Shown one piece after another: positions 1 to 64,000 of a DNA stretch of 64,000 nucleotides. The stretch lies in contig NZ_JAUSQZ010000001.1 in assembly GCF_030811555.1 (NCBI RefSeq), positions 186,001 to 250,000 of the forward strand, in the 5' to 3' direction. The DNA is from Kineosporia succinea (GTDB taxonomy: Bacteria; Actinomycetota; Actinomycetes; Actinomycetales; Kineosporiaceae). Within the stretch, counting starts at the first letter, position 1, and every line of letters begins with the position of its first letter. A program made the translations under genes and the position numbers. The notes under the pieces are model-generated. The model was not told the origin of the DNA. It ran no database searches and saw nothing but the letters and a program-made list of their open reading frames with translations.

Positions 1-230
1 TGCTCGACGCGGTCTTCCAGGTCGCGGTGCGGCACCAGCGCGGCACGTTCCTTGGTGGCGAAGTAGCGGAAGAAGGTGCGCGGCGACACCCCGGACAGGC
101 GGGCGATCTCGTCGACCGTGGTGTGGTCGATGCCCTGCTTCTCGAAGAGCGCGAGCGCGACCTCACCGATCTCCTGCTCGGTCTGGGCGCGGCGCCGGTC
201 GCGCAGTGGCGTGTGATCCCCGTTTTCCAC
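1..230 (-). CDS. TetR/AcrR family transcriptional regulator, N-terminal part (runs off the window)
   Basis: Reading leftward from a GTG at 230, the frame gives a charged N-terminus and then a typical TetR helix-turn-helix: an EEI-like first helix region, TTVDEIARLSGVSPRTFFRY and FATKER. Only about 76 residues are present, and the ligand-binding C-terminal domain lies outside the window. It is divergent from the DHA2 efflux gene starting at 341, the usual arrangement for a TetR repressor of a neighbouring drug exporter, so that role is inferred. An alternative in-frame GTG lies at 255-257 and neither start has a strong ribosome binding site. A TACGAT element at 237-242 could be part of a promoter. 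Confidence 0.8.
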   Translation of the reverse strand, partial: MENGDHTPLRDRRRAQTEQEIGEVALALFEKQGIDHTTVDEIARLSGVSPRTFFRYFATKERAALVPHRDLEDRVE

Positions 231-269
231 GACACCATCGTAGGGGAATGCGTTCACTGTGTGCCGCGT

Positions 270-284
270 TGGCAGCCACTGCCA
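270..284. promoter_or_regulatory. Candidate TetR operator (inverted repeat)
   Basis: A perfect inverted repeat, TGGCAG-CCA-CTGCCA, sits in the gap between the divergent TetR gene and the DHA2 exporter. Its position fits an operator controlling one or both promoters. Binding by the TetR protein is inferred from position only. Confidence 0.4.
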
Positions 285-340
285 TACTGGCTGACAGCCG
301 CGGGGGATGGTTATTTGCGTTGCGACGAGAGGCACCGGAC

Positions 341-1801
341 TTGAGTACCGAGATCGATTCACCGCCGGGCACCTACGGGGACACCGGCCCCGGCTTCCGC
401 ACCGGCCCCCTCATCGGCCTGCTGGTCTGTGCCGCCTTCGTGGTGATCCTCAACGAGACGATCATGGGCGTGGCCCTGCCCGACCTGATGAAGGAGTTCT
501 CGGTCCCGGCCACCACCGCCCAGTGGCTGACCACCGCGTTCCTGCTGACGATGGCGATCGTGATCCCGATCAGCGGCTGGCTGCTGACCCGCCTGCCGCT
601 GCGCACCGTGTTCGTCGTCGCCATGGGCAGTTTCACCCTGGGCACGCTGCTGGCCGGGCTGGCGCCGGTGTTCAGCGTGCTGGTCGCGGCGCGCGTGGTG
701 CAGGCCGTCGGCACCGCGCTGATGATGCCGCTGCTGATGACGACGATCCTCAACGTGGTGCCCGCCGAACGGCGCGGCCGGATGATGGGCATCGTCTCGA
801 TCGTGATCTCGGTGGCCCCGGCGATCGGCCCGACCATCTCCGGCATCGTGCTCGACCAGCTGACCTGGCGCTGGATGTTCTGGCTGGTGCTGCCCATCGC
901 CGTGCTGGCGCTGGCGGCGGGCGCGGTGTGGGTGCGCAACGTGACCGAGCCGGTGGCCTCCCCGCTCGACGTGGTCTCGGTGGTGCTGTCGGCCCTGGCG
1001 TTCGGCGGGCTGATCTACGGCCTGAGCAGCATCGGTGAGTCGGCCACCGGCCACACCCCGGTGCCGGTCTGGATCCCGCTGGTGGTGGGCGGTCTCGCGC
1101 TCGCGGCGTTCATCTGGCGCCAGCTCGGCCTGAAGACCCGCGCGCTGCTCGACCTGCGCGCGTTCGCCACACCCACGTTCTCGGTCGCCGTGCTGCTGGT
1201 GGCCGTGAGCATGATGGCCCTGTTCGGCACGCTCATCCTGCTGCCGATCTACCTGCAGTCGGCGCTCGGGCTGTCCACGCTGACGACCGGCCTGATGCTG
1301 CTGCCCGGTGGCCTGACGATGGGTCTGCTCGCGCCGGTGGTGGGGGCGCTGTTCGACAAGCTCGGGCCGCGTCCACTGGTGGCGCCGGGTGCGCTCGCGG
1401 CCTGTGCTGCGCTCTGGGGAATGACGACGTTCGACATGCAGACCGGCCAGGGCACGGTGATCGCGGCGCACGTGCTGCTGAGTGCGGGGCTGGCGTTCAT
1501 GTTCACGCCGCTGCTGACGAGCGCGCTGGGTTCGCTGCCGCACGAGCTGTACTCGCACGGCAGCGCGATCGTGGGCACGGTGCAGCAGGTGGCGGGCGCG
1601 GCCGGCACGGCGCTGTTCGTCACGGTGATGACGCGGACCTCGGCCACCTCGGTGAGCAACGGCGTGGACCCGCTGACCAGCGTGGCCGACGGGGTGCACG
1701 CCGCGCTGATGTGGGGCGGGATCATCTCGGCGGCGGCGGTGCTGCTGGCCCTGTTCGTGCGGCGGCCGAAACCGGTCGTGGTGCAGGACGTGCCGGCCTG
1801 A
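341..1801 (+). CDS. DHA2-family (EmrB/QacA-like) MFS multidrug efflux transporter
   Basis: A 486-residue integral membrane protein with about 14 hydrophobic segments. It starts FRTGPLIGLLVCAAFVV, followed by the DHA2 signature around NETIMGVALPDLMKEF and a QWLTTAFLLTMAIVIP stretch, as in EmrB/QacA proton-driven drug exporters. The TTG at 341 is preferred because GAGAGG lies about 10 bases upstream and the protein then begins with a short cytoplasmic tail. Codons upstream of it give a non-transporter-like extension. It is divergent from the TetR gene and followed by a strong hairpin. The substrate cannot be told from sequence. Confidence 0.88.
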   Translation: MSTEIDSPPGTYGDTGPGFRTGPLIGLLVCAAFVVILNETIMGVALPDLMKEFSVPATTAQWLTTAFLLTMAIVIPISGWLLTRLPLRTVFVVAMGSFTLGTLLAGLAPVFSVLVAARVVQAVGTALMMPLLMTTILNVVPAERRGRMMGIVSIVISVAPAIGPTISGIVLDQLTWRWMFWLVLPIAVLALAAGAVWVRNVTEPVASPLDVVSVVLSALAFGGLIYGLSSIGESATGHTPVPVWIPLVVGGLALAAFIWRQLGLKTRALLDLRAFATPTFSVAVLLVAVSMMALFGTLILLPIYLQSALGLSTLTTGLMLLPGGLTMGLLAPVVGALFDKLGPRPLVAPGALAACAALWGMTTFDMQTGQGTVIAAHVLLSAGLAFMFTPLLTSALGSLPHELYSHGSAIVGTVQQVAGAAGTALFVTVMTRTSATSVSNGVDPLTSVADGVHAALMWGGIISAAAVLLALFVRRPKPVVVQDVPA

Positions 1802-1833
1802 TCCTGGCCCGATCCCCAGCGGTGCCCGTGAGG

Positions 1834-1870
1834 AGCGGCCGGTCCCGAGTTGTTCTCGGGGCCGGCCGCT
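1834..1870. terminator. Rho-independent-type hairpin after the DHA2 gene
   Basis: Two 16-base arms (AGCGGCCGGTCCCGAG and its near-perfect complement, one G:T pair) enclose a TTGTT loop about 33 bases past the stop codon. There is no long T tract, as is common for actinobacterial terminators. Confidence 0.7.
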
Positions 1871-1890
1871 TCGGCGGTTGCGGGTCAGCG

Positions 1891-1985
1891 GCCGCCACCC
1901 GGCCGCCACCCGGCCGCCACCCGGCCACCACCCGGCCGGAGCACGGCCGGAGCACGGCCACCACCCACCCGGAGCACGCACCGGG
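1891..1985. repeat. Short tandem repeats (GCCACCCGGCC-like and GGAGCACGGCC-like)
   Basis: The spacer between the convergent DHA2 gene and the SOS gene holds three to four copies of an 11-base CCGCCACCCGG unit, followed by two to three copies of CGGAGCACGGC. No gene is seen here. The array lies just past a terminator and looks like an expandable intergenic minisatellite. Confidence 0.6.
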
Positions 1986-2001
1986 TAACCGGGCCTCGCC
2001 G

Positions 2002-2661
2002 TCAGGCGGCGGCCTTCTTCGCCTCCCACAGGCTCGTGAAGGCCTCGGCCTCCGAGCGCACGTAGGCCTCGAGCATCGGCACGTCACGCGCCCGGCCCAG
2101 GGCGAAACCGGCCGCGCCCGAACGCACATCGACGATGCGGGGCACCGCGTCGCACCCGGCCGCCCTCATCGCCTCGCCCATGATGACCAGCGCGCCGTCG
2201 GCCGTGGCCTGGGTGAGGCGGTTGGCCTTCAGGTGCAGGAACCAGACCTCTTCGCGCCCGTCCCGCCGCTCGACGAGCAGGTGCGGCGAGACCGAGACCC
2301 GCAGGCCCCGGTGCTGCCAGGCCCCGGACGGGGCCGCGGACACCGTGACCGGACCCACCCGCCGGCGCACCTCGAGCATGCCCGCCCGGATCTCCGCGTA
2401 GTGAACGGCCTGACCCCGGCAGCGCCGGTCGGTCTCGGAGCGGTCTTCGGCCCGGGACACCGCGACGTCGAGCTCGTAGCGCAGCCGGTCTCGCCTCAGC
2501 CCACCGACGACGGCCGTGACCATCGGGTCGTAGTAGCGCCAGGGATGGCGCGTGGGGTCTTCGTACATGGCACGCAGCTGCGCCGGAACCCGGCCCCGCC
2601 GGGCACCCGGAGTGCTGATGAACTGAATGATCGAAGGAAGCGACGTCTTGATCTCGGTCAT
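2002..2661 (-). CDS. Uncharacterised protein under a LexA/SOS box
   Basis: A 219-residue soluble protein of unknown function. The start is supported by AGGAG six bases before the ATG. The N-terminal part is basic (RRGRVPAQLRAMYED, WRYYDPMVTAVVGGLRRDR). The middle holds beta-rich segments, VSVSPHLLVE then EEVWFLHLKANRL, which recall the spacing of the P-D..(D/E)xK strands of restriction-fold nucleases. The usual acidic residues are not at the expected places, so this is only a loose resemblance. No signal peptide or membrane segment is visible. A perfect SOS box lies 48 bases upstream, so a role in the DNA-damage response is likely from regulation, not homology. Confidence 0.75.
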   Translation of the reverse strand: MTEIKTSLPSIIQFISTPGARRGRVPAQLRAMYEDPTRHPWRYYDPMVTAVVGGLRRDRLRYELDVAVSRAEDRSETDRRCRGQAVHYAEIRAGMLEVRRRVGPVTVSAAPSGAWQHRGLRVSVSPHLLVERRDGREEVWFLHLKANRLTQATADGALVIMGEAMRAAGCDAVPRIVDVRSGAAGFALGRARDVPMLEAYVRSEAEAFTSLWEAKKAAA

Positions 2662-2708
2662 CCCCGGCTCCTGTCCCCTCGAGCAACTCCCCCGATTCTA
2701 CCCCAGAA

Positions 2709-2724
2709 TCGAACAAATGTTCGA
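2709..2724 (-). promoter_or_regulatory. LexA binding site (SOS box)
   Basis: TCGAACAAATGTTCGA matches the actinobacterial SOS consensus TCGAAC-N4-GTTCGA at every fixed position, and also the CGAAC-N4-GTTCG core known from Gram-positive bacteria. Read on the minus strand it is followed by TAGAAT, a good -10 element, so LexA bound here would cover the -35/spacer region of the promoter for the gene at 2002-2661. Confidence 0.85.
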
Positions 2725-2962
2725 TCGCTTATCCCCCGATTCCGGGCCGAAACAGCACCAGTCGGGCCTGTGACCTGCGTTATTCACAGCCCGTTCCCAC
2801 CACTGCACCATCCGTCGCGGTTACCCTCGAACAGCCGATCCAGAGCCGGGCCGAACTGCCGACGTAGACCGCAGAGAGTTATCTCGCAGCCGGGTCGGTG
2901 CCTGATCGGCTGGTGTACCCAGCCACCGGAACCGCATCACGGCCGATAGGAAGAGGGAAGAC

Positions 2963-3331
2963 GTGTCCAACATCGACACCGTCCTGAAGGAAGCCATGCA
3001 GATCGACGGCGCCATCGGCGTCGCTCTCGTGGACCACACCAGTGGCATGACCCTCGGCCAGGCCGGTGGCAACACGCTCAACCTGGAGGTCGCGGCGGCG
3101 GGCAACACCGAGGTGGTGCGGGCCAAGCTGCGCACCATGGACGCGCTGCGTCTGCGCGAGAACATCGAGGACATCCTGATCACGCTGGACACCCAGTACC
3201 ACCTGATCCGCCTGATCACCGACAAGTCCGGGGCCGGCCTCTTCCTCTACCTGGCCCTCGACAAGCAGCGCTCCAACCTGGCGATGGCCCGCCACAAGCT
3301 GGCCAACCTCGAGCGCACCATCGAGATCTGA
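2963..3331 (+). CDS. Roadblock/LC7-domain protein
   Basis: A 122-residue protein starting at a GTG preceded by GAAGAGGGAAG. It begins with an amphipathic helix (VLKEAMQIDGAIGVALVDHTSG), then strands and a long helix, the layout of the roadblock/LC7 fold used by MglB-like GTPase regulators and by the small proteins of actinobacterial conservons. The region around TDKSGAGLFLYLALDK is the second core strand. No Ras-like GTPase or sensor kinase gene lies next to it, unlike classic conservons (cvnA-D), so the partner is unknown. A terminator follows directly. Confidence 0.75.
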   Translation: MSNIDTVLKEAMQIDGAIGVALVDHTSGMTLGQAGGNTLNLEVAAAGNTEVVRAKLRTMDALRLRENIEDILITLDTQYHLIRLITDKSGAGLFLYLALDKQRSNLAMARHKLANLERTIEI

Positions 3332-3345
3332 GTCGCGGCAGACGA

Positions 3346-3377
3346 AAAGGCCGGGCCCCGCACGGGGTCCGGCCTTT
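3346..3377. terminator. Bidirectional terminator hairpin
   Basis: AAAGGCCGGGCCCCG, a two-base loop and its complement (one mismatch) end in TTT on either strand. It sits between the convergent roadblock and fgd genes. Confidence 0.8.
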
Positions 3378-3385
3378 CCGGCGTT

Positions 3386-4384
3386 TCAGAGTGCGCGCAG
3401 GGCGGGCACGACGTCCTGGGTGAACTGGGTCAGGAAGCGTTCCTGGTCGTGGCCGGGCCCGTGGAAGACCAGGTGGGTGAAACCGGCGTCGGTGTAGCTC
3501 TTCACGGCCGCGACCACCTCGGCCGGGTCGGACGCCACGATCCAGCGCTTCGCGACCTGCTCGATCGGGAGCTCGTCGGCCAGGCGGGCCATCTCGACCG
3601 GGTCGTGGACCGAGGCCTTCTGCTCCGGCGAGAGCGACAACGGCGCCCAGAACCGGGTGTTCTCCAGCGCCCGGGCCGGGTCCTCGTCGAACGACAGCTT
3701 GATCTCGATCGTGCGGTCGATGTCACCCTCGGAACGCTCCGAGAGGGCAAGACCCTCGCGCAGAGCCGGAAGCAGCGTCTGGGAGTACAGGTCCATGCCC
3801 TTGCCCGAGGTACAGATGTACCCGTCCCCGGCCCGCCCGGCGTACTTGGTCACGCCCGGGCCGCCACCGGCGATGTAGATCGGCACCGGCTGCTCGGGAC
3901 GGTCGTAGACGGTCGCGTCGTGCAGCCGGTAGAACTCGCCCTCGAACGTGACCCGCTCGTCCGTCCACAACTGCCGGATCAGGCGCACCGCCTCCCGAAG
4001 ACGCGCGAAACGCGTGCGCGGCTCGGGGAACTCGACCCCGACCGCGGTCTCGTTCAGCGCCTCCCCGGTGCCGATCCCCAGGATCACCCGCCCCGGCGCC
4101 AGGCACCCCAGCGTCGCGAACGCCTGCGCGATCACCGCCGGGTTGTACCGCAGCGTCGGCGTCAGCACCGACGTGCCCAGCTGCACCCGCGACGTGCGCG
4201 CGGCCACCCACGGCAACCACACCAGCGCCGAGGGCGCGTGCCCGTCGACATGCCGCCAGGGCTGGAAATGATCCGAGATCCACACCGAGTCCAGACCCTG
4301 GTCCTCGGCCTGCACCGCGAAATCGGCCAGCTGTCCGGGAGCGAACTGCTCCGCCGACGCCTTGTAGCCCAGCTTGAGCGTCAT
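3386..4384 (-). CDS. fgd: F420-dependent glucose-6-phosphate dehydrogenase
   Basis: Oxidises glucose 6-phosphate to 6-phosphogluconolactone and reduces cofactor F420. The protein closely follows mycobacterial Fgd1 along its length: [14 protein letters not shown] at the start, the active-site SDHFQPWRH (His39 here, the catalytic His40 of Fgd1), [47 protein letters not shown] and KRWIVASDP. The length of 332 residues is close to the usual 336. I chose the ATG at 4384, preceded by GGTGAGG, because it aligns with the family start. An upstream GTG at 4405 would add seven residues. It stands alone, convergent with the roadblock gene. Its presence implies F420 biosynthesis elsewhere in the genome. 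Confidence 0.93.
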
Positions 4385-4447
4385 GACCTCACCATTCTGA
4401 TCCACGTCAGCAACCTGCAGCCAACCTAGATCGCGGCCCGGAGACCT

Positions 4448-4474
4448 TCAACCCGGCGCCACCGATGCCGATGA
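4448..4474 (+). promoter_or_regulatory. Sigma-28 (FliA/SigD/WhiG)-like promoter of the first MCP gene
   Basis: TCAA, exactly 15 bases, then GCCGATGA matches the motility sigma-factor consensus TAAA-N15-GCCGATAA at three of four and seven of eight positions. It lies 37 bases before the MCP start codon. The second MCP gene has the same architecture. Confidence 0.6.
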
Positions 4475-4511
4475 CTATCCGCGAACCGCCATTCCGCGTT
4501 GGGGGAACTCG

Positions 4512-6131
4512 ATGGCCGTCATACCTGTCCCTGCGTCCGGGCGCCGCAATCGTCTGGCCGATCTGGGCATCAGTTCCAAAGTGCTCGCCGCCGTGCTCAC
4601 GGCCGCCGTGGTCGCCGTCGCCGTCTGGGTGTCCGGCTTCGTCGGGCTGAAACGCACGAGCGACGCCGCCCACCTGATCGCCACCAGCAACGTGGCGAGC
4701 ATCGAGACCCTGGGCCAGGTGCGGAGCACCTTCACCCAGGCCCGGCTCGACGTGACCAACCAGGCGCTGTCGACGGACGAGGCGAGGACCACGCAGTTCG
4801 AGTCCGCCTTCGAGGCCGACGCCAAGGACTTCGCCGTGGCACTCACGGCCTACCGCAACAGCTCTCCGGCCAACAGCACACGGACCATCGACACGCTCGA
4901 GGCCGGCTGGAACAGCTACCTGACCGTCGCGCGGGACACCCTGCTGCCCCTGGGCCAGGCCAACCGGCTCGCCGCCTGGTCGAACGCCCGGGACACCGAG
5001 GTGCTGCCGGTGGTGACGAAGATGACCGACCAGCTGACCGCCATGGACGACGTCGAGCGCGCCGACGCCCGGAAGAACGCCGACCACGCGGCCTCGGTCT
5101 ACCGCACCAGCCGGAACCTCTCGGCCGTCGTGCTGGTGCTCGGCCTGGCGCTGGCGATCGCACTGGGGGTCCTGGTCGCCCGCACGATCGTGCGTTCGCT
5201 GCTGCGAGTCCAGGCGGTCTGCGAGGCGCTCGCGGCCGGCGACCTGACCCGCTCGGCCGGGCTGCCCGGCCGTGACGAGCCCGCCCAGATGGGCCGGGCC
5301 CTGGACGCGGCCCTCGGCACCCTGCGCGGAACCGTGGGCACGATCGGCGACTCGGCGTCGGCCCTGGCCGGCGCCACCGAGGAACTCACCGCCACCGCCT
5401 CGCAGATCGCGGCGTCGGCCCAGGACACCTCCGCCCGCTCGCAGCGCGTCTCCGAGGCCGCCGAGATGATCTCCCGCAGCGTGGACACGGTCTCGTCGGG
5501 CGGCCAGGAGATGGGCGCCGCGATCATGGAGATCTCGCAGAACGCGGCCGAGGCGGCCCGGGTGGCCGAGGAGGCGGTGCGCCTCACCGAGACCACCTCG
5601 CAGACGATGAGCCAGCTCGGCGAGTCGTCGGTCGAGATCGGCAACATCGTCAAGGTGATCACGTCGATCGCCGAGCAGACCAACCTGCTGGCCCTCAACG
5701 CCACCATCGAGGCGGCCCGGGCCGGTGAGGCGGGCAAGGGCTTCGCGGTCGTCGCCGACGAGGTGAAGCAACTGGCCCAGGAGACCGCCCGGGCCACCGA
5801 GGACATCGCCGCGCGGGTTCAGGCCATCCAGGCCGACACCAGCGGCTCGGTCGAGGCGATCACCGAGGTCTCGGCCGTGATCATGCGGATCAGCGAGTTC
5901 CAGACCACGATCGCCTCGGCGGTCGAGGAGCAGAGCGCCACCACCGCCGAGATGAACCGCAGCGTGGCCGAGGCCGCGGAGGGCACCGGCGAGGTCTCGC
6001 GCAACATCGGCGGGGTGGCCGACGCGGCCGCCGCGACCAGCCGGGGCGCCGACGAGACCCAGGCCGCGACCGCCGAGCTGGCCCGGATGTCGGCCCAGCT
6101 CAACGGGATCGTGTCCGGCTTCCGGATCTGA
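4512..6131 (+). CDS. Methyl-accepting chemotaxis protein (four-helix-bundle sensor)
   Basis: A 539-residue chemoreceptor. Residues about 25-45 form the first membrane helix. A helical periplasmic sensor domain of roughly 150 residues of the 4HB_MCP type follows, then a second membrane helix near 198-217 and a HAMP domain to about 270. The cytoplasmic signalling domain has the highly conserved hairpin tip around 387-420 ([20 protein letters not shown], then [15 protein letters not shown]). The tip contacts CheA and CheW. No pentapeptide tether for CheR is seen at the C-terminus. The ATG follows GGGGGAA. It is transcribed alone from a sigma-28-like promoter. The ligand is unknown. Confidence 0.93.
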
Positions 6132-6137
6132 CGCGGC

Positions 6138-6734
6138 TCAGTCCTTGCGCCTCCACCAGGCGTCTTCGGGCTCGGTCACCGGCACCCGGGAGTTGCGCCC
6201 GCCCGCCTTCTGGGCGAGGCGCGGCTCCCCGGGGGCGAAGATCAGCTGCGAGATCTGCTGGTAGTGCAGGTCGGAGTCGGGGATGTAGTTGATGGTGCTG
6301 AGCGCCTGGTCCTGACCGGCGGACTCCATCACGAACTTGCCGTAGCCCAGCACCTGCCCGGTGACGGTGCGGTCGTACCGCATGTCGGTGACCTTCGACA
6401 TCGGCATGATGTCGACCTTGCGGGTCACGATGCCGTGCACCAGCATCAGCCGCTTGTCGGTGGCGATGACCAGCTCGTACCACCACTCCCAGACCACCAG
6501 GATCAGGCGGGAGAGCAGCAGCAGCCACCCCACCGTCAGCACGGTCGAGACGGCCTCGCCCACGTAGCCCCCGACCGCCGCCAGGACCACCAGCCCCAGC
6601 AGGGTGGTCAGGAACGGCTCCGCGATCACGACCCAGTGCCGGCGCAGCAGGAAGACGATCTCCTCGCTCGGCACCAGGTACCGGTCCAGCTCTTTGGGTA
6701 CGCCCGGTCCGTACCGCTCGGAATGCCCAGCCAT
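6138..6734 (-). CDS. PH-domain (bPH_2/DUF304) membrane protein
   Basis: About 198 residues. A short cytoplasmic N-terminus (ELDRYLVPSEEIVFLLRRHW) is followed by two membrane helices at roughly 37-75 and then a bacterial pleckstrin-homology domain starting at WWYELVIATDKRLMLVHGIV and running through the DIMPMSKVTDMRYDRTVTGQ strand region. The TDKRL...G pattern is typical of bPH_2 proteins, whose cellular role is mostly unknown. The ATG at 6734 is chosen. A GTG at 6743 is also open, and neither has a clear ribosome binding site. Its stop lies seven bases from that of the convergent MCP. Confidence 0.8.
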   Translation of the reverse strand: MAGHSERYGPGVPKELDRYLVPSEEIVFLLRRHWVVIAEPFLTTLLGLVVLAAVGGYVGEAVSTVLTVGWLLLLSRLILVVWEWWYELVIATDKRLMLVHGIVTRKVDIMPMSKVTDMRYDRTVTGQVLGYGKFVMESAGQDQALSTINYIPDSDLHYQQISQLIFAPGEPRLAQKAGGRNSRVPVTEPEDAWWRRKD

Positions 6735-6876
6735 GTAGCGCACGATAAGTCGCTTTGAGGGCTTTCACACCCCTTGTTGCCATGCGGGTACATTCCCCGC
6801 TCCGAGCCCGGCCGGGCAGGCCGATGGTGGACGTTCCGGTCGCCCTCCCCGGTCACCGGGCCTCGGGCGCGGGCCG

Positions 6877-6904
6877 GTCAGGCGAAGGTGGTCAGGCGAA
6901 GGTG
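6877..6904. repeat. Perfect 14-base tandem duplication over a stop codon
   Basis: GTCAGGCGAAGGTG occurs twice in direct succession. The inner copy contains the stop codon of the TauE-like gene, so the last codons and stop (TTCGCCTGA) are duplicated just downstream. Confidence 0.8.
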
Positions 6905-7634
6905 GTCACGAGCAGCGTGACGCCACCGACCGCCGCGATCACCAGTGTCACCCAGCGCACCGGCCCGGCCGGCACGCGGCGCACGAAGGGCAGCGAGAGG
7001 GCCGTGCCGACGACGAGACCGGCCACCGCCCAGGACATCTCGCCGAACTCGCCGGAGGCCGGCAGTCCCAGCGCGAGCAGGTGATGAGGTTCAGCGGCAG
7101 GGAGTAGGCCTGCAGCGTGGCGCTGGTGCTCGCCGGCGGCCAGCCCCGGGACGCCGCGAACAGGGCCACCGGCGGCCCGGCCGCCCCCGAGAGCACGTTG
7201 AGCGACCCGCTGAGCCCACCCGCGACCACCGGCCCGGACCGGCCCTCGAAGAACGGCAGCGGCCGGCCCGCGGCGGCGACGCCGGTGGCCGCCAGGATCG
7301 CCACCCCGGCCCCGACATTCAGCCCGGTGCCGCTCAGCTGGTCTTTCACCAGGGTCATCAGGCCGATCGCGAGCGCGGCCGGAACCAGCAGCTTCAGCGC
7401 CTCTTTCGGCCGCACCTCGCCCGGCATCCGGGCGATCACGACCAGGTTCAGCACCGCCGACAGCACGAGCACCAGGCGCACGCCCGGGTCGTGGCCCAGC
7501 GTCACGATCACCAGGGGCGACACCACCAGGGCGAAGCCCACTCCGGAGAGCACCTGGCAGACCGAACCGAGGGCGACGACCACGGCGACCACGAGGCCGG
7601 TGGTGAGGGAGTCCACGAGCACGGACACCAGCAT
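6892..7634 (-). pseudogene. TauE/SafE-family sulfite/anion exporter, frameshifted
   Basis: Membrane permease of the TauE/SafE (DUF81) family, normally about 250 residues with eight helices. The N-terminal frame (7634 down to about 7081) reads through LSGVGFALVVSPLVIVTLG and GLSGSLNVLSGAAGPPVALF to SLPLNLIT. The C-terminal family sequence (LLALGLPASGEFGEMSW, then AVAGLVVGTALSLPFV) continues in the next frame. One missing C in what should be ACCCTGCTC, at 7080/7081 on the plus strand, explains it: adding that base restores a 248-residue protein. The rest is intact, so this is either a very recent mutation or a sequencing error. Substrate unknown. Confidence 0.8.
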
Positions 7635-7718
7635 CCCCTACGGCCGTTATCACCCGCAGCCGGCCACACCAGGGGCACCTCACCAGGCCGAAGGTCCCGG
7701 AGGACCACCGGTCAGGGC

Positions 7719-8345
7719 CTAGACAGCGCCTTCGGACCAGTCCGGCAGCTCACCCTTGCGCACCCGCTGCTCGAGGCCCTTGAGCACCCGGGAGAGCTCG
7801 GGCCCGGTCAGCCGGTCGACGTAGAGAACCCCGTTGGTGTGGTCGGTCTCGTGCTGCAGGCAGCGCGCGAGCATGCCGTCGCCCCGCACCCGCAGGGGCT
7901 TGCCGTCGACGTCCAGGCCCTCGACCTCGGCGACCGCCGGGCGGGCCAACGGCGCGTACTCGCCGGGCACCGACAGGCAGCCCTCCTCGTCCTCGTCCGG
8001 CGGCCGCAGCGACGAGCCGGCGGCGGGCACCAGCACCGGGTTGACGATCGCGCCGGTGTGGAACTCCTCGTCGGCGTCGGGGCAGTGGTACACGAACAGC
8101 CGCGCGTCGACACCGATCTGGTTCGCCGCCAGCCCGACGCCGTTCGCGGCCTCCATGCTGACGAACATGTCGGCCACCAGCTGCTTCAGCTCCGGCCCGA
8201 ACTCGGTGATCTCCCGGCACGGCTGGTGCAGCACCGGGTTGCCCCGCATCGTCACCCGGCGGGCCCGGCCCGGCGGCAGCCCGGCCTGATCCGTCCAGGC
8301 CTGCACGGCCGGGTCCAGCTCCACGTTCTCGCTCACCCGCCGCAT
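7719..8345 (-). CDS. def: Peptide deformylase
   Basis: Removes the formyl group from the N-terminal methionine of nascent proteins. All three family motifs are present: GVGLAANQIG at residues 69-78, EGCLSVPG at 121-128 (Cys is a metal ligand) and QHETDH at 164-169 (two metal-binding His and the catalytic Glu). With 208 residues it has a longer N-terminus than minimal deformylases, as is common in actinobacteria. The start is uncertain: ATG at 8345 is used, but a GTG four codons later is also possible. It stands between the TauE-like gene and a HAD phosphatase, all on the minus strand. Actinobacteria often carry several def genes. Confidence 0.92.
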   Translation of the reverse strand: MRRVSENVELDPAVQAWTDQAGLPPGRARRVTMRGNPVLHQPCREITEFGPELKQLVADMFVSMEAANGVGLAANQIGVDARLFVYHCPDADEEFHTGAIVNPVLVPAAGSSLRPPDEDEEGCLSVPGEYAPLARPAVAEVEGLDVDGKPLRVRGDGMLARCLQHETDHTNGVLYVDRLTGPELSRVLKGLEQRVRKGELPDWSEGAV

Positions 8346-8366
8346 TGTGCCGGATCCGGCGCGGGT

Positions 8367-9053
8367 CTACCCGAGCAGGCCGGGCAGTTCCTTCATGCTG
8401 GTGAAGATGTGCGCGGCCCCGGCCCCGAGCAGGTGCTCGGGACGGCTGTGCGACAGGCTGCCGGGCGGGCAGTAGCCGAACACCGTGGCCCCGGCCGCGA
8501 CCCCGGCGGTGGTGCCGGAGACGGTGTCCTCGATCACCGCGCAGCGGGCCGGGTCCACGCCCAGCCCCGCGGCGGCGGCCAGGTAGACGTCGGGCGCGGG
8601 CTTGCTGCGTGGCATCTCCTCACCGCTGTAGATCTTTCCGGCGAACAGCTCGAGCAGCCCGACCCGGGCCAGCTGCATCTCGACCTTGCCCCGGTCGGCC
8701 CCGCTCGCGCAGGCCACCCGGCCCCCGAACGTGGCGGTCAGCGCCCGGGCCGTGTCACCCGCGCCCGGGATCTCCTCGAGGTCCGAGGCCAGGGCGGCGT
8801 CCCGACGGCGGCGGAACTCGCCCAGCCAGTCCGGCCCGACCCTCACGCCGGTGTACTGCTCGATCACGCCGAACTCGTCTTTCAGCGAGCGCCCGACGAA
8901 CCGCTCGAAGCACTCGACCGGCCCGATGTCCCAGCCCATCTCGTTGAGCATCACCCGCAGCACGCCGTTGGTGATCTGCTCGGAGTCGACCAGCACGCCG
9001 TCACAGTCGAACAGCACGGCCCGGAACGGGGGATTGCGCACCTCGGAAGCCAC
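8367..9053 (-). CDS. HAD-superfamily (beta-phosphoglucomutase-like) phosphatase
   Basis: A 228-residue HAD-IA enzyme. Motif I is LFDCDGVLVDSE with the nucleophile Asp16 and Asp18. A helical cap follows, motif II is CASGADR, and the SKPAPDVYLAAAAGLG lysine region and the acidic motif IV (AVIEDTVSGTTAGVAAG) come later. This pattern fits sugar-phosphate phosphatases and beta-phosphoglucomutases. The substrate cannot be assigned. It ends 21 bases before the start of def, so the two may share a transcript. Confidence 0.87.
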   Translation of the reverse strand: MASEVRNPPFRAVLFDCDGVLVDSEQITNGVLRVMLNEMGWDIGPVECFERFVGRSLKDEFGVIEQYTGVRVGPDWLGEFRRRRDAALASDLEEIPGAGDTARALTATFGGRVACASGADRGKVEMQLARVGLLELFAGKIYSGEEMPRSKPAPDVYLAAAAGLGVDPARCAVIEDTVSGTTAGVAAGATVFGYCPPGSLSHSRPEHLLGAGAAHIFTSMKELPGLLG

Positions 9054-9181
9054 GGCCAGGACGCTAACAGAACCCCCCGGACGTTCTCCGGCGCCGACGA
9101 CGGACGCCCTCAGGCGCGGGAGAACGACCGTACGGCGACGGACGGGTCGTCGAAGGGCCCGACGCGTGAAAGGGTGACGCG

Positions 9182-9634
9182 ATGATTGCCGACGAGATCA
9201 TCGCCTTCGTCCGGAGCCTCGGCGACGTGCACGTGCAGCGCCCCGCACCGGGCGACGGCACCCCGGCGATCGCCTGGGGCGACACGTTCGTCTACTACTC
9301 CCCCGACGGTTCGCTCCCCCGGGCCCAGCCGTTCGTCACGATCGTGACGAAGCAGTACCCCGACGAGCCCCCGGCCGGGCTGGACGCCGAGGGCGCCTTC
9401 CGGGTGAACGTCGCCGCGGGCACCGACGAGTTCCGGGCCCGGCTCGGCCGTGACCCGAAAGACCCGGCCCCGGAAGGGGAGACGCTCGAGGGCCGGATCG
9501 GGGCGCACCCGACCTACAGCTCGCTGGGCTGGCTGGCCGTGCGCAACCCGACCCCCGACTGCGGTGTGCTCGAGCTGATCCGGACGGCGCACACCCAGGC
9601 GGCCAACCGGTTCGAGCGCCGCACCTCGGCGTAG
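9182..9634 (+). CDS. DUF6194-like protein
   Basis: A 150-residue soluble protein (MIADEIIAFVRSLGDVHVQR, AIAWGDTFVYYSPDG, AQPFVTIVTKQYPDEPP, AFRVNVAAGTDEF, LAVRNPTPDC). This set of short motifs is one I associate with the actinobacterial DUF6194 family, which has no assigned function. The start is preceded by GAAAGGGTGA. It is divergent from the HAD gene and convergent with the GH3 gene, with a terminator between. Confidence 0.72.
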   Translation: MIADEIIAFVRSLGDVHVQRPAPGDGTPAIAWGDTFVYYSPDGSLPRAQPFVTIVTKQYPDEPPAGLDAEGAFRVNVAAGTDEFRARLGRDPKDPAPEGETLEGRIGAHPTYSSLGWLAVRNPTPDCGVLELIRTAHTQAANRFERRTSA

Positions 9635-9666
9635 CACTCCCCTCCTGGTCGCTGAACGCCGCAGTG

Positions 9667-9696
9667 GCTCCGGGCCCCGTCACCGGGGCCCGGAGT
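9667..9696. terminator. Bidirectional terminator hairpin
   Basis: CTCCGGGCCCCG and its complement around a TCAC loop lie between the convergent DUF6194-like and GH3 genes, starting about 30 bases after the plus-strand stop and ending just before the minus-strand stop. Confidence 0.75.
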
Positions 9697-9699
9697 CGC

Positions 9700-12102
9700 T
9701 CACACGGTCAGCGTGGCCGTGCGGGTCAGCGCGTCGTCGAGCGAGAGCCCCACGTGCAGCTGGTATTCACCGCTCTCCAGCGCCCACTCCCCCGGTTCCC
9801 GGTGACGCAGAAGGTGCGTCGGCACGTCCACCGTCAGTTCACCCGAATCACCGGCACCGAGGCGGGCCGTCGCGAAACCGACCAGCCACACGGCCGGGCG
9901 TTCCACGGCGCTGTCGGGCTTCGAGGCGTACACCTGCACGACCACCTTACCCTCGCGCGCACCCGAATTGAGGACGCGCGCGGTCACCTTCCCCCCGTCG
10001 CTCACGGCGACGTCGCTCACCTCGAAGGTGGTGTACCCCAGGCCGTGCCCGAAGCCGTAGGCCGGCTTCACCCCCGACCTCAGCCAGGCCTTGTACCCGA
10101 TGTGAATGCCCTCGGCGTAGGCGAGCTTTCCGTCGACCGGGGTGACGTCGAGCACCGGCACGTCGGCCTCGGCCACCGGCCAGGTGGTGGGCAGGCGCCC
10201 GCCCGGCTCGGCGTGACCGAGCAGCACGTCGGCCAGTGCGTGGCCGAACTCCTGACCCGGGAAGTACACCAGCAGCACGGCCGCGGCCGCGTCGCGCCAC
10301 GGCATCTCCACCGGCGAGCCGGAGTTCACCACCACGACGGTGCGCGGGTTGGCCGCGGTGACGGCGGCGACCAGGTCGTCCTGCCGGCCCGGAAGACGCA
10401 GCGACTCCCGGTCGAACCCCTCGGACTCGACCTTCGCGTTCGTGCCGACCACCACAACGGCCACCTCGGCCGCGCGGGCGGCGACCACGGCGTCCTCGAT
10501 CAGCTGCTCGTCGGCGTCGGTGGTGGGACGCGTGCCCACCGCGATCGCCACGGCGTTGGTGAACGCGCCCTGCTTGGGCAGCGTGTACTCGACGTCGATG
10601 CGCACGGTCACGCCCGCCGTCAGCGTCACCGGCGTGGCCGAGGTGGGCGGGGCGAGCAGGCCCGCGCCGAGCTCCTCGTCGTTGTCCACGAGGGTGTCCT
10701 CGAGCACGACCGCGCCGTCGACCCTGAGGGAGAAATGCCCGGTCGTGCCGACTCCGAGGTGCACGGTGCCCGAGGAGTCCGGGGTGAGGTCCAGCGACAG
10801 GCGCAGGAACTCGGACTCGTCGGTGGGGGCGCCGCCCAGCCACTTCACGTCGGTGGAGCGGCGGTCGTCGCCCTTGACCACCGAACCGTCGAAACCGATG
10901 AACTCGGCCCGCATCCCGGGCTCACCGGTGACCGGGTTGCGGGTCTGCGAGAGCGGGAACTCGGAGATCCCGGTCTCGGCGACGGCCCCCAGGCTGTACG
11001 TGATCCCGGTGCCCGGCAGGGCGCTCTTCAGCCCTTCCAGAGCACTGACCACGTGCTCCGGCACCACGGTCGCGCTGCCACCACCCTGGCTGCGGCCCGC
11101 CGTGGCGTTGTGGCCCAGCACCGCAACGGTTCTCGGCCCCCGGAGGGGCAGGATCCCGTCGTTGGCCAGCAGCACGGAGCCCTCGGCGGCGGCGCGGCGG
11201 ATGAACGCCCGGCCGTCGATCTCCGGGGTCTCGTGGTCGTGGGCGTAGCCCTCCAGCGCCCCCACCCGCGAGGCGAGCAGCAGCATCCGGTGCACCTTGT
11301 CGTCGATCGTGTCCTCGGGCACCTCGCCCGCCTCGACCGCCTTGACCAGGGCCTCGCCCCAGGGACCGTCCGGGCCCGGCATGACCAGGTCCTGCGCGGC
11401 GCGGGCCGAGGCGATGGTGCGCACGGCCGTCCAGTCGCTGACCACCACGCCGTCGAAACCCCAGTCGGTCTTGAGAGGCGCCTCCAGCAGCTCACTCTCG
11501 GTCGCGAGCGTGCCGTTCACGTGGTTGTAGGCGCTCATCACCATCCAGCACCGGGCCGAGACGATCGCCTTCTCGAACGCGAGCAGATAGAGCTCGTAGA
11601 GGGCCTTCTCGTCGACGACCGTGTCCGCCGTGTAGCGCTGCGTCTCGTAGTCGTTGGCGACGTAGTGCTTGAGGCAGGCCGCGACCCCGCTGGACTGGGT
11701 GCCCTCGACCACGGCGGCGGCGATCTCGGCACTGAGCACCGGGTCTTCGCTGTACGCCTCGAAATGCCGCCCGCCGAGCGGGGAACGGTGCAGGTTGACC
11801 GTCGGGCCGAGCACCGCGTGCACGTTCTTGGAGCGCGCCTCGGCGGCCGCCAGCCGGCCGTAGTCGCGGGCCAGCTCCCGGTTCCAGCTCGACGAGAGCG
11901 ACGTGGCGGAGGGCAGGTTCAGCGACGGGTGGCGCTCGTCCCAGAACTCGCCGCGCACCCCGGAGGGGCCGTCCGACAGCCGCATCGGCCTCAGGCCGAT
12001 CCGGGCGTTGCCCGCGGTCTGCCACATGTCCTGCCCGGTGAGCAGTTCGACCTTCTCGGCCAGGGACAGCTTCTGGACGAGGGCACCGATCGAGGGGGAC
12101 AT
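9700..12102 (-). CDS. Glycoside hydrolase family 3 beta-glucosidase-like enzyme with PA14 insert
   Basis: An 800-residue GH3 hydrolase. The N-terminal barrel carries RLSDGPSGVRG, the KH pair at 145-146 and the catalytic nucleophile Asp223 in GFDGVVVSDW. The (alpha/beta) sandwich follows with GGGSATVVPEHVVSALEGLK. A PA14-like beta domain is inserted (about 395-530, starting GMRAEFIGFDGSVV), and the C-terminus is a fibronectin-III-like domain. No signal peptide is seen, so it probably acts on sugars taken up by the cell. Its start lies four bases after the stop of the upstream MFS gene, which forms an operon for import and hydrolysis of a beta-glycoside. Specificity is not determined. Confidence 0.9.
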   Translation of the reverse strand: MSPSIGALVQKLSLAEKVELLTGQDMWQTAGNARIGLRPMRLSDGPSGVRGEFWDERHPSLNLPSATSLSSSWNRELARDYGRLAAAEARSKNVHAVLGPTVNLHRSPLGGRHFEAYSEDPVLSAEIAAAVVEGTQSSGVAACLKHYVANDYETQRYTADTVVDEKALYELYLLAFEKAIVSARCWMVMSAYNHVNGTLATESELLEAPLKTDWGFDGVVVSDWTAVRTIASARAAQDLVMPGPDGPWGEALVKAVEAGEVPEDTIDDKVHRMLLLASRVGALEGYAHDHETPEIDGRAFIRRAAAEGSVLLANDGILPLRGPRTVAVLGHNATAGRSQGGGSATVVPEHVVSALEGLKSALPGTGITYSLGAVAETGISEFPLSQTRNPVTGEPGMRAEFIGFDGSVVKGDDRRSTDVKWLGGAPTDESEFLRLSLDLTPDSSGTVHLGVGTTGHFSLRVDGAVVLEDTLVDNDEELGAGLLAPPTSATPVTLTAGVTVRIDVEYTLPKQGAFTNAVAIAVGTRPTTDADEQLIEDAVVAARAAEVAVVVVGTNAKVESEGFDRESLRLPGRQDDLVAAVTAANPRTVVVVNSGSPVEMPWRDAAAAVLLVYFPGQEFGHALADVLLGHAEPGGRLPTTWPVAEADVPVLDVTPVDGKLAYAEGIHIGYKAWLRSGVKPAYGFGHGLGYTTFEVSDVAVSDGGKVTARVLNSGAREGKVVVQVYASKPDSAVERPAVWLVGFATARLGAGDSGELTVDVPTHLLRHREPGEWALESGEYQLHVGLSLDDALTRTATLTV

Positions 12103-12106
12103 CAGA

Positions 12107-13366
12107 TCACTTCACCTTCTTGACGGGCAGCACCGCGAGGGCGCCCAGGATTCCGAATACGCCACCGGTGAGGAACAGCCCGGGATAGCCGCCGGTGGCG
12201 GAGATGATGGCGGGGGCCGCGGCGGGCACCAGCGACTGTGGGGCGGCCTGGGCGATGTTGATGACGCCGAGGTCCTTGGCGCTGTCGCCGTCCTCCGGCA
12301 GCACGTCGGTGACCAGGGCCAGGTCGACGGCGTAGAACGAGCCCATGCCGGCGCCCATGACGAATTCACCCACCAGGAGCACACCGAAGCTCGGGGCGAA
12401 GGCGATGGTGACCAGCCCGGCCACGCCGACCAGCCCGGCCACGACCACGAACGGCTTGCGCACCTGCAGCCGGTCGCTCAGCCAGCCGGCCACCGAGGTC
12501 GTGATCAGCACACCGACCACGTTCACCAGGGTGGCGTAGAAGACCTTGGTGGCTGCCTCATCGTCACTCATGCCGAAATCGTTGATGAGGAACAGCGTCA
12601 GGTAGCTCAGCGCGGTCATCTGGGCACACGTCATCAGGGCCCGGGTGAGCCAGGCCCAGCCCAGGTCCGGGTGCTTGCGGGGGTCGAACACGAAGGCGCC
12701 GAACAGCTTGCCCAGGCCGAACGGCTCGTCCGACTTCTCCTGGGGCCGCTCACGCAGCATCAGCACGAAGCCCGTGATCAGCGCCAGGCCGATCACGCCG
12801 GGGATCAGCGCCTGGGCCACCGGGTCCTTCACCAGCTGCACGAAGAACAGGCCGAACGGGGTGGCGGCGTTGCTGGCCACGCCGATGAGGGCCGCGACCT
12901 TGCCGCGCCACTGCGCGGGCACCTGGTCGGGCAGGATCGCGAACAGGGCGGCCAGCGCGGCGTTGAACCCGCTCTGCGCGATCACCCAGCCCACGATGAT
13001 GAGGGGGACGCCCGGGGCGAAGGCCACGACCACCAGTCCGAGGAAGCCCACCAGGGCCCCTGTGCTGATCCAGAACCGGCGGGCGCCGAAGCGGCTGGTG
13101 GAGCGGTCGGAGAAACGGCCGGCCACCGGGTTCACGATCATCGCGAACAGCGCGCCCAGACCGAGCACCCAGCTCAGGTTGCTCGCCGCGGTATCCGGAT
13201 TCAGGGCGTTCAGCCTCAGCGCGAGCGCGGCGTTGATCGCCGGCAGCAGCGAGATGTAGACGCCGAAGACGGCGAGGGGCATGCCGATCGCGGCCACCCA
13301 TTCCGCTCGGGTGCGCACGGGCGCGGGCAGATCGGCCACGCCGTCATTCTGGACAGTCGTTGTCAC
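12107..13366 (-). CDS. MFS transporter, probable sugar or glycoside importer
   Basis: A 419-residue protein with 12 hydrophobic segments and MFS loop motifs (VAGRFSDRSTSRFGARRFW after helix 2, AGWLSDRLQVRKPF in the second half). The layout resembles the sugar-transporting GPH/SLC45-like branch. I place the start at GTG 13366 because GGAGGA lies just upstream and the next residues (TTTVQNDGVADLPAP) form a plausible cytoplasmic tail. The longer frame to 13432 has no such site. It is the first gene of the MFS-GH3 operon, divergent from a TetR regulator. The substrate is inferred from GH3 to be an oligosaccharide or glycoside. Confidence 0.87.
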   Translation of the reverse strand: MTTTVQNDGVADLPAPVRTRAEWVAAIGMPLAVFGVYISLLPAINAALALRLNALNPDTAASNLSWVLGLGALFAMIVNPVAGRFSDRSTSRFGARRFWISTGALVGFLGLVVVAFAPGVPLIIVGWVIAQSGFNAALAALFAILPDQVPAQWRGKVAALIGVASNAATPFGLFFVQLVKDPVAQALIPGVIGLALITGFVLMLRERPQEKSDEPFGLGKLFGAFVFDPRKHPDLGWAWLTRALMTCAQMTALSYLTLFLINDFGMSDDEAATKVFYATLVNVVGVLITTSVAGWLSDRLQVRKPFVVVAGLVGVAGLVTIAFAPSFGVLLVGEFVMGAGMGSFYAVDLALVTDVLPEDGDSAKDLGVINIAQAAPQSLVPAAAPAIISATGGYPGLFLTGGVFGILGALAVLPVKKVK

Positions 13367-13425
13367 AGCTTCCTCCGGTACTCCCTGACCGCCCCCGATG
13401 GCGGCGGGCTGCAACCTAACAAGCG

Positions 13426-13446
13426 AAACCAATCACTGAAAGGTTT
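13426..13446. promoter_or_regulatory. Candidate operator in the MFS/TetR divergent gap
   Basis: AAACC and GGTTT arms separated by 11 bases lie in an A+T-richer patch between the divergent MFS and TetR genes. This is weak evidence from symmetry and position only. Confidence 0.25.
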
Positions 13447-13525
13447 TGTTGGCAACTCCTGGCCGGATCACAGAAGCGGGTTACCGTGAGAACGTGGCTC
13501 GGTCAGAAGGAGATCAAAGACGCTC

Positions 13526-14110
13526 ATGACCACTCAAACCGCACGAAACCGGTACCCCAAGGGCGAGGCCCGGCGTGAGGCGATCCTCGCGGTGGCCCTG
13601 CGGTGCTTCGCCGACCTCGGCTACCACGGCACGTCGATGCGCGAGATCGCGCGCCGCGCCGAGCTGAGCCAGGCCGGCCTGCTGCACTACTTCGCCAGCA
13701 AGGAGGAGCTGTTCCTGGCAGTGCTGCGCGAACGGCAGATGATCGACAGCCGGGACTACCACGCCGACACCGACGCGGTGGGCTCACTCATCAACGCGGT
13801 GCGGCGCAACGCCTCGATCCCGGGCCTGGTGCGGCTCTACATGCACCTGCTCGACGTGGCCGCGGACAGCGACATCGCGTTCGAGTACTTCGACAAGCGT
13901 TACGATTTCGCGCGCGACCTGATCGCCGACGCGATCCGCGACGCGCAGCGCGCGGGCACCGTGCGGGCCGACCTCGACCCGGCGGTGGCCGCGCAGACGC
14001 TGATCGCGGTGGCCGACGGCATGCAGGTGCAGTGGCTGCTCGACGACCGGCAGGCGATGCACCAGCCGATCGAGATGGTGTGGCGGCTCATGCAGAACCC
14101 CGGCTCCTAG
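13526..14110 (+). CDS. TetR family transcriptional regulator
   Basis: A 194-residue regulator. The helix-turn-helix is at about 16-60 (ILAVALRCFADLGYHGTSMR, EIARRAELSQAGLLHYFASK), followed by an all-helical ligand domain (LVRLYMHLLDVAADSD, AAQTLIAVADGMQVQWLLDD) typical of sugar- or catabolism-linked TetR proteins. It is divergent from the MFS-GH3 operon and likely represses it, with a sugar or glycoside as inducer (inference). Its stop codon shares the four bases CTAG with the stop of the convergent sugar dehydrogenase gene. Confidence 0.88.
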   Translation: MTTQTARNRYPKGEARREAILAVALRCFADLGYHGTSMREIARRAELSQAGLLHYFASKEELFLAVLRERQMIDSRDYHADTDAVGSLINAVRRNASIPGLVRLYMHLLDVAADSDIAFEYFDKRYDFARDLIADAIRDAQRAGTVRADLDPAVAAQTLIAVADGMQVQWLLDDRQAMHQPIEMVWRLMQNPGS

Positions 14111-15255
14111 GAGGTGGGGAACCTCAGGATCCGGTCGTCGCCCTCGCGGGTCTCGCCGCGTCCGTCGGTGTTCGAGGTGGTGAGCCACAGCGACCCGTCG
14201 GGCGCGACCGCGACGGTGCGCAGGCGTCCGTACTCGTTCTCGAAAGACGCCGTCGGGGAACCGGAGTCACCGTCGTTCAGCGGGATGCTCCAGAGCCGCT
14301 GCCCCTTGAGTGCGGCCATGTGGACGGTGTCGCCGGCGATCGCGATGCCCGAGGGGGACGCGTCGTCGGTCGACCAGGTCTGCAGCGGGTTGGTGAACTT
14401 TCCGCCGTCGGTGTCCCCCTCGCCCTCGACCTCGGGCCAGCCGTAGTTGCGGCCGGGCTCGATGCGGTTCAGCTCGTCGAGCTCGTTCTGCCCGAATTCA
14501 CTGGCGTAGAGCCGGTCCTCGGAGTCCCAGGCCAGACCCTGCACGTTGCGGTGACCGAGACTGTAGACGGGTGAGCCGTTCTCGGGATTGCCGGGCGCCG
14601 GGTCGCCGTCCGGGGTGAGGCGCAGGATCTTGCCGTTGACGCTGTCCGCGTCCTGCGAGCTCGAGGTGTCACCCGCGTCGCCGGTGCCCACGTAGAGCAG
14701 ACCGTCCGGGCCGAAGGCGATGCGACCACCGTTGTGGTAGGTGTTCTTGGCGATGCCGTCGAACACCACCTCCGGCTTTCCGCCGTCCAGGCGGAACTTC
14801 ACGATCCGGTTCTCGTCGGCCGCCGTGTAGTAGGCGTAGACCATCTGATCGGTGGCGTACTCGGGAGAGACCGCGAGGCCGAGCAGACCGCCCTCGCCCG
14901 AGGCGACCACGTCGTCGAGCGCGTACACGCCCTGCTTGCCGCCACCCTCGGCACGCACCCGCACGATCTTGCCGGAGTCGCGCTCGGCCACCAGCGCGTC
15001 GCCGCCGGGCAGGAACGCCAGCCCCCAGGGCGCTTCCAGGCCCGTGGTCACGGTCTCCGGCGCGCTCAGGTCGATCGCGCCCTCAACGGTGGACGTCGCG
15101 GTCACCTCCGGTGCCGACGTCACCGGCGTGGGGGTGGGCGCGGCCGGGGAGGCCGGCTCGCTCCCGCCCCCGCAGGCGGCGACGGCCGTCACCAGCAGGG
15201 CGGCGGCACATCCACGGGACCAGGGACCAGCGCTCGCAGCAGCCACGGTTACCAC
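14107..15255 (-). CDS. PQQ-dependent-type sugar dehydrogenase (GSDH family) lipoprotein
   Basis: About 382 residues. The N-terminal signal ends in the lipobox LLVTAVAAC, so the protein is probably anchored to the outer face of the membrane. After a Pro/Thr/Ala-rich linker comes a six-bladed propeller of the soluble glucose dehydrogenase/Yli family: LEAPWGLAFLPGGDALVAER, GEGGLLGLAVSP, YHNGGRIAFGPDGLLYVGTG, SLGHRNVQGLAWD and EFGQNELDELNRIEPGRNYG. These include the His and Arg positions used for PQQ and substrate binding in the family. Many actinobacterial members have no proven PQQ use. The start is uncertain: GTG 15255 leaves a compact signal peptide, while GTG 15312 is also open. Confidence 0.83.
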   Translation of the reverse strand: MVTVAAASAGPWSRGCAAALLVTAVAACGGGSEPASPAAPTPTPVTSAPEVTATSTVEGAIDLSAPETVTTGLEAPWGLAFLPGGDALVAERDSGKIVRVRAEGGGKQGVYALDDVVASGEGGLLGLAVSPEYATDQMVYAYYTAADENRIVKFRLDGGKPEVVFDGIAKNTYHNGGRIAFGPDGLLYVGTGDAGDTSSSQDADSVNGKILRLTPDGDPAPGNPENGSPVYSLGHRNVQGLAWDSEDRLYASEFGQNELDELNRIEPGRNYGWPEVEGEGDTDGGKFTNPLQTWSTDDASPSGIAIAGDTVHMAALKGQRLWSIPLNDGDSGSPTASFENEYGRLRTVAVAPDGSLWLTTSNTDGRGETREGDDRILRFPTS

Positions 15256-15391
15256 CCAACCAGGAGAAGGCCCAGACCCGTCCTTCCTACCATCCGCGAG
15301 GGTCCCCGCCACCCGGCCGGAGGCGCGGTGAGGTGCGCGCGCCGCCGGTCCGGGCGTCCGTCGTTCGCCTGCTCGCCGGTCGGGGGACGGG

Positions 15392-16438
15392 TCAGGCGAA
15401 GGTGGAGGCGTCGATCACGAAGCGGTAGCGCACGTCGGAGGCGAGCACCCGCTCGTAGGCCTCGTTGATCTGATCCGCACCGATGACCTCGATCTCGGCG
15501 CCGAGGTGGTGCTCGGCGCAGAAGTCGAGCATCTCCTGGGTCTCGCGGATACCACCGATGTTCGAGCCGGCCCAGGAGCGGCGGCCACCGATGAGCGCGA
15601 ACGCGTTGACCTCGAGCGGGTCCTCGGGGGCACCGACGTTGACCATGGTGCCGTCGACCTTGAGCAGGCGCAGGTAGGCGGTGACGTCGATCCGCGCGCT
15701 GACCGTGTTGACGATCAGGTCGAACGAGCTGTCGAGCTGCGCGAACGTGTCCGGGTCGGACGTGGCGAAGTAGTGGTCGGCGCCGAGCTTCAGGCCGTCC
15801 TCCTGCTTCTTCAGCGACTGCGACAGCACGGTGACCTCGGCGCCCATGGCGTGGGCGATCTTGACGGCCATGTGCCCGAGACCGCCCAGGCCGACGACGG
15901 CGACCTTCTTGCCCGGACCGGCGTTCCAGTGCCGCAGCGGCGAGTAGGTGGTGATGCCCGCGCACAGCAGCGGCGCGGCCACGTCGAGCTCGACACCCTC
16001 GGGGATGCTCAGCACGAAGTCCTCGGTGACGACGATGCCCGCGGCGTAACCGCCCTGGGTCGTCCCACCGTCGGCGGTCACACTGTTGTAGGTGCCGGTG
16101 TTGCCCTTGCGGCAGTACTGCTCGTCCCCGGCGAGGCAGTTCTCGCACTCGCGGCACGAGTCGACCATGCAGCCGACGCCCACCCGGTCGCCGACCTTGT
16201 GCCGGGTGACGTCCGCGCCGACTTCCGCCACGACACCGGCGATCTCGTGACCGACGACCACCGGATAGTTCGCCGGGCCCCACTCGCTTCGGGCGGTGTG
16301 GATGTCGGAGTGGCAGATGCCGGAGTACTTGATGTCGATGCGGACGTCCTTCGGCCCGACATCGCGACGCTCGACGGTGAAGGGCGCGAGCGGCTCGTTC
16401 GCCGAGGTTGCGGCGTAGGCGGGAACCGTGAAGGTCAT
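15392..16438 (-). CDS. Zinc-dependent NAD(P)-alcohol dehydrogenase (CAD/YahK-like)
   Basis: A 348-residue medium-chain dehydrogenase. Catalytic zinc ligands are in GICHSDIH (Cys42) and GHE (His64, Glu65), and the structural zinc cysteines are in the segment starting [13 protein letters not shown] and ending DEQYC. The nucleotide-binding loop is [20 protein letters not shown]. The [17 protein letters not shown] segment is typical of the cinnamyl-alcohol-dehydrogenase/YahK branch, which reduces broad aldehydes with NADPH. The start ATG has GGGAG three bases upstream. The longer open frame to 16870 is antisense to the next gene and is ignored. Monocistronic as far as can be seen. Confidence 0.92.
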
Positions 16439-16524
16439 GATCTCCCAAACTCTGCTCATGGATTGTGATGCTTTCCGAGAGTAACCGGAGCTCCACGCAG
16501 CGGCCACCGGCCGCCTCCAGGGAC

Positions 16525-17622
16525 CTACCAGTCCGGCAGCAGACCGGCCATCGCCTCCGGCCGCACGCCCGGCGTGGCCACCGGCAGCGCCCGGCCCTCG
16601 CCCGCGGCGGCCAGCAGCGTCTCCATCACGTCGAGCACGTGCAGCGCCAGGGCACCCGACACCCGGTGCTCCCCGGCGGCCGAGCGCACCAGGTCGTCCA
16701 GCCCGATCCCGCGGCCGCCGTCGACGTAACCCGCCGTCGGTGCAACCTCCTGCCAGGACGGGGTTTCCGCGGTGAACACCGACACCTCGCCGTCGAACCG
16801 GTTGGGGTCGGGCACCGAGACCGAGCCGCCCGAGCCGTAGACCTCGATGCGGGGCAGCCGGGCCGCCCACACGTCGAAACTGATCATCAGCGTCGACACC
16901 GCCCCGGAGACGTGCGTCAGGATCCCGGTCACGTGGGTGTCCACCTCGACGCCGAAAACCGTTCCGGCGCGCGGACCACTGCCGATCACGCGTTCCGGGG
17001 CCGGCCGCGACGACACCCCTGTCACCGTCGCGACCGGGCCGAGCAGGTGCACGAGCGAGGTCAGGTAGTACGGGCCCATGTCGAGCAGCGGGCCACCGCC
17101 CGGGCGGTAGAGGAACTCCGGGTCCGGGTGCCAGCGTTCGTGCCCGGGCGTCGTCATGAAGGCCGTCGCCGCGACCGGCGTGCCGATGGTTCCCGCGTCG
17201 AGGACCGAGCGCGCGGTCTGGATGCCGGTGCCCAGCACGGTGTCCGGGGCGCAGCCGACGCTCCGCCCGGCATCGGCCGCGGCCCGCAGCACCTTCCGGC
17301 CCTCGTCCACGGTGAGCGCCAGCGGCTTCTCGCCGTAGACGTGCTTGCCCGCCGCCAGGGCCGCGAGCGCGATCTGCCCGTGCACGGCCGGGACGGTCAG
17401 GTTCAGCACGACGTCCACGTCGTCGGCGGCGAGGAGCTCGTCGACGGTGACGACCCGGGATTTCGGGTGCCCGTCCGAGAGGGCCTGCGCCCGGGCCGGG
17501 TCCAGGTCGGCGACCGCGACCACCGGCAGGTGCGGAAGCCGTTGCAGCGTGCGGGAGTACTGCCCGCTGATGGCTCCCGCCCCGACGATCCCGACCCGCA
17601 GCGTGCTCAGCGACTCGCCCAC
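16525..17622 (-). CDS. Gfo/Idh/MocA-family oxidoreductase
   Basis: A 365-residue NAD(P)-dependent sugar or polyol dehydrogenase. The Rossmann motif is [20 protein letters not shown], the family EKPLA motif appears as [15 protein letters not shown], and the C-terminal domain contains [21 protein letters not shown]. The GTG start follows GAGAGGGG and lies inside the end of the upstream ThuA gene (16-base overlap), so translation is probably coupled. ThuA and Gfo/Idh/MocA proteins are frequent partners in disaccharide (e.g. trehalose or sucrose) oxidation to keto-sugars. The substrate is unknown. Confidence 0.9.
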
Positions 17623-18305
17623 AGCATTCCCCTCTCGACCAGAGTGCGCACCACGGGCGTCTCGAGCACGTCGACCGAGTGGCCGGGGGTGGACACGAAC
17701 ACCCGCCCGCTCCCCCACCGCCGCGTCCACACCGCGGGACTGGTGACCGGGCGCGTCCATTCGCTGTAGGGCTGTGCGGCCAGGGTGGTGGTGGCCAGCA
17801 CGTCGTTGTAGTCGTCGGAGAGCACCCAGTACTGCTCGGTGACGAGGTCGAAGGAGCCGATGCCGTCGGTGACCGGGTGATCGGCGGCGGCCGGCAGCAC
17901 GTCGACGCGGTAGGGGATGAAGTTGTCCTCGGGGCCGCCGGCGCGCTCGTCCGGGTGACGGCCCGGGTGGCAGGCGAACTGGCCGCCGACGAGCTGGAGG
18001 TAGTCGGCGGACTCGCGGTAGGAGTCGGCGATGCCGCCGTGCCACCCGGCCAGCCCGGTCCCCGCGGCGACGGCCGCCCGCAGGCCGGCCACCTCGTCCT
18101 TCGTGATGACCGACATGGTGACGCACTGCACCACCAGGTCGATCCGGCCCATCACCCCGGCGTCGGCGTAGACGGCCGGGCCGTCGGAGACGGTGATGGC
18201 GTAGCCGGAGGCCTCGAGGAAGGGGATGAAGAGTTCGGTGGCCTTGACGGGCTCGTGCCCCTCCCAGCCACCCCGGACGATGAGTGCACGCTTCGTCGCA
18301 GTCAC
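17607..18305 (-). CDS. ThuA domain-containing protein
   Basis: A 232-residue protein of the ThuA-like (class I glutamine amidotransferase-like) fold: [20 protein letters not shown] at the start, [20 protein letters not shown] with the conserved HGG, and [19 protein letters not shown] near the end. ThuA proteins act with Gfo/Idh/MocA dehydrogenases in keto-sugar metabolism, and such a dehydrogenase overlaps it directly downstream. The start is a GTG at 18305. The GAGAGGGG near its end serves as ribosome binding site for the next gene. Confidence 0.88.
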
Positions 18306-18348
18306 GCCACGAATTGTTACATTAGTTCACAGTGTGACGGAAGGTCTT

Positions 18349-18942
18349 TCAGGGACGCAGAAGCCGCCGGACCGTGTCGAGCAGCATGTCCTTCTCGGCC
18401 CGGGCGTCGAACGCGCGCTGCCCCGCGAGCCGGTCGAGGTAGCCGTTCAGCAGCACCGTCACCCAGGCCGTGAGCTGCTCGGGCGCCCGGTCACGGCGAG
18501 CCTCTCCCGCCTCGGCCGCCGCCCGGACCCACGGCAGCAGTCCGAGGTGCAGCACGTCTTCGTCGCGGGCGAGAGCCGCCGCCACGTCGTGCTCCGTCAT
18601 CACCGCCCCCACGGCCTGCACGAACCCGGCGACCCGGGGGTCGGTGCAGTCGTCGGCGTGATGGGCGGCGAAGTCGGTCACCACCTGCAGTGCATCAGCC
18701 CGGCCGGCCTGCGCCTCGAACCACTGCGCGGTCTCGGCGGTGCCGAGGTCCAGGACAGCGAGCAGAACCGCGCGTTTGGTCGGAAAATAGTGGAAGAAGG
18801 TGCCTGAGCCGATGCCCGCGGTGCGGCAGATGGACGTCGTGGTCGCCCGGTCGTAGCCGTCCTGTGCGAACCGGGTGAGTGCGGCGTCGATGATCTGCAG
18901 ACGTCGCGCCTGGTGCCGGGCCGGATCGACGGTACGGGCCAC
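18349..18942 (-). CDS. TetR family transcriptional regulator
   Basis: A 197-residue regulator with a clear helix-turn-helix (IIDAALTRFAQDGYDRATTT, SICRTAGIGSGTFFHYFPTK) and a helical C-terminal domain. It is divergent from the two-helix membrane protein starting at 18987. A near-perfect 16-base palindrome between them (18968-18983) is the likely operator for autoregulation and control of the neighbour. It ends 43 bases upstream of the ThuA start and so could also be co-transcribed with that pair. The ligand is unknown. Confidence 0.87.
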   Translation of the reverse strand: MARTVDPARHQARRLQIIDAALTRFAQDGYDRATTTSICRTAGIGSGTFFHYFPTKRAVLLAVLDLGTAETAQWFEAQAGRADALQVVTDFAAHHADDCTDPRVAGFVQAVGAVMTEHDVAAALARDEDVLHLGLLPWVRAAAEAGEARRDRAPEQLTAWVTVLLNGYLDRLAGQRAFDARAEKDMLLDTVRRLLRP

Positions 18943-18967
18943 GAGGTCCTCCTGCCGGGTATATTAA

Positions 18968-18983
18968 TAGAGCAGCTACTCTA
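18968..18983. promoter_or_regulatory. Candidate TetR operator
   Basis: TAGAGCAGCTACTCTA is a palindrome with one mismatch, next to an A+T-rich ATATTAAT stretch, 26 bases upstream of the TetR start and directly before the start of the divergent gene. This is a classic autoregulatory position. Confidence 0.6.
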
Positions 18984-18986
18984 CCA

Positions 18987-19865
18987 ATGACGATTCTGGG
19001 GATGAGCGCGGACACCATGTCGAAGGAACCCGAACGCTGGCACCTGATCCACGAGGGTCACGAGCACACCGTGGAGATCTCGACGAAGGCCACGGCCTGG
19101 ATGCTGCACTGGAAGGCCGACGGCTCCACCGTCGCGCAGAAGAAGACGTCCGAGAACACGGTGGTGCTCGACGGCAAGGAGCACGGGGCGATCCGGCTCA
19201 AGCTGCCGTCGATCAGCGGGCCGGCCCGGCGGGTCACGCTCTACGCCTCGCCCGAGCCGAAGGGTGCCACCGGCCAGGCCCACCTGGGCGTCGGGGGCAC
19301 TGACTTCGTGCCCGAGGAGGGCAGCCGGGCGGCGAAACGGGAGGCCTGGATCCGCGACCACCCGCACCAGTACGCCACGCGTCGCACGCTCACCGCGCTC
19401 GCCGGGGTGCTGGTGCCGATCGGCCTGCTCTGGCTGCTGCGGCAGATCACCTGGCGGCCCGACGTGAACCTGCCCTCGGTGAACCTGCCGTCGGTCGACC
19501 TGCCGCGCATCCCGTGGCCGGACATCGATCTGCCGAGCATCCCGTGGCCCGACGTGAACCTGCCCTCGGTGAACCTGCCCGACCTGCCGGGCTGGGTGCA
19601 GTACGTGTGGCCGGTGCTGCTCGCGTTCGGGGTGGCGCAGGCCGAGCTGCGGCGGCGCAAGCAGCAGGACCTCAAGCGGTCGGAGGCGTCGCGCACCGCG
19701 TCCGGGGCCACGTCCAAGGAGAGCAACGGCGAGCAGCCCGGGCGCTCGAAGACCGGCGAGGCCAGGCCCGACGAGAACCAGACGACGACCAGGGACACGG
19801 ACGACGAGAAACCGGTCCAGGCCTGCAAGGTCACCCCGGTGACGGCGAAACCCGGCCACTCCTGA
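18987..19865 (+). CDS. Uncharacterised membrane protein with a repeated Pro-Asp-Leu-Pro loop
   Basis: About 292 residues, not recognised as a known family. Residues 1-120 form a soluble beta-rich region (WHLIHEGHEHTVEISTKATA). Two hydrophobic helices (about 134-152 and 203-219) flank a 45-residue segment at 158-203 built from repeats of the kind PDVNLPSVNLPS and PRIPWPDIDLPSIPWPD. The C-terminal 70 residues are charged and disordered. The topology predicts either a repeated extracytoplasmic loop or a repeat that itself crosses or lies on the membrane. ATGs at 18987, 19002 and 19017 are all possible. Because the palindrome ends three bases before 18987, one of the later starts may be the true one. 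Probably controlled by the divergent TetR protein. Confidence 0.65.
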   Translation: MTILGMSADTMSKEPERWHLIHEGHEHTVEISTKATAWMLHWKADGSTVAQKKTSENTVVLDGKEHGAIRLKLPSISGPARRVTLYASPEPKGATGQAHLGVGGTDFVPEEGSRAAKREAWIRDHPHQYATRRTLTALAGVLVPIGLLWLLRQITWRPDVNLPSVNLPSVDLPRIPWPDIDLPSIPWPDVNLPSVNLPDLPGWVQYVWPVLLAFGVAQAELRRRKQQDLKRSEASRTASGATSKESNGEQPGRSKTGEARPDENQTTTRDTDDEKPVQACKVTPVTAKPGHS

Positions 19866-20139
19866 CCCGGCCCGTCCCCGCGATCGCGCCGACGCGTCCC
19901 CTGACGGCCGCCCCTCCCCACCCGGGCCACCGCGTCCGCTCGTCGCCGTCGTTCTTGACAGTGCCCGCCGGCAGCCCGCAGGGTTCCGGCAGCGGGAGCC
20001 CGGACCCACCACGGCCCGCACCAGCGCTCGCACCACCGCCCGCCCCCGGCCGAACCCGCGCCGCCCCTGACGACGACGTCACCGGAGGATCCATGGCCCC
20101 CGCGAGATCCGGTCCCACCCGGCAGCCGGGGGTGCCCGC

Positions 20140-21426
20140 GTGAGCACCACCGAGGAGACCATCTTCACCTGGGGCGCGCCACCGCTGAAGTTCGGCGCCG
20201 GCGCCCTCGACGAGATCGGTTTCGAGCTGAGCCAGTACGACCTGAGCCGCGTGCTGATCATCACCGACGCCACGATCAACGGCGCCGGCATCCCGCAGCG
20301 CATCCAGGACCAGCTGGCCCGCCACCGCATCCACTCCCAGGTGTTCGACGGCGTGCACGTCGAGCCCACCGACGACAGCCTGAACCAGGCCACCGCGTAC
20401 GCCCGCGAGCACGGCCCGTGGGACGGGTTCGTGGCCGTCGGCGGGGGCTCGGCCATCGACACGGCCAAGGCCGTCAACCTCCTGACCAGCGACGGCGGCG
20501 AGCTCGGCGACTACCTGAACAAGCCGGTCGGCAACGCGAAAGCGCCCTCGCACCGGCTGAAACCGCTCGTCGCGGTGCCCACCACGGCCGGCACCGGCTC
20601 CGAGAGCACCGCGATGTGTGTGCTCGACGTGCTCTCGATGAAGGTCAAGACCGGCATCAGTCACTGGCGGCTGCGGCCCACCCTGGCCGTGATCGACCCG
20701 CTGCTCACCCTGACGCTGCCGCCCGAGGTCACCGCGGCCGCCGGCATGGACATCGTCTGTCACGCCCTGGAGTCCTACACCGCCCGCTGGTACGCCACGT
20801 TCGACCGCAAGCAGCCCGAGCAGCGCGTCACCTACTGCGGCGCGAACCCGGTGTCGGACCTGTGGTGCGAGAAGGCGCTGACGCTCATCGCGGGCTCGTT
20901 CCGGCAGGCCGTTCACGAGGGCGCCGACGTGCGCGCCCGCAGCGACATGATGCTGGCCGCCACCTTCGCCGGGATGGGGTTCGGCAACTCCGGCGTGCAC
21001 ATCCCGCACGCCAACGCCTACCCGATCGCGGGGATGGTCAAGGACTTCCGGCCGTCCGGCTACCCGCAGGACGAACCGCTGGTGCCGCACGGCATGGCGG
21101 TGTCCCTGACCGCGCCGGAGGCGTTCCGGTTCACCTTCGACAGCGCTCCGGACCGGCATCTCCGGGCGGCGCAGTGGCTTTCGGCCTCGACGCCACGAGC
21201 AGACCGGCCGGATCAGCCGGACGAGCGGCTTCCCGCGGTTCTCGTCGACCTGATGCGTGACATCGGCATCCCCAACGGCATCGGCGCCGTCGGCTACACC
21301 GAGGCCGACATCCCCGCCCTGGTGCCGGGCACGATGAAGCAGCAGCGTCTGCTCAGCACCTGCTCGCGCACACCGGACGAGGACGACATCGCCGCGATCT
21401 TCGCCCGGTCGATCCAGAACTGGTGA
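20140..21426 (+). CDS. Iron-containing alcohol dehydrogenase, hydroxyacid-oxoacid transhydrogenase-like
   Basis: A 428-residue group III alcohol dehydrogenase. Nucleotide binding is by GFVAVGGGSAIDTAKAVNLL, the TTAGTGSEST motif follows, and the metal ligands lie in AAGMDIVCHALESYTA and HIPHANAYPIAGM. The overall pattern (GAPPLKFGAGALDEIGFEL start, APSHRLKPLVAVPTTAGTGS) is that of the ADHFE1/HOT branch, which moves reducing equivalents between 4-hydroxybutyrate and 2-oxoglutarate. Function by homology only. The start is GTG at 20140. The preceding gap (19866-20139) is C-rich and shows no gene. Confidence 0.88.
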   Translation: MSTTEETIFTWGAPPLKFGAGALDEIGFELSQYDLSRVLIITDATINGAGIPQRIQDQLARHRIHSQVFDGVHVEPTDDSLNQATAYAREHGPWDGFVAVGGGSAIDTAKAVNLLTSDGGELGDYLNKPVGNAKAPSHRLKPLVAVPTTAGTGSESTAMCVLDVLSMKVKTGISHWRLRPTLAVIDPLLTLTLPPEVTAAAGMDIVCHALESYTARWYATFDRKQPEQRVTYCGANPVSDLWCEKALTLIAGSFRQAVHEGADVRARSDMMLAATFAGMGFGNSGVHIPHANAYPIAGMVKDFRPSGYPQDEPLVPHGMAVSLTAPEAFRFTFDSAPDRHLRAAQWLSASTPRADRPDQPDERLPAVLVDLMRDIGIPNGIGAVGYTEADIPALVPGTMKQQRLLSTCSRTPDEDDIAAIFARSIQNW

Positions 21427-21739
21427 GCCCGCTCGGCCGAACGCCTTGTCGCGCTCCCGGAGAAACGCCTTGTCGCCTTCCCGGAGAACTGCGAGAACTG
21501 TTGCGCCCGGTCGGGATTCAGCTGGTTCTGACCACCGGGCGCAGCACGGGCGCACCGGGCGGCAACTGGACGAGCCGCGCTGACAGTTCCCGGCCCCCGA
21601 CCGTCCTCCACCCGCCGTCGGTCAGGTACCAGACCTGGATGGGAAGGGTCAGCGCCCCGAGCGGACAGGGACCCCCTATGCCGTAGAGGTATAAGGGGTA
21701 TCTGGTGGATCAGGCCGGAGCGAGAATGCGGCACCGGAC
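21427..21739. other. Gene-free spacer with a 24-base tandem repeat and an ATACCCC-type inverted repeat
   Basis: No gene is seen here. The first part has a 24-base unit twice in tandem (21440-21463 and 21464-21487, two differences; core ACGCCTTGTCG). Further on, an inverted repeat is found at 21671-21699. Open frames across the stretch have poor codon use. Confidence 0.5.
21671..21699. promoter_or_regulatory. Orphan CsoR/CstR-like inverted repeat
   Basis: ACCCCCTAT, 11 bases, then ATAAGGGGT (eight of nine positions complementary), continuing TAAGGGGTAT. Sites of the ATACCCC/GGGGTAT type are known for CsoR/CstR copper or persulfide sensors. No such regulator or target gene is beside it. Only a very short frame (GTG at about 21704, 12 codons) follows on the plus strand. 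Confidence 0.3.
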
Positions 21740-22576
21740 CTAGCCCTGGGGCACCACCGGGAACGACGAGACGCTCAACGTTCCCAGCAGACGCAGGGCC
21801 TGGGCGTCGGCCGAGCCGGGATCGGCGTGGTAGATCACCAGCTCCTGCCCCGGGGCCGAGCGCACGTCGAAGGTCTGCACGGTGAGGGCGAGCGGGCCGG
21901 CCTGGGCGTGGTGGAACCGCTTGCGCTCCAGCGACTTGCCGCGCACGTCGTGCCGCTTCCACAGCACCGCGAACGCCGGGTCGGGCAGCAGCGCGGCCAG
22001 GACCGCGCGCACCCGCGGGTCGTCGGGGGCCTGACCGTGCGTCAGCTGGAAGCCCGCGACCGAGTTCGCCGCCACCTCCGCCCAGTCCGGGTAGAGCGAA
22101 CGGGCGTCCGGGTCGGCGAACATGAACTCGAGCAGGTTGCGCGTGCGCGCCCAGCCACCGAAGAGCGCGTCGGCGATGGTGTTCGACGCCAGCACGTCGT
22201 AGGCCCGGTTGTAGACCAGCGCCGGGTTGTCGGGCCAGGCGGCCATGAGCTGCACCAGGCTCGGGTGCACCCGGTCGGTCCCGGCCGAGGACCCGGGAAC
22301 CACCGAGAGGCCACCCAGCCGGAAGAGATGCGCCCGCGCGTCCTCACTCAACCGCAGTGCCGCCGCCAGGGCCGACAGCACCTGGCCGGACGGATGCCGC
22401 TCCCGCCCCTGCTCGAGCCGCACGTAGTAGTCGATGCTGACCCCGGCCAGGGCCGCGACCTCCTCACGGCGCAGACCGGGCACCCGGCGCAACCCGTCGG
22501 CGGGCAGCCCGACCGAAGCCGGGGTGACGCGGGCGCGGCGGCTGGTCAGGTAGTCACCGAGGTCGGAACGGGCCAT
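21740..22576 (-). CDS. XRE-type regulator with MmyB-like ligand-binding domain
   Basis: A 278-residue regulator. An N-terminal helix-turn-helix (about 1-85, with RRVPGLRREEVAALAGVSID then YYVRLEQGRERHPS) is joined to the MmyB-like C-terminal domain (VHPSLVQLMAAWPDNPALVY, RNLLEFMFADPDARSLYPDW). These proteins are abundant in actinobacteria and often control a neighbouring short-chain dehydrogenase or oxidoreductase. Some bind fatty acids. No obvious target is adjacent. The start ATG is well placed at the junction with the non-coding region. Confidence 0.88.
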   Translation of the reverse strand: MARSDLGDYLTSRRARVTPASVGLPADGLRRVPGLRREEVAALAGVSIDYYVRLEQGRERHPSGQVLSALAAALRLSEDARAHLFRLGGLSVVPGSSAGTDRVHPSLVQLMAAWPDNPALVYNRAYDVLASNTIADALFGGWARTRNLLEFMFADPDARSLYPDWAEVAANSVAGFQLTHGQAPDDPRVRAVLAALLPDPAFAVLWKRHDVRGKSLERKRFHHAQAGPLALTVQTFDVRSAPGQELVIYHADPGSADAQALRLLGTLSVSSFPVVPQG

Positions 22577-22710
22577 GCCGCAAAGCCTAGGCCGTCCCGC
22601 GGAAACCTGCCTGGCCGTGGCACACCCAGGCGCAAGTCCACCCCGGGCAGCGGGATCGGCGAGGCGATCGTGGTCCGGCCGGTGCGGCAGCGGTGGATCG
22701 AGCAGGATGA

Positions 22711-22753
22711 AGGACGCGGTGGGGCACCTTCGAAAGGTGCCCCACCGCGTCCT
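22711..22753. terminator. Very strong terminator hairpin
   Basis: Perfect 20-base arms (AGGACGCGGTGGGGCACCTT and its exact complement) enclose a three-base CGA loop just after the stop codon of the Cache-domain MCP. Confidence 0.85.
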
Positions 22754-22764
22754 CGATCGGATTC

Positions 22765-24729
22765 TCAGACCCGGAAGTTCCCGACCAGCTCCTGCAACCG
22801 GCCCGCGATCGTGCCCAGGTCGTTCGCGGCCCCGCGGGCCTGCTGGGCGTTGGCCGTGGTCTGGCCGGTGACCTGCGCGACCGAGGCGATCGACCCGTGG
22901 ATGTTGGCCGAGGCGTGCGAGGCCGAGGCGGTCAGGCGGGCCATCTCCTGCGTGGTCGCGCTCTGCTCCTCCACCGCTCCGGCGATGCTGGCGCTGATCT
23001 CGTCGATCTGCTCGACCACGGTCTGGATGTTGGCGATCGAGTCGGTGGCCGCGGCCGTGCTGCTCTTGATCGCCTCCACCCGGGCGAAGATCTCCTCGGT
23101 GGCCCGGGCCGTCTGCAGCGCCAGGTCCTTCACCTCGTTGGCGACGACCGCGAAGCCCTTGCCGGCCTCCCCGGCCCGCGCCGCCTCGATCGTGGCGTTG
23201 AGCGCGAGAAGGTTGGTCTGGGCGGCGATGTCGGTGATCAGCTTGACCGCCACGCCGACCTCGCCGGCCGTGCTCTCCAGGTCCCGCACCTGCGTGGTGG
23301 TGGCCTGGGTGACCTGCACCGCCTCGGCGGCGATCTCCGCGGCCCGCCCGGCGTTACGGGCGATCTCGGCGATCGAGGCGGTCATCTCCTCACCGGCCGC
23401 GGCCAGCGCGCTGACCTCGGTCTGCACGTCGGAGGTGGCCCGCACCGCGTCCTGCGCCCGCTCGGAGTTGTCGCGGGCCTGGGTGGTGAGCTGCTCGGCG
23501 GTGCCGGTCAGGTCACCGGCCGAGGCCCGCAGGCTCTGCGCCGCCTCGCTCATCGCACCGACGGAACCGGCCACCTTGGAGACGAACTGGTTGAACGCGG
23601 CGCCGAGCTCACCGGCCTCGTCCTTGCGCGCCTCGTCGAGACGGACGGTGAGATCCCCGTCGCCCTCGGCGATCTCACGCATGGTGTCGCGGGCCCGCAG
23701 GAAGGGCCGCAGCACCGAGCGCACGATCAGCCAGGTGCCGATCGCGGCGATCAGCACGGTCAGCAGCGCGAGGATCACCACGGTGTTCCGGGCGCTGTGG
23801 GCGTCGGCGAGGATGGACGACTCGGGCACGGTGACCACGAGGTTCCAGGTGTCGCTCTCGGTCAGGGAGATCGGGACGGCGATGCTGAGGTCGCCGTCGA
23901 CCCACTCCGAGACCCGGCTGCCCGCAGCGGTACCCGAGGAGACCGCGTCGGCCAGGGACTGGCTCACCTCGGAAGCCGGCTTGCCCAGTTCGTAACCCGC
24001 ACCGCTGGCGACGACCGCACCGCCGGTGGTGACGAGCGTGGCGGAACCGGTGCCGTACGGCTTGACCGAGCCGACGAGCTCCTGCTGCGCGGAGAGCGCG
24101 ATGTCGACACCGACCACGCCGAGCGACTTTCCGTCGACCACCACGGGCACCGCGATCGACGTCAGCATGACCTGCCGGCCACCCACGTCGTACGCGTACG
24201 GCTCGAGCACCTTCTCCTTGGCCGTCTGCAGCGGCACCAGGTACCAGTCGCCCGCGCCCGCCTCCGAGTAGCCGCCGGAAGCCCGCGCGCCGACGCCGTT
24301 CTCACCGCGGTTCCAGTAGGTCAGGAACCGGCCGGTCTCGTCGCTGTGCTTGCTGTTGACGTACTGGGCGTCGCGGCCGTCGAACGCGTCCGGCTCCCAG
24401 ACCGACCACACCGCGGAGAGCTCCTCGTGCGCCTCGAGCAGGCGCTTCTCGGCGTCGTCGGCCACCGCGCGGGGGTTGCCCGAGGCACGGATCGACTGGA
24501 GCGTCTGCGACAGGTCCCGTGCGGTACCGAGCGCGGTGGTGATCTGCGTGGCGGCGGTGTCGGCGGCCCGCTCGGCGAGCTCCTCGGCGTAGGTCTCCGC
24601 CTGCTCCCGGGCCGTCTTCTGCACGCGCAACGCCGTGGTGACGCTCAACGCGGACAGGCACAGCACGAGCAGCACGACGACACCGCCGACGAGCCTCGTC
24701 TTGGCACTGGACAGGACAAACTTGGACAC
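22765..24729 (-). CDS. Methyl-accepting chemotaxis protein with dCache-type sensor domain
   Basis: A 654-residue chemoreceptor. Membrane helix 1 is at about 12-34. A large extracytoplasmic double-Cache-like domain follows to about 310 ([64 protein letters not shown]). Then come helix 2 near 316-336, HAMP ([20 protein letters not shown]) and the signalling domain with its tip [20 protein letters not shown] at about 500. dCache receptors usually sense amino acids or other small molecules directly. The start is GTG at 24729. A sigma-28-like promoter precedes it. The second chemoreceptor in the window. Confidence 0.93.
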
Positions 24730-25240
24730 CGCTGGCCTCTCACGCTCTGGGGGAAGTGAGCACGATCAAGAGGAACATCGACCGAACGTCCCTCTAGTTG
24801 AGGAAGCCTTGAGTTTTCGTTCACTGAGTAACCGATCTCGTTCGGTCAGGTCACAGGCGAACGGACGCGCGCCCGCCCGGCGTGCGACACCCACCTCCCG
24901 GCCCGGCCGGGTCCGCGGCACGAAACACAGCGGAGTGCAGGGCATCTCGCGGGCCGGTACCGGTGGGCGACGGCACGGCCGGGCAGCCCCGTAGACCGGT
25001 CACGCCGCTCGCGACTGCGGCGCGGTGAGGTCGGGCGGGTCCTGCCGGGCCCACCGGCGCAGGGGGCGGACGGCACCGGTGCGGCCTCGAACCGTCACTC
25101 GCGCAGGGGATCCCGCCAGAGGTGGGATCCCGTCCGCCGTCTCACCACGAACGGTACCGACCCTGGTGCGCACGGTGGTCACGGTCGATCCGGACCACAC
25201 GGCGGCCCGACGAGCCTTCCGGCCGTGATCAAATAGGGCA
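24730..25240. other. Gene-free region between the MCP and the serine hydrolase
   Basis: No gene is supported. It holds the MCP promoter on the left and, at 25107-25114 and 25124-25131, two copies of the 8-base palindrome GGGATCCC. The right end (ATCAAATAGGGCA directly before the hydrolase ATG) could be a near-leaderless promoter. Short open frames on both strands lack consistent third-position G+C. Confidence 0.5.
24775..24801 (-). promoter_or_regulatory. Sigma-28-like promoter of the dCache MCP gene
   Basis: On the minus strand TCAA, 15 bases, then GTCGATGT matches the TAAA-N15-GCCGATAA motility promoter consensus at three of four and five of eight positions. It is 45 bases before the start codon. 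Spacing and sequence match the site in front of the other MCP gene. Confidence 0.5.
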
Positions 25241-26698
25241 ATGACGACCGCGCAGTCCGTCCCGCTCCCCCGCAGCACGCCCTCGCAGCAGGGCGTGAGC
25301 GCCGCCGGTATCTCGGCCTTCCTCGACGCGGTGGCGAGCCGCGACGGGGTCGAGCCGCACAGCCTCGTGGTGGTGAAGAGCGGCACCGTGGTGGCCGAGG
25401 GCTGGTGGGCGCCCTACACGCCGCAGCAGCCGGCCCTGGTCTACTCGATCAGCAAGAGCTTCACGGCCACGGCCCTGGGCCTCGCGGTCGCCGAGGGCCT
25501 GGTCGATCTCGACGCCACCGTGCTCTCGTACTTCCCCGAGCTCGACGCCGACGTCACGAACGAGCGCGCCCGCTCGATGAAGGTGCGGCACGTCGCGGCG
25601 ATGGCGAGCGGGCACCAGGAGGAGACGCTCGGCGCGGCCGAGCTCGACGAGACCGGCAACATCATCCGCGGTTTCCTGCGCATCCCGCCGGACGAGGAGC
25701 CCGGCTCGGTCTTCGCCTACAACCAGCCCTGCACCATGGCGCTGGCGCAGATCGTGCAGCGCACCTCCGGCTCCGGGCTGCTCGACTACCTGCGGCCGCG
25801 CCTGTTCGAGCCGCTGGGCATCGACGACTCGCCCGGGCAGATGGGCTGGATCACCGACCCGCAGGGCCGCGAGATCGGTTACTCCGGGCTGCACGTCACC
25901 ACCGAGGCGCTGGCCAAGGTCGGGCTGCTGTACCTGCAGGGCGGCGTCTGGGAGGGCAAGCAGGTGCTGCCCGAGGGCTGGGTCGAGCTGGCCACCCAGG
26001 TGCACGTGGGCACCGAGAGCGAGGACGCCGAGGAGGCACCCGACTGCGCGCTGGGCTACGGCTTCCAGATCTGGCGCAGTCAGCACGGCTACCGGTTCGA
26101 CGGGGCGTTCGCCCAGTTCGTCATCGTGCTGCCCGAGCACGACGCGGTGGTCGCGATCACCTCACAGACGCCGATCAACCAGGCGTTGCTCGACGAGATC
26201 TGGGCGCACCTGGTGCCCGCGCTCACCGCCGGGGCCCGCGAGGGAGACGCCGAACTGGCCGAGCGCCTGGCCGGTCTCACGCTGCCCGTGGTCACCGAGC
26301 GGGGCGTGCCCACGTTCACCGCGACGAGCTTCGAGCCGGTCGACGTGGCCCAGGTGTCGAGCATCTACCCGGTCAGCGGCGCCAGCGAGGCCCGGGCGGT
26401 CACCGAGGTGGAGATCCGCGAGGGCGGGCCGACCGGCTGGGAGATCGTGATCGGAGACGGCGGGGTCGACGTGATCGCGTCCCTCGCGCCGAGCGGCTGG
26501 GTCACCACCGGGGCCGTGGCCACGCAGACCACCCCCGGCAAGGACCACGACGGGCTCCGTATCGACGTGGTGTTCCTCGAGACCCCGCACGGCCTGGTGC
26601 TCGAGCTCGACCCGGCGGGGCAGAAGTTCGGCGCGGTCTGGGAGACCGAGCCGCTGCACCTGCCGCCGCTGGCCGAGCTGCGGGCGCCGCGGGCCTGA
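25241..26698 (+). CDS. Beta-lactamase-family serine hydrolase
   Basis: A 485-residue class C beta-lactamase/DD-peptidase-like hydrolase. The nucleophile motif SxxK is SISK in ALVYSISKSFTATALGLAVA, the tyrosine motif is YNQ in FAYNQPCTMALAQIVQRTSG, and the third motif region is YRFDGAFAQFVIVLPEHDA. No signal peptide is visible, so it is probably cytoplasmic and more likely an esterase or amidase than a lactam-degrading enzyme. A C-terminal extension of about 140 residues (from about 345) is beta-rich, as in many such esterases. Transcribed alone, convergent with the ABC ATPase gene. Confidence 0.88.
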   Translation: MTTAQSVPLPRSTPSQQGVSAAGISAFLDAVASRDGVEPHSLVVVKSGTVVAEGWWAPYTPQQPALVYSISKSFTATALGLAVAEGLVDLDATVLSYFPELDADVTNERARSMKVRHVAAMASGHQEETLGAAELDETGNIIRGFLRIPPDEEPGSVFAYNQPCTMALAQIVQRTSGSGLLDYLRPRLFEPLGIDDSPGQMGWITDPQGREIGYSGLHVTTEALAKVGLLYLQGGVWEGKQVLPEGWVELATQVHVGTESEDAEEAPDCALGYGFQIWRSQHGYRFDGAFAQFVIVLPEHDAVVAITSQTPINQALLDEIWAHLVPALTAGAREGDAELAERLAGLTLPVVTERGVPTFTATSFEPVDVAQVSSIYPVSGASEARAVTEVEIREGGPTGWEIVIGDGGVDVIASLAPSGWVTTGAVATQTTPGKDHDGLRIDVVFLETPHGLVLELDPAGQKFGAVWETEPLHLPPLAELRAPRA

Positions 26699-26707
26699 CC
26701 CGTGACC

Positions 26708-26746
26708 GGGTGAGGAACGTGCGCTCCGACCGCACCTTCTTCACCC
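26708..26746. terminator. Bidirectional terminator hairpin
   Basis: Arms GGGTGAGGAACGTGCG and CGCACCTTCTTCACCC (14 of 16 pairs) with a CTCCGAC loop lie between the convergent hydrolase and ABC ATPase genes. Confidence 0.7.
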
Positions 26747-26754
26747 GACCACCG

Positions 26755-27543
26755 TCAGGGCCGCACGGTGCGGGCGAACCAGCGCCCGTCCTCGCGCCTC
26801 ACCTCGATCGGGTGGCTGAACGCGTCGCTCACGTGCTCGCCGGTCAGCACCGCGTCGATCGCCCCGGCCGCCACCACCCGTCCGTCCTTCAGCAGGGCGG
26901 CGTGGGTGGTGCTGGACGGCAGCTCCTCCAGGTGATGGGTCACGAGCACGGACGTCAGGCCCGGGTGGGTCTCGTCGAGCAGGTCAACGGTGTCGAGGAG
27001 CTGCTCGCGGGCGGCCAGGTCGAGCCCGGTCGCCGGCTCGTCGAGCAGCAGCAGTTCCGGGGCACCGGCCAGCGCACGGGCGATCAGGGTGCGCCCCCGC
27101 TCGCCCTGCGACAGGGTCGGCCAGACGTGATCGGCGCGGGCCGCCAGACCGAGCAGGTCGATCAGCTCGTCGGCCCGTTCGACCTCACCCGCCGACGGCG
27201 CCCAGCGCATCGGCAGCTCGATCGTGCCGGTGATTCCCGTGATCACGACCTCCCGCACGGTGAGCGCGGAACGCAGGGCGTGACGCGGGTTCACGTGACC
27301 GATCCGGCGGCGCAGCGCCGCCAGCTCGACCCGGCCCAGCTGATGCCCGAGCACCCACACCGCGCCGGACGTCGGAAAGGTCTCCGCGCCCAGGAACCGC
27401 AGGATCGTCGACTTGCCGGCCCCGTTCGGCCCGAGCAGCGCCCAGTGTTCCCCCGCGCCGACGGTGAGGTCGATGCCGTGAAGGATCTGCGCGGTGCCGC
27501 GGCGGAAGGTGACGTCCTGGAGCTGGAGCACGGAGTTCTGCAC
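26755..27543 (-). CDS. ABC transporter ATP-binding protein (YlmA/ModF-like)
   Basis: A 262-residue ATPase: Walker A GPNGAGKST, Q-loop region IGHVNPRHALRSALTVREVV, signature LSQGERGR, Walker B LLLLDEP and switch His in VTHHLEELP. The start is put at GTG 27543 (QNSVLQLQDVTFRRGTAQIL). A TAGATT element lies just upstream and a longer frame to 27567 exists. No permease gene is next to it, so it is an orphan ATPase, either serving a distant permease or acting without one. Divergent from the exchanger transcription unit. Confidence 0.85.
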   Translation of the reverse strand: MQNSVLQLQDVTFRRGTAQILHGIDLTVGAGEHWALLGPNGAGKSTILRFLGAETFPTSGAVWVLGHQLGRVELAALRRRIGHVNPRHALRSALTVREVVITGITGTIELPMRWAPSAGEVERADELIDLLGLAARADHVWPTLSQGERGRTLIARALAGAPELLLLDEPATGLDLAAREQLLDTVDLLDETHPGLTSVLVTHHLEELPSSTTHAALLKDGRVVAAGAIDAVLTGEHVSDAFSHPIEVRREDGRWFARTVRP

Positions 27544-27720
27544 GGCACGTAATCTAGGCCACACCACGACCCGCGAGGAGTTCTGGCCCTGATCCCCCGC
27601 GCGGTGCAGGTGCCGGTGGGCCCGCGGGCCGGAAGGCCACCGGCCCCGGCCACCTGACCACCACGTCCACCATTCTGTTTACCCTGGCAACCTTTTCGCG
27701 CCGCCGTGGCCCACGTCACC

Positions 27721-27750
27721 TGTCACCCCCTGCGAGAGGCGTGCTACCGT
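27721..27750 (+). promoter_or_regulatory. Probable promoter of the riboswitch-exchanger transcript
   Basis: TGTCAC (-35) and TACCGT (-10) with an 18-base spacer end about 13 bases before the first conserved base of the riboswitch. Confidence 0.35.
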
Positions 27751-27762
27751 CGAGCCTGTTCT

Positions 27763-27886
27763 CCGAAGGGGAGTAGCTCCACCCGAAAGGGTGCGGCTGA
27801 TCGACATACTGGCACCGTCACGGTGCCCGGTCAGTCACCACGCACGTGGCGAGCGAGACCTTCGGCCAATGTGATGTTGGCCGAAG
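27763..27886 (+). promoter_or_regulatory. yybP-ykoY (Mn2+-sensing) riboswitch with switching hairpin
   Basis: Conserved elements appear in order: AAGGGGAGTAGC at 27766-27777, GACATACTGG at about 27803, and GCGAGCGAGACCTTCGG ending near 27865. P1 is formed by CCGAAGG (27763-27769) and CCTTCGG (27859-27865). The 3' P1 strand can instead pair with the next element: CTTCGGCCAA (27860-27869) and TTGGCCGAAG (27877-27886) are perfect complements. The two helices exclude each other, which is the expected form of an expression platform. The aptamer class is known to bind Mn2+ and usually turns on metal exporters. The exchanger gene follows at 27946. Confidence 0.85.
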
Positions 27887-27911
27887 TGTCGATCCCGCAA
27901 GCGGATTCGCA

Positions 27912-27936
27912 TCCTCGGCCGGCACCCGACCGAGGA
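27912..27936 (+). promoter_or_regulatory. Hairpin masking the ribosome binding site of the exchanger
   Basis: TCCTCGG (27912-27918) pairs perfectly with CCGAGGA (27930-27936), which contains most of the GAGGAG ribosome binding site of the gene at 27946. The 5' arm can alternatively pair with GGCCGA of the riboswitch switching arm (27879-27884), freeing the site. Confidence 0.55.
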
Positions 27937-27945
27937 GTTCCGCGC

Positions 27946-29181
27946 ATGAGTCCCGGCCGCACCCTGGCTCGCTCGCTCTCGATATGCACCATTCTGGCGG
28001 TACCGGCTCTGGTCCTGCGCATCGGCGGTATCCACCCCAGCGCCGTCATCTCCATGCTGATCTTCGGCGCAGCCGTGGTCGCCGCGTCGTTCCTGCTGGC
28101 CTGGGCCGCGGAATCGGCTCAGGTCGACATCTCCGGCGGCCTCGCGATCGCCGTGCTCGCCCTCATCGCCGTGCTGCCCGAGTACGCGGTCGACCTCTAC
28201 TACGCCTACACCGCGGGCTCGAACCCGGAGTACGTGCAGTACGCCGCCGCCAACATGACCGGCTCCAACCGGCTCCTGCTCGGACTCGGCTGGCCGGTGG
28301 TGGTACTGGTCGCGCTCGCCGCCACGAAACGGCTCACCGGCTCGAAAACCGATGTGCTGCAGCTGGAGAGGAGCAATCGCCTGGAACTCGGCTTCCTGCT
28401 CACCGCCGGGGTGGCCGCGTTCTGGATGCCGATCAGCGGTGAGATCCAGATCTGGTTCGGCCTGCTCCTGCTGCTCTGGTTCGCCTTCTACCTGATCCGC
28501 CTGGCCAAGGGCGAGGTCGAGGAACCCGACCTGATCGGCACCGCGGCCGTGCTCGGGGGCCTGCCCCGAGCCCGCCGCCGGGTGGTCGTCCCCGCCCTGT
28601 TCATCGTGTCCGCCGCCGTGATCCTGGCCTGTGCCGAGCCTTTCGCCGAGAGCCTGGTCGAGGCCGGCACCTCGCTCGGCATCGACCAGTTCCTGCTGGT
28701 GCAGTGGCTGGCGCCGCTCTCCAGCGAGGCGCCGGAGTTCATCATCGCCATCATCTTCGCCAGCCGGGGCAACGGGGCCGGGGCCATCGCCACGCTGATC
28801 TCGTCGAAGGTGAACCAGTGGACGCTGCTGGTCGGCTCGCTCCCGATCGCCTATCTGCTGGGTGGTGGCGGCACCGCCCTGGTGCTCGACGACCGCCAGG
28901 TCGAGGAGATGCTGCTGACCGCGACGCAGACCATGATGGGCGTGGCCCTGTTGCTGGCCCTGCGTTTTCACCGCTGGTCGGCCTGGGTGCTGCTGCTCCT
29001 GTTCGCGGTGCAGTTCCCGGTCACCAGCACCGAGGGCCGGCTGATCCTGTCGGGCGTCTACGGGGCGATCGCGCTGGGGGCGTTCGCCTACCGGTACCGG
29101 CTGATCGTGCCGACCTTCGTCGCCCCCTGGAAACCCCCGGCCGACGAGGAACTCACGACGCCCGCCGACGTCCGGGCGTGA
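27946..29181 (+). CDS. CaCA-family cation/proton exchanger, likely Mn2+ or Ca2+ export
   Basis: A 411-residue membrane protein with about 11 hydrophobic segments and two related halves, as in Na+/Ca2+ exchangers. The alpha-repeat motifs are recognisable: ALIAVLPEYAVDLYYAYTAG with GSNPEY in the first half, and APLSSEAPEFIIAIIFASRG in the second, each with a key acidic residue. The ATG is preceded by GAGGAG eight bases upstream, inside a masking hairpin. Control by a yybP-ykoY riboswitch points to manganese detoxification rather than calcium alone. This is inferred from the aptamer's known ligand. Its 3' end overlaps the convergent AraC gene by 29 bases. Confidence 0.9.
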   Translation: MSPGRTLARSLSICTILAVPALVLRIGGIHPSAVISMLIFGAAVVAASFLLAWAAESAQVDISGGLAIAVLALIAVLPEYAVDLYYAYTAGSNPEYVQYAAANMTGSNRLLLGLGWPVVVLVALAATKRLTGSKTDVLQLERSNRLELGFLLTAGVAAFWMPISGEIQIWFGLLLLLWFAFYLIRLAKGEVEEPDLIGTAAVLGGLPRARRRVVVPALFIVSAAVILACAEPFAESLVEAGTSLGIDQFLLVQWLAPLSSEAPEFIIAIIFASRGNGAGAIATLISSKVNQWTLLVGSLPIAYLLGGGGTALVLDDRQVEEMLLTATQTMMGVALLLALRFHRWSAWVLLLLFAVQFPVTSTEGRLILSGVYGAIALGAFAYRYRLIVPTFVAPWKPPADEELTTPADVRA

Positions 29182-29980
29182 CCCCGAACTCCCGGGTGAA
29201 CGCGACGATGAAGGCGGACGTGCTGGCGTAGCCGACGCGGTGGGCCACCTCGGTCACCGGGGTGGTCTCCAGCAGCACGCGAGAGGCCAGCAATCGCAGG
29301 CGGGTTCGCCACTGCGTGTACGAGAGGCCGAACTCCTTGACGAAGTCGCGCTGGAGCGTCTTCACACTCACGTGCAGACGCCGGGCCCACTCCTCGAGGC
29401 CCGTCGGGTCACCCGGGTCGTGCGTGAGCGCCCGGGCGACCCGCATCGCGTAACCCGAGCCGTTGACCGGGGCTCCGGGCAGCTCGCGCACGGTCTCGCC
29501 GATCCCGGCGAGCATCCGGGCGCGGGCCTTGGCCGACCGGGCCGGGAGCACGCCCGACGAGCCGAGGGCGCGCAGCAGCGCGGCGGCCTCGGGGCCGACC
29601 GACGCCGCACCCACCCGGACCTTTTTCAGCGCGGGCGGATCCTCACGCAGGCAGACCCGGAAGACGGTCTGCCCCGGGCCCGCCGCGACCTCGTGGGTCA
29701 CCCCGCGACGGGCCCAGAACACCTCGTTCGGGCCGACGAACTGGTGCTCGCCACCCTGTCGGCCGACGAGCACCCCGTTCGGCGAGAAGTACAGCTGGTG
29801 CAGGACCTCCTGGCGCCCCTCACCGAATTCCAGCACCCCGGCCGAGCGGTAGCGCAGCACGAGCATGCCGGCGGGTTCGCGCATGCCGTAGGCGAACTCG
29901 TCGCACCTGATCGTTCCCGGACCGACGGGGCGCACAAGATCCAGGGTCAGGTGCTCACTCCGAGGCCTGTCCCACGTCAC
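29153..29980 (-). CDS. AraC-family regulator under an iron box
   Basis: A 275-residue regulator. A cupin-like sensor domain fills the first half (GMLVLRYRSAGVLEFGEGRQ, HQFVGPNEVFWARRGVTHEV). The C-terminal double helix-turn-helix (about 180-270) includes LHVSVKTLQRDFVKEFGLSY, TQWRTRLRLLASRVLL and VAHRVGYASTSAFIVAFTRE. The GTG start follows GGAGG. An IdeR/DtxR-type box lies 31-49 bases upstream. AraC proteins of this sort often regulate siderophore or iron-uptake genes, but no such genes are in the window. The end overlaps the exchanger gene. Confidence 0.88.
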   Translation of the reverse strand: MTWDRPRSEHLTLDLVRPVGPGTIRCDEFAYGMREPAGMLVLRYRSAGVLEFGEGRQEVLHQLYFSPNGVLVGRQGGEHQFVGPNEVFWARRGVTHEVAAGPGQTVFRVCLREDPPALKKVRVGAASVGPEAAALLRALGSSGVLPARSAKARARMLAGIGETVRELPGAPVNGSGYAMRVARALTHDPGDPTGLEEWARRLHVSVKTLQRDFVKEFGLSYTQWRTRLRLLASRVLLETTPVTEVAHRVGYASTSAFIVAFTREFGVTPGRRRAS

Positions 29981-30010
29981 CCGAATCGCCTCCGTCTCCG
30001 TTCCACTTGC

Positions 30011-30029
30011 GAAGGTAAGGCTAACCTAA
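30011..30029. promoter_or_regulatory. IdeR/DtxR iron box
   Basis: GAAGGTAAGGCTAACCTAA matches the 19-base consensus TTAGGTTAGGCTAACCTAA at 16 positions. It is placed to cover the promoter of the AraC gene and lies about 80 bases upstream of the divergent LLM gene, so iron could control either or both. Confidence 0.75.
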
Positions 30030-30107
30030 CTAGACCTGGTCGTGTCGAGACGTGGGACACGCCGGGTCTTCTCTCCCCGGCTCATAGAGATAGTGCAACA
30101 ATCAACT

Positions 30108-31115
30108 ATGCGGACGTTGCGAAGGCTTGGATTCCTCACCATCGGGCTGTTCGACGAGGCCGACCCCCGGGCCGGGCACGAGTCGACGCTGCGGATCATC
30201 GAGCTCGGCGAGCAACTCGGCTTCGACAGCGCCTGGCTGCGGCACCGGCACCTGCAGTTCGGCATCTCCTCCCCCGTCGCCGTGCTGGCCGCCGCCTCGC
30301 AGCGCACGAGCCGCATCGAGCTGGGCACCGCCGTCACGCCGCTGGGCTGGGAGAACCCGCTGCGCCTGGCCGAGGACTGGGCCACCGTCGACCTGCTCTC
30401 GGGCGGGCGCCTGAACCCGGGCCTGAGCGTGGGCCCGCCGATGTTCTTCGACACCGTGAAGGACGCCCTCTACCCCGACACCGCCGACGCCGAGGACTTC
30501 TCCTACGAGCGCGTCGAGCGCCTGCTGAGGTTCGTGCGCGGCGAGAAGGCCTCGGACTTCAGCGGCGCCCGGGCCTTCGAGGAGTTCTCCGACCGGGTGC
30601 AGCCGCACTCGGCCGGGCTGGGCGAGCGCCTCTGGTACGGCGGCGGCAGCCTGCGCTCGGCGCAGTGGGCCGGGGAGCACGACATGAACTTCCTGACCAG
30701 CAGCGTGGTGAAGTTCGAGGACGGCCCCCGGGACTTCGCACAGATCCAGCTCGGCCACATCCAGGCCTTCCGCGCCGCCCATCCGCTGGGCGAGAAGGCC
30801 CGGGTGTCACAGGGTCTCGTGGTGATCCCGACCGACTCGGCCTCGCCCGAGCAGGTCGCCAAGTACCAGGCGTACGTGGAGCGGCGCACACCGCGCACGG
30901 CCGAGCCGCAGGGCCCGGCCCGGATGATGTTCGCCCGCGACCTGATCGGCACCGGTGAGCAGATCGCCGAGCAGCTGGCGGCGGACCCGGCCTACGCCCA
31001 GATCGACGAGGTCGCGTTCGCACTGCCGTTCAGCTTCGAGCACGACGACTACGTGCAGATCCTGACCGACACCGCGCAGAAGCTGGGACCGGCGCTGGGG
31101 TGGAAGGCGTCCTGA
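30108..31115 (+). CDS. LLM-class flavin-dependent oxidoreductase
   Basis: A 335-residue luciferase-like monooxygenase: LGFLTIGLFDEADPRAGHES, the barrel segments LGFDSAWLRHRHLQFGISSP, RIELGTAVTPLGWENPLRLA (flavin or F420 site) and LSGGRLNPGLSVGPP, and a C-terminal helical part. The family uses FMN or F420. Since the genome encodes Fgd, F420 is possible, but nothing here decides it. The ATG at 30108 begins the barrel cleanly. A GTG at 30042 would add 22 unlikely residues. Divergent from the AraC gene across the iron box. Substrate unknown. Confidence 0.83.
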   Translation: MRTLRRLGFLTIGLFDEADPRAGHESTLRIIELGEQLGFDSAWLRHRHLQFGISSPVAVLAAASQRTSRIELGTAVTPLGWENPLRLAEDWATVDLLSGGRLNPGLSVGPPMFFDTVKDALYPDTADAEDFSYERVERLLRFVRGEKASDFSGARAFEEFSDRVQPHSAGLGERLWYGGGSLRSAQWAGEHDMNFLTSSVVKFEDGPRDFAQIQLGHIQAFRAAHPLGEKARVSQGLVVIPTDSASPEQVAKYQAYVERRTPRTAEPQGPARMMFARDLIGTGEQIAEQLAADPAYAQIDEVAFALPFSFEHDDYVQILTDTAQKLGPALGWKAS

Positions 31116-31121
31116 AGCGGT

Positions 31122-31152
31122 CCGGAAGCGCGGACATGTCCGGGACTTCCGG
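31122..31152. terminator. Hairpin after the LLM gene
   Basis: CCGGAAG and CTTCCGG arms flank an inner 10-base palindrome GGACATGTCC, seven bases past the stop codon. A likely terminator, although the inner palindrome could also be a protein site. Confidence 0.5.
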
Positions 31153-31268
31153 CCTAGGCCCCTGCACGCGGCCCAGGTCACAGCAACAGGCATTCCGCAC
31201 CTTCTGGACGCATGGTGATCTGGGGTACCACTTGAGGTGTCGCTGATCGCCGACGATCGGATCTGCCT

Positions 31269-32849
31269 GTGTCTGAAGCACCTACCCCGCTCCGCGTCGG
31301 GGTCGTCGCCGAGTCCGCCCCCGGTGAGACGCGCGTCGCCGCCACCCCGAAGACCGTCGAGCAACTGCTCGCCCTCGGGTACGAGGTGCTGGTGGAGGCC
31401 GGTGCGGGCACCCGCGCCGCCTTCACCGACGACGCGTTCGCGGCCGCGGGCGCGCGGGTCTCACCGCTCGCGCAGACCTGGGACGCCGACGTCGTCCTCA
31501 AGGTCAACGCGCCCACCGCGCAGGAGATCGCCCGGCTGCACGACGGCGCCACGCTGGTGTCGCTCATCGCCCCGGCGCTGAACCCGGACCTGCTCGAGGC
31601 GCTGGCCACCCGGCGCCTGACCGTGCTGGCCACCGACGCGGTGCCCCGCATCAGCCGGGCCCAGTCGCTCGACGTGCTCAGCTCGATGGCCAACATCGCC
31701 GGGTACCGGGCCGTGATCGAGGCCGCGAACCACTTCGGCCGGTTCTTCACCGGCCAGGTCACGGCGGCCGGCAAGGTCCCGCCCGCCAAGGTTCTCGTGG
31801 CCGGGGCCGGGGTGGCGGGGCTGGCCGCGATCGGCACCGCCAGCAGTCTCGGCGCGATCGTGCGGGCCACCGACCCGCGTCCCGAGGTCGCGGAGCAGGT
31901 CGGTTCTCTCGGTGGCACTTTCCTTCCGATCACCACGGGGGACGCGTCGGAGCAGCCGAGCCGCGACGGTTACGCCCGCGGCACGTCGTCGGACTACGAC
32001 GAGGCGGCCTCCCGGCTCTACGCCGAGCAGGCCGCCGACGTGGACATCGTCATCACGACGGCCCTGGTCCCGGGACGTCCGGCGCCGCGCCTGCTCACCG
32101 CCGCGCACGTCGCCGCGATGCGACCCGGCAGCGTGATCGTCGACATGGCGGCCTCGCAGGGCGGGAACGTCGAGGGCACCCGCGCCGGCGAGGTGGTGGT
32201 GACCGGGAACGGCGTCACGATCATCGGTTACACGGATCTGGCCGGGCGGCTGCCCACCCAGGCGTCGCAGCTGTACGGCACCAACCTCGTCAACCTGATG
32301 AAGCTGCTCACCCCGGCGAAAGACGGTTCGCCGGTGCTCGACTTCGACGACGTGGTGCAGCGCTCGATGACGGTGGTGCGCGACGGGGACAAGACCTGGC
32401 CGCCGCCTCCGGTGGCGGTGTCGGTGGCGGTGTCGGTGTCGGTGGCGGTGTCGGTGGCCCCTGTCGTCCTGGCCGAGGAGCCCCAGGTCGTGACTCGGAA
32501 GCGTTCTTCCGTGAGCCCTTACGCCGCGGTCGCGGTGACGGCGGCGCTGGTCTTCCTGCTCGCCGCCTTCTCCCCCGCCCAGATCGTCGGCAACCTCACC
32601 GTGTTCGCACTGGCGGTGGTCATCGGCTACTACGTGATCGGCAAGGTGCACCACGCCCTGCACACGCCGCTGATGTCGGTGACGAACGCGATCTCCGGCA
32701 TCATCGTGGTCGGCGCCCTGCTGCAGATCGGCCACGACGACACGGTGGTCACGGTGCTCGCCGCCCTGGCCGTCTTCCTGGCCTCCGTCAACATCTTCGG
32801 CGGTTTCGCCGTGACCCGGCGCATGCTGAGCATGTTCTCGAAAGGCTGA
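31269..32849 (+). CDS. pntA: NAD(P) transhydrogenase, alpha subunit
   Basis: A 526-residue proton-pumping transhydrogenase subunit that contains both the NAD(H)-binding domain I and membrane domain II, as in E. coli PntA. Domain I has [20 protein letters not shown], the substrate Tyr/Arg region, [20 protein letters not shown] and [13 protein letters not shown]. Four membrane helices follow from about 415 ([16 protein letters not shown] onward). The linker between the domains contains a Val-Ala-Val-Ser repeat at about 381-398, unusual for the family. The start is GTG 31269. The stop overlaps the pntB ATG in TGATG, so the two are coupled. It makes NADPH from NADH using the proton gradient. Confidence 0.93.
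32412..32459. repeat. GTGGCG/GTGTCG repeat encoding the PntA linker
   Basis: The 12-base unit GTGGCGGTGTCG is found three times with one extra GTGTCG. It encodes the (VAVS)n hinge between the NAD domain and the membrane domain. Confidence 0.8.
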
Positions 32850-34270
32850 TGACGATGACCGCTTCCAGCGCCGCGCAGGCCGCCTACATCGTCTCCGCCC
32901 TGCTGTTCGTGCTCAGCCTGGCCGGGCTGTCGAAGCACGAGACCTCGCGATCCGGAGCCCTTCACGGCATCGCCGGGATGGCCGTGGCCCTGGTCGCCAC
33001 CGCCGTGCTCGCGGTGGACCGGCTCGACCTCCCGAGCGGCGAGGCGGTCACCGGGCTGCTGCTCATGGCCGTCGCGGTGGCCGGCGGGGCGGCGGTCGGG
33101 CTCTCCCGGGCGCGCCGCGTCGAGATGACGGCCATGCCCGAACTCATCGCCGTGCTGCACAGTTTCGTCGGCCTGGCCGCGGTGCTGGTCGGCTGGAACG
33201 GGTACCTCCAGGTCTCGTCCGGATCGACCGAGGTGGCGGCCGACCTGCTGGGCATCCACCACGCCGAGGTGTTCATCGGGGTCTTCATCGGCGGTGTGAC
33301 CTTCACCGGGTCGGTCGTGGCCTACGGCAAGCTGGCCGGGCGCCTGAAGTCCGCCCCCCTGGTGCTGCCCGGCAAGAACGTCCTGAACATCGGTGCGCTG
33401 GCGGCGTTCGCGGGAGGGACCGCCTGGTTCACCGCGTCCCCCCGGGTGGTCCTGCTCCTGGCCGTCACCGCCCTGGCGCTCGCGCTGGGCTGGCACCTGG
33501 TCGCCTCGATCGGCGGTGGCGACATGCCGGTCGTGGTCTCGATGCTGAACTCCTACTCCGGCTGGGCCGCCGCGGCCTCCGGGTTCCTGCTGAACAACAA
33601 CCTGCTCATCGTCACGGGCGCCCTGGTCGGTTCTTCGGGTGCCTACCTGTCGTACATCATGTGCCAGGCCATGAACCGCTCGTTCATCTCGGTGATCGCG
33701 GGCGGATTCGGCCAGGAGGCAGCGGTTTTCGCCGGCCGCGACTACGGCGAGCACCGCGAGATCCTCGTCGACGAGGCGGTGCAGCTGCTGAAAGAGGCCT
33801 CGTCGGTGATCATCACGCCGGGCTACGGCATGGCGGTGGCCCAGGCGCAGTACCCGGTGGCCGACCTGACGCGGCGGCTGCGGGAGCGGAACGTGGACGT
33901 GCGCTTCGGCATCCACCCGGTGGCCGGGCGCCTGCCCGGGCACATGAACGTGCTGCTGGCCGACGCCCGGGTGCCCTACGACATCGTGCTCGAGATGGAC
34001 GAGATCAACGACGACTTCGCGGGCACGTCGGTGGTGCTGGTGATCGGCGCGAACGACACGGTGAACCCGGCCGCGCTCGACGACCCGGGCAGCCCGATCG
34101 CCGGGATGCCGGTGCTGCGGGTGTGGGACGCCGAGAACGTCATCGTGTTCAAGCGCTCGATGGCCGCCGGCTACGCGGGGGTGCAGAACCCGCTCTTCTT
34201 CCGGGACAACACCCAGATGCTGTTCGGCGACGCCAAGGCCCGGGTGGAGGAGATCGTGCGGGCCCTGTGA
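32849..34270 (+). CDS. pntB: NAD(P) transhydrogenase, beta subunit
   Basis: A 473-residue subunit with about nine membrane helices (domain II) and the NADP(H)-binding domain III. Recognisable sites are [20 protein letters not shown] (with the conserved membrane His), [31 protein letters not shown], and in domain [41 protein letters not shown] and [20 protein letters not shown]. These are near-identical to signature segments of PntB. Length is slightly over the E. coli 462. The ATG overlaps the pntA stop. Confidence 0.95.
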
Positions 34271-34328
34271 TGTCGATCTAGTCTGTGTTGTCGGCTTTCT
34301 CTTCTGCCCGATTCACCTGGAGGGTTTC

Positions 34329-34481
34329 ATGGCGGTCACCCGCGAAGAGGTCATGCAGGAACTGCTCGAGGCGATGAACCGGCAGGCGGCCACGCCCAGT
34401 TCGCTCGGCGGCTCGAACGCCACGGCGGTGAAGACCTTCGCGGAGGCCTACCAGATCCTCTACGAGTGCGAGGGCGACTAG
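34329..34481 (+). CDS. Small hypothetical protein (50 residues)
   Basis: A short gene with a strong ribosome binding site (GGAGGG six bases before the ATG). It encodes an acidic, helical peptide: MAVTREEVMQELLEAMNRQA, then SSLGGSNATAVKTFAEAYQI and LYECEGD. Third codon positions are strongly G/C, as in neighbouring genes. The stop shares CTAG with the stop of the convergent small gene. No family recognised. It could be co-transcribed with pntAB (58 bases downstream). Confidence 0.6.
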   Translation: MAVTREEVMQELLEAMNRQAATPSSLGGSNATAVKTFAEAYQILYECEGD

Positions 34482-34711
34482 ATCCGCGCGAGCCGGGGGC
34501 CCAGACCGAGCACCACTTCCACACCGGTCAGGCCCTCGGCCTCGAAGTCGGCGATGGTCAGCTTGCCGTCGAGCTGCATCGCCCGGATCGTCTCACCGGT
34601 GCGGGCCTCGCTCTCACCCGGCGGCACGAACGCCTCGAACGGCTGCGGCCAGTCGTTGGTGCGGTCGAACTCGTGGGCCCGGCGGATGATGTGGTCTTCG
34701 ATGGCGTCCAT
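34478..34711 (-). CDS. Small hypothetical protein (77 residues)
   Basis: An acidic protein, MDAIEDHIIRRAHEFDRTND, ending in a beta-rich part (AMQLDGKLTIADFEAEGLTG). Codon use fits the genome. No family recognised. It is convergent with the 50-residue gene and they share the stop-overlap CTAG at 34478-34481. Confidence 0.55.
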   Translation of the reverse strand: MDAIEDHIIRRAHEFDRTNDWPQPFEAFVPPGESEARTGETIRAMQLDGKLTIADFEAEGLTGVEVVLGLGPRLARI

Positions 34712-34773
34712 GTCCCCGACGCTAGACCCGTCCCGCCCGCCGACAACTCACGCCAGCCGCGCGGGCTAACGCC

Positions 34774-35622
34774 TCAGCCCGCCTTACGGCCGACGCCCGC
34801 GATCACGTAGCTCGACGACGGATCGGCGCCCGCGTCGTCGGGCCAGTCGGGCCGCCACTGCGGCACCCAGACCAGGCCCGGGTCGACCAGGGAGAAGCCA
34901 CCGAAGAGCTCGGTCACGCGGGCGCGGGTGCGCACCGTGATCGGGTCGGCCGTGCGGTAGGTGTCGAGGACCTGCTGGCCCTCGCCGGTCAGGCGGCCGT
35001 CGAGCGCCGGGCCCGCCGCGGCCTGCTCCAGGCGGGCGTCGTAGCCGTGCGAGATCACCAGGTGGCTGCCCGGGGCGGCGACCTCGTGCAGCGCCGCGAT
35101 CGTCTGCTCCGGGTGGTCGGACTCCGGGATGAAGTGCAGCACCGCGACCATCAGGAAGGCGACCGGCTCGGTGAGGTCGATCAGGTTCTTGACCGGGGCG
35201 GACGCGAGGATCTCGGCCGGGTGGCGGAGGTCGGCGTTGAGCACCGCCGCGTTCTCGACGCCGTGCAGGATGAGTTCGCTGTGGGCCACCGCGATCGGGT
35301 CGATGTCGACATAGACCACGCGGGAGTCGGGGGCCTCGCGCTGGGCGATCTCGTGCACGTTGCCCACGGTGGGGATGCCCGAGCCGAGGTCGATGAACTG
35401 ACGCACCCCCTGCTGCACCAGGTGCCGCACCGCGCGGTGCAGGAACGCCCGGTTGGCCTGCGCGTTGACCTCGGCACTGGGGTGCAGGTCGAGGATGCGG
35501 CGGGCCATCTCGCGGTCGGGGGCGAAATTGTGCGCCCCGCCGAGGAAGTAGTCGTAGACCCGCGCCGCGGACGGCGTGGTCAGGTCGATGTTGCGGGGCG
35601 CCCAGTCGGGGAGCTCCGTCAT
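34774..35622 (-). CDS. SAM-dependent methyltransferase (DUF574 family)
   Basis: A 282-residue protein of the actinobacterial DUF574 methyltransferases. The entry motif is PSAARVYDYFLGGAHNFAPD, the SAM loop is RQFIDLGSGIPTVGNVHEIA, the acidic strand is VVYVDIDPIAVAHSELIL, and AVLHFIPESD follows. These genes are present in many copies in streptomycetes and relatives and have no proven substrate. The ATG at 35622 is 11 bases after GAGGTGG. A longer frame to 35754 has no support. It stands alone. Confidence 0.88.
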   Translation of the reverse strand: MTELPDWAPRNIDLTTPSAARVYDYFLGGAHNFAPDREMARRILDLHPSAEVNAQANRAFLHRAVRHLVQQGVRQFIDLGSGIPTVGNVHEIAQREAPDSRVVYVDIDPIAVAHSELILHGVENAAVLNADLRHPAEILASAPVKNLIDLTEPVAFLMVAVLHFIPESDHPEQTIAALHEVAAPGSHLVISHGYDARLEQAAAGPALDGRLTGEGQQVLDTYRTADPITVRTRARVTELFGGFSLVDPGLVWVPQWRPDWPDDAGADPSSSYVIAGVGRKAG

Positions 35623-35771
35623 GGGGCCGTCCACCTCGCGAGAATCGGGCAACAGGGACGAATACGACCCTATCCGGCTGCGGCCCGAAGAGGGAACAAC
35701 CCCGCCGGAGTATCGACTCCGGACGAAGCCCGGGCGCACCCTTGCGGACAGCACCGCCGGAGGGAGACATC

Positions 35772-35936
35772 GTGAAGAGCGTCAAGGAACTCCAGGAACG
35801 GCTCGAACAGCTCCGCGCCACGATCGACGACGCCAAGGAGACGGCCTCGAAACTGGCTCAGGACAAGGTGATCGACCCGGTCACCGCGATCCCGAGGCAA
35901 CGCCGCCGGTACGCCGACGGCTTCCGGGACTTCTAG
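35772..35936 (+). CDS. Small coiled-coil protein (54 residues)
   Basis: GTG start with GGAGGGAG just upstream. The peptide begins with a heptad-like helix (VKSVKELQERLEQLRATIDD, AKETASKLAQDK) and ends with a basic tail (PRQRRRYADGFRDF). It probably oligomerises. No family recognised. The stop overlaps that of cydC in CTAG. Confidence 0.55.
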   Translation: MKSVKELQERLEQLRATIDDAKETASKLAQDKVIDPVTAIPRQRRRYADGFRDF

Positions 35937-37837
35937 GACAGGGCCGGGGCCGGGATCTCTCTGCGTTCCGCCGCCCAGGCGCTGCGGTACGGCGCGTAGG
36001 TCGCGATCAGCTCGTCGTGCGTGCCCCGCGCCGCCACCACCCCGCCGTCGATCACCAGCACCTCGTCGGCCGCCGCCAGCGGGCTGAGCCGGTGGGTGAC
36101 GACCACGGCGCTCTGGTCGGCGCGGGGTGACGCGAGCACCTCGGCCACCAGGTCGTCGGCGGTGGCCGCGTCCAGGTGCTCGGCGGGCTCGTCGACCAGC
36201 AGCACCGGCGCGCCGCTGACGAAGGCACGCGCCATGAGCATCCGCCGCCGGATACCGCCCGAGAGCAGGTGCGTGCCCGCCCCCTGCCCGGGGCCCGCCG
36301 GATCACCCACCACCACGTCGAGACCATCGGCACCGAGCCCGGAGATCCACTCCCCCAGCCCGGCCCGGCGCAGGGCCGCGAGGAGCTCGGGGTCGGTCGC
36401 GTCCTTGTTCGCCACCCGCAGGTTCTCTCGCACGGTCGTGCCGAAGACGTGGGCGTCATCGGCGGCGAGGTGCACCATGTGCCGGAGGCTGCGGGTGTGC
36501 ACGTCGAGGAGCTCGACGCCGTCGCCGACGTCGGTGTCGTCCATCAGCATGTGCCCCTCGGCGGCGGGCAGCAGACCGGCGAGCGTGCGCAGCAGCGTGC
36601 TCTTGCCCTGGCCGCTGGGGCCGACCACGGCGATCCGGCGGCCGGCGGTGAGGTCCAGATTCACGCCGCGCACGGCGGGTTCACGGCCGGGCCAGCCGAC
36701 GGCCAGGTCCTGCGCCCGCAGGTGCAGCCCGGGCAGTTCCCGCACCAGCCGCAGCCCCTTCTGCCCGGCCATCAGGTAGGCGCTGTTCGGCACCGGCCGG
36801 GCCTGCACGTCCAGGGTGCGGTGGCTGTCCGGTTCGGGGGTGGCCAGCAGGGGGACGACGCGGCGCGCGGCTTCCGAGGCCCGCACCAGGCTGACCGCGG
36901 CGGCCGGGAGACCGGCCACCACCTCGGCCAGGGCCAGCGGCACGAACGTCAGCACGGCCAGGGCCACCTCCCGGATCCGGCCCTCGTTCACCGCGATCAC
37001 ACCGGTGACCAGCGAGCCGAGCACGGCGGCGGACATCACGGCCGATCCGAGCCCGGCCGCCCAGGAGGCGGGACGGGCGGCGCGGTCGAGGCCGTGGGAG
37101 AGCTCGTCGTCGCTGCGCCGGATCGCCGCCAGCTGGTCCGGGACCCGGCCGCTGACCGTCAGTTCCGGCAGGTTGTCGAAGAGCGCGAGCACGTTCTCGG
37201 ACATCTCGGTGCGGGCCTGCGCGGTGCCCAGCACGTCGCGGCGGCCACCGATCCCGGCCAGCCCGGGCACCGCGACGATCGCGATCAGCACGGCCGTGGC
37301 CAGCACCGCGCCGGCCTCGGGCAGGATGATCCCGACCGCCACCACCGAGGCCAGGCCGGTGAGGATCGCGGTGACGAAAGGCAGCACACCACGCACGATC
37401 ACGTCGCCGAGCTCGTCGACGTCGGCGCCCAGCCGGGCCAGCAGGTCACCGCGCTTCAGCCCGGCCGCCACGGTGTCGTCGGCCGCAGCCAGACGCCCGA
37501 ACAGCGTCTCGCGCAGCCGCACCACGCCGCGCAGGGCGACGTCGTGCGAGACCAGCCGCTCGCAGTACCGCAGCACCCCGCGGCCGATGCCGAACGCGCG
37601 CACACCGACGATCGCAACCATCAGGAACAGGATCGGCGGCTGCTGCGCGGCCCGGGTGATGAGCCAGCCGGAGACGCCGAGCAGGGCGATCGAGCAGGCC
37701 ACCGCCGCGGCACCGGTGACGGCGCCGAGCAGCAGACGCCAGGGGTCGGGCCGCATCTCGTCGAGCACGAGCAGCAGCGCGCGCCGGCCGCTCACCGGGC
37801 TCTCGACGGGGGACGTGGTGGTCGCCTCGGTCTTCAT
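35933..37837 (-). CDS. cydC: Cysteine/glutathione ABC exporter subunit CydC
   Basis: A 634-residue half-transporter of the CydDC complex, which exports reduced thiols and is needed to assemble cytochrome bd. Six membrane helices (for example ALLGVSGWLITRAAQQPP, FGIGRGVLRYCERLVSHDVA) precede an ATPase domain with Walker A GPSGQGKST, signature LSGGIRRRML and Walker B VLLVDEPAEHLD. The YCERLVSHDVALR segment is typical of CydC. The ATG overlaps the cydD stop (ATGA). Last gene of cydABDC. Confidence 0.92.
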   Translation of the reverse strand: MKTEATTTSPVESPVSGRRALLLVLDEMRPDPWRLLLGAVTGAAAVACSIALLGVSGWLITRAAQQPPILFLMVAIVGVRAFGIGRGVLRYCERLVSHDVALRGVVRLRETLFGRLAAADDTVAAGLKRGDLLARLGADVDELGDVIVRGVLPFVTAILTGLASVVAVGIILPEAGAVLATAVLIAIVAVPGLAGIGGRRDVLGTAQARTEMSENVLALFDNLPELTVSGRVPDQLAAIRRSDDELSHGLDRAARPASWAAGLGSAVMSAAVLGSLVTGVIAVNEGRIREVALAVLTFVPLALAEVVAGLPAAAVSLVRASEAARRVVPLLATPEPDSHRTLDVQARPVPNSAYLMAGQKGLRLVRELPGLHLRAQDLAVGWPGREPAVRGVNLDLTAGRRIAVVGPSGQGKSTLLRTLAGLLPAAEGHMLMDDTDVGDGVELLDVHTRSLRHMVHLAADDAHVFGTTVRENLRVANKDATDPELLAALRRAGLGEWISGLGADGLDVVVGDPAGPGQGAGTHLLSGGIRRRMLMARAFVSGAPVLLVDEPAEHLDAATADDLVAEVLASPRADQSAVVVTHRLSPLAAADEVLVIDGGVVAARGTHDELIATYAPYRSAWAAERREIPAPALS

Positions 37838-39510
37838 GCCGGGACCTCCATCGGGGAGCTGGTTTCCAGACCGGGAGCCACCCGGCCGCTGACGTCGATC
37901 GTGCGGTCCGCCGCCGCGATCAGGGCGGGCCGGTGCGCCACCAGGACGACGGTGCGCCCCCGGTCGCGCAGCGCGCCGAGCAGGTCGAGCACGGCCTGCT
38001 CGGCCCCGGCGTCGAGATGGGCGGTGGGTTCGTCGAGCACCACCAGCGGGGCCTCGCTGAGCAGGAGCCGGGTGAGCGCCAGCCGCTGACGCTGACCGGC
38101 CGACAGGCCTGTGCCCCCCTGGCCGACCCGGGCGTCCCAGCCGCCGGGAACAGTACGCACGACGTCCTCGAAACCCGTGACCGCGGAGGCTTCGCGCACC
38201 TGGTCGAGCGAGACCGACGGGCGCAGCAGCGACACGTTCTCCCGCAGGGTGCCGGGCACCAGCACCGGATGCTGCGGGCACCAGGCGATCTGGCGCCACC
38301 ACGACGCCGGGTCGACATCGGTGAGCCGGACGGATCCGGCGACCACCACGTCCCCCAGGGTCGACTTCTGAAGCCCCAGGAGCACATTCACCGCCGTGCT
38401 CTTGCCACACCCGCTCGGGCCGGTGAGCGCGACGATCTCGCCCGGGCCCACCGAGGCGGTGAGGTGCGAGGGCGTCGGGTGCGGGACACCGTCGTGCTGC
38501 ACCGTCACGCCCTCGAAAGCGACGACGGCGGTGGACAGGTCCGGGGCCTCGACCGTTCCGGGCGCGGGAACCGGGCGCTCCAGCACGTCGAAAGCCTGCT
38601 GGGCGGCGGCCAGCCCGTCCTGACTGGCGTGAAAGTGCATGCCCACCGCGCGAAGCGGTGCGTAGACCTCCGGGGCGAGCAGCAGCACGGCCAGGCCGGT
38701 CTGCAGGTCGAGGGTGCCGTGCACCAGACGCAGCCCGATGCCGACCGCGACCAGCGCGACCGAGAGGGTGACGAGCACCTCCAGGGCCAGGGCCGAGAGA
38801 AAGGCGGTGCGAAGGGTTTTCATGGTGGCGCGGCGATGGGCGTCGCCGGCCACGCGCACCCGCTCGCGCTGGGCCCGGGCGGTACCGAGCGAACGCAGCG
38901 TGGGCAGACCGGCGATCAGGTCGAGCACCTGCGTGCCCAGGCGCTGCAGCGAGACCAGGCTGCGGTCGGACGCGTCCTGGGTGGCCATGCCGATGAGCGC
39001 CATGAAGAACGGGATCAGCGGCAGGGTGAGAAGAATGGTGACGCCGGCGATCCAGTCCTGCCACCAGACCACGACCAGGACGGCCGGGGTCAGGGTGGAG
39101 GCCAGGACCAGCTGCGGCAGGTATCGGGTCAGGTAACCGTCGAGCGCGTCCAGCCCGCGGGTGGTGAGCACCGCGAGATCCGCTCCCCCGCGACCGGTTT
39201 CCCGCACGGCGTGGGCGATCAGCTTCTCGCGCAGCTGGCGCACCACGGTGGTGGCCGCGCGGTGGCCGAAGCGCTCCTGCGCCCCGGCGATCACCGCCCG
39301 GACCGCCAGCACGATCCCCAGCCCGGCGACCTGGCCGCGGACGTCACCGAAGGTCAGTCCGTCCGTCGCGACACCCGCGACGACGTGGGCCAGGAGCAGC
39401 GACTGCACCACCAGCAGGGCGGTGGTCGCCACTCCCAGACCGGAGGTCAGGCCGACGTAGAGCCGGGCCGCGCGGGCCTGGCGCAGCAGCCGGGGATCGA
39501 GGGGCTTCAT
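37834..39510 (-). CDS. cydD: Cysteine/glutathione ABC exporter subunit CydD
   Basis: A 558-residue half-transporter: membrane domain (RYLPQLVLASTLTPAVLVVV, with the CydD-typical RTAFLSALALEVLVTLSVAL and GMHFHASQDGLAAA) and ATPase with Walker A GPSGCGKST, signature LSAGQRQRLAL and Walker B LVVLDEPTAHLD. Pairs with CydC. Its start overlaps the cydB stop by four bases, so translation along the operon is coupled. Confidence 0.92.
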   Translation of the reverse strand: MKPLDPRLLRQARAARLYVGLTSGLGVATTALLVVQSLLLAHVVAGVATDGLTFGDVRGQVAGLGIVLAVRAVIAGAQERFGHRAATTVVRQLREKLIAHAVRETGRGGADLAVLTTRGLDALDGYLTRYLPQLVLASTLTPAVLVVVWWQDWIAGVTILLTLPLIPFFMALIGMATQDASDRSLVSLQRLGTQVLDLIAGLPTLRSLGTARAQRERVRVAGDAHRRATMKTLRTAFLSALALEVLVTLSVALVAVGIGLRLVHGTLDLQTGLAVLLLAPEVYAPLRAVGMHFHASQDGLAAAQQAFDVLERPVPAPGTVEAPDLSTAVVAFEGVTVQHDGVPHPTPSHLTASVGPGEIVALTGPSGCGKSTAVNVLLGLQKSTLGDVVVAGSVRLTDVDPASWWRQIAWCPQHPVLVPGTLRENVSLLRPSVSLDQVREASAVTGFEDVVRTVPGGWDARVGQGGTGLSAGQRQRLALTRLLLSEAPLVVLDEPTAHLDAGAEQAVLDLLGALRDRGRTVVLVAHRPALIAAADRTIDVSGRVAPGLETSSPMEVPA

Positions 39511-40550
39511 CGATACGAGGCTTCCGCTTCCGGCGTGGACCAGGGCAGGCCGTGACCCGGCGGGATCTTCGTGGCGCCGATGCGGTGCCAGAAGACCCAG
39601 TAGGTCCACGACTGGTAGAGGATCACGACCGGGGTCAGGAAGCAGGCGGCCCAGGTCATGACGACCAGCGTGTAGTGCGTGGACGAGGCGTTGTGGATCG
39701 TCAGCGAGAACAGCTCGTTCGTGCTGGAGGGCATGACGTCCGGGAAGAGGCAGCCGAACAGCAGCACCACCGCCGAGGCCGTCGCCAGCACCGTGCTGCC
39801 GAAACCCAGGGCCTCCCGCTCCCTGAACGCGCCGTAGGCCGCGGTGAGCAGGGCCACGGCCGCGACCACCACGACGCCCCAGGTCCAGGCCTTGCCGTAG
39901 GCCAGCTGGGTCCACAGCGCGAAGACCACGGCGACGCCGATCGCGGGCACCGAGAGCTTCGCGGCCAGGGCGATGGCGCGGGCGCGGATCTCCCCCTCGG
40001 TGCGCAGCCCCAGGAACAGCGCGCCGTGGAAGGCGAACAGCAGCAGGGTGGTCAGGCCGCCGAGCAGGCCGTAGGGGTTCAGCAGGGTGAAGAGCGTTCC
40101 GGTGAACTGCTTGTCGGCGTCGATCGGCACCCCGCGCACGATGTTGGCGAACGCGACGCCCCACAGCAGCGCGGGCAGGGTCGAGCCGACCACGATGGCG
40201 GTGTCCCAGAGGTTGCGCCACCGGTCGCCCTCGATGGTGCCGCGGTACTCGAACGCCACGCCGCGGATGATGAGGCCGACCAGGATGAGCAGGAGCGGCA
40301 GGTAGAAGCCGGAGAACAGGGTGGCGTACCACTCCGGGAAGGCCGCGAAGGTGGCGCCGCCGGCGACGATCAGCCAGACCTCGTTGCCGTCCCAGATCGG
40401 GGCGATGGTGTTGATCATGACCCGGCGGTCGGTGTCGTTCCTCCCGAGGATCGGCAGGAGCATCCCGACCCCGAAGTCGAACCCCTCGAGCACGAGGTAG
40501 CCGATCCACAGGACCGTGATGAGGATGAACCAGAAGGTGACGAGTTCCAC
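39507..40550 (-). CDS. cydB: Cytochrome bd ubiquinol/menaquinol oxidase subunit II
   Basis: A 347-residue membrane protein with eight or nine helices. Family motifs: WIGYLVLEGFDFGVGMLLP near the N-terminus, NTIAPIWDGNEVWLIVAGGA, FAAFPEWYATLFSGFYLPL and RGVAFEYRG. With CydA it forms the high-affinity oxygen reductase of the membrane. The start is a GTG at 40550 with GGAG upstream, 16 bases after the cydA stop. Confidence 0.94.
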   Translation of the reverse strand: MELVTFWFILITVLWIGYLVLEGFDFGVGMLLPILGRNDTDRRVMINTIAPIWDGNEVWLIVAGGATFAAFPEWYATLFSGFYLPLLLILVGLIIRGVAFEYRGTIEGDRWRNLWDTAIVVGSTLPALLWGVAFANIVRGVPIDADKQFTGTLFTLLNPYGLLGGLTTLLLFAFHGALFLGLRTEGEIRARAIALAAKLSVPAIGVAVVFALWTQLAYGKAWTWGVVVVAAVALLTAAYGAFREREALGFGSTVLATASAVVLLFGCLFPDVMPSSTNELFSLTIHNASSTHYTLVVMTWAACFLTPVVILYQSWTYWVFWHRIGATKIPPGHGLPWSTPEAEASYR

Positions 40551-40566
40551 GTCCGGACTCCGATTT

Positions 40567-42024
40567 TCAGTAGGCGAAGCTGAGCGGGCGGTCGGCGTCG
40601 TCGTCGTGGTCCGGCGCCTCCTCGATACCGGGAGCACCCGCGGCCGCGTACCGGCGGATCAGGCCGAACCAGGCGATCGCCAGCGAGCCGTACAGCAGGG
40701 TGAAGGTGACGAGCGAGATGCCGACCGACCAGGGACCGACGGTGGAGACGCCGTCCTGCGTGAGCATGCGAATGGTCCAGTCACCGTCCGGGTTCGGGGC
40801 GACGACCCAGGGCTGGCGGCCCATCTCGGTGAAGACCCAGCCGGTGAGGTTGGCCAGGAACGGGCCCGGAATGGCGATCAGCGCGAGGCGGCCGAACCAG
40901 CGGCCCGGGTTGCGGCCCTTGCGGGTCACCCAGAGGCCGACCACGCCGAGCGCGGCGCCGAGCACGCCGAAAAGGATCATGGCGCGGAAGTTCCAGTAGG
41001 TCACGGCCAGGTTCGGCACGTAGTCCTGACCGTCGCCGTACTTCTCCGAGTACTCGGCCTGGAGCTGGTTCACGCCCGGCACGGTGGCGTTGAAGTCGCC
41101 GGTGGCCATGAACGAGTAGACGCCCGGGATGGCGAAGGTCTGCACGTCGCAGTGCCCGTCGCCCGGGTTGCCGATCGCGAAGAGGCTGAAGCCGGCGCCC
41201 TCCTCGGTCTCGCAGAGTCCCTCGGCCGCGGCCATCTTCATGGGCTGCTGCTGGTACATGAGCTTGGCCTGGCCGTCACCGGTGACGGCGGCGCCGACGC
41301 CGGCGACCAGGAGCACCACGCAGGCGAACCGGAACACGGGGCGGTACAGCTCGACCTTCTCGTGCCGGGTGTGCGAGTCGACCTGGGCCTGGTGGCGCGC
41401 CTTCACCATCCACCAGCCCGCGATGCCGGCGACGAAGCAGGCCGCGGTCATGAACGCGGCGGTGATCTGGTGCGGGAACGCCCACAGCACGGTGTTGTTC
41501 GACAGCAGGGCGCCGATGCTGGTGAGCTCGGCGCGGCCGGTCTCGGCGTTGTACTCGACGCCGACCGGGTGCTGCATGAACGAGTTGGCGGCGAGGATGA
41601 AGAACGCCGAGAGGTTCACGCCGATCGCCGCGAGCCAGATGCTGGCCAGGTGCAGCTTCTTCGGCAGGCGGTCCCAGCCGAAGATCCAGGCGCCGATGAA
41701 GGTGGACTCGAGGAAGAACGCGGCCAGGCCCTCGAGGGCCAGGGGGGCGCCGAACACGTCACCGACGAAGCGCGAGTACTCGCTCCAGTTCATGCCGAAC
41801 TGGAACTCCTGCACGATGCCGGTGACGACGCCGATGGCGAAGTTGATCAGGAAGAGCTTGCCGAAGAACTTGGTGGCGCGCAGCCAGCGCTCGTCGCCGG
41901 TGCGGAACCAGACGGTCTGCATGATCGCCACCATCGGAGCGAGCCCGATGGTCAGCGGAACGAAGATGAAGTGGTAGACGGTGGTGACACCGAACTGCCA
42001 TCGGGCCAGGTCGAGGGCGTCCAT
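40567..42024 (-). CDS. cydA: Cytochrome bd oxidase subunit I
   Basis: A 485-residue haem-binding subunit. LARWQFGVTTVYHFIFVPLT carries the haem His18. The quinol-site motif GRQPWVV is present, and the Q loop is short, as in actinobacterial enzymes rather than E. coli. The protein ends APDHDDDADRPLSFAY. The ATG at 42024 is used. First gene of cydABDC, expected to be induced under low oxygen. Possible regulatory sites lie just upstream. Confidence 0.94.
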   Translation of the reverse strand: MDALDLARWQFGVTTVYHFIFVPLTIGLAPMVAIMQTVWFRTGDERWLRATKFFGKLFLINFAIGVVTGIVQEFQFGMNWSEYSRFVGDVFGAPLALEGLAAFFLESTFIGAWIFGWDRLPKKLHLASIWLAAIGVNLSAFFILAANSFMQHPVGVEYNAETGRAELTSIGALLSNNTVLWAFPHQITAAFMTAACFVAGIAGWWMVKARHQAQVDSHTRHEKVELYRPVFRFACVVLLVAGVGAAVTGDGQAKLMYQQQPMKMAAAEGLCETEEGAGFSLFAIGNPGDGHCDVQTFAIPGVYSFMATGDFNATVPGVNQLQAEYSEKYGDGQDYVPNLAVTYWNFRAMILFGVLGAALGVVGLWVTRKGRNPGRWFGRLALIAIPGPFLANLTGWVFTEMGRQPWVVAPNPDGDWTIRMLTQDGVSTVGPWSVGISLVTFTLLYGSLAIAWFGLIRRYAAAGAPGIEEAPDHDDDADRPLSFAY

Positions 42025-42058
42025 GCTGTCACCATGTCGCCCGGAACGGTTCACTTGT

Positions 42059-42073
42059 AGTGACCTAGGTCCC
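42059..42073 (-). promoter_or_regulatory. Possible DosR/DevR-like box before cydA
   Basis: GGGACCTAGGTCACT on the minus strand resembles the hypoxia-regulator consensus GGGACTNNNGNCCC at most fixed positions and contains the perfect palindrome GACCTAGGTC. Next to it (42044-42055) is AGTGAACCGTTC, a weak inverted repeat. It lies 35 bases upstream of cydA. Confidence 0.3.
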
Positions 42074-42089
42074 CCAGCGCCGGGCTGAA

Positions 42090-42959
42090 CTACTCATTCC
42101 ATCGGGTCAGCCGACCGGTGACCGCGTCGACCAGGCGCGACGTGGCCAGCGAGAGACCCGCGAAGAGCCCGGCCACGAGCACCATCTGGTCGACGAGGGA
42201 GTAGACCAGGGTCTGGTTGAGGGCCCAGCCGAGGCCGGACTGGATGCCGTACAGCTCTGACGCGAGCACGCAGGCCCAGGCCGTTCCGGCGGCGAGCACG
42301 AGGGCGCCGCGCAGCTCGGGAACGATGGCGGGCAGAACGATGTGGGTGCTGATCCGGGTGCGGCTCAGGCCGAGTGTGCGGGGGTAGTCGGTGACGTGCG
42401 GGGGCAGGTTGCCGACGGCGTTCGCGGTGGCCAGGAGCACGACCCAGAACGCGCCGAAGGTCACGAAGCCGATGCTGGCACCGCTGGTCGCGCCGAACCA
42501 GAGGGTGAAGAGCGGGGCCATCGCGAGCAGCGGCAGCATGCGCAGCAGACCGGCCACGCCGCCGGCCGCGAGACGCACGGGGCGGGCGGCGCCGACGAGC
42601 AGGCCGGCCGGAAGACCCAGGGCGAGGGCGGCCAGATAGCCCGTGACGAAACGGCCCAGGGTCACGAGGCCGTTCTGCAGCACGGCGAGGGCGGCCAGCC
42701 CTACCGAGTCGGGGGCGCCCTGGAGGGTGGTGGCCGGGCCCCAGCCACCGCGGTAGAAGTGGCTCAGCCCGGTGATGCCTTCGGTGACGATCACTTTCAG
42801 ATGGGGGACGACGTGGTCGCCCTGAGCGGTCAGGGCGCCGGCCAGCAGGGCCAGGAGTTCCCAGACGACGAGCCCGGCCAGGGTGCCGATCACCAGCGAG
42901 CGGCGGCGAGGGCGGGTGCGCAGACCGGAACCGTACCTCGCCGGGGCTTTTCGGCTCAC
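42090..42959 (-). CDS. ABC transporter permease (NitT/TauT type)
   Basis: A 289-residue binding-protein-dependent permease with six or seven helices. The cytoplasmic EAA loop region is VTDYPRTLGLSRTRISTHIV then LPAIVPELRGALVLAAGTAW, as in SsuC/TauC/NrtB. The GTG start overlaps the ATPase stop (GTGA). Last gene of the four-gene import operon. The substrate is not clear from sequence. Confidence 0.88.
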   Translation of the reverse strand: MSRKAPARYGSGLRTRPRRRSLVIGTLAGLVVWELLALLAGALTAQGDHVVPHLKVIVTEGITGLSHFYRGGWGPATTLQGAPDSVGLAALAVLQNGLVTLGRFVTGYLAALALGLPAGLLVGAARPVRLAAGGVAGLLRMLPLLAMAPLFTLWFGATSGASIGFVTFGAFWVVLLATANAVGNLPPHVTDYPRTLGLSRTRISTHIVLPAIVPELRGALVLAAGTAWACVLASELYGIQSGLGWALNQTLVYSLVDQMVLVAGLFAGLSLATSRLVDAVTGRLTRWNE

Positions 42960-43693
42960 AGGTGCCCCAGAAGCGTTGCGCGCAGAGCGTTCGCCTGCGC
43001 GTCCATGCGCAGGGCGTCGGTGCGGGGACGCGCGAACGGGACCACCACGTCCGCCCTCACTCCCCCACCGGCGATCACCACGATGCGGTCGGCGAGCGCG
43101 AGGGCCTCGTCGGTGTCGTGGGTGACGAACACGATGGTCTTGCCGGTCTCGGCCCACAGGTCGAGCAGGGTGCGGTGCAGTCCCTGGCGGGTGAGGTGGT
43201 CGAGGGACGAGAAGGGTTCGTCCATCAGGAGGATGTCGGGGTCGTTGGCGAAAACGGCGGCGACGGCCACTCTTTTGCGCATGCCGCCGGAGAGTTCGCG
43301 GGGCCAGGCGCGCTCGCGGCCCGCCAGCCCGACGGCCTCGGTGAAGTGCAGTGCCTGCGGACGCCACTGGCTTTCGGGGATCTTGCGGCTGCGGGGGCCG
43401 AGAGCGATGTTGTCCGCGACGCGTAGCCAGCCGGGGATGGCATCCTGCTGGAAGACCATGCCGCGGGTGGCGCTCGGGCCCTCGACCCTCCGGCCGTGGG
43501 CCTCGACGGTGCCGGCGGTGGGCTGCAGGAGGCCGGCGACGCAGCGCAGGAGGGTGCTCTTGCCCTGACCGGAAGGCCCCAGGACGCAGAGGAATTGGCC
43601 GGCCGGGATGTCGAGGTCGAGGTTCTCCAGGGGGGTGACGGCGTCGGGTCCCGGGTTGAACGTGACGGTGAGACCGCGGATCTGGATGCTCAT
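42956..43693 (-). CDS. ABC transporter ATP-binding protein (NitT/TauT type)
   Basis: A 245-residue ATPase: Walker A GPSGQGKST, Q-loop MVFQQDAIPGWLRVADNIAL, signature ELSGGMRKRVAVA, Walker B DILLMDEPFSSLD, switch FVTHDTDEALALADR. The Q-loop and EALALADR ending are typical of SsuB/TauB/NrtD. The ATG at 43693 overlaps the stop of the upstream permease (ATGA). A GTG nine bases earlier is less likely. Confidence 0.92.
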   Translation of the reverse strand: MSIQIRGLTVTFNPGPDAVTPLENLDLDIPAGQFLCVLGPSGQGKSTLLRCVAGLLQPTAGTVEAHGRRVEGPSATRGMVFQQDAIPGWLRVADNIALGPRSRKIPESQWRPQALHFTEAVGLAGRERAWPRELSGGMRKRVAVAAVFANDPDILLMDEPFSSLDHLTRQGLHRTLLDLWAETGKTIVFVTHDTDEALALADRIVVIAGGGVRADVVVPFARPRTDALRMDAQANALRATLLGHL

Positions 43694-44487
43694 CCCTGCC
43701 ACCTCAGGGCCGGGCGCGCGGCGGCGCGGATCAGGACGTCGAGCAGCACGGCGGCCAGGCCGAGAGTGATCGACAGGCTGAGCACCTCGCCGACGTTGCC
43801 CTGCTGGGCGCGCAGGGCGATGAGGCGGCCCATGCCGACGCGGGAGCCGAGCAGTTCGGCGCCGGCCTCGAGGCCGACGCCGGTGGCGAGGGCGAGGCGG
43901 AGTACGGCGACGACGGCCGGAAAGGTGGCGGGCAGCACGATGTTCCGGAAGCGCTGGGAGCCGTCGAGGCCGAGGGTGGCGGCGTACTCCTCGCTGGCCG
44001 GGGGGATGTTCAGGGCCGCCGACTGGGCCACCACCGCGACCACGACGAAGCAGTAGAACGTGACGAGCAGCAGCTTGCTCGCCGGGCCGGGGCCGAGCCA
44101 GATCAGGAGCAGGGGGGCGACGACGAGCACGGGAACGGCCCCGAAGACGAAGAGCACGGGTTCGGTGAGGTCACGCAGCCACTGGCGGCGGGCGGCGCCG
44201 AGACCGGCGACGACGCCGAGGGTGCTGCCGATCAGCCAGGCGGTGGTGGCGGTGCCGACGGTCCAGGCCAGGTTGACGGCGTAGGAGGAGTGCTCGAGGC
44301 CGAGGAACTCCAGGCCCCGGTCGCCGCCGGCGTGCTGCTGGAACTGCCAGAGCACGACGCGGGGGCCGGGCAGGACGGCGTCGTTCGCGATGCCGAGGGC
44401 CGCGAGCTCCCAGAGCGCCCAGAACACCGCGACACCCACCGCCCCCCAGAGGGCAGGGGACAGCGGGTGGTGCCGACGCGTCCTCAA
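43690..44487 (-). CDS. ABC transporter permease (NitT/TauT type)
   Basis: A 265-residue permease with about six helices and the loop EEYAATLGLDGSQRFRNIVL preceding PATFPAVVAVLRLAL. The start is a TTG that overlaps the stop of the substrate-binding protein (TTGA), so all four genes of the operon are linked by four-base overlaps. Having two different permeases suggests a heterodimeric channel. Confidence 0.87.
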   Translation of the reverse strand: MRTRRHHPLSPALWGAVGVAVFWALWELAALGIANDAVLPGPRVVLWQFQQHAGGDRGLEFLGLEHSSYAVNLAWTVGTATTAWLIGSTLGVVAGLGAARRQWLRDLTEPVLFVFGAVPVLVVAPLLLIWLGPGPASKLLLVTFYCFVVVAVVAQSAALNIPPASEEYAATLGLDGSQRFRNIVLPATFPAVVAVLRLALATGVGLEAGAELLGSRVGMGRLIALRAQQGNVGEVLSLSITLGLAAVLLDVLIRAAARPALRWQG

Positions 44488-45794
44488 TTCGGTTGTGCCG
44501 CAGCGGCGAAGCGGTAGGCGTCGAGGTAGTTGCGGGCGTCGTACTGGGCCTGGGCCTTCCTCCTGAGGTCACCGTCCGGCGCCGTGGCCAGGGCCTTGTC
44601 GGCCTCCTGCCGGTAGCGCACGAGGGTGGTGTAGATCGTGCCGGCGATGCTGAGCTGGTCGGGGGTGTGGCCCTTCTCGATGACGCCCTGCTCGGAGAGC
44701 ACGGCGAGGTTGGCCGCGGCGACGGTGTCGTAGAAGAACGGGTCGTCGCTGTCGGTCCAGAAGTCGGTGGCCTCGTCGAAGTTGCGCAGCGAGTAGATGT
44801 CGTCGAACGTGCCGGCCAGTTCCTTGGCGGTGAGGTCGGTGCCGGTGTACGAGTTGAGGTAGTCGACGAAGCGGGCGGCCGTGGCCTCGGGGGCGTCCTG
44901 CATCTCGTCGACGAGGCGGTAGAGCACGCTGGTGAAGCGCAGCAGGGTCTCGAAGTTCTGCTCGGCGTAGTCGGTGGTGGTGACGAGACCGGAGTAGGTG
45001 AAGCGCAGGGGCACGGTGTCTTCGGAGGGCAGGTTGTCGATGACCTGGCGCAGGTCGACGAGGGGTTCCCAGCCGTTCTGCTGCAGCTGCACGACGAAGC
45101 CGGCGGAGCTGGGCGAGAGGAAGTCGGCCCGGCCCGCGAACCCGGCCTTCACGATGTCGGGATTGGCGAGGAACTCGATGTCGACGTCCTTCTCGAGGTC
45201 GAGCCCGCCCGCCTCGGCCACGGTGTTGCGGAACAGTGGGCTGCCACCCTCGGTGCAGATCAGCTTCTGGCCCTTGAGCTGTCCCAGGACGGTCGTGAGG
45301 GCTTGCTCGAAGGTCTGCCCCCTGGACATCTCCTTCTTCACGGTCGTGTATTTACCCGTGGGCGCGACGATCCGGTAGACGTAGCTGACGTCGCTGACGG
45401 CGAAGCCGACGACGTTCCGCACGTTGTCGATCTGGTTGGCGACGGTCGGGATGTAGCCCCCGCCGAGCTCGACCTGGCCGTTGATCAGCGGGGCCAGGTT
45501 CATGAGCAGGTCCTGCTGGGCTCCGTAGGGCTCGGGGGTGATGGTGATGCCCACGTCGGAGTAGTGGCCGGCGTCGACGCCGGCCACGCCGAGCAGTTCG
45601 TCACCCCAGGGCGGGAAGGCCGCCTTGACGGAGACCGAGGGGATCGTGGTGCCGGGGGCGGCCAGGTCGGCGGACGGTGTGAACGACGCCCCGCCGGACC
45701 CCGACGACGAGGGCGCCTGGGCACACCCGGTGATCGTTCCGGCCAGTCCCGCGGTGATGGTGGCCAGCACCGCGCGGCGGCTGACGATGTTCAC
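44484..45794 (-). CDS. ABC transporter substrate-binding lipoprotein (NitT/TauT type)
   Basis: A 436-residue binding protein. The N-terminus has both a twin-arginine-like motif (SRRAVLATI) and a lipobox (TITGC), so it may be a Tat-exported lipoprotein. The mature part has the SsuA/NMT1-like fold (VSVKAAFPPWGDELLGVAGV, NLAPLINGQVELGGGYIPTV, GQKLICTEGGSPLFRNTVAE). Family members bind nitrate, sulfonates, taurine or thiamine precursors. The ligand here is not assigned. The GTG at 45794 follows GGGAGA. The upstream gap to 46063 is promoter space shared with the divergent M15-type gene. No riboswitch recognised there. Confidence 0.85.
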   Translation of the reverse strand: MNIVSRRAVLATITAGLAGTITGCAQAPSSSGSGGASFTPSADLAAPGTTIPSVSVKAAFPPWGDELLGVAGVDAGHYSDVGITITPEPYGAQQDLLMNLAPLINGQVELGGGYIPTVANQIDNVRNVVGFAVSDVSYVYRIVAPTGKYTTVKKEMSRGQTFEQALTTVLGQLKGQKLICTEGGSPLFRNTVAEAGGLDLEKDVDIEFLANPDIVKAGFAGRADFLSPSSAGFVVQLQQNGWEPLVDLRQVIDNLPSEDTVPLRFTYSGLVTTTDYAEQNFETLLRFTSVLYRLVDEMQDAPEATAARFVDYLNSYTGTDLTAKELAGTFDDIYSLRNFDEATDFWTDSDDPFFYDTVAAANLAVLSEQGVIEKGHTPDQLSIAGTIYTTLVRYRQEADKALATAPDGDLRRKAQAQYDARNYLDAYRFAAAAQPN

Positions 45795-46063
45795 GTGTCT
45801 CCCTGGTTCCGGGCCGGGTTCGCCGGCCGGCTGCTCCTGCCGGTGTGCAGCCATCTCAGCACCCCTGGTCGGGCCGCGTCGATGGCGGAACCGGACAAGT
45901 CCCCGATGTCGATCTTGTTGTGTCGCCTGAACTTTCACGAGTGACCCGATTCACAGTCGGAGGCGGATCCCGTGGTGACACAGAGTCATTCGACATACTC
46001 ACAGTCCATTCACGGCAAAGAACCGCGGTGATGACGTTGCCAGCGCAACGACCGGAACGAATC

Positions 46064-47077
46064 ATGTCTCCCGTGACCCCCGACGACTCGACGACCACTG
46101 ACGACAAGCCGCGGCTCATCCACACCGACGTCCCGGACAGTATTGACGGCCTGGATTCCGCCGTTCCCGGCGTGCCGACCGCCCGCACCGCGCCCGCTGC
46201 CCCAACGGACGAGCCGGGCCGGGCCCCCGTCAGCGACGACGACCCGGACGCGAACGACCGCAACCCCTTCTCCCCGCGGTCCGACGTCTCCGGCGACGCG
46301 ATCGGCCTGGAACTCGGCCTGCCCGCCGACCAGCCCGTGGACAAGGGCACCCAGGCCGGTGACGACCTCTACCTGCCGCTGTCCACCGAACGCGCGGCCG
46401 CCATCGCGGCGCAGCCCGCCCTGGTCCCCCCGCCCGTAGCGTCTGCCGGCATCTCCCCCGCCGCGGCCCCGAGGCCGGCGTCCGCGTCGCTGTCGTCGAC
46501 CGAGCTGACCCGGCGTCTGCGGGCGATCGGGTTCCGGATCCGCAGCACCGGTGAGCAGGAGCAGGCGGTGCGGGCGTTCAAGACGGGCTGGTTCAAGCTC
46601 GGTCCGTCGCTCATGGACGGCAGCGTCGCCAACAGCATCATGGGCCCCCGGGCGAGCCAGGCGATCGACAAGGCCTACCAGCGGCACCTCGACGGCCTGA
46701 CCACCATGTCGCCGCACTTCTCGTTCTCGGACACCAGCTGCAGGTGCGGTGGCACCTTCACCGACTGCCGACGGATCTGGCCGACCCGCCAGTCGGTCAT
46801 CGCCGCCGAGCAGCTGCGGGCCGAGTTCTTCCCGGCCGGCCTGACCGTCTCGACCTGGTGCCGCTGCACCGGCCACAACCACGCGGTCGGGGCAGCCGTG
46901 TCGTCCCGTCACCTGAAGGGCGACGCGATCGACATCCCGGCCACGGTCTCCCCGGACAAGATCGAGGGCCTCGAGCTCTACACCGGCATCGGCGTGAACC
47001 GCGCGAACGGAAACGTCCGCCACCTGGACCTCCGCCACGGCCACCCCCTCGTGCCCACCGCCTGGTACTACGCCTGA
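46064..47077 (+). CDS. M15-type (YcbK/DUF882-like) zinc peptidase with long disordered N-terminus
   Basis: A 337-residue protein. Residues 1-140 are Pro/Asp/Ala-rich and disordered. A helical segment (LRAIGFRIRSTGEQEQAVRA, then FKTGWFKLGPSLMD) resembles a peptidoglycan-binding unit. The C-terminal domain has the M15-type pattern: GHNHAVGAAVSSRHLKGDAI with the zinc His and Asp, followed by a last His in NGNVRHLDLRHG. Four extra cysteines lie in SCRCGGTFTDC and WCRC. No signal peptide is seen, so how it reaches the wall, if it does, is unclear. The ATG at 46064 is used; an ATG at 46031 is also in frame. Confidence 0.65.
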   Translation: MSPVTPDDSTTTDDKPRLIHTDVPDSIDGLDSAVPGVPTARTAPAAPTDEPGRAPVSDDDPDANDRNPFSPRSDVSGDAIGLELGLPADQPVDKGTQAGDDLYLPLSTERAAAIAAQPALVPPPVASAGISPAAAPRPASASLSSTELTRRLRAIGFRIRSTGEQEQAVRAFKTGWFKLGPSLMDGSVANSIMGPRASQAIDKAYQRHLDGLTTMSPHFSFSDTSCRCGGTFTDCRRIWPTRQSVIAAEQLRAEFFPAGLTVSTWCRCTGHNHAVGAAVSSRHLKGDAIDIPATVSPDKIEGLELYTGIGVNRANGNVRHLDLRHGHPLVPTAWYYA

Positions 47078-47157
47078 CCCATGCCACCCGACCGGCCCCG
47101 GCCTACCCGCCCTGACCCGATCGGCCAGCCCCACCGGACCAGGCTCGACCTACCGGG

Positions 47158-47490
47158 CCCGACCTACCCGGCCCCCACCGGACAGAGCCCGACCCACCCC
47201 GCCCTACCCAACCGGGCCCGACCTCCCCGCCCCACATCGGACCAAGCCCGACCCACCCCGCCCAACCGGGCCCGACCTCCCCGGCCCACACCGGACCGAG
47301 CCCGACCTACCCCGCCCTACCCAACCGGGCCCGACCCACCCCGCGCCCCACCAAACCGGGCCCGACCTCCCGCCCCACACCGGACCAAGCCCTACCCACC
47401 CCGCCCCACCCAACCGGGCCCGACCTCCCCGCCCCACACCGGACCAAGCCCTACCCACCCCGCCCCACCCAACCGGGCCCGACCTACCGG
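47158..47490. repeat. About 59-base minisatellite with G-quadruplex potential
   Basis: Five or so degenerate copies share the core GGGCCCGACCTCCCCGCCCC and CACCGGACCAAGCCC. The last two copies (47353-47411 and 47412-47470) are nearly identical. On the minus strand each of these reads GGGTGGGGCGGGGTGGGTAG, five G-runs with one-base loops (47390-47411 and 47449-47470), a textbook G-quadruplex motif. Confidence 0.8.
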
Positions 47491-47629
47491 CCGCACCTGT
47501 CCCACCTCGACTCGACTCGCCCCAGCGCCGGCCCCGGCCCCGGCCCCGGCCCGACCAGGCCGGGGCAGCTCGGTCAGGCTCCGATATGTCTGCGCGTCGG
47601 CAGCACGTCGCTTGATGACCGGCGGGCGT

Positions 47630-47673
47630 GATCCTGGTTCTTTCGATTATCGATAATCGAAAGAACCAGGATC
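47630..47673. repeat. 44-base perfect palindrome
   Basis: The left arm starts GATCCTGGTTCTTTCG and the centre is ATTATCGATAAT. Both 22-base arms match without a mismatch or spacer. The centre is A+T-rich, in contrast to its surroundings. Confidence 0.9.
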
Positions 47674-47714
47674 CCAGCTGAGCACCACGGAGCGACAGCT
47701 ACGAGCCCGGTCGC

Positions 47715-47762
47715 TGAAATACCGCAGGGCCGAGGAGTTCTCCTCGGCCCTGCGGTATTTCA
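47715..47762. terminator. Strong hairpin with 23-base perfect arms
   Basis: The arms start TGAAATACCGCAGGGCCGAG and are exact complements around a two-base loop. The AAATA/TATTT ends give short T runs in both directions. A bidirectional terminator between the M15-type and M4 genes. Confidence 0.8.
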
Positions 47763-47943
47763 TGGTGTTCGGGCAGTGGCTGCCCCATGGGACCCACACC
47801 ATGCGGGGCCAGCGTGGAGCCCAGTCGGAGGGGCGGGTGCTTTCGTCGCTCCCGCCGGCGCGCCTCTGGTTGCCCCGCCTCCGTTCACTCGCTCTGTTTC
47901 ACCCCAGCGACGGGCTCGGCGTTGCTCGCCACGGCGGCGTCCC

Positions 47944-49338
47944 TCACCTCGGCCCCGGGTTCGCCTCCGGGTCGGCCGCAGAGTTGGCCTCTGAGGCGGC
48001 CCCCGAGTTGGGCGCCGAGTTGGGCGCCGTGTTGGGCGCCGTGTTGGACGCCGTGTTGGACGCCGAGTTGGACGCCGAGTTGGACGCCGAGTTGGCCCCC
48101 GAGTTGGCCCCCGAGTTGGCCCCCGAGTTGGATGCTGTCTTGGCCGCTGTGTTGGCCAGGGGGCTGAGCACGGCGGTGGCCTCGGAGTCGGCCCCGGCTC
48201 CCCCACCGGATCCCGACTCGAGGTGGGTCAGGTCGACGACGGTGACCGGGGCGTCTTCAGGCAGTTGCACCGTGACCTCGACGGCCACGCCGGCCCAGGC
48301 GGCCAGGACGACGGCGGCCTCTTCGGCACCGAACAGGGCGTTCGCCTGGGACACCGTGATGGCGGCGAACTCGGCGAACGTGGCCGTGGTGCTGAGCTGC
48401 GGGTCGGACAGCGCCGCGAACCAGATGGGGCCGGCCTTCTCCCAGGCGTAACCACCGAGGCCGGTCGCGGCCAGGTAGAACGCCCGGTTGGGGATGCCCG
48501 AGTTCACGTGGACGCCACCGTTGTCGTCGTCCATCTCGACGTAGTCGGCCATCGTGGCGGGTTGAGGGTCTTTGCCGAGATCGGGGTCGTCGTAGGCGGT
48601 TCCGGGGTCTTTCATCGAACGCAGCGCCACCCCCCGCACGCCCTCGGCCAGCAGCCCGGCACCGATCAGCCAGTCGGCCTCCGGTGCGGTGGGCCGGGGC
48701 TCGGCGGCGTACTGCTTGACGAGCACACCGAACACGTCGGACATCGACTCGTTGAGCGCGCCGGACTGCCCCTCGTAGACCAGGTCACGCACGGAACCGG
48801 TGACGCCGTGGGCGAGTTCGTGCCCGATCACGTCGAGCGAGACGGTGAACCGGTTGAACACCCGGCCGTCACCGTCGCCGAACACCATACGGGAACCGTC
48901 CCAGAAGGCGTTGTCGTAGTTGCGGCCGTAGTGCACGGTCGCGTCGAGCGGGAGGCCGGCGCCGTCGATCGAGTTACGCCCGAAAACCTCCTGCCAGAAG
49001 GTGAACGTGGCGCCGAGACCGTCGTAGGCCTCGTTGACAGTGACGTCGGCAACCGGCTCGTCGCCCTCGCGCCGCACCTCGGTGCCGGGCAGCTGCTGGC
49101 GGTTCTCGGCATCGGACACCGTGCGGTTCGCCGTGGTGTCGGCGGCCTCGAGGGCCGTGGCGGTGCGGGCGACCGGACGTGTGAGACGTGCGGCTCGCAA
49201 CCGGCGGTCGACGGCCAGGTCGGCCCGGGCCGCCTCGCGCAGATCGCCGGGACCGTGCTCGGCCAGGTGCTCGAGCATGTACGGCGGAAGAACGTGGTGC
49301 AGGCCAAGACTCGCGACGGCTCGTTCGGACGGGTTCAT
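47944..49338 (-). CDS. Protealysin-like M4 metallopeptidase with repetitive Asn/Ser/Ala tail
   Basis: A 464-residue thermolysin-family zinc protease. The first about 50 residues (LHHVLPPYMLEHLAEHG) form the short protealysin-type propeptide, and there is no signal peptide, so it is probably made as a cytoplasmic precursor. The catalytic domain has VIGHELAHGV (zinc site and Glu), GALNESMSDVFGV (third ligand) and GGVHVNSGIPNRAFYLAATG. From about 400 comes a tail of eleven four-residue repeats (NSGA, NSAS, NTAP), absent from typical protealysins. ATG 49338 has GGGGGAG upstream. A GTG at 49362 overlapping the preceding stop is an alternative. Preceded by a gene for an emfourin-type inhibitor. Confidence 0.88.
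   Translation of the reverse strand: MNPSERAVASLGLHHVLPPYMLEHLAEHGPGDLREAARADLAVDRRLRAARLTRPVARTATALEAADTTANRTVSDAENRQQLPGTEVRREGDEPVADVTVNEAYDGLGATFTFWQEVFGRNSIDGAGLPLDATVHYGRNYDNAFWDGSRMVFGDGDGRVFNRFTVSLDVIGHELAHGVTGSVRDLVYEGQSGALNESMSDVFGVLVKQYAAEPRPTAPEADWLIGAGLLAEGVRGVALRSMKDPGTAYDDPDLGKDPQPATMADYVEMDDDNGGVHVNSGIPNRAFYLAATGLGGYAWEKAGPIWFAALSDPQLSTTATFAEFAAITVSQANALFGAEEAAVVLAAWAGVAVEVTVQLPEDAPVTVVDLTHLESGSGGGAGADSEATAVLSPLANTAAKTASNSGANSGANSGANSASNSASNSASNTASNTAPNTAPNSAPNSGAASEANSAADPEANPGPR
48002..48133. repeat. Eleven 12-base repeats in the M4 protease gene
   Basis: Plus-strand unit GCCGAGTTGGAC with variants encodes the NSGA/NSAS/NTAP tail in frame. The copies are similar enough to allow slippage. 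Confidence 0.85.
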
Positions 49339-49358
49339 CTGCTCACTCCCCCTGTGAC

Positions 49359-49652
49359 TCACGAGTAGGACGACAGCAGCTCGATCAGCGCGCCCAGCGC
49401 CGGGTCTGCGAAGGGCTCCGCGACCTTCACTGTGTGACGGGTGGATCCGTCGTGCACGGACAGTTCGTAGACGAAGCGGTCGCCCGCCCGCGGTGGCTCC
49501 GCGGGACGCCCCACGATCTCGTCGACCCGGGCCTCCCGGACCGCCGACTCGACCCGCTCAGCCTCGCCTTTCGGCAGCGTACTCGTGTCCACCGACATTT
49601 TCGGCCGGGCCAGGCCCGCGAATCCTCCGCTGCGCCGCAGGGTGACGAGCAT
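49359..49652 (-). CDS. Emfourin-like protease inhibitor
   Basis: A 97-residue protein. The N-terminus MLVTLRRSGGFAGLARPKMS carries the SGGFAG motif of emfourin (M4in), the cognate inhibitor of protealysin. The rest (DRFVYELSVHDGSTRHTVKV, ADPALGALIELLSSY) fits that small beta-rich family, though it is slightly shorter than the usual about 115. The ATG has GAGGA upstream. The downstream neighbour is a protealysin-like protease in the same operon, which strongly supports the assignment. The inhibitor gene comes first, so it is translated before its target. Confidence 0.85.
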   Translation of the reverse strand: MLVTLRRSGGFAGLARPKMSVDTSTLPKGEAERVESAVREARVDEIVGRPAEPPRAGDRFVYELSVHDGSTRHTVKVAEPFADPALGALIELLSSYS

Positions 49653-49773
49653 CGTGACGTCCTCTCGGTTCTCCCGGAACGGACAGCCGGCATCGCGACC
49701 GGCACCACCATGATCCATGCGATCGCCGTGCGGCGCGCATCGTCGGGGCGGTCGGCACGCACCCTCGCAGAAC

Positions 49774-51186
49774 TCAGTCGCGCTGCGGAACCTCGGGCTC
49801 GTGCGGTTCGCGGGCCTCGGGAACCGCCGGAGCACGGCCGTCACCACTGCTGGAGAGCGCAGCGTCTTCGCCGGCCCCGGGGGCCGGCTGAGTGCGCCGT
49901 GGAGTACCGGCCGCGTCTTCGGTCAGACCGGCATCAGCACCGCCACCGGCCCCGGCACCACCCCCGGCACCACCCCGCAACGACCGCCCCGGCCCGGAGT
50001 CGCCCGCCGTCGAGGAGGGGCTCGGCTCGTCCGGCGACGACGCGCTGTCGGACGACTCGCCGTCAGCCGCCCCCTGCGCCCGCAGCGTCTCCTTGGCCTG
50101 GGCCCGCGCGACCCGTCGGCGGCGCTTGGCCGTGGCGTTCTGGCCGTCGTGCTCGAAGCCCACGTCGACCCACTCGAAATCCTTGGTGCGCTGGGCCCGG
50201 GCGTAGCTGCGGTAGGCGCGCTGGTCGGCCTCGGTGAGGTCGACGTCGTCGGTGAACGGCGTGAGCAACGTGCGCGGGTACAGGTGACGCACCCGCACCA
50301 CGTTGGCCTCGGCGCAGATCAGCAGAGCCACGACGGCCAGATAGATCCACGCGATGAGGCCCAGGACGATCGCGAACACCCCGTTCGTGGCGTCGGCGTG
50401 ACGCACCACGCTGCCCACGTAGACCGTGCCGAACTGCTGCAGCGCCTGCCACACCACGGCCGCCGCGATGGCCCCGGGCAGCACGTCACGACGGGCCAGC
50501 TTGCGCGTGGTGCCCCAGCGGAACAGGAAGATGAAGAAGACCGTGATGAGCCCGATGCCGACCAGGGCCGAGACCACCCGCAGGATCTCGTTGAAGTTGA
50601 TCAGGTCGGCGAAGCCGTTGACGTTCGTGCCGATGCTGCCCAGGCTGCCGGTGACGATGAAGGTCAGGCCACCGACCGCGAGCAGGAACAGGCTGCGCAG
50701 CCGCGCCGCGATCGGGTTCGGCCGCCGGTTGCGCGGCACCGCCCACATCGTGTTCATCGCGTTCTGCGTGGCATTGGCGATACCGAGCGCACCGTAGAGC
50801 GAACCGATCAGGCCGATCGCCACCGCCGTCGCACTGCCCCGCAGACCCTGGGGATCGCCCAGCTGGTCACCGATCACCGGGAACTGACGCAAGGCGGAGT
50901 CGAGGATCTCCTGCTGCAGGGTCTCGTTGTCCTGCAGGATGAAACCCAGCACCGAGGCCAGCAACAGCAGCAGCGGGAACACCGACAGAAAGCCGTAGTA
51001 GGTGATCAGCGCCGCCAGGTAACCACCCTGGTCGTCGAAGAACTTGTAGACGACCGCGATCGGGAAGCCGAGGACCGGGTGCTCCTGCTGGAACCGGTCG
51101 AGCCGGTCGTGCACCTTCTCGGCCTGGCGGCCGGCCTGCTTCGCCCCCCGCGCCGCGCGTCTGGTCGCCCGCCTCGTCACCGACAC
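49774..51186 (-). CDS. YihY/BrkB-family inner membrane protein
   Basis: A 470-residue protein with six membrane helices between about 45 and 305 (GGYLAALITYYGFLSVFPLL, LYGALGIANATQNAMNTMWA, LPGAIAAAVVWQALQQFGTV). These match the YihY/BrkB family (once annotated as RNase BN), whose transport or other role is unknown. The N-terminus is basic. The last about 150 residues are a disordered Ser/Gly/Pro/Asp tail (GGAGGGAGAGGGADAG). It lies upstream of the emfourin gene on the same strand with a 121-base gap. One of two family members in the window. Confidence 0.9.
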   Translation of the reverse strand: MSVTRRATRRAARGAKQAGRQAEKVHDRLDRFQQEHPVLGFPIAVVYKFFDDQGGYLAALITYYGFLSVFPLLLLLASVLGFILQDNETLQQEILDSALRQFPVIGDQLGDPQGLRGSATAVAIGLIGSLYGALGIANATQNAMNTMWAVPRNRRPNPIAARLRSLFLLAVGGLTFIVTGSLGSIGTNVNGFADLINFNEILRVVSALVGIGLITVFFIFLFRWGTTRKLARRDVLPGAIAAAVVWQALQQFGTVYVGSVVRHADATNGVFAIVLGLIAWIYLAVVALLICAEANVVRVRHLYPRTLLTPFTDDVDLTEADQRAYRSYARAQRTKDFEWVDVGFEHDGQNATAKRRRRVARAQAKETLRAQGAADGESSDSASSPDEPSPSSTAGDSGPGRSLRGGAGGGAGAGGGADAGLTEDAAGTPRRTQPAPGAGEDAALSSSGDGRAPAVPEAREPHEPEVPQRD

Positions 51187-51328
51187 CGTCCGTCACGCCC
51201 CTTCCGACGGTCGCGTGCCGTCCGCCTCCCCACCGGCCGTCGCCCGGCCGGGGAGATCAGCATGCCCGTGCGCAGCGCGGACGGCACCCCGGAGACGGAC
51301 CTGCCGGAAGTATGACGCGTTTCGCCCG

Positions 51329-52174
51329 CTACTCCATCTCCATGTGCTTGCGGGCCAGTTCGTCGCCCAGCTCCACGGCCGCCAGCAGCAGGGCCATGCC
51401 CTCTTCCTCACGATCGGTGGCCCGCAGCAGGAGCGCCAGGTTGAGACGGCAGTTCGCATCGCCCAGGCTCAGGCCCATGCGGTAGGCGGACTCCGCGGCC
51501 TCGGAGTTGTCGGCCACCTCGTAGAGCAGGTTGCCCATCGGCAGGAAGCACTCGACCTCGAGCGCCTCGGTGCCGGCCCGGAGCACCGCGAGCGCCTCGG
51601 GGGCCCGGCCCTGCTCGAGGTACATCTCGGCCAGCGGCGGACGGGTCGGCGGGTAGAGGTGCAACGCCCGCTCGAGCAGACCCTCGGCCTCGCGCGCCCG
51701 TTCCTCTTCCCACAGCCGCACACCCAGCACACCGGCGGCCAGGTCGCTGCCCCGGTTCACGGCCGCGCGCAGCAGCTCGAACGACTCGATGCGGTGCCCG
51801 CGGTCGCTGAGGATCCAGCTGGCGCCGATCGCGCCCTTGGCGTCACCCTCGGCCCAGGCCTGCTGGTAGGCCTCGAACGCGGCGTCGACATCGCCCAGGT
51901 CTTCGAGGGCACGGCCCAGGCTGTAGGCCGCACCCCGCTCACCCGCGGCCAGCGCCGCGCCGAACGCCTCGACCGCGTCGGCGCGCCGGCCGAGCTGCAT
52001 GTAGGTGTTGCCGAGGTTCAGCTGGGCGGTGCCGTCGCCGTGCAGGGCGGCGGCACCGAAGAGGCGCAGGGCCTCACGGACGTGACCACGATCGGCCGCG
52101 GCGCACCCCGCTCGGACGAGGGCGTCGGGTTCGACGGGATCACTGCATTCACTGGTACTCGCGGGCTGCGTCAT
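51329..52174 (-). CDS. TPR/Sel1-like repeat protein
   Basis: A 281-residue all-helical protein built from about seven 34-36-residue repeats (EALRLFGAAALHGDGTAQLN, DAVEAFGAALAAGERGAAYS, EALAVLRAGTEALEVECFLP). Such solenoids bind partner proteins. No catalytic domain or signal peptide is visible. The ATG follows AGGAG six bases upstream. The partner is unknown. It precedes the YihY gene on the same strand by 142 bases. Confidence 0.78.
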   Translation of the reverse strand: MTQPASTSECSDPVEPDALVRAGCAAADRGHVREALRLFGAAALHGDGTAQLNLGNTYMQLGRRADAVEAFGAALAAGERGAAYSLGRALEDLGDVDAAFEAYQQAWAEGDAKGAIGASWILSDRGHRIESFELLRAAVNRGSDLAAGVLGVRLWEEERAREAEGLLERALHLYPPTRPPLAEMYLEQGRAPEALAVLRAGTEALEVECFLPMGNLLYEVADNSEAAESAYRMGLSLGDANCRLNLALLLRATDREEEGMALLLAAVELGDELARKHMEME

Positions 52175-52600
52175 CGGGGGCTCCTTCTTTACCTTCGTTA
52201 CCGTGTTCGGCCGGGAGTGCCCCGAAGGCAAACGTGACTCGCGACACGCTCCGGCAGAACAACATTCGTACATACAAGAGGTTCTTAAGCAGTCAGATGC
52301 CGTTCAACCGCCCTGATTCGGACCTCCCCGGCACAGGTCTCGCCCTGGCCCTCCATCAACTCCTTGTGGCTCGCTGCACGGTGACCACCTGTCTTGCAGC
52401 ACTTTTCAGCACCTTCCGAGACGTCGGCACCTCCGATACTAAGCGCCCCCGCCGACAACTTCACCCCTGGAATCGAGATCTGTGGATAACTCGCGGGTCG
52501 TATCGGTCGGCCCCGGCGTGTCGGCAAATCATCGACAGGACAAGCCATCTCGACACCGATCAATGCAACTCTGGACATAGAGGCGCCCGGACCGGCGGCG
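52175..52600. other. 426-base gene-free region of unusually low G+C
   Basis: No convincing gene. A 97-codon frame on the minus strand (52285-52578) lacks third-position G/C preference. Base composition is visibly richer in A and T than the surroundings, with a TTCTTAAG/TACATACAAG stretch near 52260-52290. It contains the promoter of the TPR gene. A small RNA or a remnant of foreign DNA is possible. Confidence 0.4.
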
Positions 52601-53356
52601 TCAGCGCTCGCAGGCGATTCCGTCCCGGTCCTCGTCGAGAGGTGAGTTCGCCACGTAAAGGGCTGTGCTGCGTCCGAAACCGGTCACGGCGGGATACTCC
52701 GACGAGGTCACCACGGCCGGTTCGTCGGGCGGCCCGGAAGGCCGACCACCCCCAGAGGCAGCACCGGAAGCCGCACCCGGAGCGGCACCGGCCGAACCCG
52801 CACCGCCCCCCGACCGCAACGTCCGCTCGGTCGCGTCGTCCGGCCGCCTCACGTTGCGGTACCGCCCCGGCCGGTCGATCGCCCCGGGCAGACCCACCCC
52901 GTGGGGATACGCCTTGGTCAGGGCCCGGCAGCTGGCGAAGCGCGGCGCGGTGGCGGCGGTGAGCCCGGCCGCACCGGGCCGGGGCGTCGGCGCCGAGGCC
53001 TCCGCACCCGGCGGCGCGGCGGAAGTCGCCCGCCCGCGCCCGGTCTCGGCCCGGTCCCCCGGCAGAGCCCCGGCGAGCCCCGCACCGGAAGGACCGGACG
53101 CGCCGGGGGAACCGGCGAGCGCCGCGTCCGACGACCGGGGCATCCACACCACCACGGCCACCGCGAGCACCAGCGCCCCGCCCACACCGGCAACGGTCGA
53201 CCAGGGACGGCGTGAGGGCGGTGTCGGTACCCAGAGCTGCCAGCCCGGGGGCACCGGTCCCCACTCCGGGTCGGGCGTCCAGCCGGGCGGTGGCGACCAG
53301 CCCCGCGGAGGACGAGGCCAGTGCGGTGGCGGGTTGAAGCTCCAGCCGTCGACCAT
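52601..53356 (-). CDS. Membrane-anchored excalibur calcium-binding-domain protein
   Basis: A 251-residue protein. The N-terminus is a Pro/Trp-rich segment (FNPPPHWPRPPRGWSPPPGW) of the kind found before membrane anchors in actinobacteria, and a membrane helix lies at about 55-72. Outside, after a disordered linker, is an excalibur domain: FASCRALTKAYPHGVGLPGA, then LYVANSPLDEDRDGIACER, with the DxDxDG-like calcium loop. The two halves are separated by an unusual Gly/Ala/Ser-rich insert of about 60 residues. Function unknown; such domains occur on surface proteins and nucleases. Confidence 0.82.
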   Translation of the reverse strand: MVDGWSFNPPPHWPRPPRGWSPPPGWTPDPEWGPVPPGWQLWVPTPPSRRPWSTVAGVGGALVLAVAVVVWMPRSSDAALAGSPGASGPSGAGLAGALPGDRAETGRGRATSAAPPGAEASAPTPRPGAAGLTAATAPRFASCRALTKAYPHGVGLPGAIDRPGRYRNVRRPDDATERTLRSGGGAGSAGAAPGAASGAASGGGRPSGPPDEPAVVTSSEYPAVTGFGRSTALYVANSPLDEDRDGIACER

Positions 53357-53681
53357 CGCACCCTCCGTTCAGCCGATCCACCGGAACGCCGAACGACCCT
53401 CGGCTCCCACGTCACACGCTAGGTACCTGCAGCCCCAGGACGAATACCCAGCCCCGGGAACAGACCTTTCTCCCGGTGACCCCACCGGCCAGGAGGCCGA
53501 TGACGAGCCCGGGCATAGACGGACAGGGCGTGCCGGGCACGGCGAAGAAACCGTGGAGGCCGAATTACCGCCCTACACCGGCAGATCGCCAACGACGGGC
53601 ATGCCCGCCCCGCCCCTGCGAAAGGGCGGAACGGGCATGATCACGGAAAGCCGGGACGAGAGGACCGGGCCGGGAGCGCGT
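53357..53681. other. Gene-free spacer between the excalibur and rsgA genes
   Basis: It contains the promoter region of the excalibur gene and the rsgA terminator. Nothing else is recognised. Confidence 0.5.
53600..53639. terminator. Terminator hairpin of rsgA
   Basis: An outer stem CATGCCCG/CGGGCATG and an inner stem GCCCCT/AAGGGC form a long hairpin 43 bases beyond the rsgA stop. Confidence 0.65.
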
Positions 53682-54749
53682 TCAGAACCCGTGCTGCGGC
53701 GGCTCCTGGTACTGCCGCCGCAGCGCCTTGTGCGTCACCTTGCGGCGGCGCAGTTCCTCGTGGCGCAACCGCACATCGCGGCGTGCCTCCTGGCGGAAGC
53801 CCTCGGCCACCAGCGCCCGGAACGAGTCCAGACGGTCGGGGTCGAGCTCACCGTTCCCGATCGCCGCGATCACCGCGCAGCCCGGCTCGACGGCGTGCGT
53901 GCAGTCCGAGAACCGGCAGCTGGCGGCCAGTTCGGTGACGTCGGCGAACGTCTCCTGCAGCCCGAGCCCGGAGTTGATGCCGACACTGCGCAGTCCGGGC
54001 CCGTCGACGACCCAGCCCCCGGCCACGGCGTGCAGCTCGCGGGTGACGGTGGTGTGCCGCCCCTTGCCGTCACGGCGCAGGGCGCTGACATGCATGACGT
54101 TCTCCCCCGAGAGGGCGTTCACCAGGCTCGACTTGCCCACGCCGGAGGCCCCGAGCAGCGCCACCGTGCGGCCGCCGGCGAACAGCGCCCGCACCTCGTC
54201 GAGACCGGTGCCGTCGGTCGAGGAGACCGCGTGCACCGGACAGGCACTCACCGCCTCGAGTTCCGTGGCGATGCGGGCGGCCTCGGGCTCGCGGTCGGCC
54301 TTGGTGAGGATCACCACCGGCTGCGCCCCGCTGGCCCAGGCCAGGGTGAGCAGCCGCGCGATCCGGTTGCGGTCGGGGTCGGGCACGAGGCCCTCGACCA
54401 CCGCGACCACGTCGACGTTGGCCGCGAGCGTCTGCCGACGGGCGCTGCCGTCGGCGTCGGCCCGGGTGAGCAGGGTCCGCCGGGGCTCGACCGCCTCGAC
54501 GGTCACCCGCGCGTCCGGCCAGAACCGCAGGCGCACCCGGTCGCCGGTGGTGGGGGCGGCGTCCGGATCGTCGTGCACCGCGCCGAGGAGTCCCCCTCCC
54601 CAGCCGGCCCGGACCACCCCGCCCGGCTGATCGCTGAGGCCGGAGTGATCGGCCAGGACGACCGTGGCCACCCCTCGATCGACGCGGACGACCACCCCCG
54701 GCTCGAGGCCGTCGTGGAAAGTACCCGGAAAAGGACGTGCAGAAGTCAC
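53682..54749 (-). CDS. rsgA: Ribosome small-subunit-dependent GTPase RsgA (YjeQ)
   Basis: A 355-residue circularly permuted GTPase that checks late 30S subunit assembly. An OB-fold comes first (RVDRGVATVVLADHSG), then the permuted GTPase motifs: G4 (VVILTKADR), G1 GASGVGKSSLVNALSG and G3 VVDGPGLRS. The C-terminal zinc site is CRFSDCTHAVEPGC. The tail is basic. The GTG start at 54749 is used. Transcribed alone. Confidence 0.93.
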   Translation of the reverse strand: MTSARPFPGTFHDGLEPGVVVRVDRGVATVVLADHSGLSDQPGGVVRAGWGGGLLGAVHDDPDAAPTTGDRVRLRFWPDARVTVEAVEPRRTLLTRADADGSARRQTLAANVDVVAVVEGLVPDPDRNRIARLLTLAWASGAQPVVILTKADREPEAARIATELEAVSACPVHAVSSTDGTGLDEVRALFAGGRTVALLGASGVGKSSLVNALSGENVMHVSALRRDGKGRHTTVTRELHAVAGGWVVDGPGLRSVGINSGLGLQETFADVTELAASCRFSDCTHAVEPGCAVIAAIGNGELDPDRLDSFRALVAEGFRQEARRDVRLRHEELRRRKVTHKALRRQYQEPPQHGF

Positions 54750-55279
54750 GGTGGTACCTCTCGATGAGAACGCCCGTCAGGCGGGCGCGGGAGGAGCGGA
54801 CGGAGGGGTGCTCGCGCGGATGTGCGCGGGACGTCCGTCCCGGACGGGCATGGACATCTCGACCTCCTCCCCCGGCGCCGAAGGGGCGCCCTGCTTCGAC
54901 TCCCGCGCCACGACCGGTGGCTGCCGGTGTGGCTCGTGTCTCCCGGGATCTCCGGGCACACCACAACGGTAAGCACGCCCCTGGGCGTTGTCGCCTGAAT
55001 TTCGCGGCGGTGCCGGTGGGTGCCGACCGGGGGGCCGACCGGGGCCGACCGGGGGGCCGACCGAGATGCCAACCCAGGGTCGGATCGTCGACCCGGGCGC
55101 CCCGGTGATTGAGGACGCGCCGGTCGGGTCAGTCGGCCCGGGCGCCCCGATGATTGAGGACGCGCCGGTCGGGTCGGTCGGCCCGGGCGCCCCGATGATT
55201 GAGGACGCGTCGGTCGGGTCAGTCGGCCGGGCCTCTTCGGGGCGTGCGGGTCCCGGTGCCTGAGGACGCGTCCCTGGCC
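54750..55279. other. Gene-poor region with tandem repeats between rsgA and the second YihY gene
   Basis: No gene is clearly supported. It contains GGGGGGCCGACC-type repeats near 55030-55065 and a 45-base triplicated unit. A 91-codon plus-strand frame (54988-55263) covers the latter but has no ribosome binding site or known homology. Confidence 0.45.
55092..55226. repeat. Three tandem copies of a 45-base unit
   Basis: Copies at 55092-55136, 55137-55181 and 55182-55226 with one or two differences. The core is GATGATTGAGGACGCGCCGG. The length is divisible by three, so a plus-strand frame repeats GPGAPMIEDAPVGSV. Confidence 0.85.
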
Positions 55280-56698
55280 TCAGCGCGACCGGTCACCGGA
55301 GTCGTCGGCGGGGTCGAGCACCAGGGGCTCCAGATCGGCCGCGGGCAGGAGCCCGGGCCCGGCGAGGGGCGCCCGGTCCAGATCAGCCCGGTCCAGATCG
55401 ACGCGGTCCAGATCGACGCGGTTCACGGCGACCCGGCTCTCCCGGGTCGGTTCCGCAGCATCCGGTTCCGCAGCATCCGGTTCCGCAGCATCCGGTTCCG
55501 CAGCATCCGGCTCCGGTGCATTCGGCTCCGGCGCATCCGGTCTCGCGGGCACGCCGGCCACCTCGGGCCGCGGCTCCGGCACGTCCTGCCACGGAGCCGC
55601 AGGCGTGGGAACCAATGACGCGGCGACCGGAGGCGTCGGGACCGGCACCGCGGAGGCCGGGGTCGCGGGCGCCAGCGGCGTGAGCGTCGCCGGCTGGGCG
55701 TCGCGGGAACCACGGTCGTCGCTCTGCTTCGCCAGCACCCGGGCCCGGGCCTCGACGCGGGCCTGGATCGGCCACAGCTCGTCCACCGCCGCGTTCAGCG
55801 CGGCCCCGATGAGCAGCGCGATGGCCAGGGCGTACAGCCAGATCAGGATCACGATCGGGGTGGCCAGCGGACCGTAGATGGAGGTGCCGCCGACCGACTC
55901 GTCCAGGGTCCAGCGCAGCACGAAACTGGCCAGCACCCAGATGGTCAGGGCCAGGACGGAGCCGGGCAGGTCCCGGTAGAAGCGCGACCGGATCGGCGTG
56001 GCCAGGTGGTAGAGCCCCGTGATGCCGGTGACGGCCGCGATCGACACCACCGGCCAGTAGATCCAGTCCGAGCCACCGATGTCCCCCAGCGTCTCGAAAC
56101 CGGCGCCGTACAGCACCTTCCCCAGCCAGCTGGGCCCGATCAGCACCAGCGGGATCAGCACGATGCCGACCACCAGGGCCAGGCAGTACAGCGAGAACGA
56201 GAGCACCCGGGCCCGCACGATGCCGCGCAGACCGCCCAGCCCGTACATGATCGACGCGGTGTCGAGGTACACGTTGAGCACCCGCGAACCCGACCACAGC
56301 GACAGCACGAACCCGATGCTCACGATGTCCGCGCGTCCACCGCCGATGACCTGGTCGAACGTGGGCAGGATGACGGAGCTGACACTGTCGGCCGTGAGGA
56401 AGGTGAGCGTGAGCTCACGCAACCTCTGTCTCAGGTCGGCGACCGCCTCGTCCCCCATCAGGTCGCCCACGAACCCGATGCTGCCGACCAGCCCCAGCAC
56501 CAGCGGGGGCAACGACAGCAGCGCGAAGAAGCCGACCTCGGCCGCCAGACCGGTCACCCGGTAGCGCAGGCAGATCCGGGCCGTCTCGGCCGCCAGCCAC
56601 CAGACCAGGGCCAGCGCGCGCTTCACGGATCCCCAGACCGAGGGCTGTGACACCCTCACCTGGGCCGTCGCCCCGCTCGCACCCGTCTCCGTGACCAC
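55280..56698 (-). CDS. YihY/BrkB-family inner membrane protein with repetitive tail
   Basis: About 472 residues: six membrane helices (GFFALLSLPPLVLGLVGSIG, GFVLSLWSGSRVLNVYLDTA, PIVILIWLYALAIALLIGAA) of the YihY/BrkB family. A long C-terminal tail follows, rich in Ala/Pro, with AEPDA repeats and then VDLDR repeats. The start is uncertain: GTG 56698 is used, while the frame stays open to 56749. Paralogue of the gene at 49774 but strongly diverged. Function of the family is unknown. Confidence 0.87.
   Translation of the reverse strand: MVTETGASGATAQVRVSQPSVWGSVKRALALVWWLAAETARICLRYRVTGLAAEVGFFALLSLPPLVLGLVGSIGFVGDLMGDEAVADLRQRLRELTLTFLTADSVSSVILPTFDQVIGGGRADIVSIGFVLSLWSGSRVLNVYLDTASIMYGLGGLRGIVRARVLSFSLYCLALVVGIVLIPLVLIGPSWLGKVLYGAGFETLGDIGGSDWIYWPVVSIAAVTGITGLYHLATPIRSRFYRDLPGSVLALTIWVLASFVLRWTLDESVGGTSIYGPLATPIVILIWLYALAIALLIGAALNAAVDELWPIQARVEARARVLAKQSDDRGSRDAQPATLTPLAPATPASAVPVPTPPVAASLVPTPAAPWQDVPEPRPEVAGVPARPDAPEPNAPEPDAAEPDAAEPDAAEPDAAEPTRESRVAVNRVDLDRVDLDRADLDRAPLAGPGLLPAADLEPLVLDPADDSGDRSR
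55449..55545. repeat. 15-base repeats encoding the AEPDA tail
   Basis: The unit GGTTCCGCAGCATCC is repeated four times, followed by two or three diverged copies. It is in frame with the YihY gene on the minus strand. Confidence 0.8.
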
Positions 56699-56853
56699 GC
56701 CGGTCACCGTACAGAGGTTTAACCCCGCCCCTGTAACGGAACGCCTCAAGAGCCGCGAAGGGCGTGAGCAGAACCACGCACCGACCGGCCGCCCTCACTC
56801 AGAGCTACCAGGCCGGTCGCGCCACGGACACGGCCCGGTTACCGGCTTGTCGG

Positions 56854-56859
56854 TATAAA
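56854..56859 (+). promoter_or_regulatory. -10 element of a near-leaderless aidB transcript
   Basis: TATAAA ends nine bases before the aidB ATG, and no Shine-Dalgarno sequence is present. Transcription would start at or next to the start codon. Confidence 0.5.
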
Positions 56860-56868
56860 CGGCTGGTC

Positions 56869-58560
56869 ATGGGTACGGTGACGTTCGTGGCCGATTCCGA
56901 CGATGCGCTGAACCTGGTGCCCGCGCCGGCCGACCGCGACGTCTTCTCCGACGACCTGGTGCTGGTGGAGGCCGTCGAACGGCACGAGGCCAAGATCCAT
57001 CTGGCCCCGCTGCGTGACCTCGGCCGCCTGGCCGGGGCCCCGCGCTCGCTGGGCTGGGCCGACGCCGTCGACCGCAACCCGCCCACCCTGCGCACCCACG
57101 ACCCCTTCGGGCGGCGGGTGGACGAGGTGGAGTACCACCCGGCCTGGCACCGCCTGATGCAGACCGGGGTGCGCACCGGCCTGACCGCCGCGGCCTGGGA
57201 CGCCGACGCCCCCGCCGCGGCCCACACCGGCCGGGCCGCCGCCCTGATCGTCTGGTCGCAGGTCGAGAGCGGGCACCTGTCCGCGCTCAGCACCAGCTAC
57301 GCCGCGATCCCGTCGCTGCGCACCGACCCGGAGCTCGACCGCATCTGGCGTCCCCGGCTGACCGCGCGTTCCTACGACTCGGCGTTCCGCGCCCCCGGCG
57401 AGAAGCTCGGCTGCCTGGCCGGGATGGCCGTGACCGAACGGCAGGGCGGCTCCGACCCGCGGGCCGGCACCACGGTCGCCTCCCCGCAGGACGGCCTCAC
57501 CGGCAACGGCCCGGTCGAGGGCGAGCACATCTACCGCCTCACCGGGCAGAAGTGGTTCGTGTCGTCGCCGATGGCCGACGTCTTCCTGGTGCTGGCCACC
57601 GCGCCCGGTGGGCTGACCGCGTTCGTCGTGCCGCGCGTCCTCAATGACGGCTCCCGCAACACCTGGCGCCTGCTGCGCCTGAAGAACGCCGTGGGCACCC
57701 GATCGAACCTGCCCGCCGAGGTGGAGCTCGACGGCACCTGGGCCACCCGGCTCGGCGAGGAGGGCAAGGGGCAGCGCACGATCACCGGCATGCTCACCGC
57801 CTCCCGCCTCGACGCCGTGCTGCGCTCGGCCGGGCAGATGCGCCAGGCCGTGGCCCGCGCCGTGCACCACTGCCGGCACCGCGAGACCTTCGGCTCGCCC
57901 CTCGCCGACAAGCCGCTCATGCAGAACGTGCTGGCCGACCTCGCCCTCGAGAGCGAGGCGGCGACCGTGCTGGCCATGCGGCTCGCGGCGGCGGTGGACG
58001 CCGGGGAGACCGAGCTGCTGCGCGCGGCGGTGCCGGTGGCCAAGTTCTGGGTGTGCAAGCGCGCCACCGGCGTGGTCGCCGAGGCCCTGGAGTGCCTGGG
58101 CGGCAACGGTTTCGTCGAGGAGCACGGCCTGGCCCGGGTGTTCCGCGACTCGCTCGTCGGTCCGCTGTGGGAGGGGCCGGGCAACATCAGCGCCCTCGAC
58201 GTCCTGCGCGCGATGGCGATGCAGCCGCGCTCGATGGAGGTGCTGCTGGCCGAGATCGACCGTGGCCGCGGCTCCGACCCCCGGCTCGACCGGGCGATGG
58301 ACGAGGTGGCCGGGTTCCTGATGGCGGCCTCCCGGGAGGCACGTCGCGACCCGGCGGCGGTCGAGATGGGCGCCCGCTGGATGGTGGAGCGGCTCGGGGT
58401 GGTGCTGCAGGCGTCGCTGCTCGTGCGCTGCGCCCCCGAACCGGTCGCGTCCACGTTCCTCACCACCCGGGTCGCCGGCAACGGCGGCACCCTCTACGGC
58501 ACCCTGCCGGTCGGGCGGAAGGCGACCCAGATGATCGTGGAGCGTTCACTGCCCGCTTAG
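56869..58560 (+). CDS. aidB: AidB-like acyl-CoA dehydrogenase-fold flavoprotein
   Basis: A 563-residue flavoprotein that follows E. coli AidB, a component of the adaptive response to alkylation damage: NPPTLRTHDPFGRRVDEVEY, HPAWHRLMQ, GMAVTERQGGSDPRAGTTVA, LTGQKWFVSSPMADVFLVLA, FVVPRVLNDGSRNTWRLLRL, GTRSNLPAEVE, EALECLGGNGFVEE and SLVGPLWEGPGNISALDVLR. The acyl-CoA dehydrogenase core is complete, and AidB proteins also bind DNA through the C-terminal part. The ATG at 56869 is chosen from the family start and the TATAAA nine bases before it. Monocistronic. No ada or alkA is nearby. Confidence 0.88.
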   Translation: MGTVTFVADSDDALNLVPAPADRDVFSDDLVLVEAVERHEAKIHLAPLRDLGRLAGAPRSLGWADAVDRNPPTLRTHDPFGRRVDEVEYHPAWHRLMQTGVRTGLTAAAWDADAPAAAHTGRAAALIVWSQVESGHLSALSTSYAAIPSLRTDPELDRIWRPRLTARSYDSAFRAPGEKLGCLAGMAVTERQGGSDPRAGTTVASPQDGLTGNGPVEGEHIYRLTGQKWFVSSPMADVFLVLATAPGGLTAFVVPRVLNDGSRNTWRLLRLKNAVGTRSNLPAEVELDGTWATRLGEEGKGQRTITGMLTASRLDAVLRSAGQMRQAVARAVHHCRHRETFGSPLADKPLMQNVLADLALESEAATVLAMRLAAAVDAGETELLRAAVPVAKFWVCKRATGVVAEALECLGGNGFVEEHGLARVFRDSLVGPLWEGPGNISALDVLRAMAMQPRSMEVLLAEIDRGRGSDPRLDRAMDEVAGFLMAASREARRDPAAVEMGARWMVERLGVVLQASLLVRCAPEPVASTFLTTRVAGNGGTLYGTLPVGRKATQMIVERSLPA

Positions 58561-58803
58561 GCGGTCCGACCCTGCGTGAGAACGCGCTGGCTACGATGGG
58601 ACGACTGTCGCCGACGACCACCGCCGGCCGCCGGGCATATCGGTCGCTTGCGGTATCAATCGGCGCGTCGAGTGCCCCCGGCCCGCCGTGCGGACGGGTG
58701 AGCCGCAACAATGCACGTGATTCCGGCGCCTCGCGCAGCGTGGCGTAGCGTGCCGGATCCGCACACACGGTTGAGACACAAGCGACGCAGATTCGGGACG
58801 TTC

Positions 58804-61113
58804 ATGGAGATCTGGCCAGGCCATCCCTACCCGCTCGGGGCCACGTACGACGGCGCCGGCACGAACTTCGCGTTGTTCAGCGAGGTCGCCGAGGCGGTGG
58901 AGCTCTGCCTGATCGACGACGCCGGGGCGCAGACCCGGGTCGAGCTGCAGGAGGTCGACGGGTTCGTCTGGCACGGCTACCTGCCCAGCGTGGGGCCGGG
59001 CCAGCGCTACGGCTACCGCGTGCACGGCCCGTTCGACCCCGACCACGGGCACCGCGCCAACCCGTCCAAGCTCCTGCTCGACCCGTACGCCAAGGCGATC
59101 GAGGGCCAGATCGACGGTGACGAGTCGCTGTTCTCCTACCGGTTCGACGACAACGTCGACGGTGAGGGCCCCCTCAACACCGACGACAGCCTCGGCCACA
59201 CGATGCTCTCGATCGTGGTCAACCCGTACTTCGACTGGGGCAGCGACCGCCCACCGCGCCGCGAGTACCACGAGACCGTGATCTACGAGGCACACGTCAA
59301 GGGCCTGACCATGACGCACCCGGGCGTGCCCGAGGATGTCCGCGGCACCTACGCCGCGATCGCCCACCCGGCGATCATCGACCACCTGGTCGACCTGGGC
59401 GTCACCGCGATCGAGCTGATGCCGGTGCACCAGTTCGTGCAGGACACCACGCTCATCGCCAAGGGCCTGTCGAACTACTGGGGCTACAACACCATCGGCT
59501 TCTTCGCCCCCCACAACGCGTACTCCGCCAGCGGCCAGCGCGGCCAGCAGGTGCAGGAGTTCAAGATGATGGTGAAGGCGCTGCACGAGGCCGGTATCGA
59601 GGTCATCCTCGACGTCGTCTACAACCACACCGCCGAGGGCAACCACCTCGGGCCCACGATCTGCTTCCGCGGCCTCGACAACACCGCCTACTACCGGCTC
59701 GTGGACAGCGACAAGTCGCACTACTACGACACCACCGGCACCGGTAACAGCCTGCTCATGCGCAGTCCGCACGTGCTGCAGCTGATCATGGACTCGCTGC
59801 GCTACTGGGTGCTCGACATGCACGTCGACGGCTTCCGCTTCGACCTGGCCGCCACCCTGGCCCGGCAGTTCCACGAGGTCGACCGGCTCAGCGCCTTCTT
59901 CGACGTGGTGCAGCAGGACCCGGTGATCTCGCAGACCAAGCTGATCGCCGAGCCCTGGGACGTCGGCGACGGCGGCTACCAGGTCGGTAACTTCCCGCCG
60001 CTGTGGACCGAGTGGAACGGCAAGTACCGCGACACCGTGCGCGACTTCTGGCGCAGCGAGCCCTCGACACTGGGCGAGTTCGCCTCCCGCCTGACCGGCT
60101 CCAGCGACCTGTACCAGGACGACGGCCGGCACCCGATCGCGAGCATCAACTTCGTCACCGCGCACGACGGCTTCACCCTGCGGGACCTGGTGTCGTACAA
60201 CGACAAGCACAACGACGCCAACGGCGAGGGCGGCGCGGACGGCGAGAGCCACAACCGCTCCTGGAACTGCGGGGTGGAGGGCGAGACCAACGACGAGCAC
60301 GTGATCGCGCTGCGCGCCCGCCAGCAGCGCAACTTCATCCTGACGATGATGCTGTCGCAGGGCGTGCCGATGCTGGCCCACGGCGACGAGTTCGGCCGCA
60401 CCCAGAACGGCAACAACAACGTCTACTGCCAGGACAACGAACTGGCCTGGATCGACTGGAAGATGGCCGGTCCCGACAACGACCTGCTGAACTTCACCCG
60501 GCGCGCGGTGCAGCTGCGCCAGGGCCACCCGGTGTTCCGGCGCCGCCGGTTCTTCAACGGCGCGGCCTCGCGCGGTGGTCAGAGCGAGGTCGGCGACATC
60601 GCCTGGTTCACCCCGGCCGGGCAGCCGATGGCCGACGACGACTGGCACCAGAGCTACGCCCGGGCGGTCGCGACCTTCCTCAACGGCGAGCGGATCATGG
60701 CGCCCGACAAGCGCGGCCGCAAGATCGTCGACGACTCGTTCCTCATCCTCTTCAACGCGCACTACGAGGACCTGCAGTTCACCGTGCCCCCGGCCGAGTA
60801 CGGCCAGTGGTGGACGGTTCTGCTCGACACCGCGGTCGACGACCTCACCGCCGAGGACGGCGGCGACGCCTACGCGCCGGGTGAGCTCGTGCACGTGGTC
60901 GCCCGCTCGGTGGTGGTGCTGAAGCGCCCCACGATCGACGCGAACACGCCGCCGCACCAGATGGCCACCTCGAGGCGCGGTTCCGGCGGGGGCGGGAATA
61001 CTGTGTCGGCGAACACCGAGCAGACCGCCGGGTTCGGGCAGCGACCGATCGACATGGTTCCCCGCGCAGCGCCGCGCCTGACGCCGACCCCGGCTCCCCG
61101 CGTAGGAAGGTAA
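58804..61113 (+). CDS. glgX: Glycogen debranching enzyme / isoamylase
   Basis: A 769-residue GH13 enzyme (also called TreX) that cuts alpha-1,6 branches of glycogen. An N-terminal carbohydrate-binding fold (PLGATYDGAGTNFALFSEVA) is followed by the barrel: VIYEAHVKGLT, YWGYNTIGFFAPHNAY, VILDVVYNHTAEGNHLGPT, the nucleophile Asp in DMHVDGFRFDLAATLAR, the acid Glu in LIAEPWDVGDGGYQVG, and NFVTAHDGFTLRDLVSY. The last about 60 residues are a low-complexity extension. The treY gene starts three bases after its stop, so the pair forms the start of a glycogen-to-trehalose route. Confidence 0.94.
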   Translation: MEIWPGHPYPLGATYDGAGTNFALFSEVAEAVELCLIDDAGAQTRVELQEVDGFVWHGYLPSVGPGQRYGYRVHGPFDPDHGHRANPSKLLLDPYAKAIEGQIDGDESLFSYRFDDNVDGEGPLNTDDSLGHTMLSIVVNPYFDWGSDRPPRREYHETVIYEAHVKGLTMTHPGVPEDVRGTYAAIAHPAIIDHLVDLGVTAIELMPVHQFVQDTTLIAKGLSNYWGYNTIGFFAPHNAYSASGQRGQQVQEFKMMVKALHEAGIEVILDVVYNHTAEGNHLGPTICFRGLDNTAYYRLVDSDKSHYYDTTGTGNSLLMRSPHVLQLIMDSLRYWVLDMHVDGFRFDLAATLARQFHEVDRLSAFFDVVQQDPVISQTKLIAEPWDVGDGGYQVGNFPPLWTEWNGKYRDTVRDFWRSEPSTLGEFASRLTGSSDLYQDDGRHPIASINFVTAHDGFTLRDLVSYNDKHNDANGEGGADGESHNRSWNCGVEGETNDEHVIALRARQQRNFILTMMLSQGVPMLAHGDEFGRTQNGNNNVYCQDNELAWIDWKMAGPDNDLLNFTRRAVQLRQGHPVFRRRRFFNGAASRGGQSEVGDIAWFTPAGQPMADDDWHQSYARAVATFLNGERIMAPDKRGRKIVDDSFLILFNAHYEDLQFTVPPAEYGQWWTVLLDTAVDDLTAEDGGDAYAPGELVHVVARSVVVLKRPTIDANTPPHQMATSRRGSGGGGNTVSANTEQTAGFGQRPIDMVPRAAPRLTPTPAPRVGR

Positions 61114-61116
61114 AGC

Positions 61117-63498
61117 GTGCCCGCTCCTGTCAGCACCTACCGTTTTCAGGTCCGGGACTCGTTCGGCTTCGCCGACGTCGGGGCCCGGGCCGCCTATCTG
61201 GACCGGCTCGGGGTCACGCACGCGTACCTGTCGCCGATCCTGCGGGCGACGCCCGGCTCGGGCCACGGCTACGACGTGGTCGCGCACGACGAGCTGAGTG
61301 AGGACGCGGGTGGGCGCCCGGCTTTCGACGCGATGGTCGCGTCGTTGCGGGCGTCCGGGCTACGCGTGATCGCCGACGTGGTGCCGAACCACATGGCCGT
61401 GCCCACGCCGGCCCGGCTGAACGCGCCGTACTGGTCGCTGCTGCAGCACGGCCCGGAGTCGGAGTACGCGAACTGGTTCGACGTGAACTGGGCGCCGGGG
61501 CGCATCATCGTGCCGGTGCTGGGCGACCGGCTGCCGCTCGTGCTGGGCGACATCTCGGTGGCCGACGGCGTGGTGAAGTACTTCGACCACGAGTTCCCGA
61601 TCCGCCCGGGCACCGAGAACCTGCCGCTGGAAGAGCTTCTCGCGGCGCAGTGGTACCGGCTGGCCTCCTGGCGCACGTCCGACGAGGAGCTCAACTACCG
61701 CCGCTTCTTCGACGTCACCACGCTGATCGCGGTGCGCGTCGAAGACCGCGCGGTGTTCGACGCCACCCACGCGCTCATCGCCTCGCTGGTCAAGGACGGC
61801 TCGCTGGACGGCCTGCGCATCGACCACCCCGACGGCCTGGCCGATCCCCGCGGCTACCTGCGCGACCTGGCCGCCGCCACCGACGGCACCTGGGTCGTGG
61901 TCGAGAAGATCCTCGAGGGCGACGAGACCCTGCCCGAGGACTGGCCGTGCGCGGGCACCACCGGCTACGACGCGCTCAACCGGATCGGTGGCCTGTTCGT
62001 CGACCCGGCCGGCGCCGCGCCGCTGTCCGACCTGCTCACCGAGTTCACGCACGACGAGCGCACTCTCGACGAGATCGTGGAGGTCTCGAAGCGGCGCATC
62101 ATCGACTCCAGCCTGAACACCGAGGTACGGCGGCTGACCGACCTGCTCTGCGACCTGCGCGACGCGAACCCGGCCTACGCCGACTTCACCCGCCGGGCCC
62201 TGCACGGCGCCGTGGTCGAGCTGCTGGTGGCGATGGACCGGTACCGCGCCTACGTGGTGCCCGGTTCGGCCGCTCCCGCCGAGGCCGTGGCCGTGCTGGA
62301 ACGTGCCGGTTCGGTGGCCTCCTCGCGCCTGCCGCACGAGCACCTGCCCGCCCTCGACCTGGTGATGGACCTGCTGCTCGACGGCGTCGCGGCGGGTTCC
62401 GACCCGGTGCGGGCCGAGCTGGTCACCCGGTTCCAGCAGACCTGCGGCCCGGTGATGGCCAAGGGCATCGAGGACACCACGTTCTACCGTTACCACCGGC
62501 TGCTCGCACTGAACGAGGTGGGCGGCGAACCGGGGCATTTCGGGGTCGGGCCGGACGAGTTCCACGCCTTCGCCGCGCGTCTGGCGCGCGACTGGCCGAC
62601 CACGATGACGACCCTCTCCACGCACGACACGAAGCGTTCCGAGGACGCCCGGGCCCGGCTGGCCCCACTCAGCGAGATCCCGGCCGAGTGGGCGGCCGAG
62701 GTCACGCACTGGCGGGAACTCGCGGCGAAGCACCACTGCCCCGATCCCTCCACCGAGTACCTGTTCTGGCAGACGCTTCTCGCGGTGCCGGACATCACCG
62801 CCGAGCGGCTGACCGGCTACCTGTCCAAGGCCACCCGTGAGGCCAAGGAACAGACCACCTGGACCAGCCCGAACGAGGAGTTCGACCAGGCGCTGGAGTC
62901 GTTCGCCCGCGGGGTGCTGGCCGACGACGACGTGATGGGCGCGGTCAGGGCCTTCAGCGACCGCCTGGCCCCGGCCGTGCGCGCCGCGGTCCTCGGCCAG
63001 AAGCTCGTGCAGCTGACCATGCCGGGCGTGCCCGACGTGTACCAGGGCACCGAGATCGTCGAGGCGTCGCTGGTCGACCCGGACAACCGGCGCCCCGTCG
63101 ACTTCGCCTACCGGGAGCGGCTTCTCGACGTGGTCGAGTCGGGCTCCCTGGCGAACCTGGGCGGCCGGGAACTCGAGGACGCGGAGAAGCTGCTGGTCAC
63201 CCGGGCCGCCCTGCGCCTGCGGCGGGAACACCCGGAGTGGTTCACGCAGGGCGCCTACGCCCCCCTGCCCACCTCGTCGTCGCACGCCCTGGCGTTCGGG
63301 CGGGGCGAGAACGTCGTGACGGTCGCGACCCGTCTGCCCCTGACGCTCGAGTCGCACGGCGGCTGGGGTGCGTCGGTGGTGGTGCTGCCGGAGGGAACCT
63401 GGACGGATCAGCTCACCGGGAAGACGGTTCCGGGCGGCCCGGTGGGCCTGGCCGGTCTGCTGGGCGACTTCCCGGTGGCCCTGCTGGTGCGTGCCTGA
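61117..63498 (+). CDS. treY: Maltooligosyl trehalose synthase
   Basis: A 793-residue GH13 enzyme that turns the reducing end of maltooligosaccharides into a trehalosyl unit. Motifs: STYRFQVRDSFGFADV at the start, GSGHGYDVVAHDEL, IADVVPNHMAV, the nucleophile in LDGLRIDHPDGLADPRGYL, acid region WVVVEKILEGDE, and TLSTHDTKRSEDARARL. Length is typical. The GTG start has GGAAGG upstream and follows glgX by three bases. The partner hydrolase gene treZ, usually next, is not in this window. Confidence 0.94.
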   Translation: MPAPVSTYRFQVRDSFGFADVGARAAYLDRLGVTHAYLSPILRATPGSGHGYDVVAHDELSEDAGGRPAFDAMVASLRASGLRVIADVVPNHMAVPTPARLNAPYWSLLQHGPESEYANWFDVNWAPGRIIVPVLGDRLPLVLGDISVADGVVKYFDHEFPIRPGTENLPLEELLAAQWYRLASWRTSDEELNYRRFFDVTTLIAVRVEDRAVFDATHALIASLVKDGSLDGLRIDHPDGLADPRGYLRDLAAATDGTWVVVEKILEGDETLPEDWPCAGTTGYDALNRIGGLFVDPAGAAPLSDLLTEFTHDERTLDEIVEVSKRRIIDSSLNTEVRRLTDLLCDLRDANPAYADFTRRALHGAVVELLVAMDRYRAYVVPGSAAPAEAVAVLERAGSVASSRLPHEHLPALDLVMDLLLDGVAAGSDPVRAELVTRFQQTCGPVMAKGIEDTTFYRYHRLLALNEVGGEPGHFGVGPDEFHAFAARLARDWPTTMTTLSTHDTKRSEDARARLAPLSEIPAEWAAEVTHWRELAAKHHCPDPSTEYLFWQTLLAVPDITAERLTGYLSKATREAKEQTTWTSPNEEFDQALESFARGVLADDDVMGAVRAFSDRLAPAVRAAVLGQKLVQLTMPGVPDVYQGTEIVEASLVDPDNRRPVDFAYRERLLDVVESGSLANLGGRELEDAEKLLVTRAALRLRREHPEWFTQGAYAPLPTSSSHALAFGRGENVVTVATRLPLTLESHGGWGASVVVLPEGTWTDQLTGKTVPGGPVGLAGLLGDFPVALLVRA

Positions 63499-63544
63499 CC
63501 CACCCCTGATCCACCCCCGATCCACCCCCGATCCACGCGGCCGG

Positions 63545-63573
63545 GACGAAGGGCGACCGGGTCGTCCTTCGTC
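63545..63573. terminator. Bidirectional terminator after treY
   Basis: GACGAAGGGCGACC and GGTCGTCCTTCGTC pair with one mismatch and no spacer, between the convergent treY and PPK2 genes. Just upstream (63500-63537) a GATCCACCCCC-like unit is repeated three times. Confidence 0.75.
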
Positions 63574-64000
63574 TCAGCCACCGAGAAGGGCCTTCAGCCG
63601 CGCCCGCTCGGCCTCCACGTCGAACCGGGCCGGCGGCCACTGCGGGTCGAGACCGGCCAGCGCCTCGATCAGCAGGCTCTGAACCGCCCAGCGGGCGTAC
63701 CACTTACGGTCGGCGGGCACCACGAACCAGGGCGCCTTCGGCGTCGAGCAGCGGGTGAGCGCGGCCTGGTACGCCTCCTGGTACGCGTCCCAGTAGGCGT
63801 GCTCGTCGAGATCGGAAACCGCGTACTTCCAGTACTTGTCGGGCCGGTACAGTCGCTTCTCGAGGCGGCGCAGCTGCTCGGCCGGCGAGATGTGCAGCAT
63901 CACCTTGACGATGGCCGTGCCCTGGGCCGCCAGCTCGGCCTCGAACGCGTTGATCGCGTCGTAGCGGGTCTCCCACTCCGCGGCGGGCACCAGGTCGTGG
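63574..64000 (-). CDS. Polyphosphate kinase 2 family protein, C-terminal part (runs off the window)
   Basis: About 142 residues are present. AAEWETRYDAINAFEAELAA, IVKVMLHISPAEQLRRLEKR, DKYWKYAVSDLDEHAYWDAY and PWFVVPADRKWYARWAVQSL are standard segments of the PPK2 fold, which transfers phosphate between polyphosphate and nucleotides (NDP or NMP). The Walker A and lid-forming N-terminal part lies beyond position 64000, so the class cannot be decided. Confidence 0.87.
   Translation of the reverse strand, partial: HDLVPAAEWETRYDAINAFEAELAAQGTAIVKVMLHISPAEQLRRLEKRLYRPDKYWKYAVSDLDEHAYWDAYQEAYQAALTRCSTPKAPWFVVPADRKWYARWAVQSLLIEALAGLDPQWPPARFDVEAERARLKALLGG

Follow-up and report, generated by a model that had tools for sequence, protein, structure and literature searches.

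Results

Genes and features at the locus

The window analyzed here is a stretch of 64,000 nucleotides from the genome of Kineosporia succinea. Its minus strand contains two adjacent genes, the first of which (49359..49652) encodes a small protein of 97 amino acids and the second (47944..49338) a protease of 464 amino acids. The initial annotation had proposed that an emfourin-like inhibitor gene, recognized by an SGGFAG motif, precedes the gene of a protealysin-like protease without a signal peptide. This was borne out: the emfourin frame runs from 49652 to 49359 and the protease frame follows from 49338 to 47944, these coordinates being exact, and both products match the families proposed.

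The translated first gene matches the Pfam family Emfourin (PF20242) with 81.4 bits, well over the cut-off of 27. The match covers model positions 1-90 of 91, and the SGGFAG motif occupies residues 8-13. It is the single emfourin match in the 8.07 Mb genome; a search of NCBIfam assigned no family to the protein. The emfourin of Serratia plymuthica, whose locus (L099) is protease-first whereas that of the window is inhibitor-first, is 20% identical to the window protein, and the conserved GGFA sequence is kept.

An AF2 model of the window emfourin (pLDDT 81), for which the input alignment included one Serratia row, was used for a fold search of the PDB. No match at an E-value of 0.001 or better was obtained. 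None of the best matches was strong (E-values between 2.5e-3 and 4.5e-3, rmsd between 7.0 and 9.4): the SSI-family structures 6i0i and 3ssi came first, and the emfourin NMR model 6zyg, with the Serratia row in the alignment, ranked third (E 4.5e-3, TM 0.36, rmsd 9.4). The similarity to the SSI-family inhibitors SSI (3ssi) and SSTI (6i0i), with E-values of 2.5e-3 and 3.5e-3, comes with an rmsd of about 7 and, unlike for emfourin, no match to the sequence family, and we do not claim homology. In searches of the PDB by sequence, 6zyg was not retrieved with the window emfourin as a single query. A profile including the Serratia row retrieved it at an E-value of 1.9e-22, a result that is not independent. 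When Serratia rows were omitted from the profile, 6zyg still ranked first, but at an E-value of 0.012. Because these fold and PDB matches are weak, membership of the emfourin family rests on the Pfam match and the gene context, from which the first gene is assigned to encode an emfourin-family protein (PF20242) and predicted inhibitor.

The second gene product contains the domains Peptidase_M4 (PF01447, 104.3 bits) and M4_C (PF02868, 167.7 bits), both far above cut-off; the whole genome holds one further M4_C match, in a more distant protein. Its best relative of solved structure is 2vqx (E 2.3e-117), listed under the title METALLOPROTEINASE, which we take to be the protealysin precursor. In an alignment of 17 proteases, the HELAH sequence, the zinc-binding and catalytic motif of family M4, lies at residues 173-177 (48808..48822, minus strand), and the catalytic columns H173, E174, H177, E197 and H277 (numbering of A1) are invariant. 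No signal-peptide-like hydrophobic stretch was seen in the first 40 residues, where the maximum 12-residue Kyte-Doolittle mean is 1.18. The protein starts with a predicted short propeptide region of about 50 residues, the end of which is not precisely set (49189..49338, minus strand). The alignment with 2vqx begins at residue 11 and spans PPYML, a PPL-type propeptide motif (PPYM at residues 18-21), but the search for PLN_propep (PF16485), the domain named in the initial annotation, gave a sub-threshold score (17.6 bits against a cut-off of 28.1). Judged by its domains, its match to 2vqx and its N-terminus, the second gene product is a predicted leaderless protealysin-like M4 protease. The tail survey and the repeat scan also revealed a C-terminal tail of 111 residues (47947..48279, minus strand), in part of which (47951-48157) a 12-bp unit encoding ANSG-like residues is repeated about 17 times.

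The two genes are separated by a 20-bp gap (49339..49358, minus strand) that contains the ribosome-binding-like sequence AGGGGGAG, and the likely start of the protease gene is the ATG at 49338 behind it. Mechanical ORF calling gave an alternative start, the GTG at 49362, by which the protease gene would overlap the emfourin gene (-4 bp). This start is less likely, since in the genus's five other genomes the protease begins with the ATG that corresponds to 49338. The distance between the emfourin stop codon and the protease ATG is 16, 16, 17, 20, 22 and 22 bp in the six genomes of the genus, and AGGGGGA is present in this gap in all six. Upstream of the pair and outside it, a co-directional gene encodes a BrkB-family membrane protein (PF03631; 49774..51186, minus strand). 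Genes for TPR, BrkB and M15 proteins are present in the 14-18 kb around the locus in each of the five relatives from the genus, the M15 gene lying at most about 4 kb away from that of the protease. A conserved promoter 5' of the emfourin gene was not found in the genus (49% mean column identity), and a scan of this region for sites of the sigma-70-like type gave none, with 0.1 expected by chance. Downstream of the protease gene, the repeat scan detected a perfect 23-bp inverted repeat with a 2-nt loop (47715..47762), a possible terminator that was not flagged by a scan for terminators with a T-run.

Gene order in related pairs

Two profiles made for this analysis, one of emfourin and one of M4, were used to score 292 loci. 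Emfourin-positive genomes were obtained for the phylum (21/296), class (82/296), order (43/198) and family (6/13, all six in the window's genus), for the genomes of named loci (8/10), and for the phyla of Segetibacter (7/277), Serratia (25/378), Alkalinema (12/194) and the Acidobacteriota MAG (15/247), these samples overlapping. A protease-only search gave a best 80 loci, from named genomes. Identical domain sequences and M4 matches of fewer than 200 model positions were removed; the length criterion eliminated two protease-first loci. The sample is non-random, most loci having been chosen for having emfourin and 80 for a protease resembling that of the window.

The resulting 225 distinct M4 proteases comprise 199 that are protease-first, 12 that are inhibitor-first, one with the emfourin gene on the opposite strand and 13 without emfourin within 1 kb. 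Thus, 211 of the 225 form same-strand pairs within 1 kb, and the inhibitor-first order accounts for 12/211 and the protease-first order for 199/211, including 15 single-chain fusions. Half of the inhibitor-first cases lie outside the window's genus (n=6): L204 and L210 from the Acidobacteriota phylum search, L086 from a MAG without a phylum, L093, L140 (Segetibacter) and L147 (a Fibrobacter MAG). L093, from an Acidobacteriota MAG, is a weak case, with an emfourin score of 18 bits and an empty Pfam search of its genome. A spacing of at most 30 bp was found for 123/184 unfused protease-first pairs (median 20 bp) and for 7/12 inhibitor-first pairs (median 22 bp).

We rejected the possibility that inhibitor-first is a general actinobacterial trait, since 88/88 distinct pairs that the genome searches of the same phylum gave outside the genus are protease-first, a count that does not include matches in G422 and G562. 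These other Actinomycetota pairs, for example those of Streptomyces, consist of the same two families, adjacent, on the same strand and similarly spaced, and are unlike the window in their order. One protease from a genome of the window's class shares 92% identity with that of a named Streptomyces, which places the window's genome among the actinobacteria. As far as sequence comparison can tell, the pair of the window is the known protealysin-emfourin system, and gene order is what differs; in the sample searched, inhibitor-first is a rare architectural variant of the known operon. A literature search, whose coverage left out most subscription papers, returned no publication that treats the order of emfourin genes or their fusion.

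The order of the pair is conserved in the genus

Emfourin is followed by the protease in 6/6 genomes examined in the window's genus, and the six proteases form a single clade (SH-aLRT 100). In pairwise comparisons among five of these genomes (G705 was left out), dN/dS ranged from 0.23 to 0.55 in the emfourin gene and from 0.11 to 0.34 in the protease gene. Values below 1 imply that both genes are under purifying selection and, together with the order in all six genomes, that the arrangement is not due to chance. The simplest explanation is that the order was inverted once, in the genus's ancestor.

The dN/dS of the emfourin gene is mostly above that of its protease (loci L001 and L049-L053), for example 0.44-0.52 against 0.21-0.34 in pairs with the window's genome. 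Elsewhere in the family, four genomes of two other genera (L225-L228, L238-L241) contain a protealysin-like protease (47% identity) and no detectable emfourin; of the neighboring ORFs tested, that at L239 encodes a leucyl-tRNA synthetase and that at L238 a DUF2079 membrane protein.

Inhibitor-first pairs in the protease tree

In a protease tree built with a quick method without bootstrap, the inhibitor-first rows are scattered. The order label changes seven times on the best tree, and three or four of these changes are forced by well-supported branches. A single origin, or transfer from one source, for all twelve inhibitor-first proteases was rejected on this quick tree (AU p 3e-71). The inhibitor-first order therefore appears to have more than one origin; the exact count of origins is unsure because the deep branches are weak (32/69 inner branches are open).

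Fusions, tails and lone emfourins

The protease and emfourin are joined in one reading frame at 15 loci (L022, L031, L057, L060, L061, L062, L063, L064, L065, L103, L143, L258, L259, L264 and L279). The protease is N-terminal in all 15, and a low-complexity linker of 17-51 residues connects the domains. Pfam detected M4 and Emfourin above cut-off in 5/5 fusions tested. For L103, a natural fusion from Knoellia koreensis, AF2 produced a model with a pTM of 0.71 and no inter-domain error given; the model does not settle the docking. Fusions resemble the pair of the window in containing the same domains, which are made in a fixed ratio, and differ in being one polypeptide with a linker and the protease in front, whereas the window has two genes with the inhibitor first.

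Protease tails measure 28-49 residues in the relatives of the genus, and 111 in the window with its expanded 12-bp repeat. A tail of at least 28 residues was found in 6/6 proteases of the genus, 3/6 other inhibitor-first proteases and 5/184 unfused protease-first proteases. We do not claim that long tails go with the inhibitor-first order, a test of independent pairs having yielded only two pairs on starred branches and no power. Nor is an origin of the tail from a former fusion linker supported: in the tree, the genus stands apart from the fused rows included there (L031, L063, L143, L258 and L259), and only one emfourin was found in the 14-18 kb around the locus in each of five relatives. 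By eye, and with chance not assessed, a D[LV]T motif (VVDLT, VVDVT, IDLT) was seen in the tails of all six proteases of the genus.

At 33 of the 292 loci (duplicates kept, many of them covering 1.5 kb on each side), an emfourin match occurs without M4 in the stretch examined. Among seven such loci tested, a sigma-70 region 2 (ECF-like) gene precedes the emfourin gene in three (L205:1483-2538, L206:1483-2632 and L020:1069-2922) and is absent in L202, L254, L257 and L038.

Discussion

PMC6778150 reports that protealysin of Serratia accumulates as an inactive precursor and matures after lysis, so that the first lock there is the propeptide. Emfourin of Serratia forms a 1:1 complex with protealysin, and without the emfourin gene culture density falls earlier (PMC9505478). 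The pln-m4in operon of Serratia proteamaculans resembles the pair of the window in its leaderless M4 protease, in the short PPL-type propeptide, predicted for the window (PPYML is also present in 2vqx), and in its adjacent emfourin gene; compared with Serratia protealysin, the window protease has a long C-terminal tail. Opinions differ on what emfourin does biologically: it may be a housekeeping lock, or it may give immunity against a delivered protease.

We consider it reasonably probable that the window contains a two-gene protealysin-emfourin operon of inverted order, in which the inhibitor acts as a second lock and its first position keeps it at or above a 1:1 ratio to the protease. According to this proposal, emfourin and protease would be co-transcribed, the first gene giving the small inhibitor and the second, which starts after a gap of 16-22 bp with a strong ribosome-binding-like site, giving the leaderless protease with its short propeptide. 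The protease would stay inside the cell as a propeptide-locked zymogen, and emfourin would bind any enzyme that matures prematurely. Maturation and activity of the enzyme would follow upon lysis or once it is delivered elsewhere. The 97-residue protein would be expected to inhibit the protease. The proposal draws on the Pfam and PDB sequence matches, on fold matches of the emfourin model that are weak yet consistent, and on the order, spacing, neighbors and dN/dS in the genus; it is weakened by the low identity to the S. plymuthica emfourin, by the E-value of 0.012 for 6zyg and by the missing conserved promoter. The account that assumes least is that emfourin is a second lock and that the inverted order perhaps raises its amount, and an inhibitor level at or above 1:1 would be the likeliest effect of the order.

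The initial annotation had gone further, proposing that the order protects the cytoplasm in the manner of a toxin and its antidote. The identification of the genes and their order stood, but protection as the cause of the order is no more than a possibility: 199/211 pairs have the opposite order, the unfused pairs among them are as tightly spaced, and all 15 fusions are protease-first, so the protease need not have its inhibitor made first. In Serratia, moreover, the precursor is inactive to begin with. Protection of the cytoplasm by the inhibitor-first order is possible and not required, and gene order alone should not be taken as toxin-antidote logic. Type II toxin-antitoxin systems conventionally have the gene of the neutralizer first, adjacent and closely spaced to that of the toxin. 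The pair of the window shares these features, but its "toxin" would be a protease with a propeptide, and in its inhibitor Pfam finds Emfourin alone and no DNA-binding domain, which speaks against a DNA-binding antitoxin. We do not file the pair as a type II toxin-antitoxin system.

The inverted order might also be neutral, that is, a rearrangement that happened to become established in the genus, the lock and the inhibitor working as they do in protease-first operons and dosage being unaffected. Both orders and fusions coexist within the family, order changes are scattered over the tree, and spacing is alike in both orders (the medians of 22 and 20 bp given above). Moreover, a dosage benefit may be nil, because 199/211 pairs manage with the other order. 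Against this, the order is uniform in the genus and rare overall (12/211), which indicates that it does not drift freely, and we regard neutrality as rather unlikely, though it deserves weight. The pair itself is real, conserved and unusually ordered; the protective reading of its order is plausible.

A role as an interbacterial weapon, in which the protease is delivered to neighbors, emfourin confers kin immunity and an immunity-first order is favored, appears improbable to us. Effector-immunity pairs more often have the effector gene first, a signal peptide was not seen on the protease, and the genes identified next to the locus (BrkB and M15) are not known delivery genes. Such a weapon has been proposed for Serratia from the cleavage of FtsZ and RecA by protealysin and the presence of the inhibitor in the same operon (PMC9505478). 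Very unlikely is a main role of the emfourin-fold protein other than inhibition of this protease, for instance a regulatory one: the emfourins without M4 and the sigma-factor genes preceding three of seven of them point that way, and the latter make a second role of the fold possible, but emfourin is paired with the protease throughout the genus, GGFA is conserved and the score is far over the Pfam cut-off.

The uniformly inverted genus and the natural fusions provide ready-made variants for the question of inhibitor:protease dosage in vivo. A broader view, which we offer as speculative and doubtful, is that gene linkage in protease-inhibitor operons acts as an evolvable dose control. One pair of proteins occurs in both gene orders and as a single chain; selection for an excess of inhibitor would have produced the inhibitor-first order repeatedly, and in some lineages the protease would also have gained a C-terminal extension that alters the place or time of its action.

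Repeats downstream of the pair

Besides the possible terminator, a perfect 44-bp palindrome is present downstream of the protease gene at 47630-47673 of the window. Its 32-base core was found in no other fetched locus except L024 and L219, which overlap the window. A C-rich tandem array with periods of 59 bp and 148 bp occupies positions 47152-47488, with the M15 peptidase gene on one side and the palindromes on the other.
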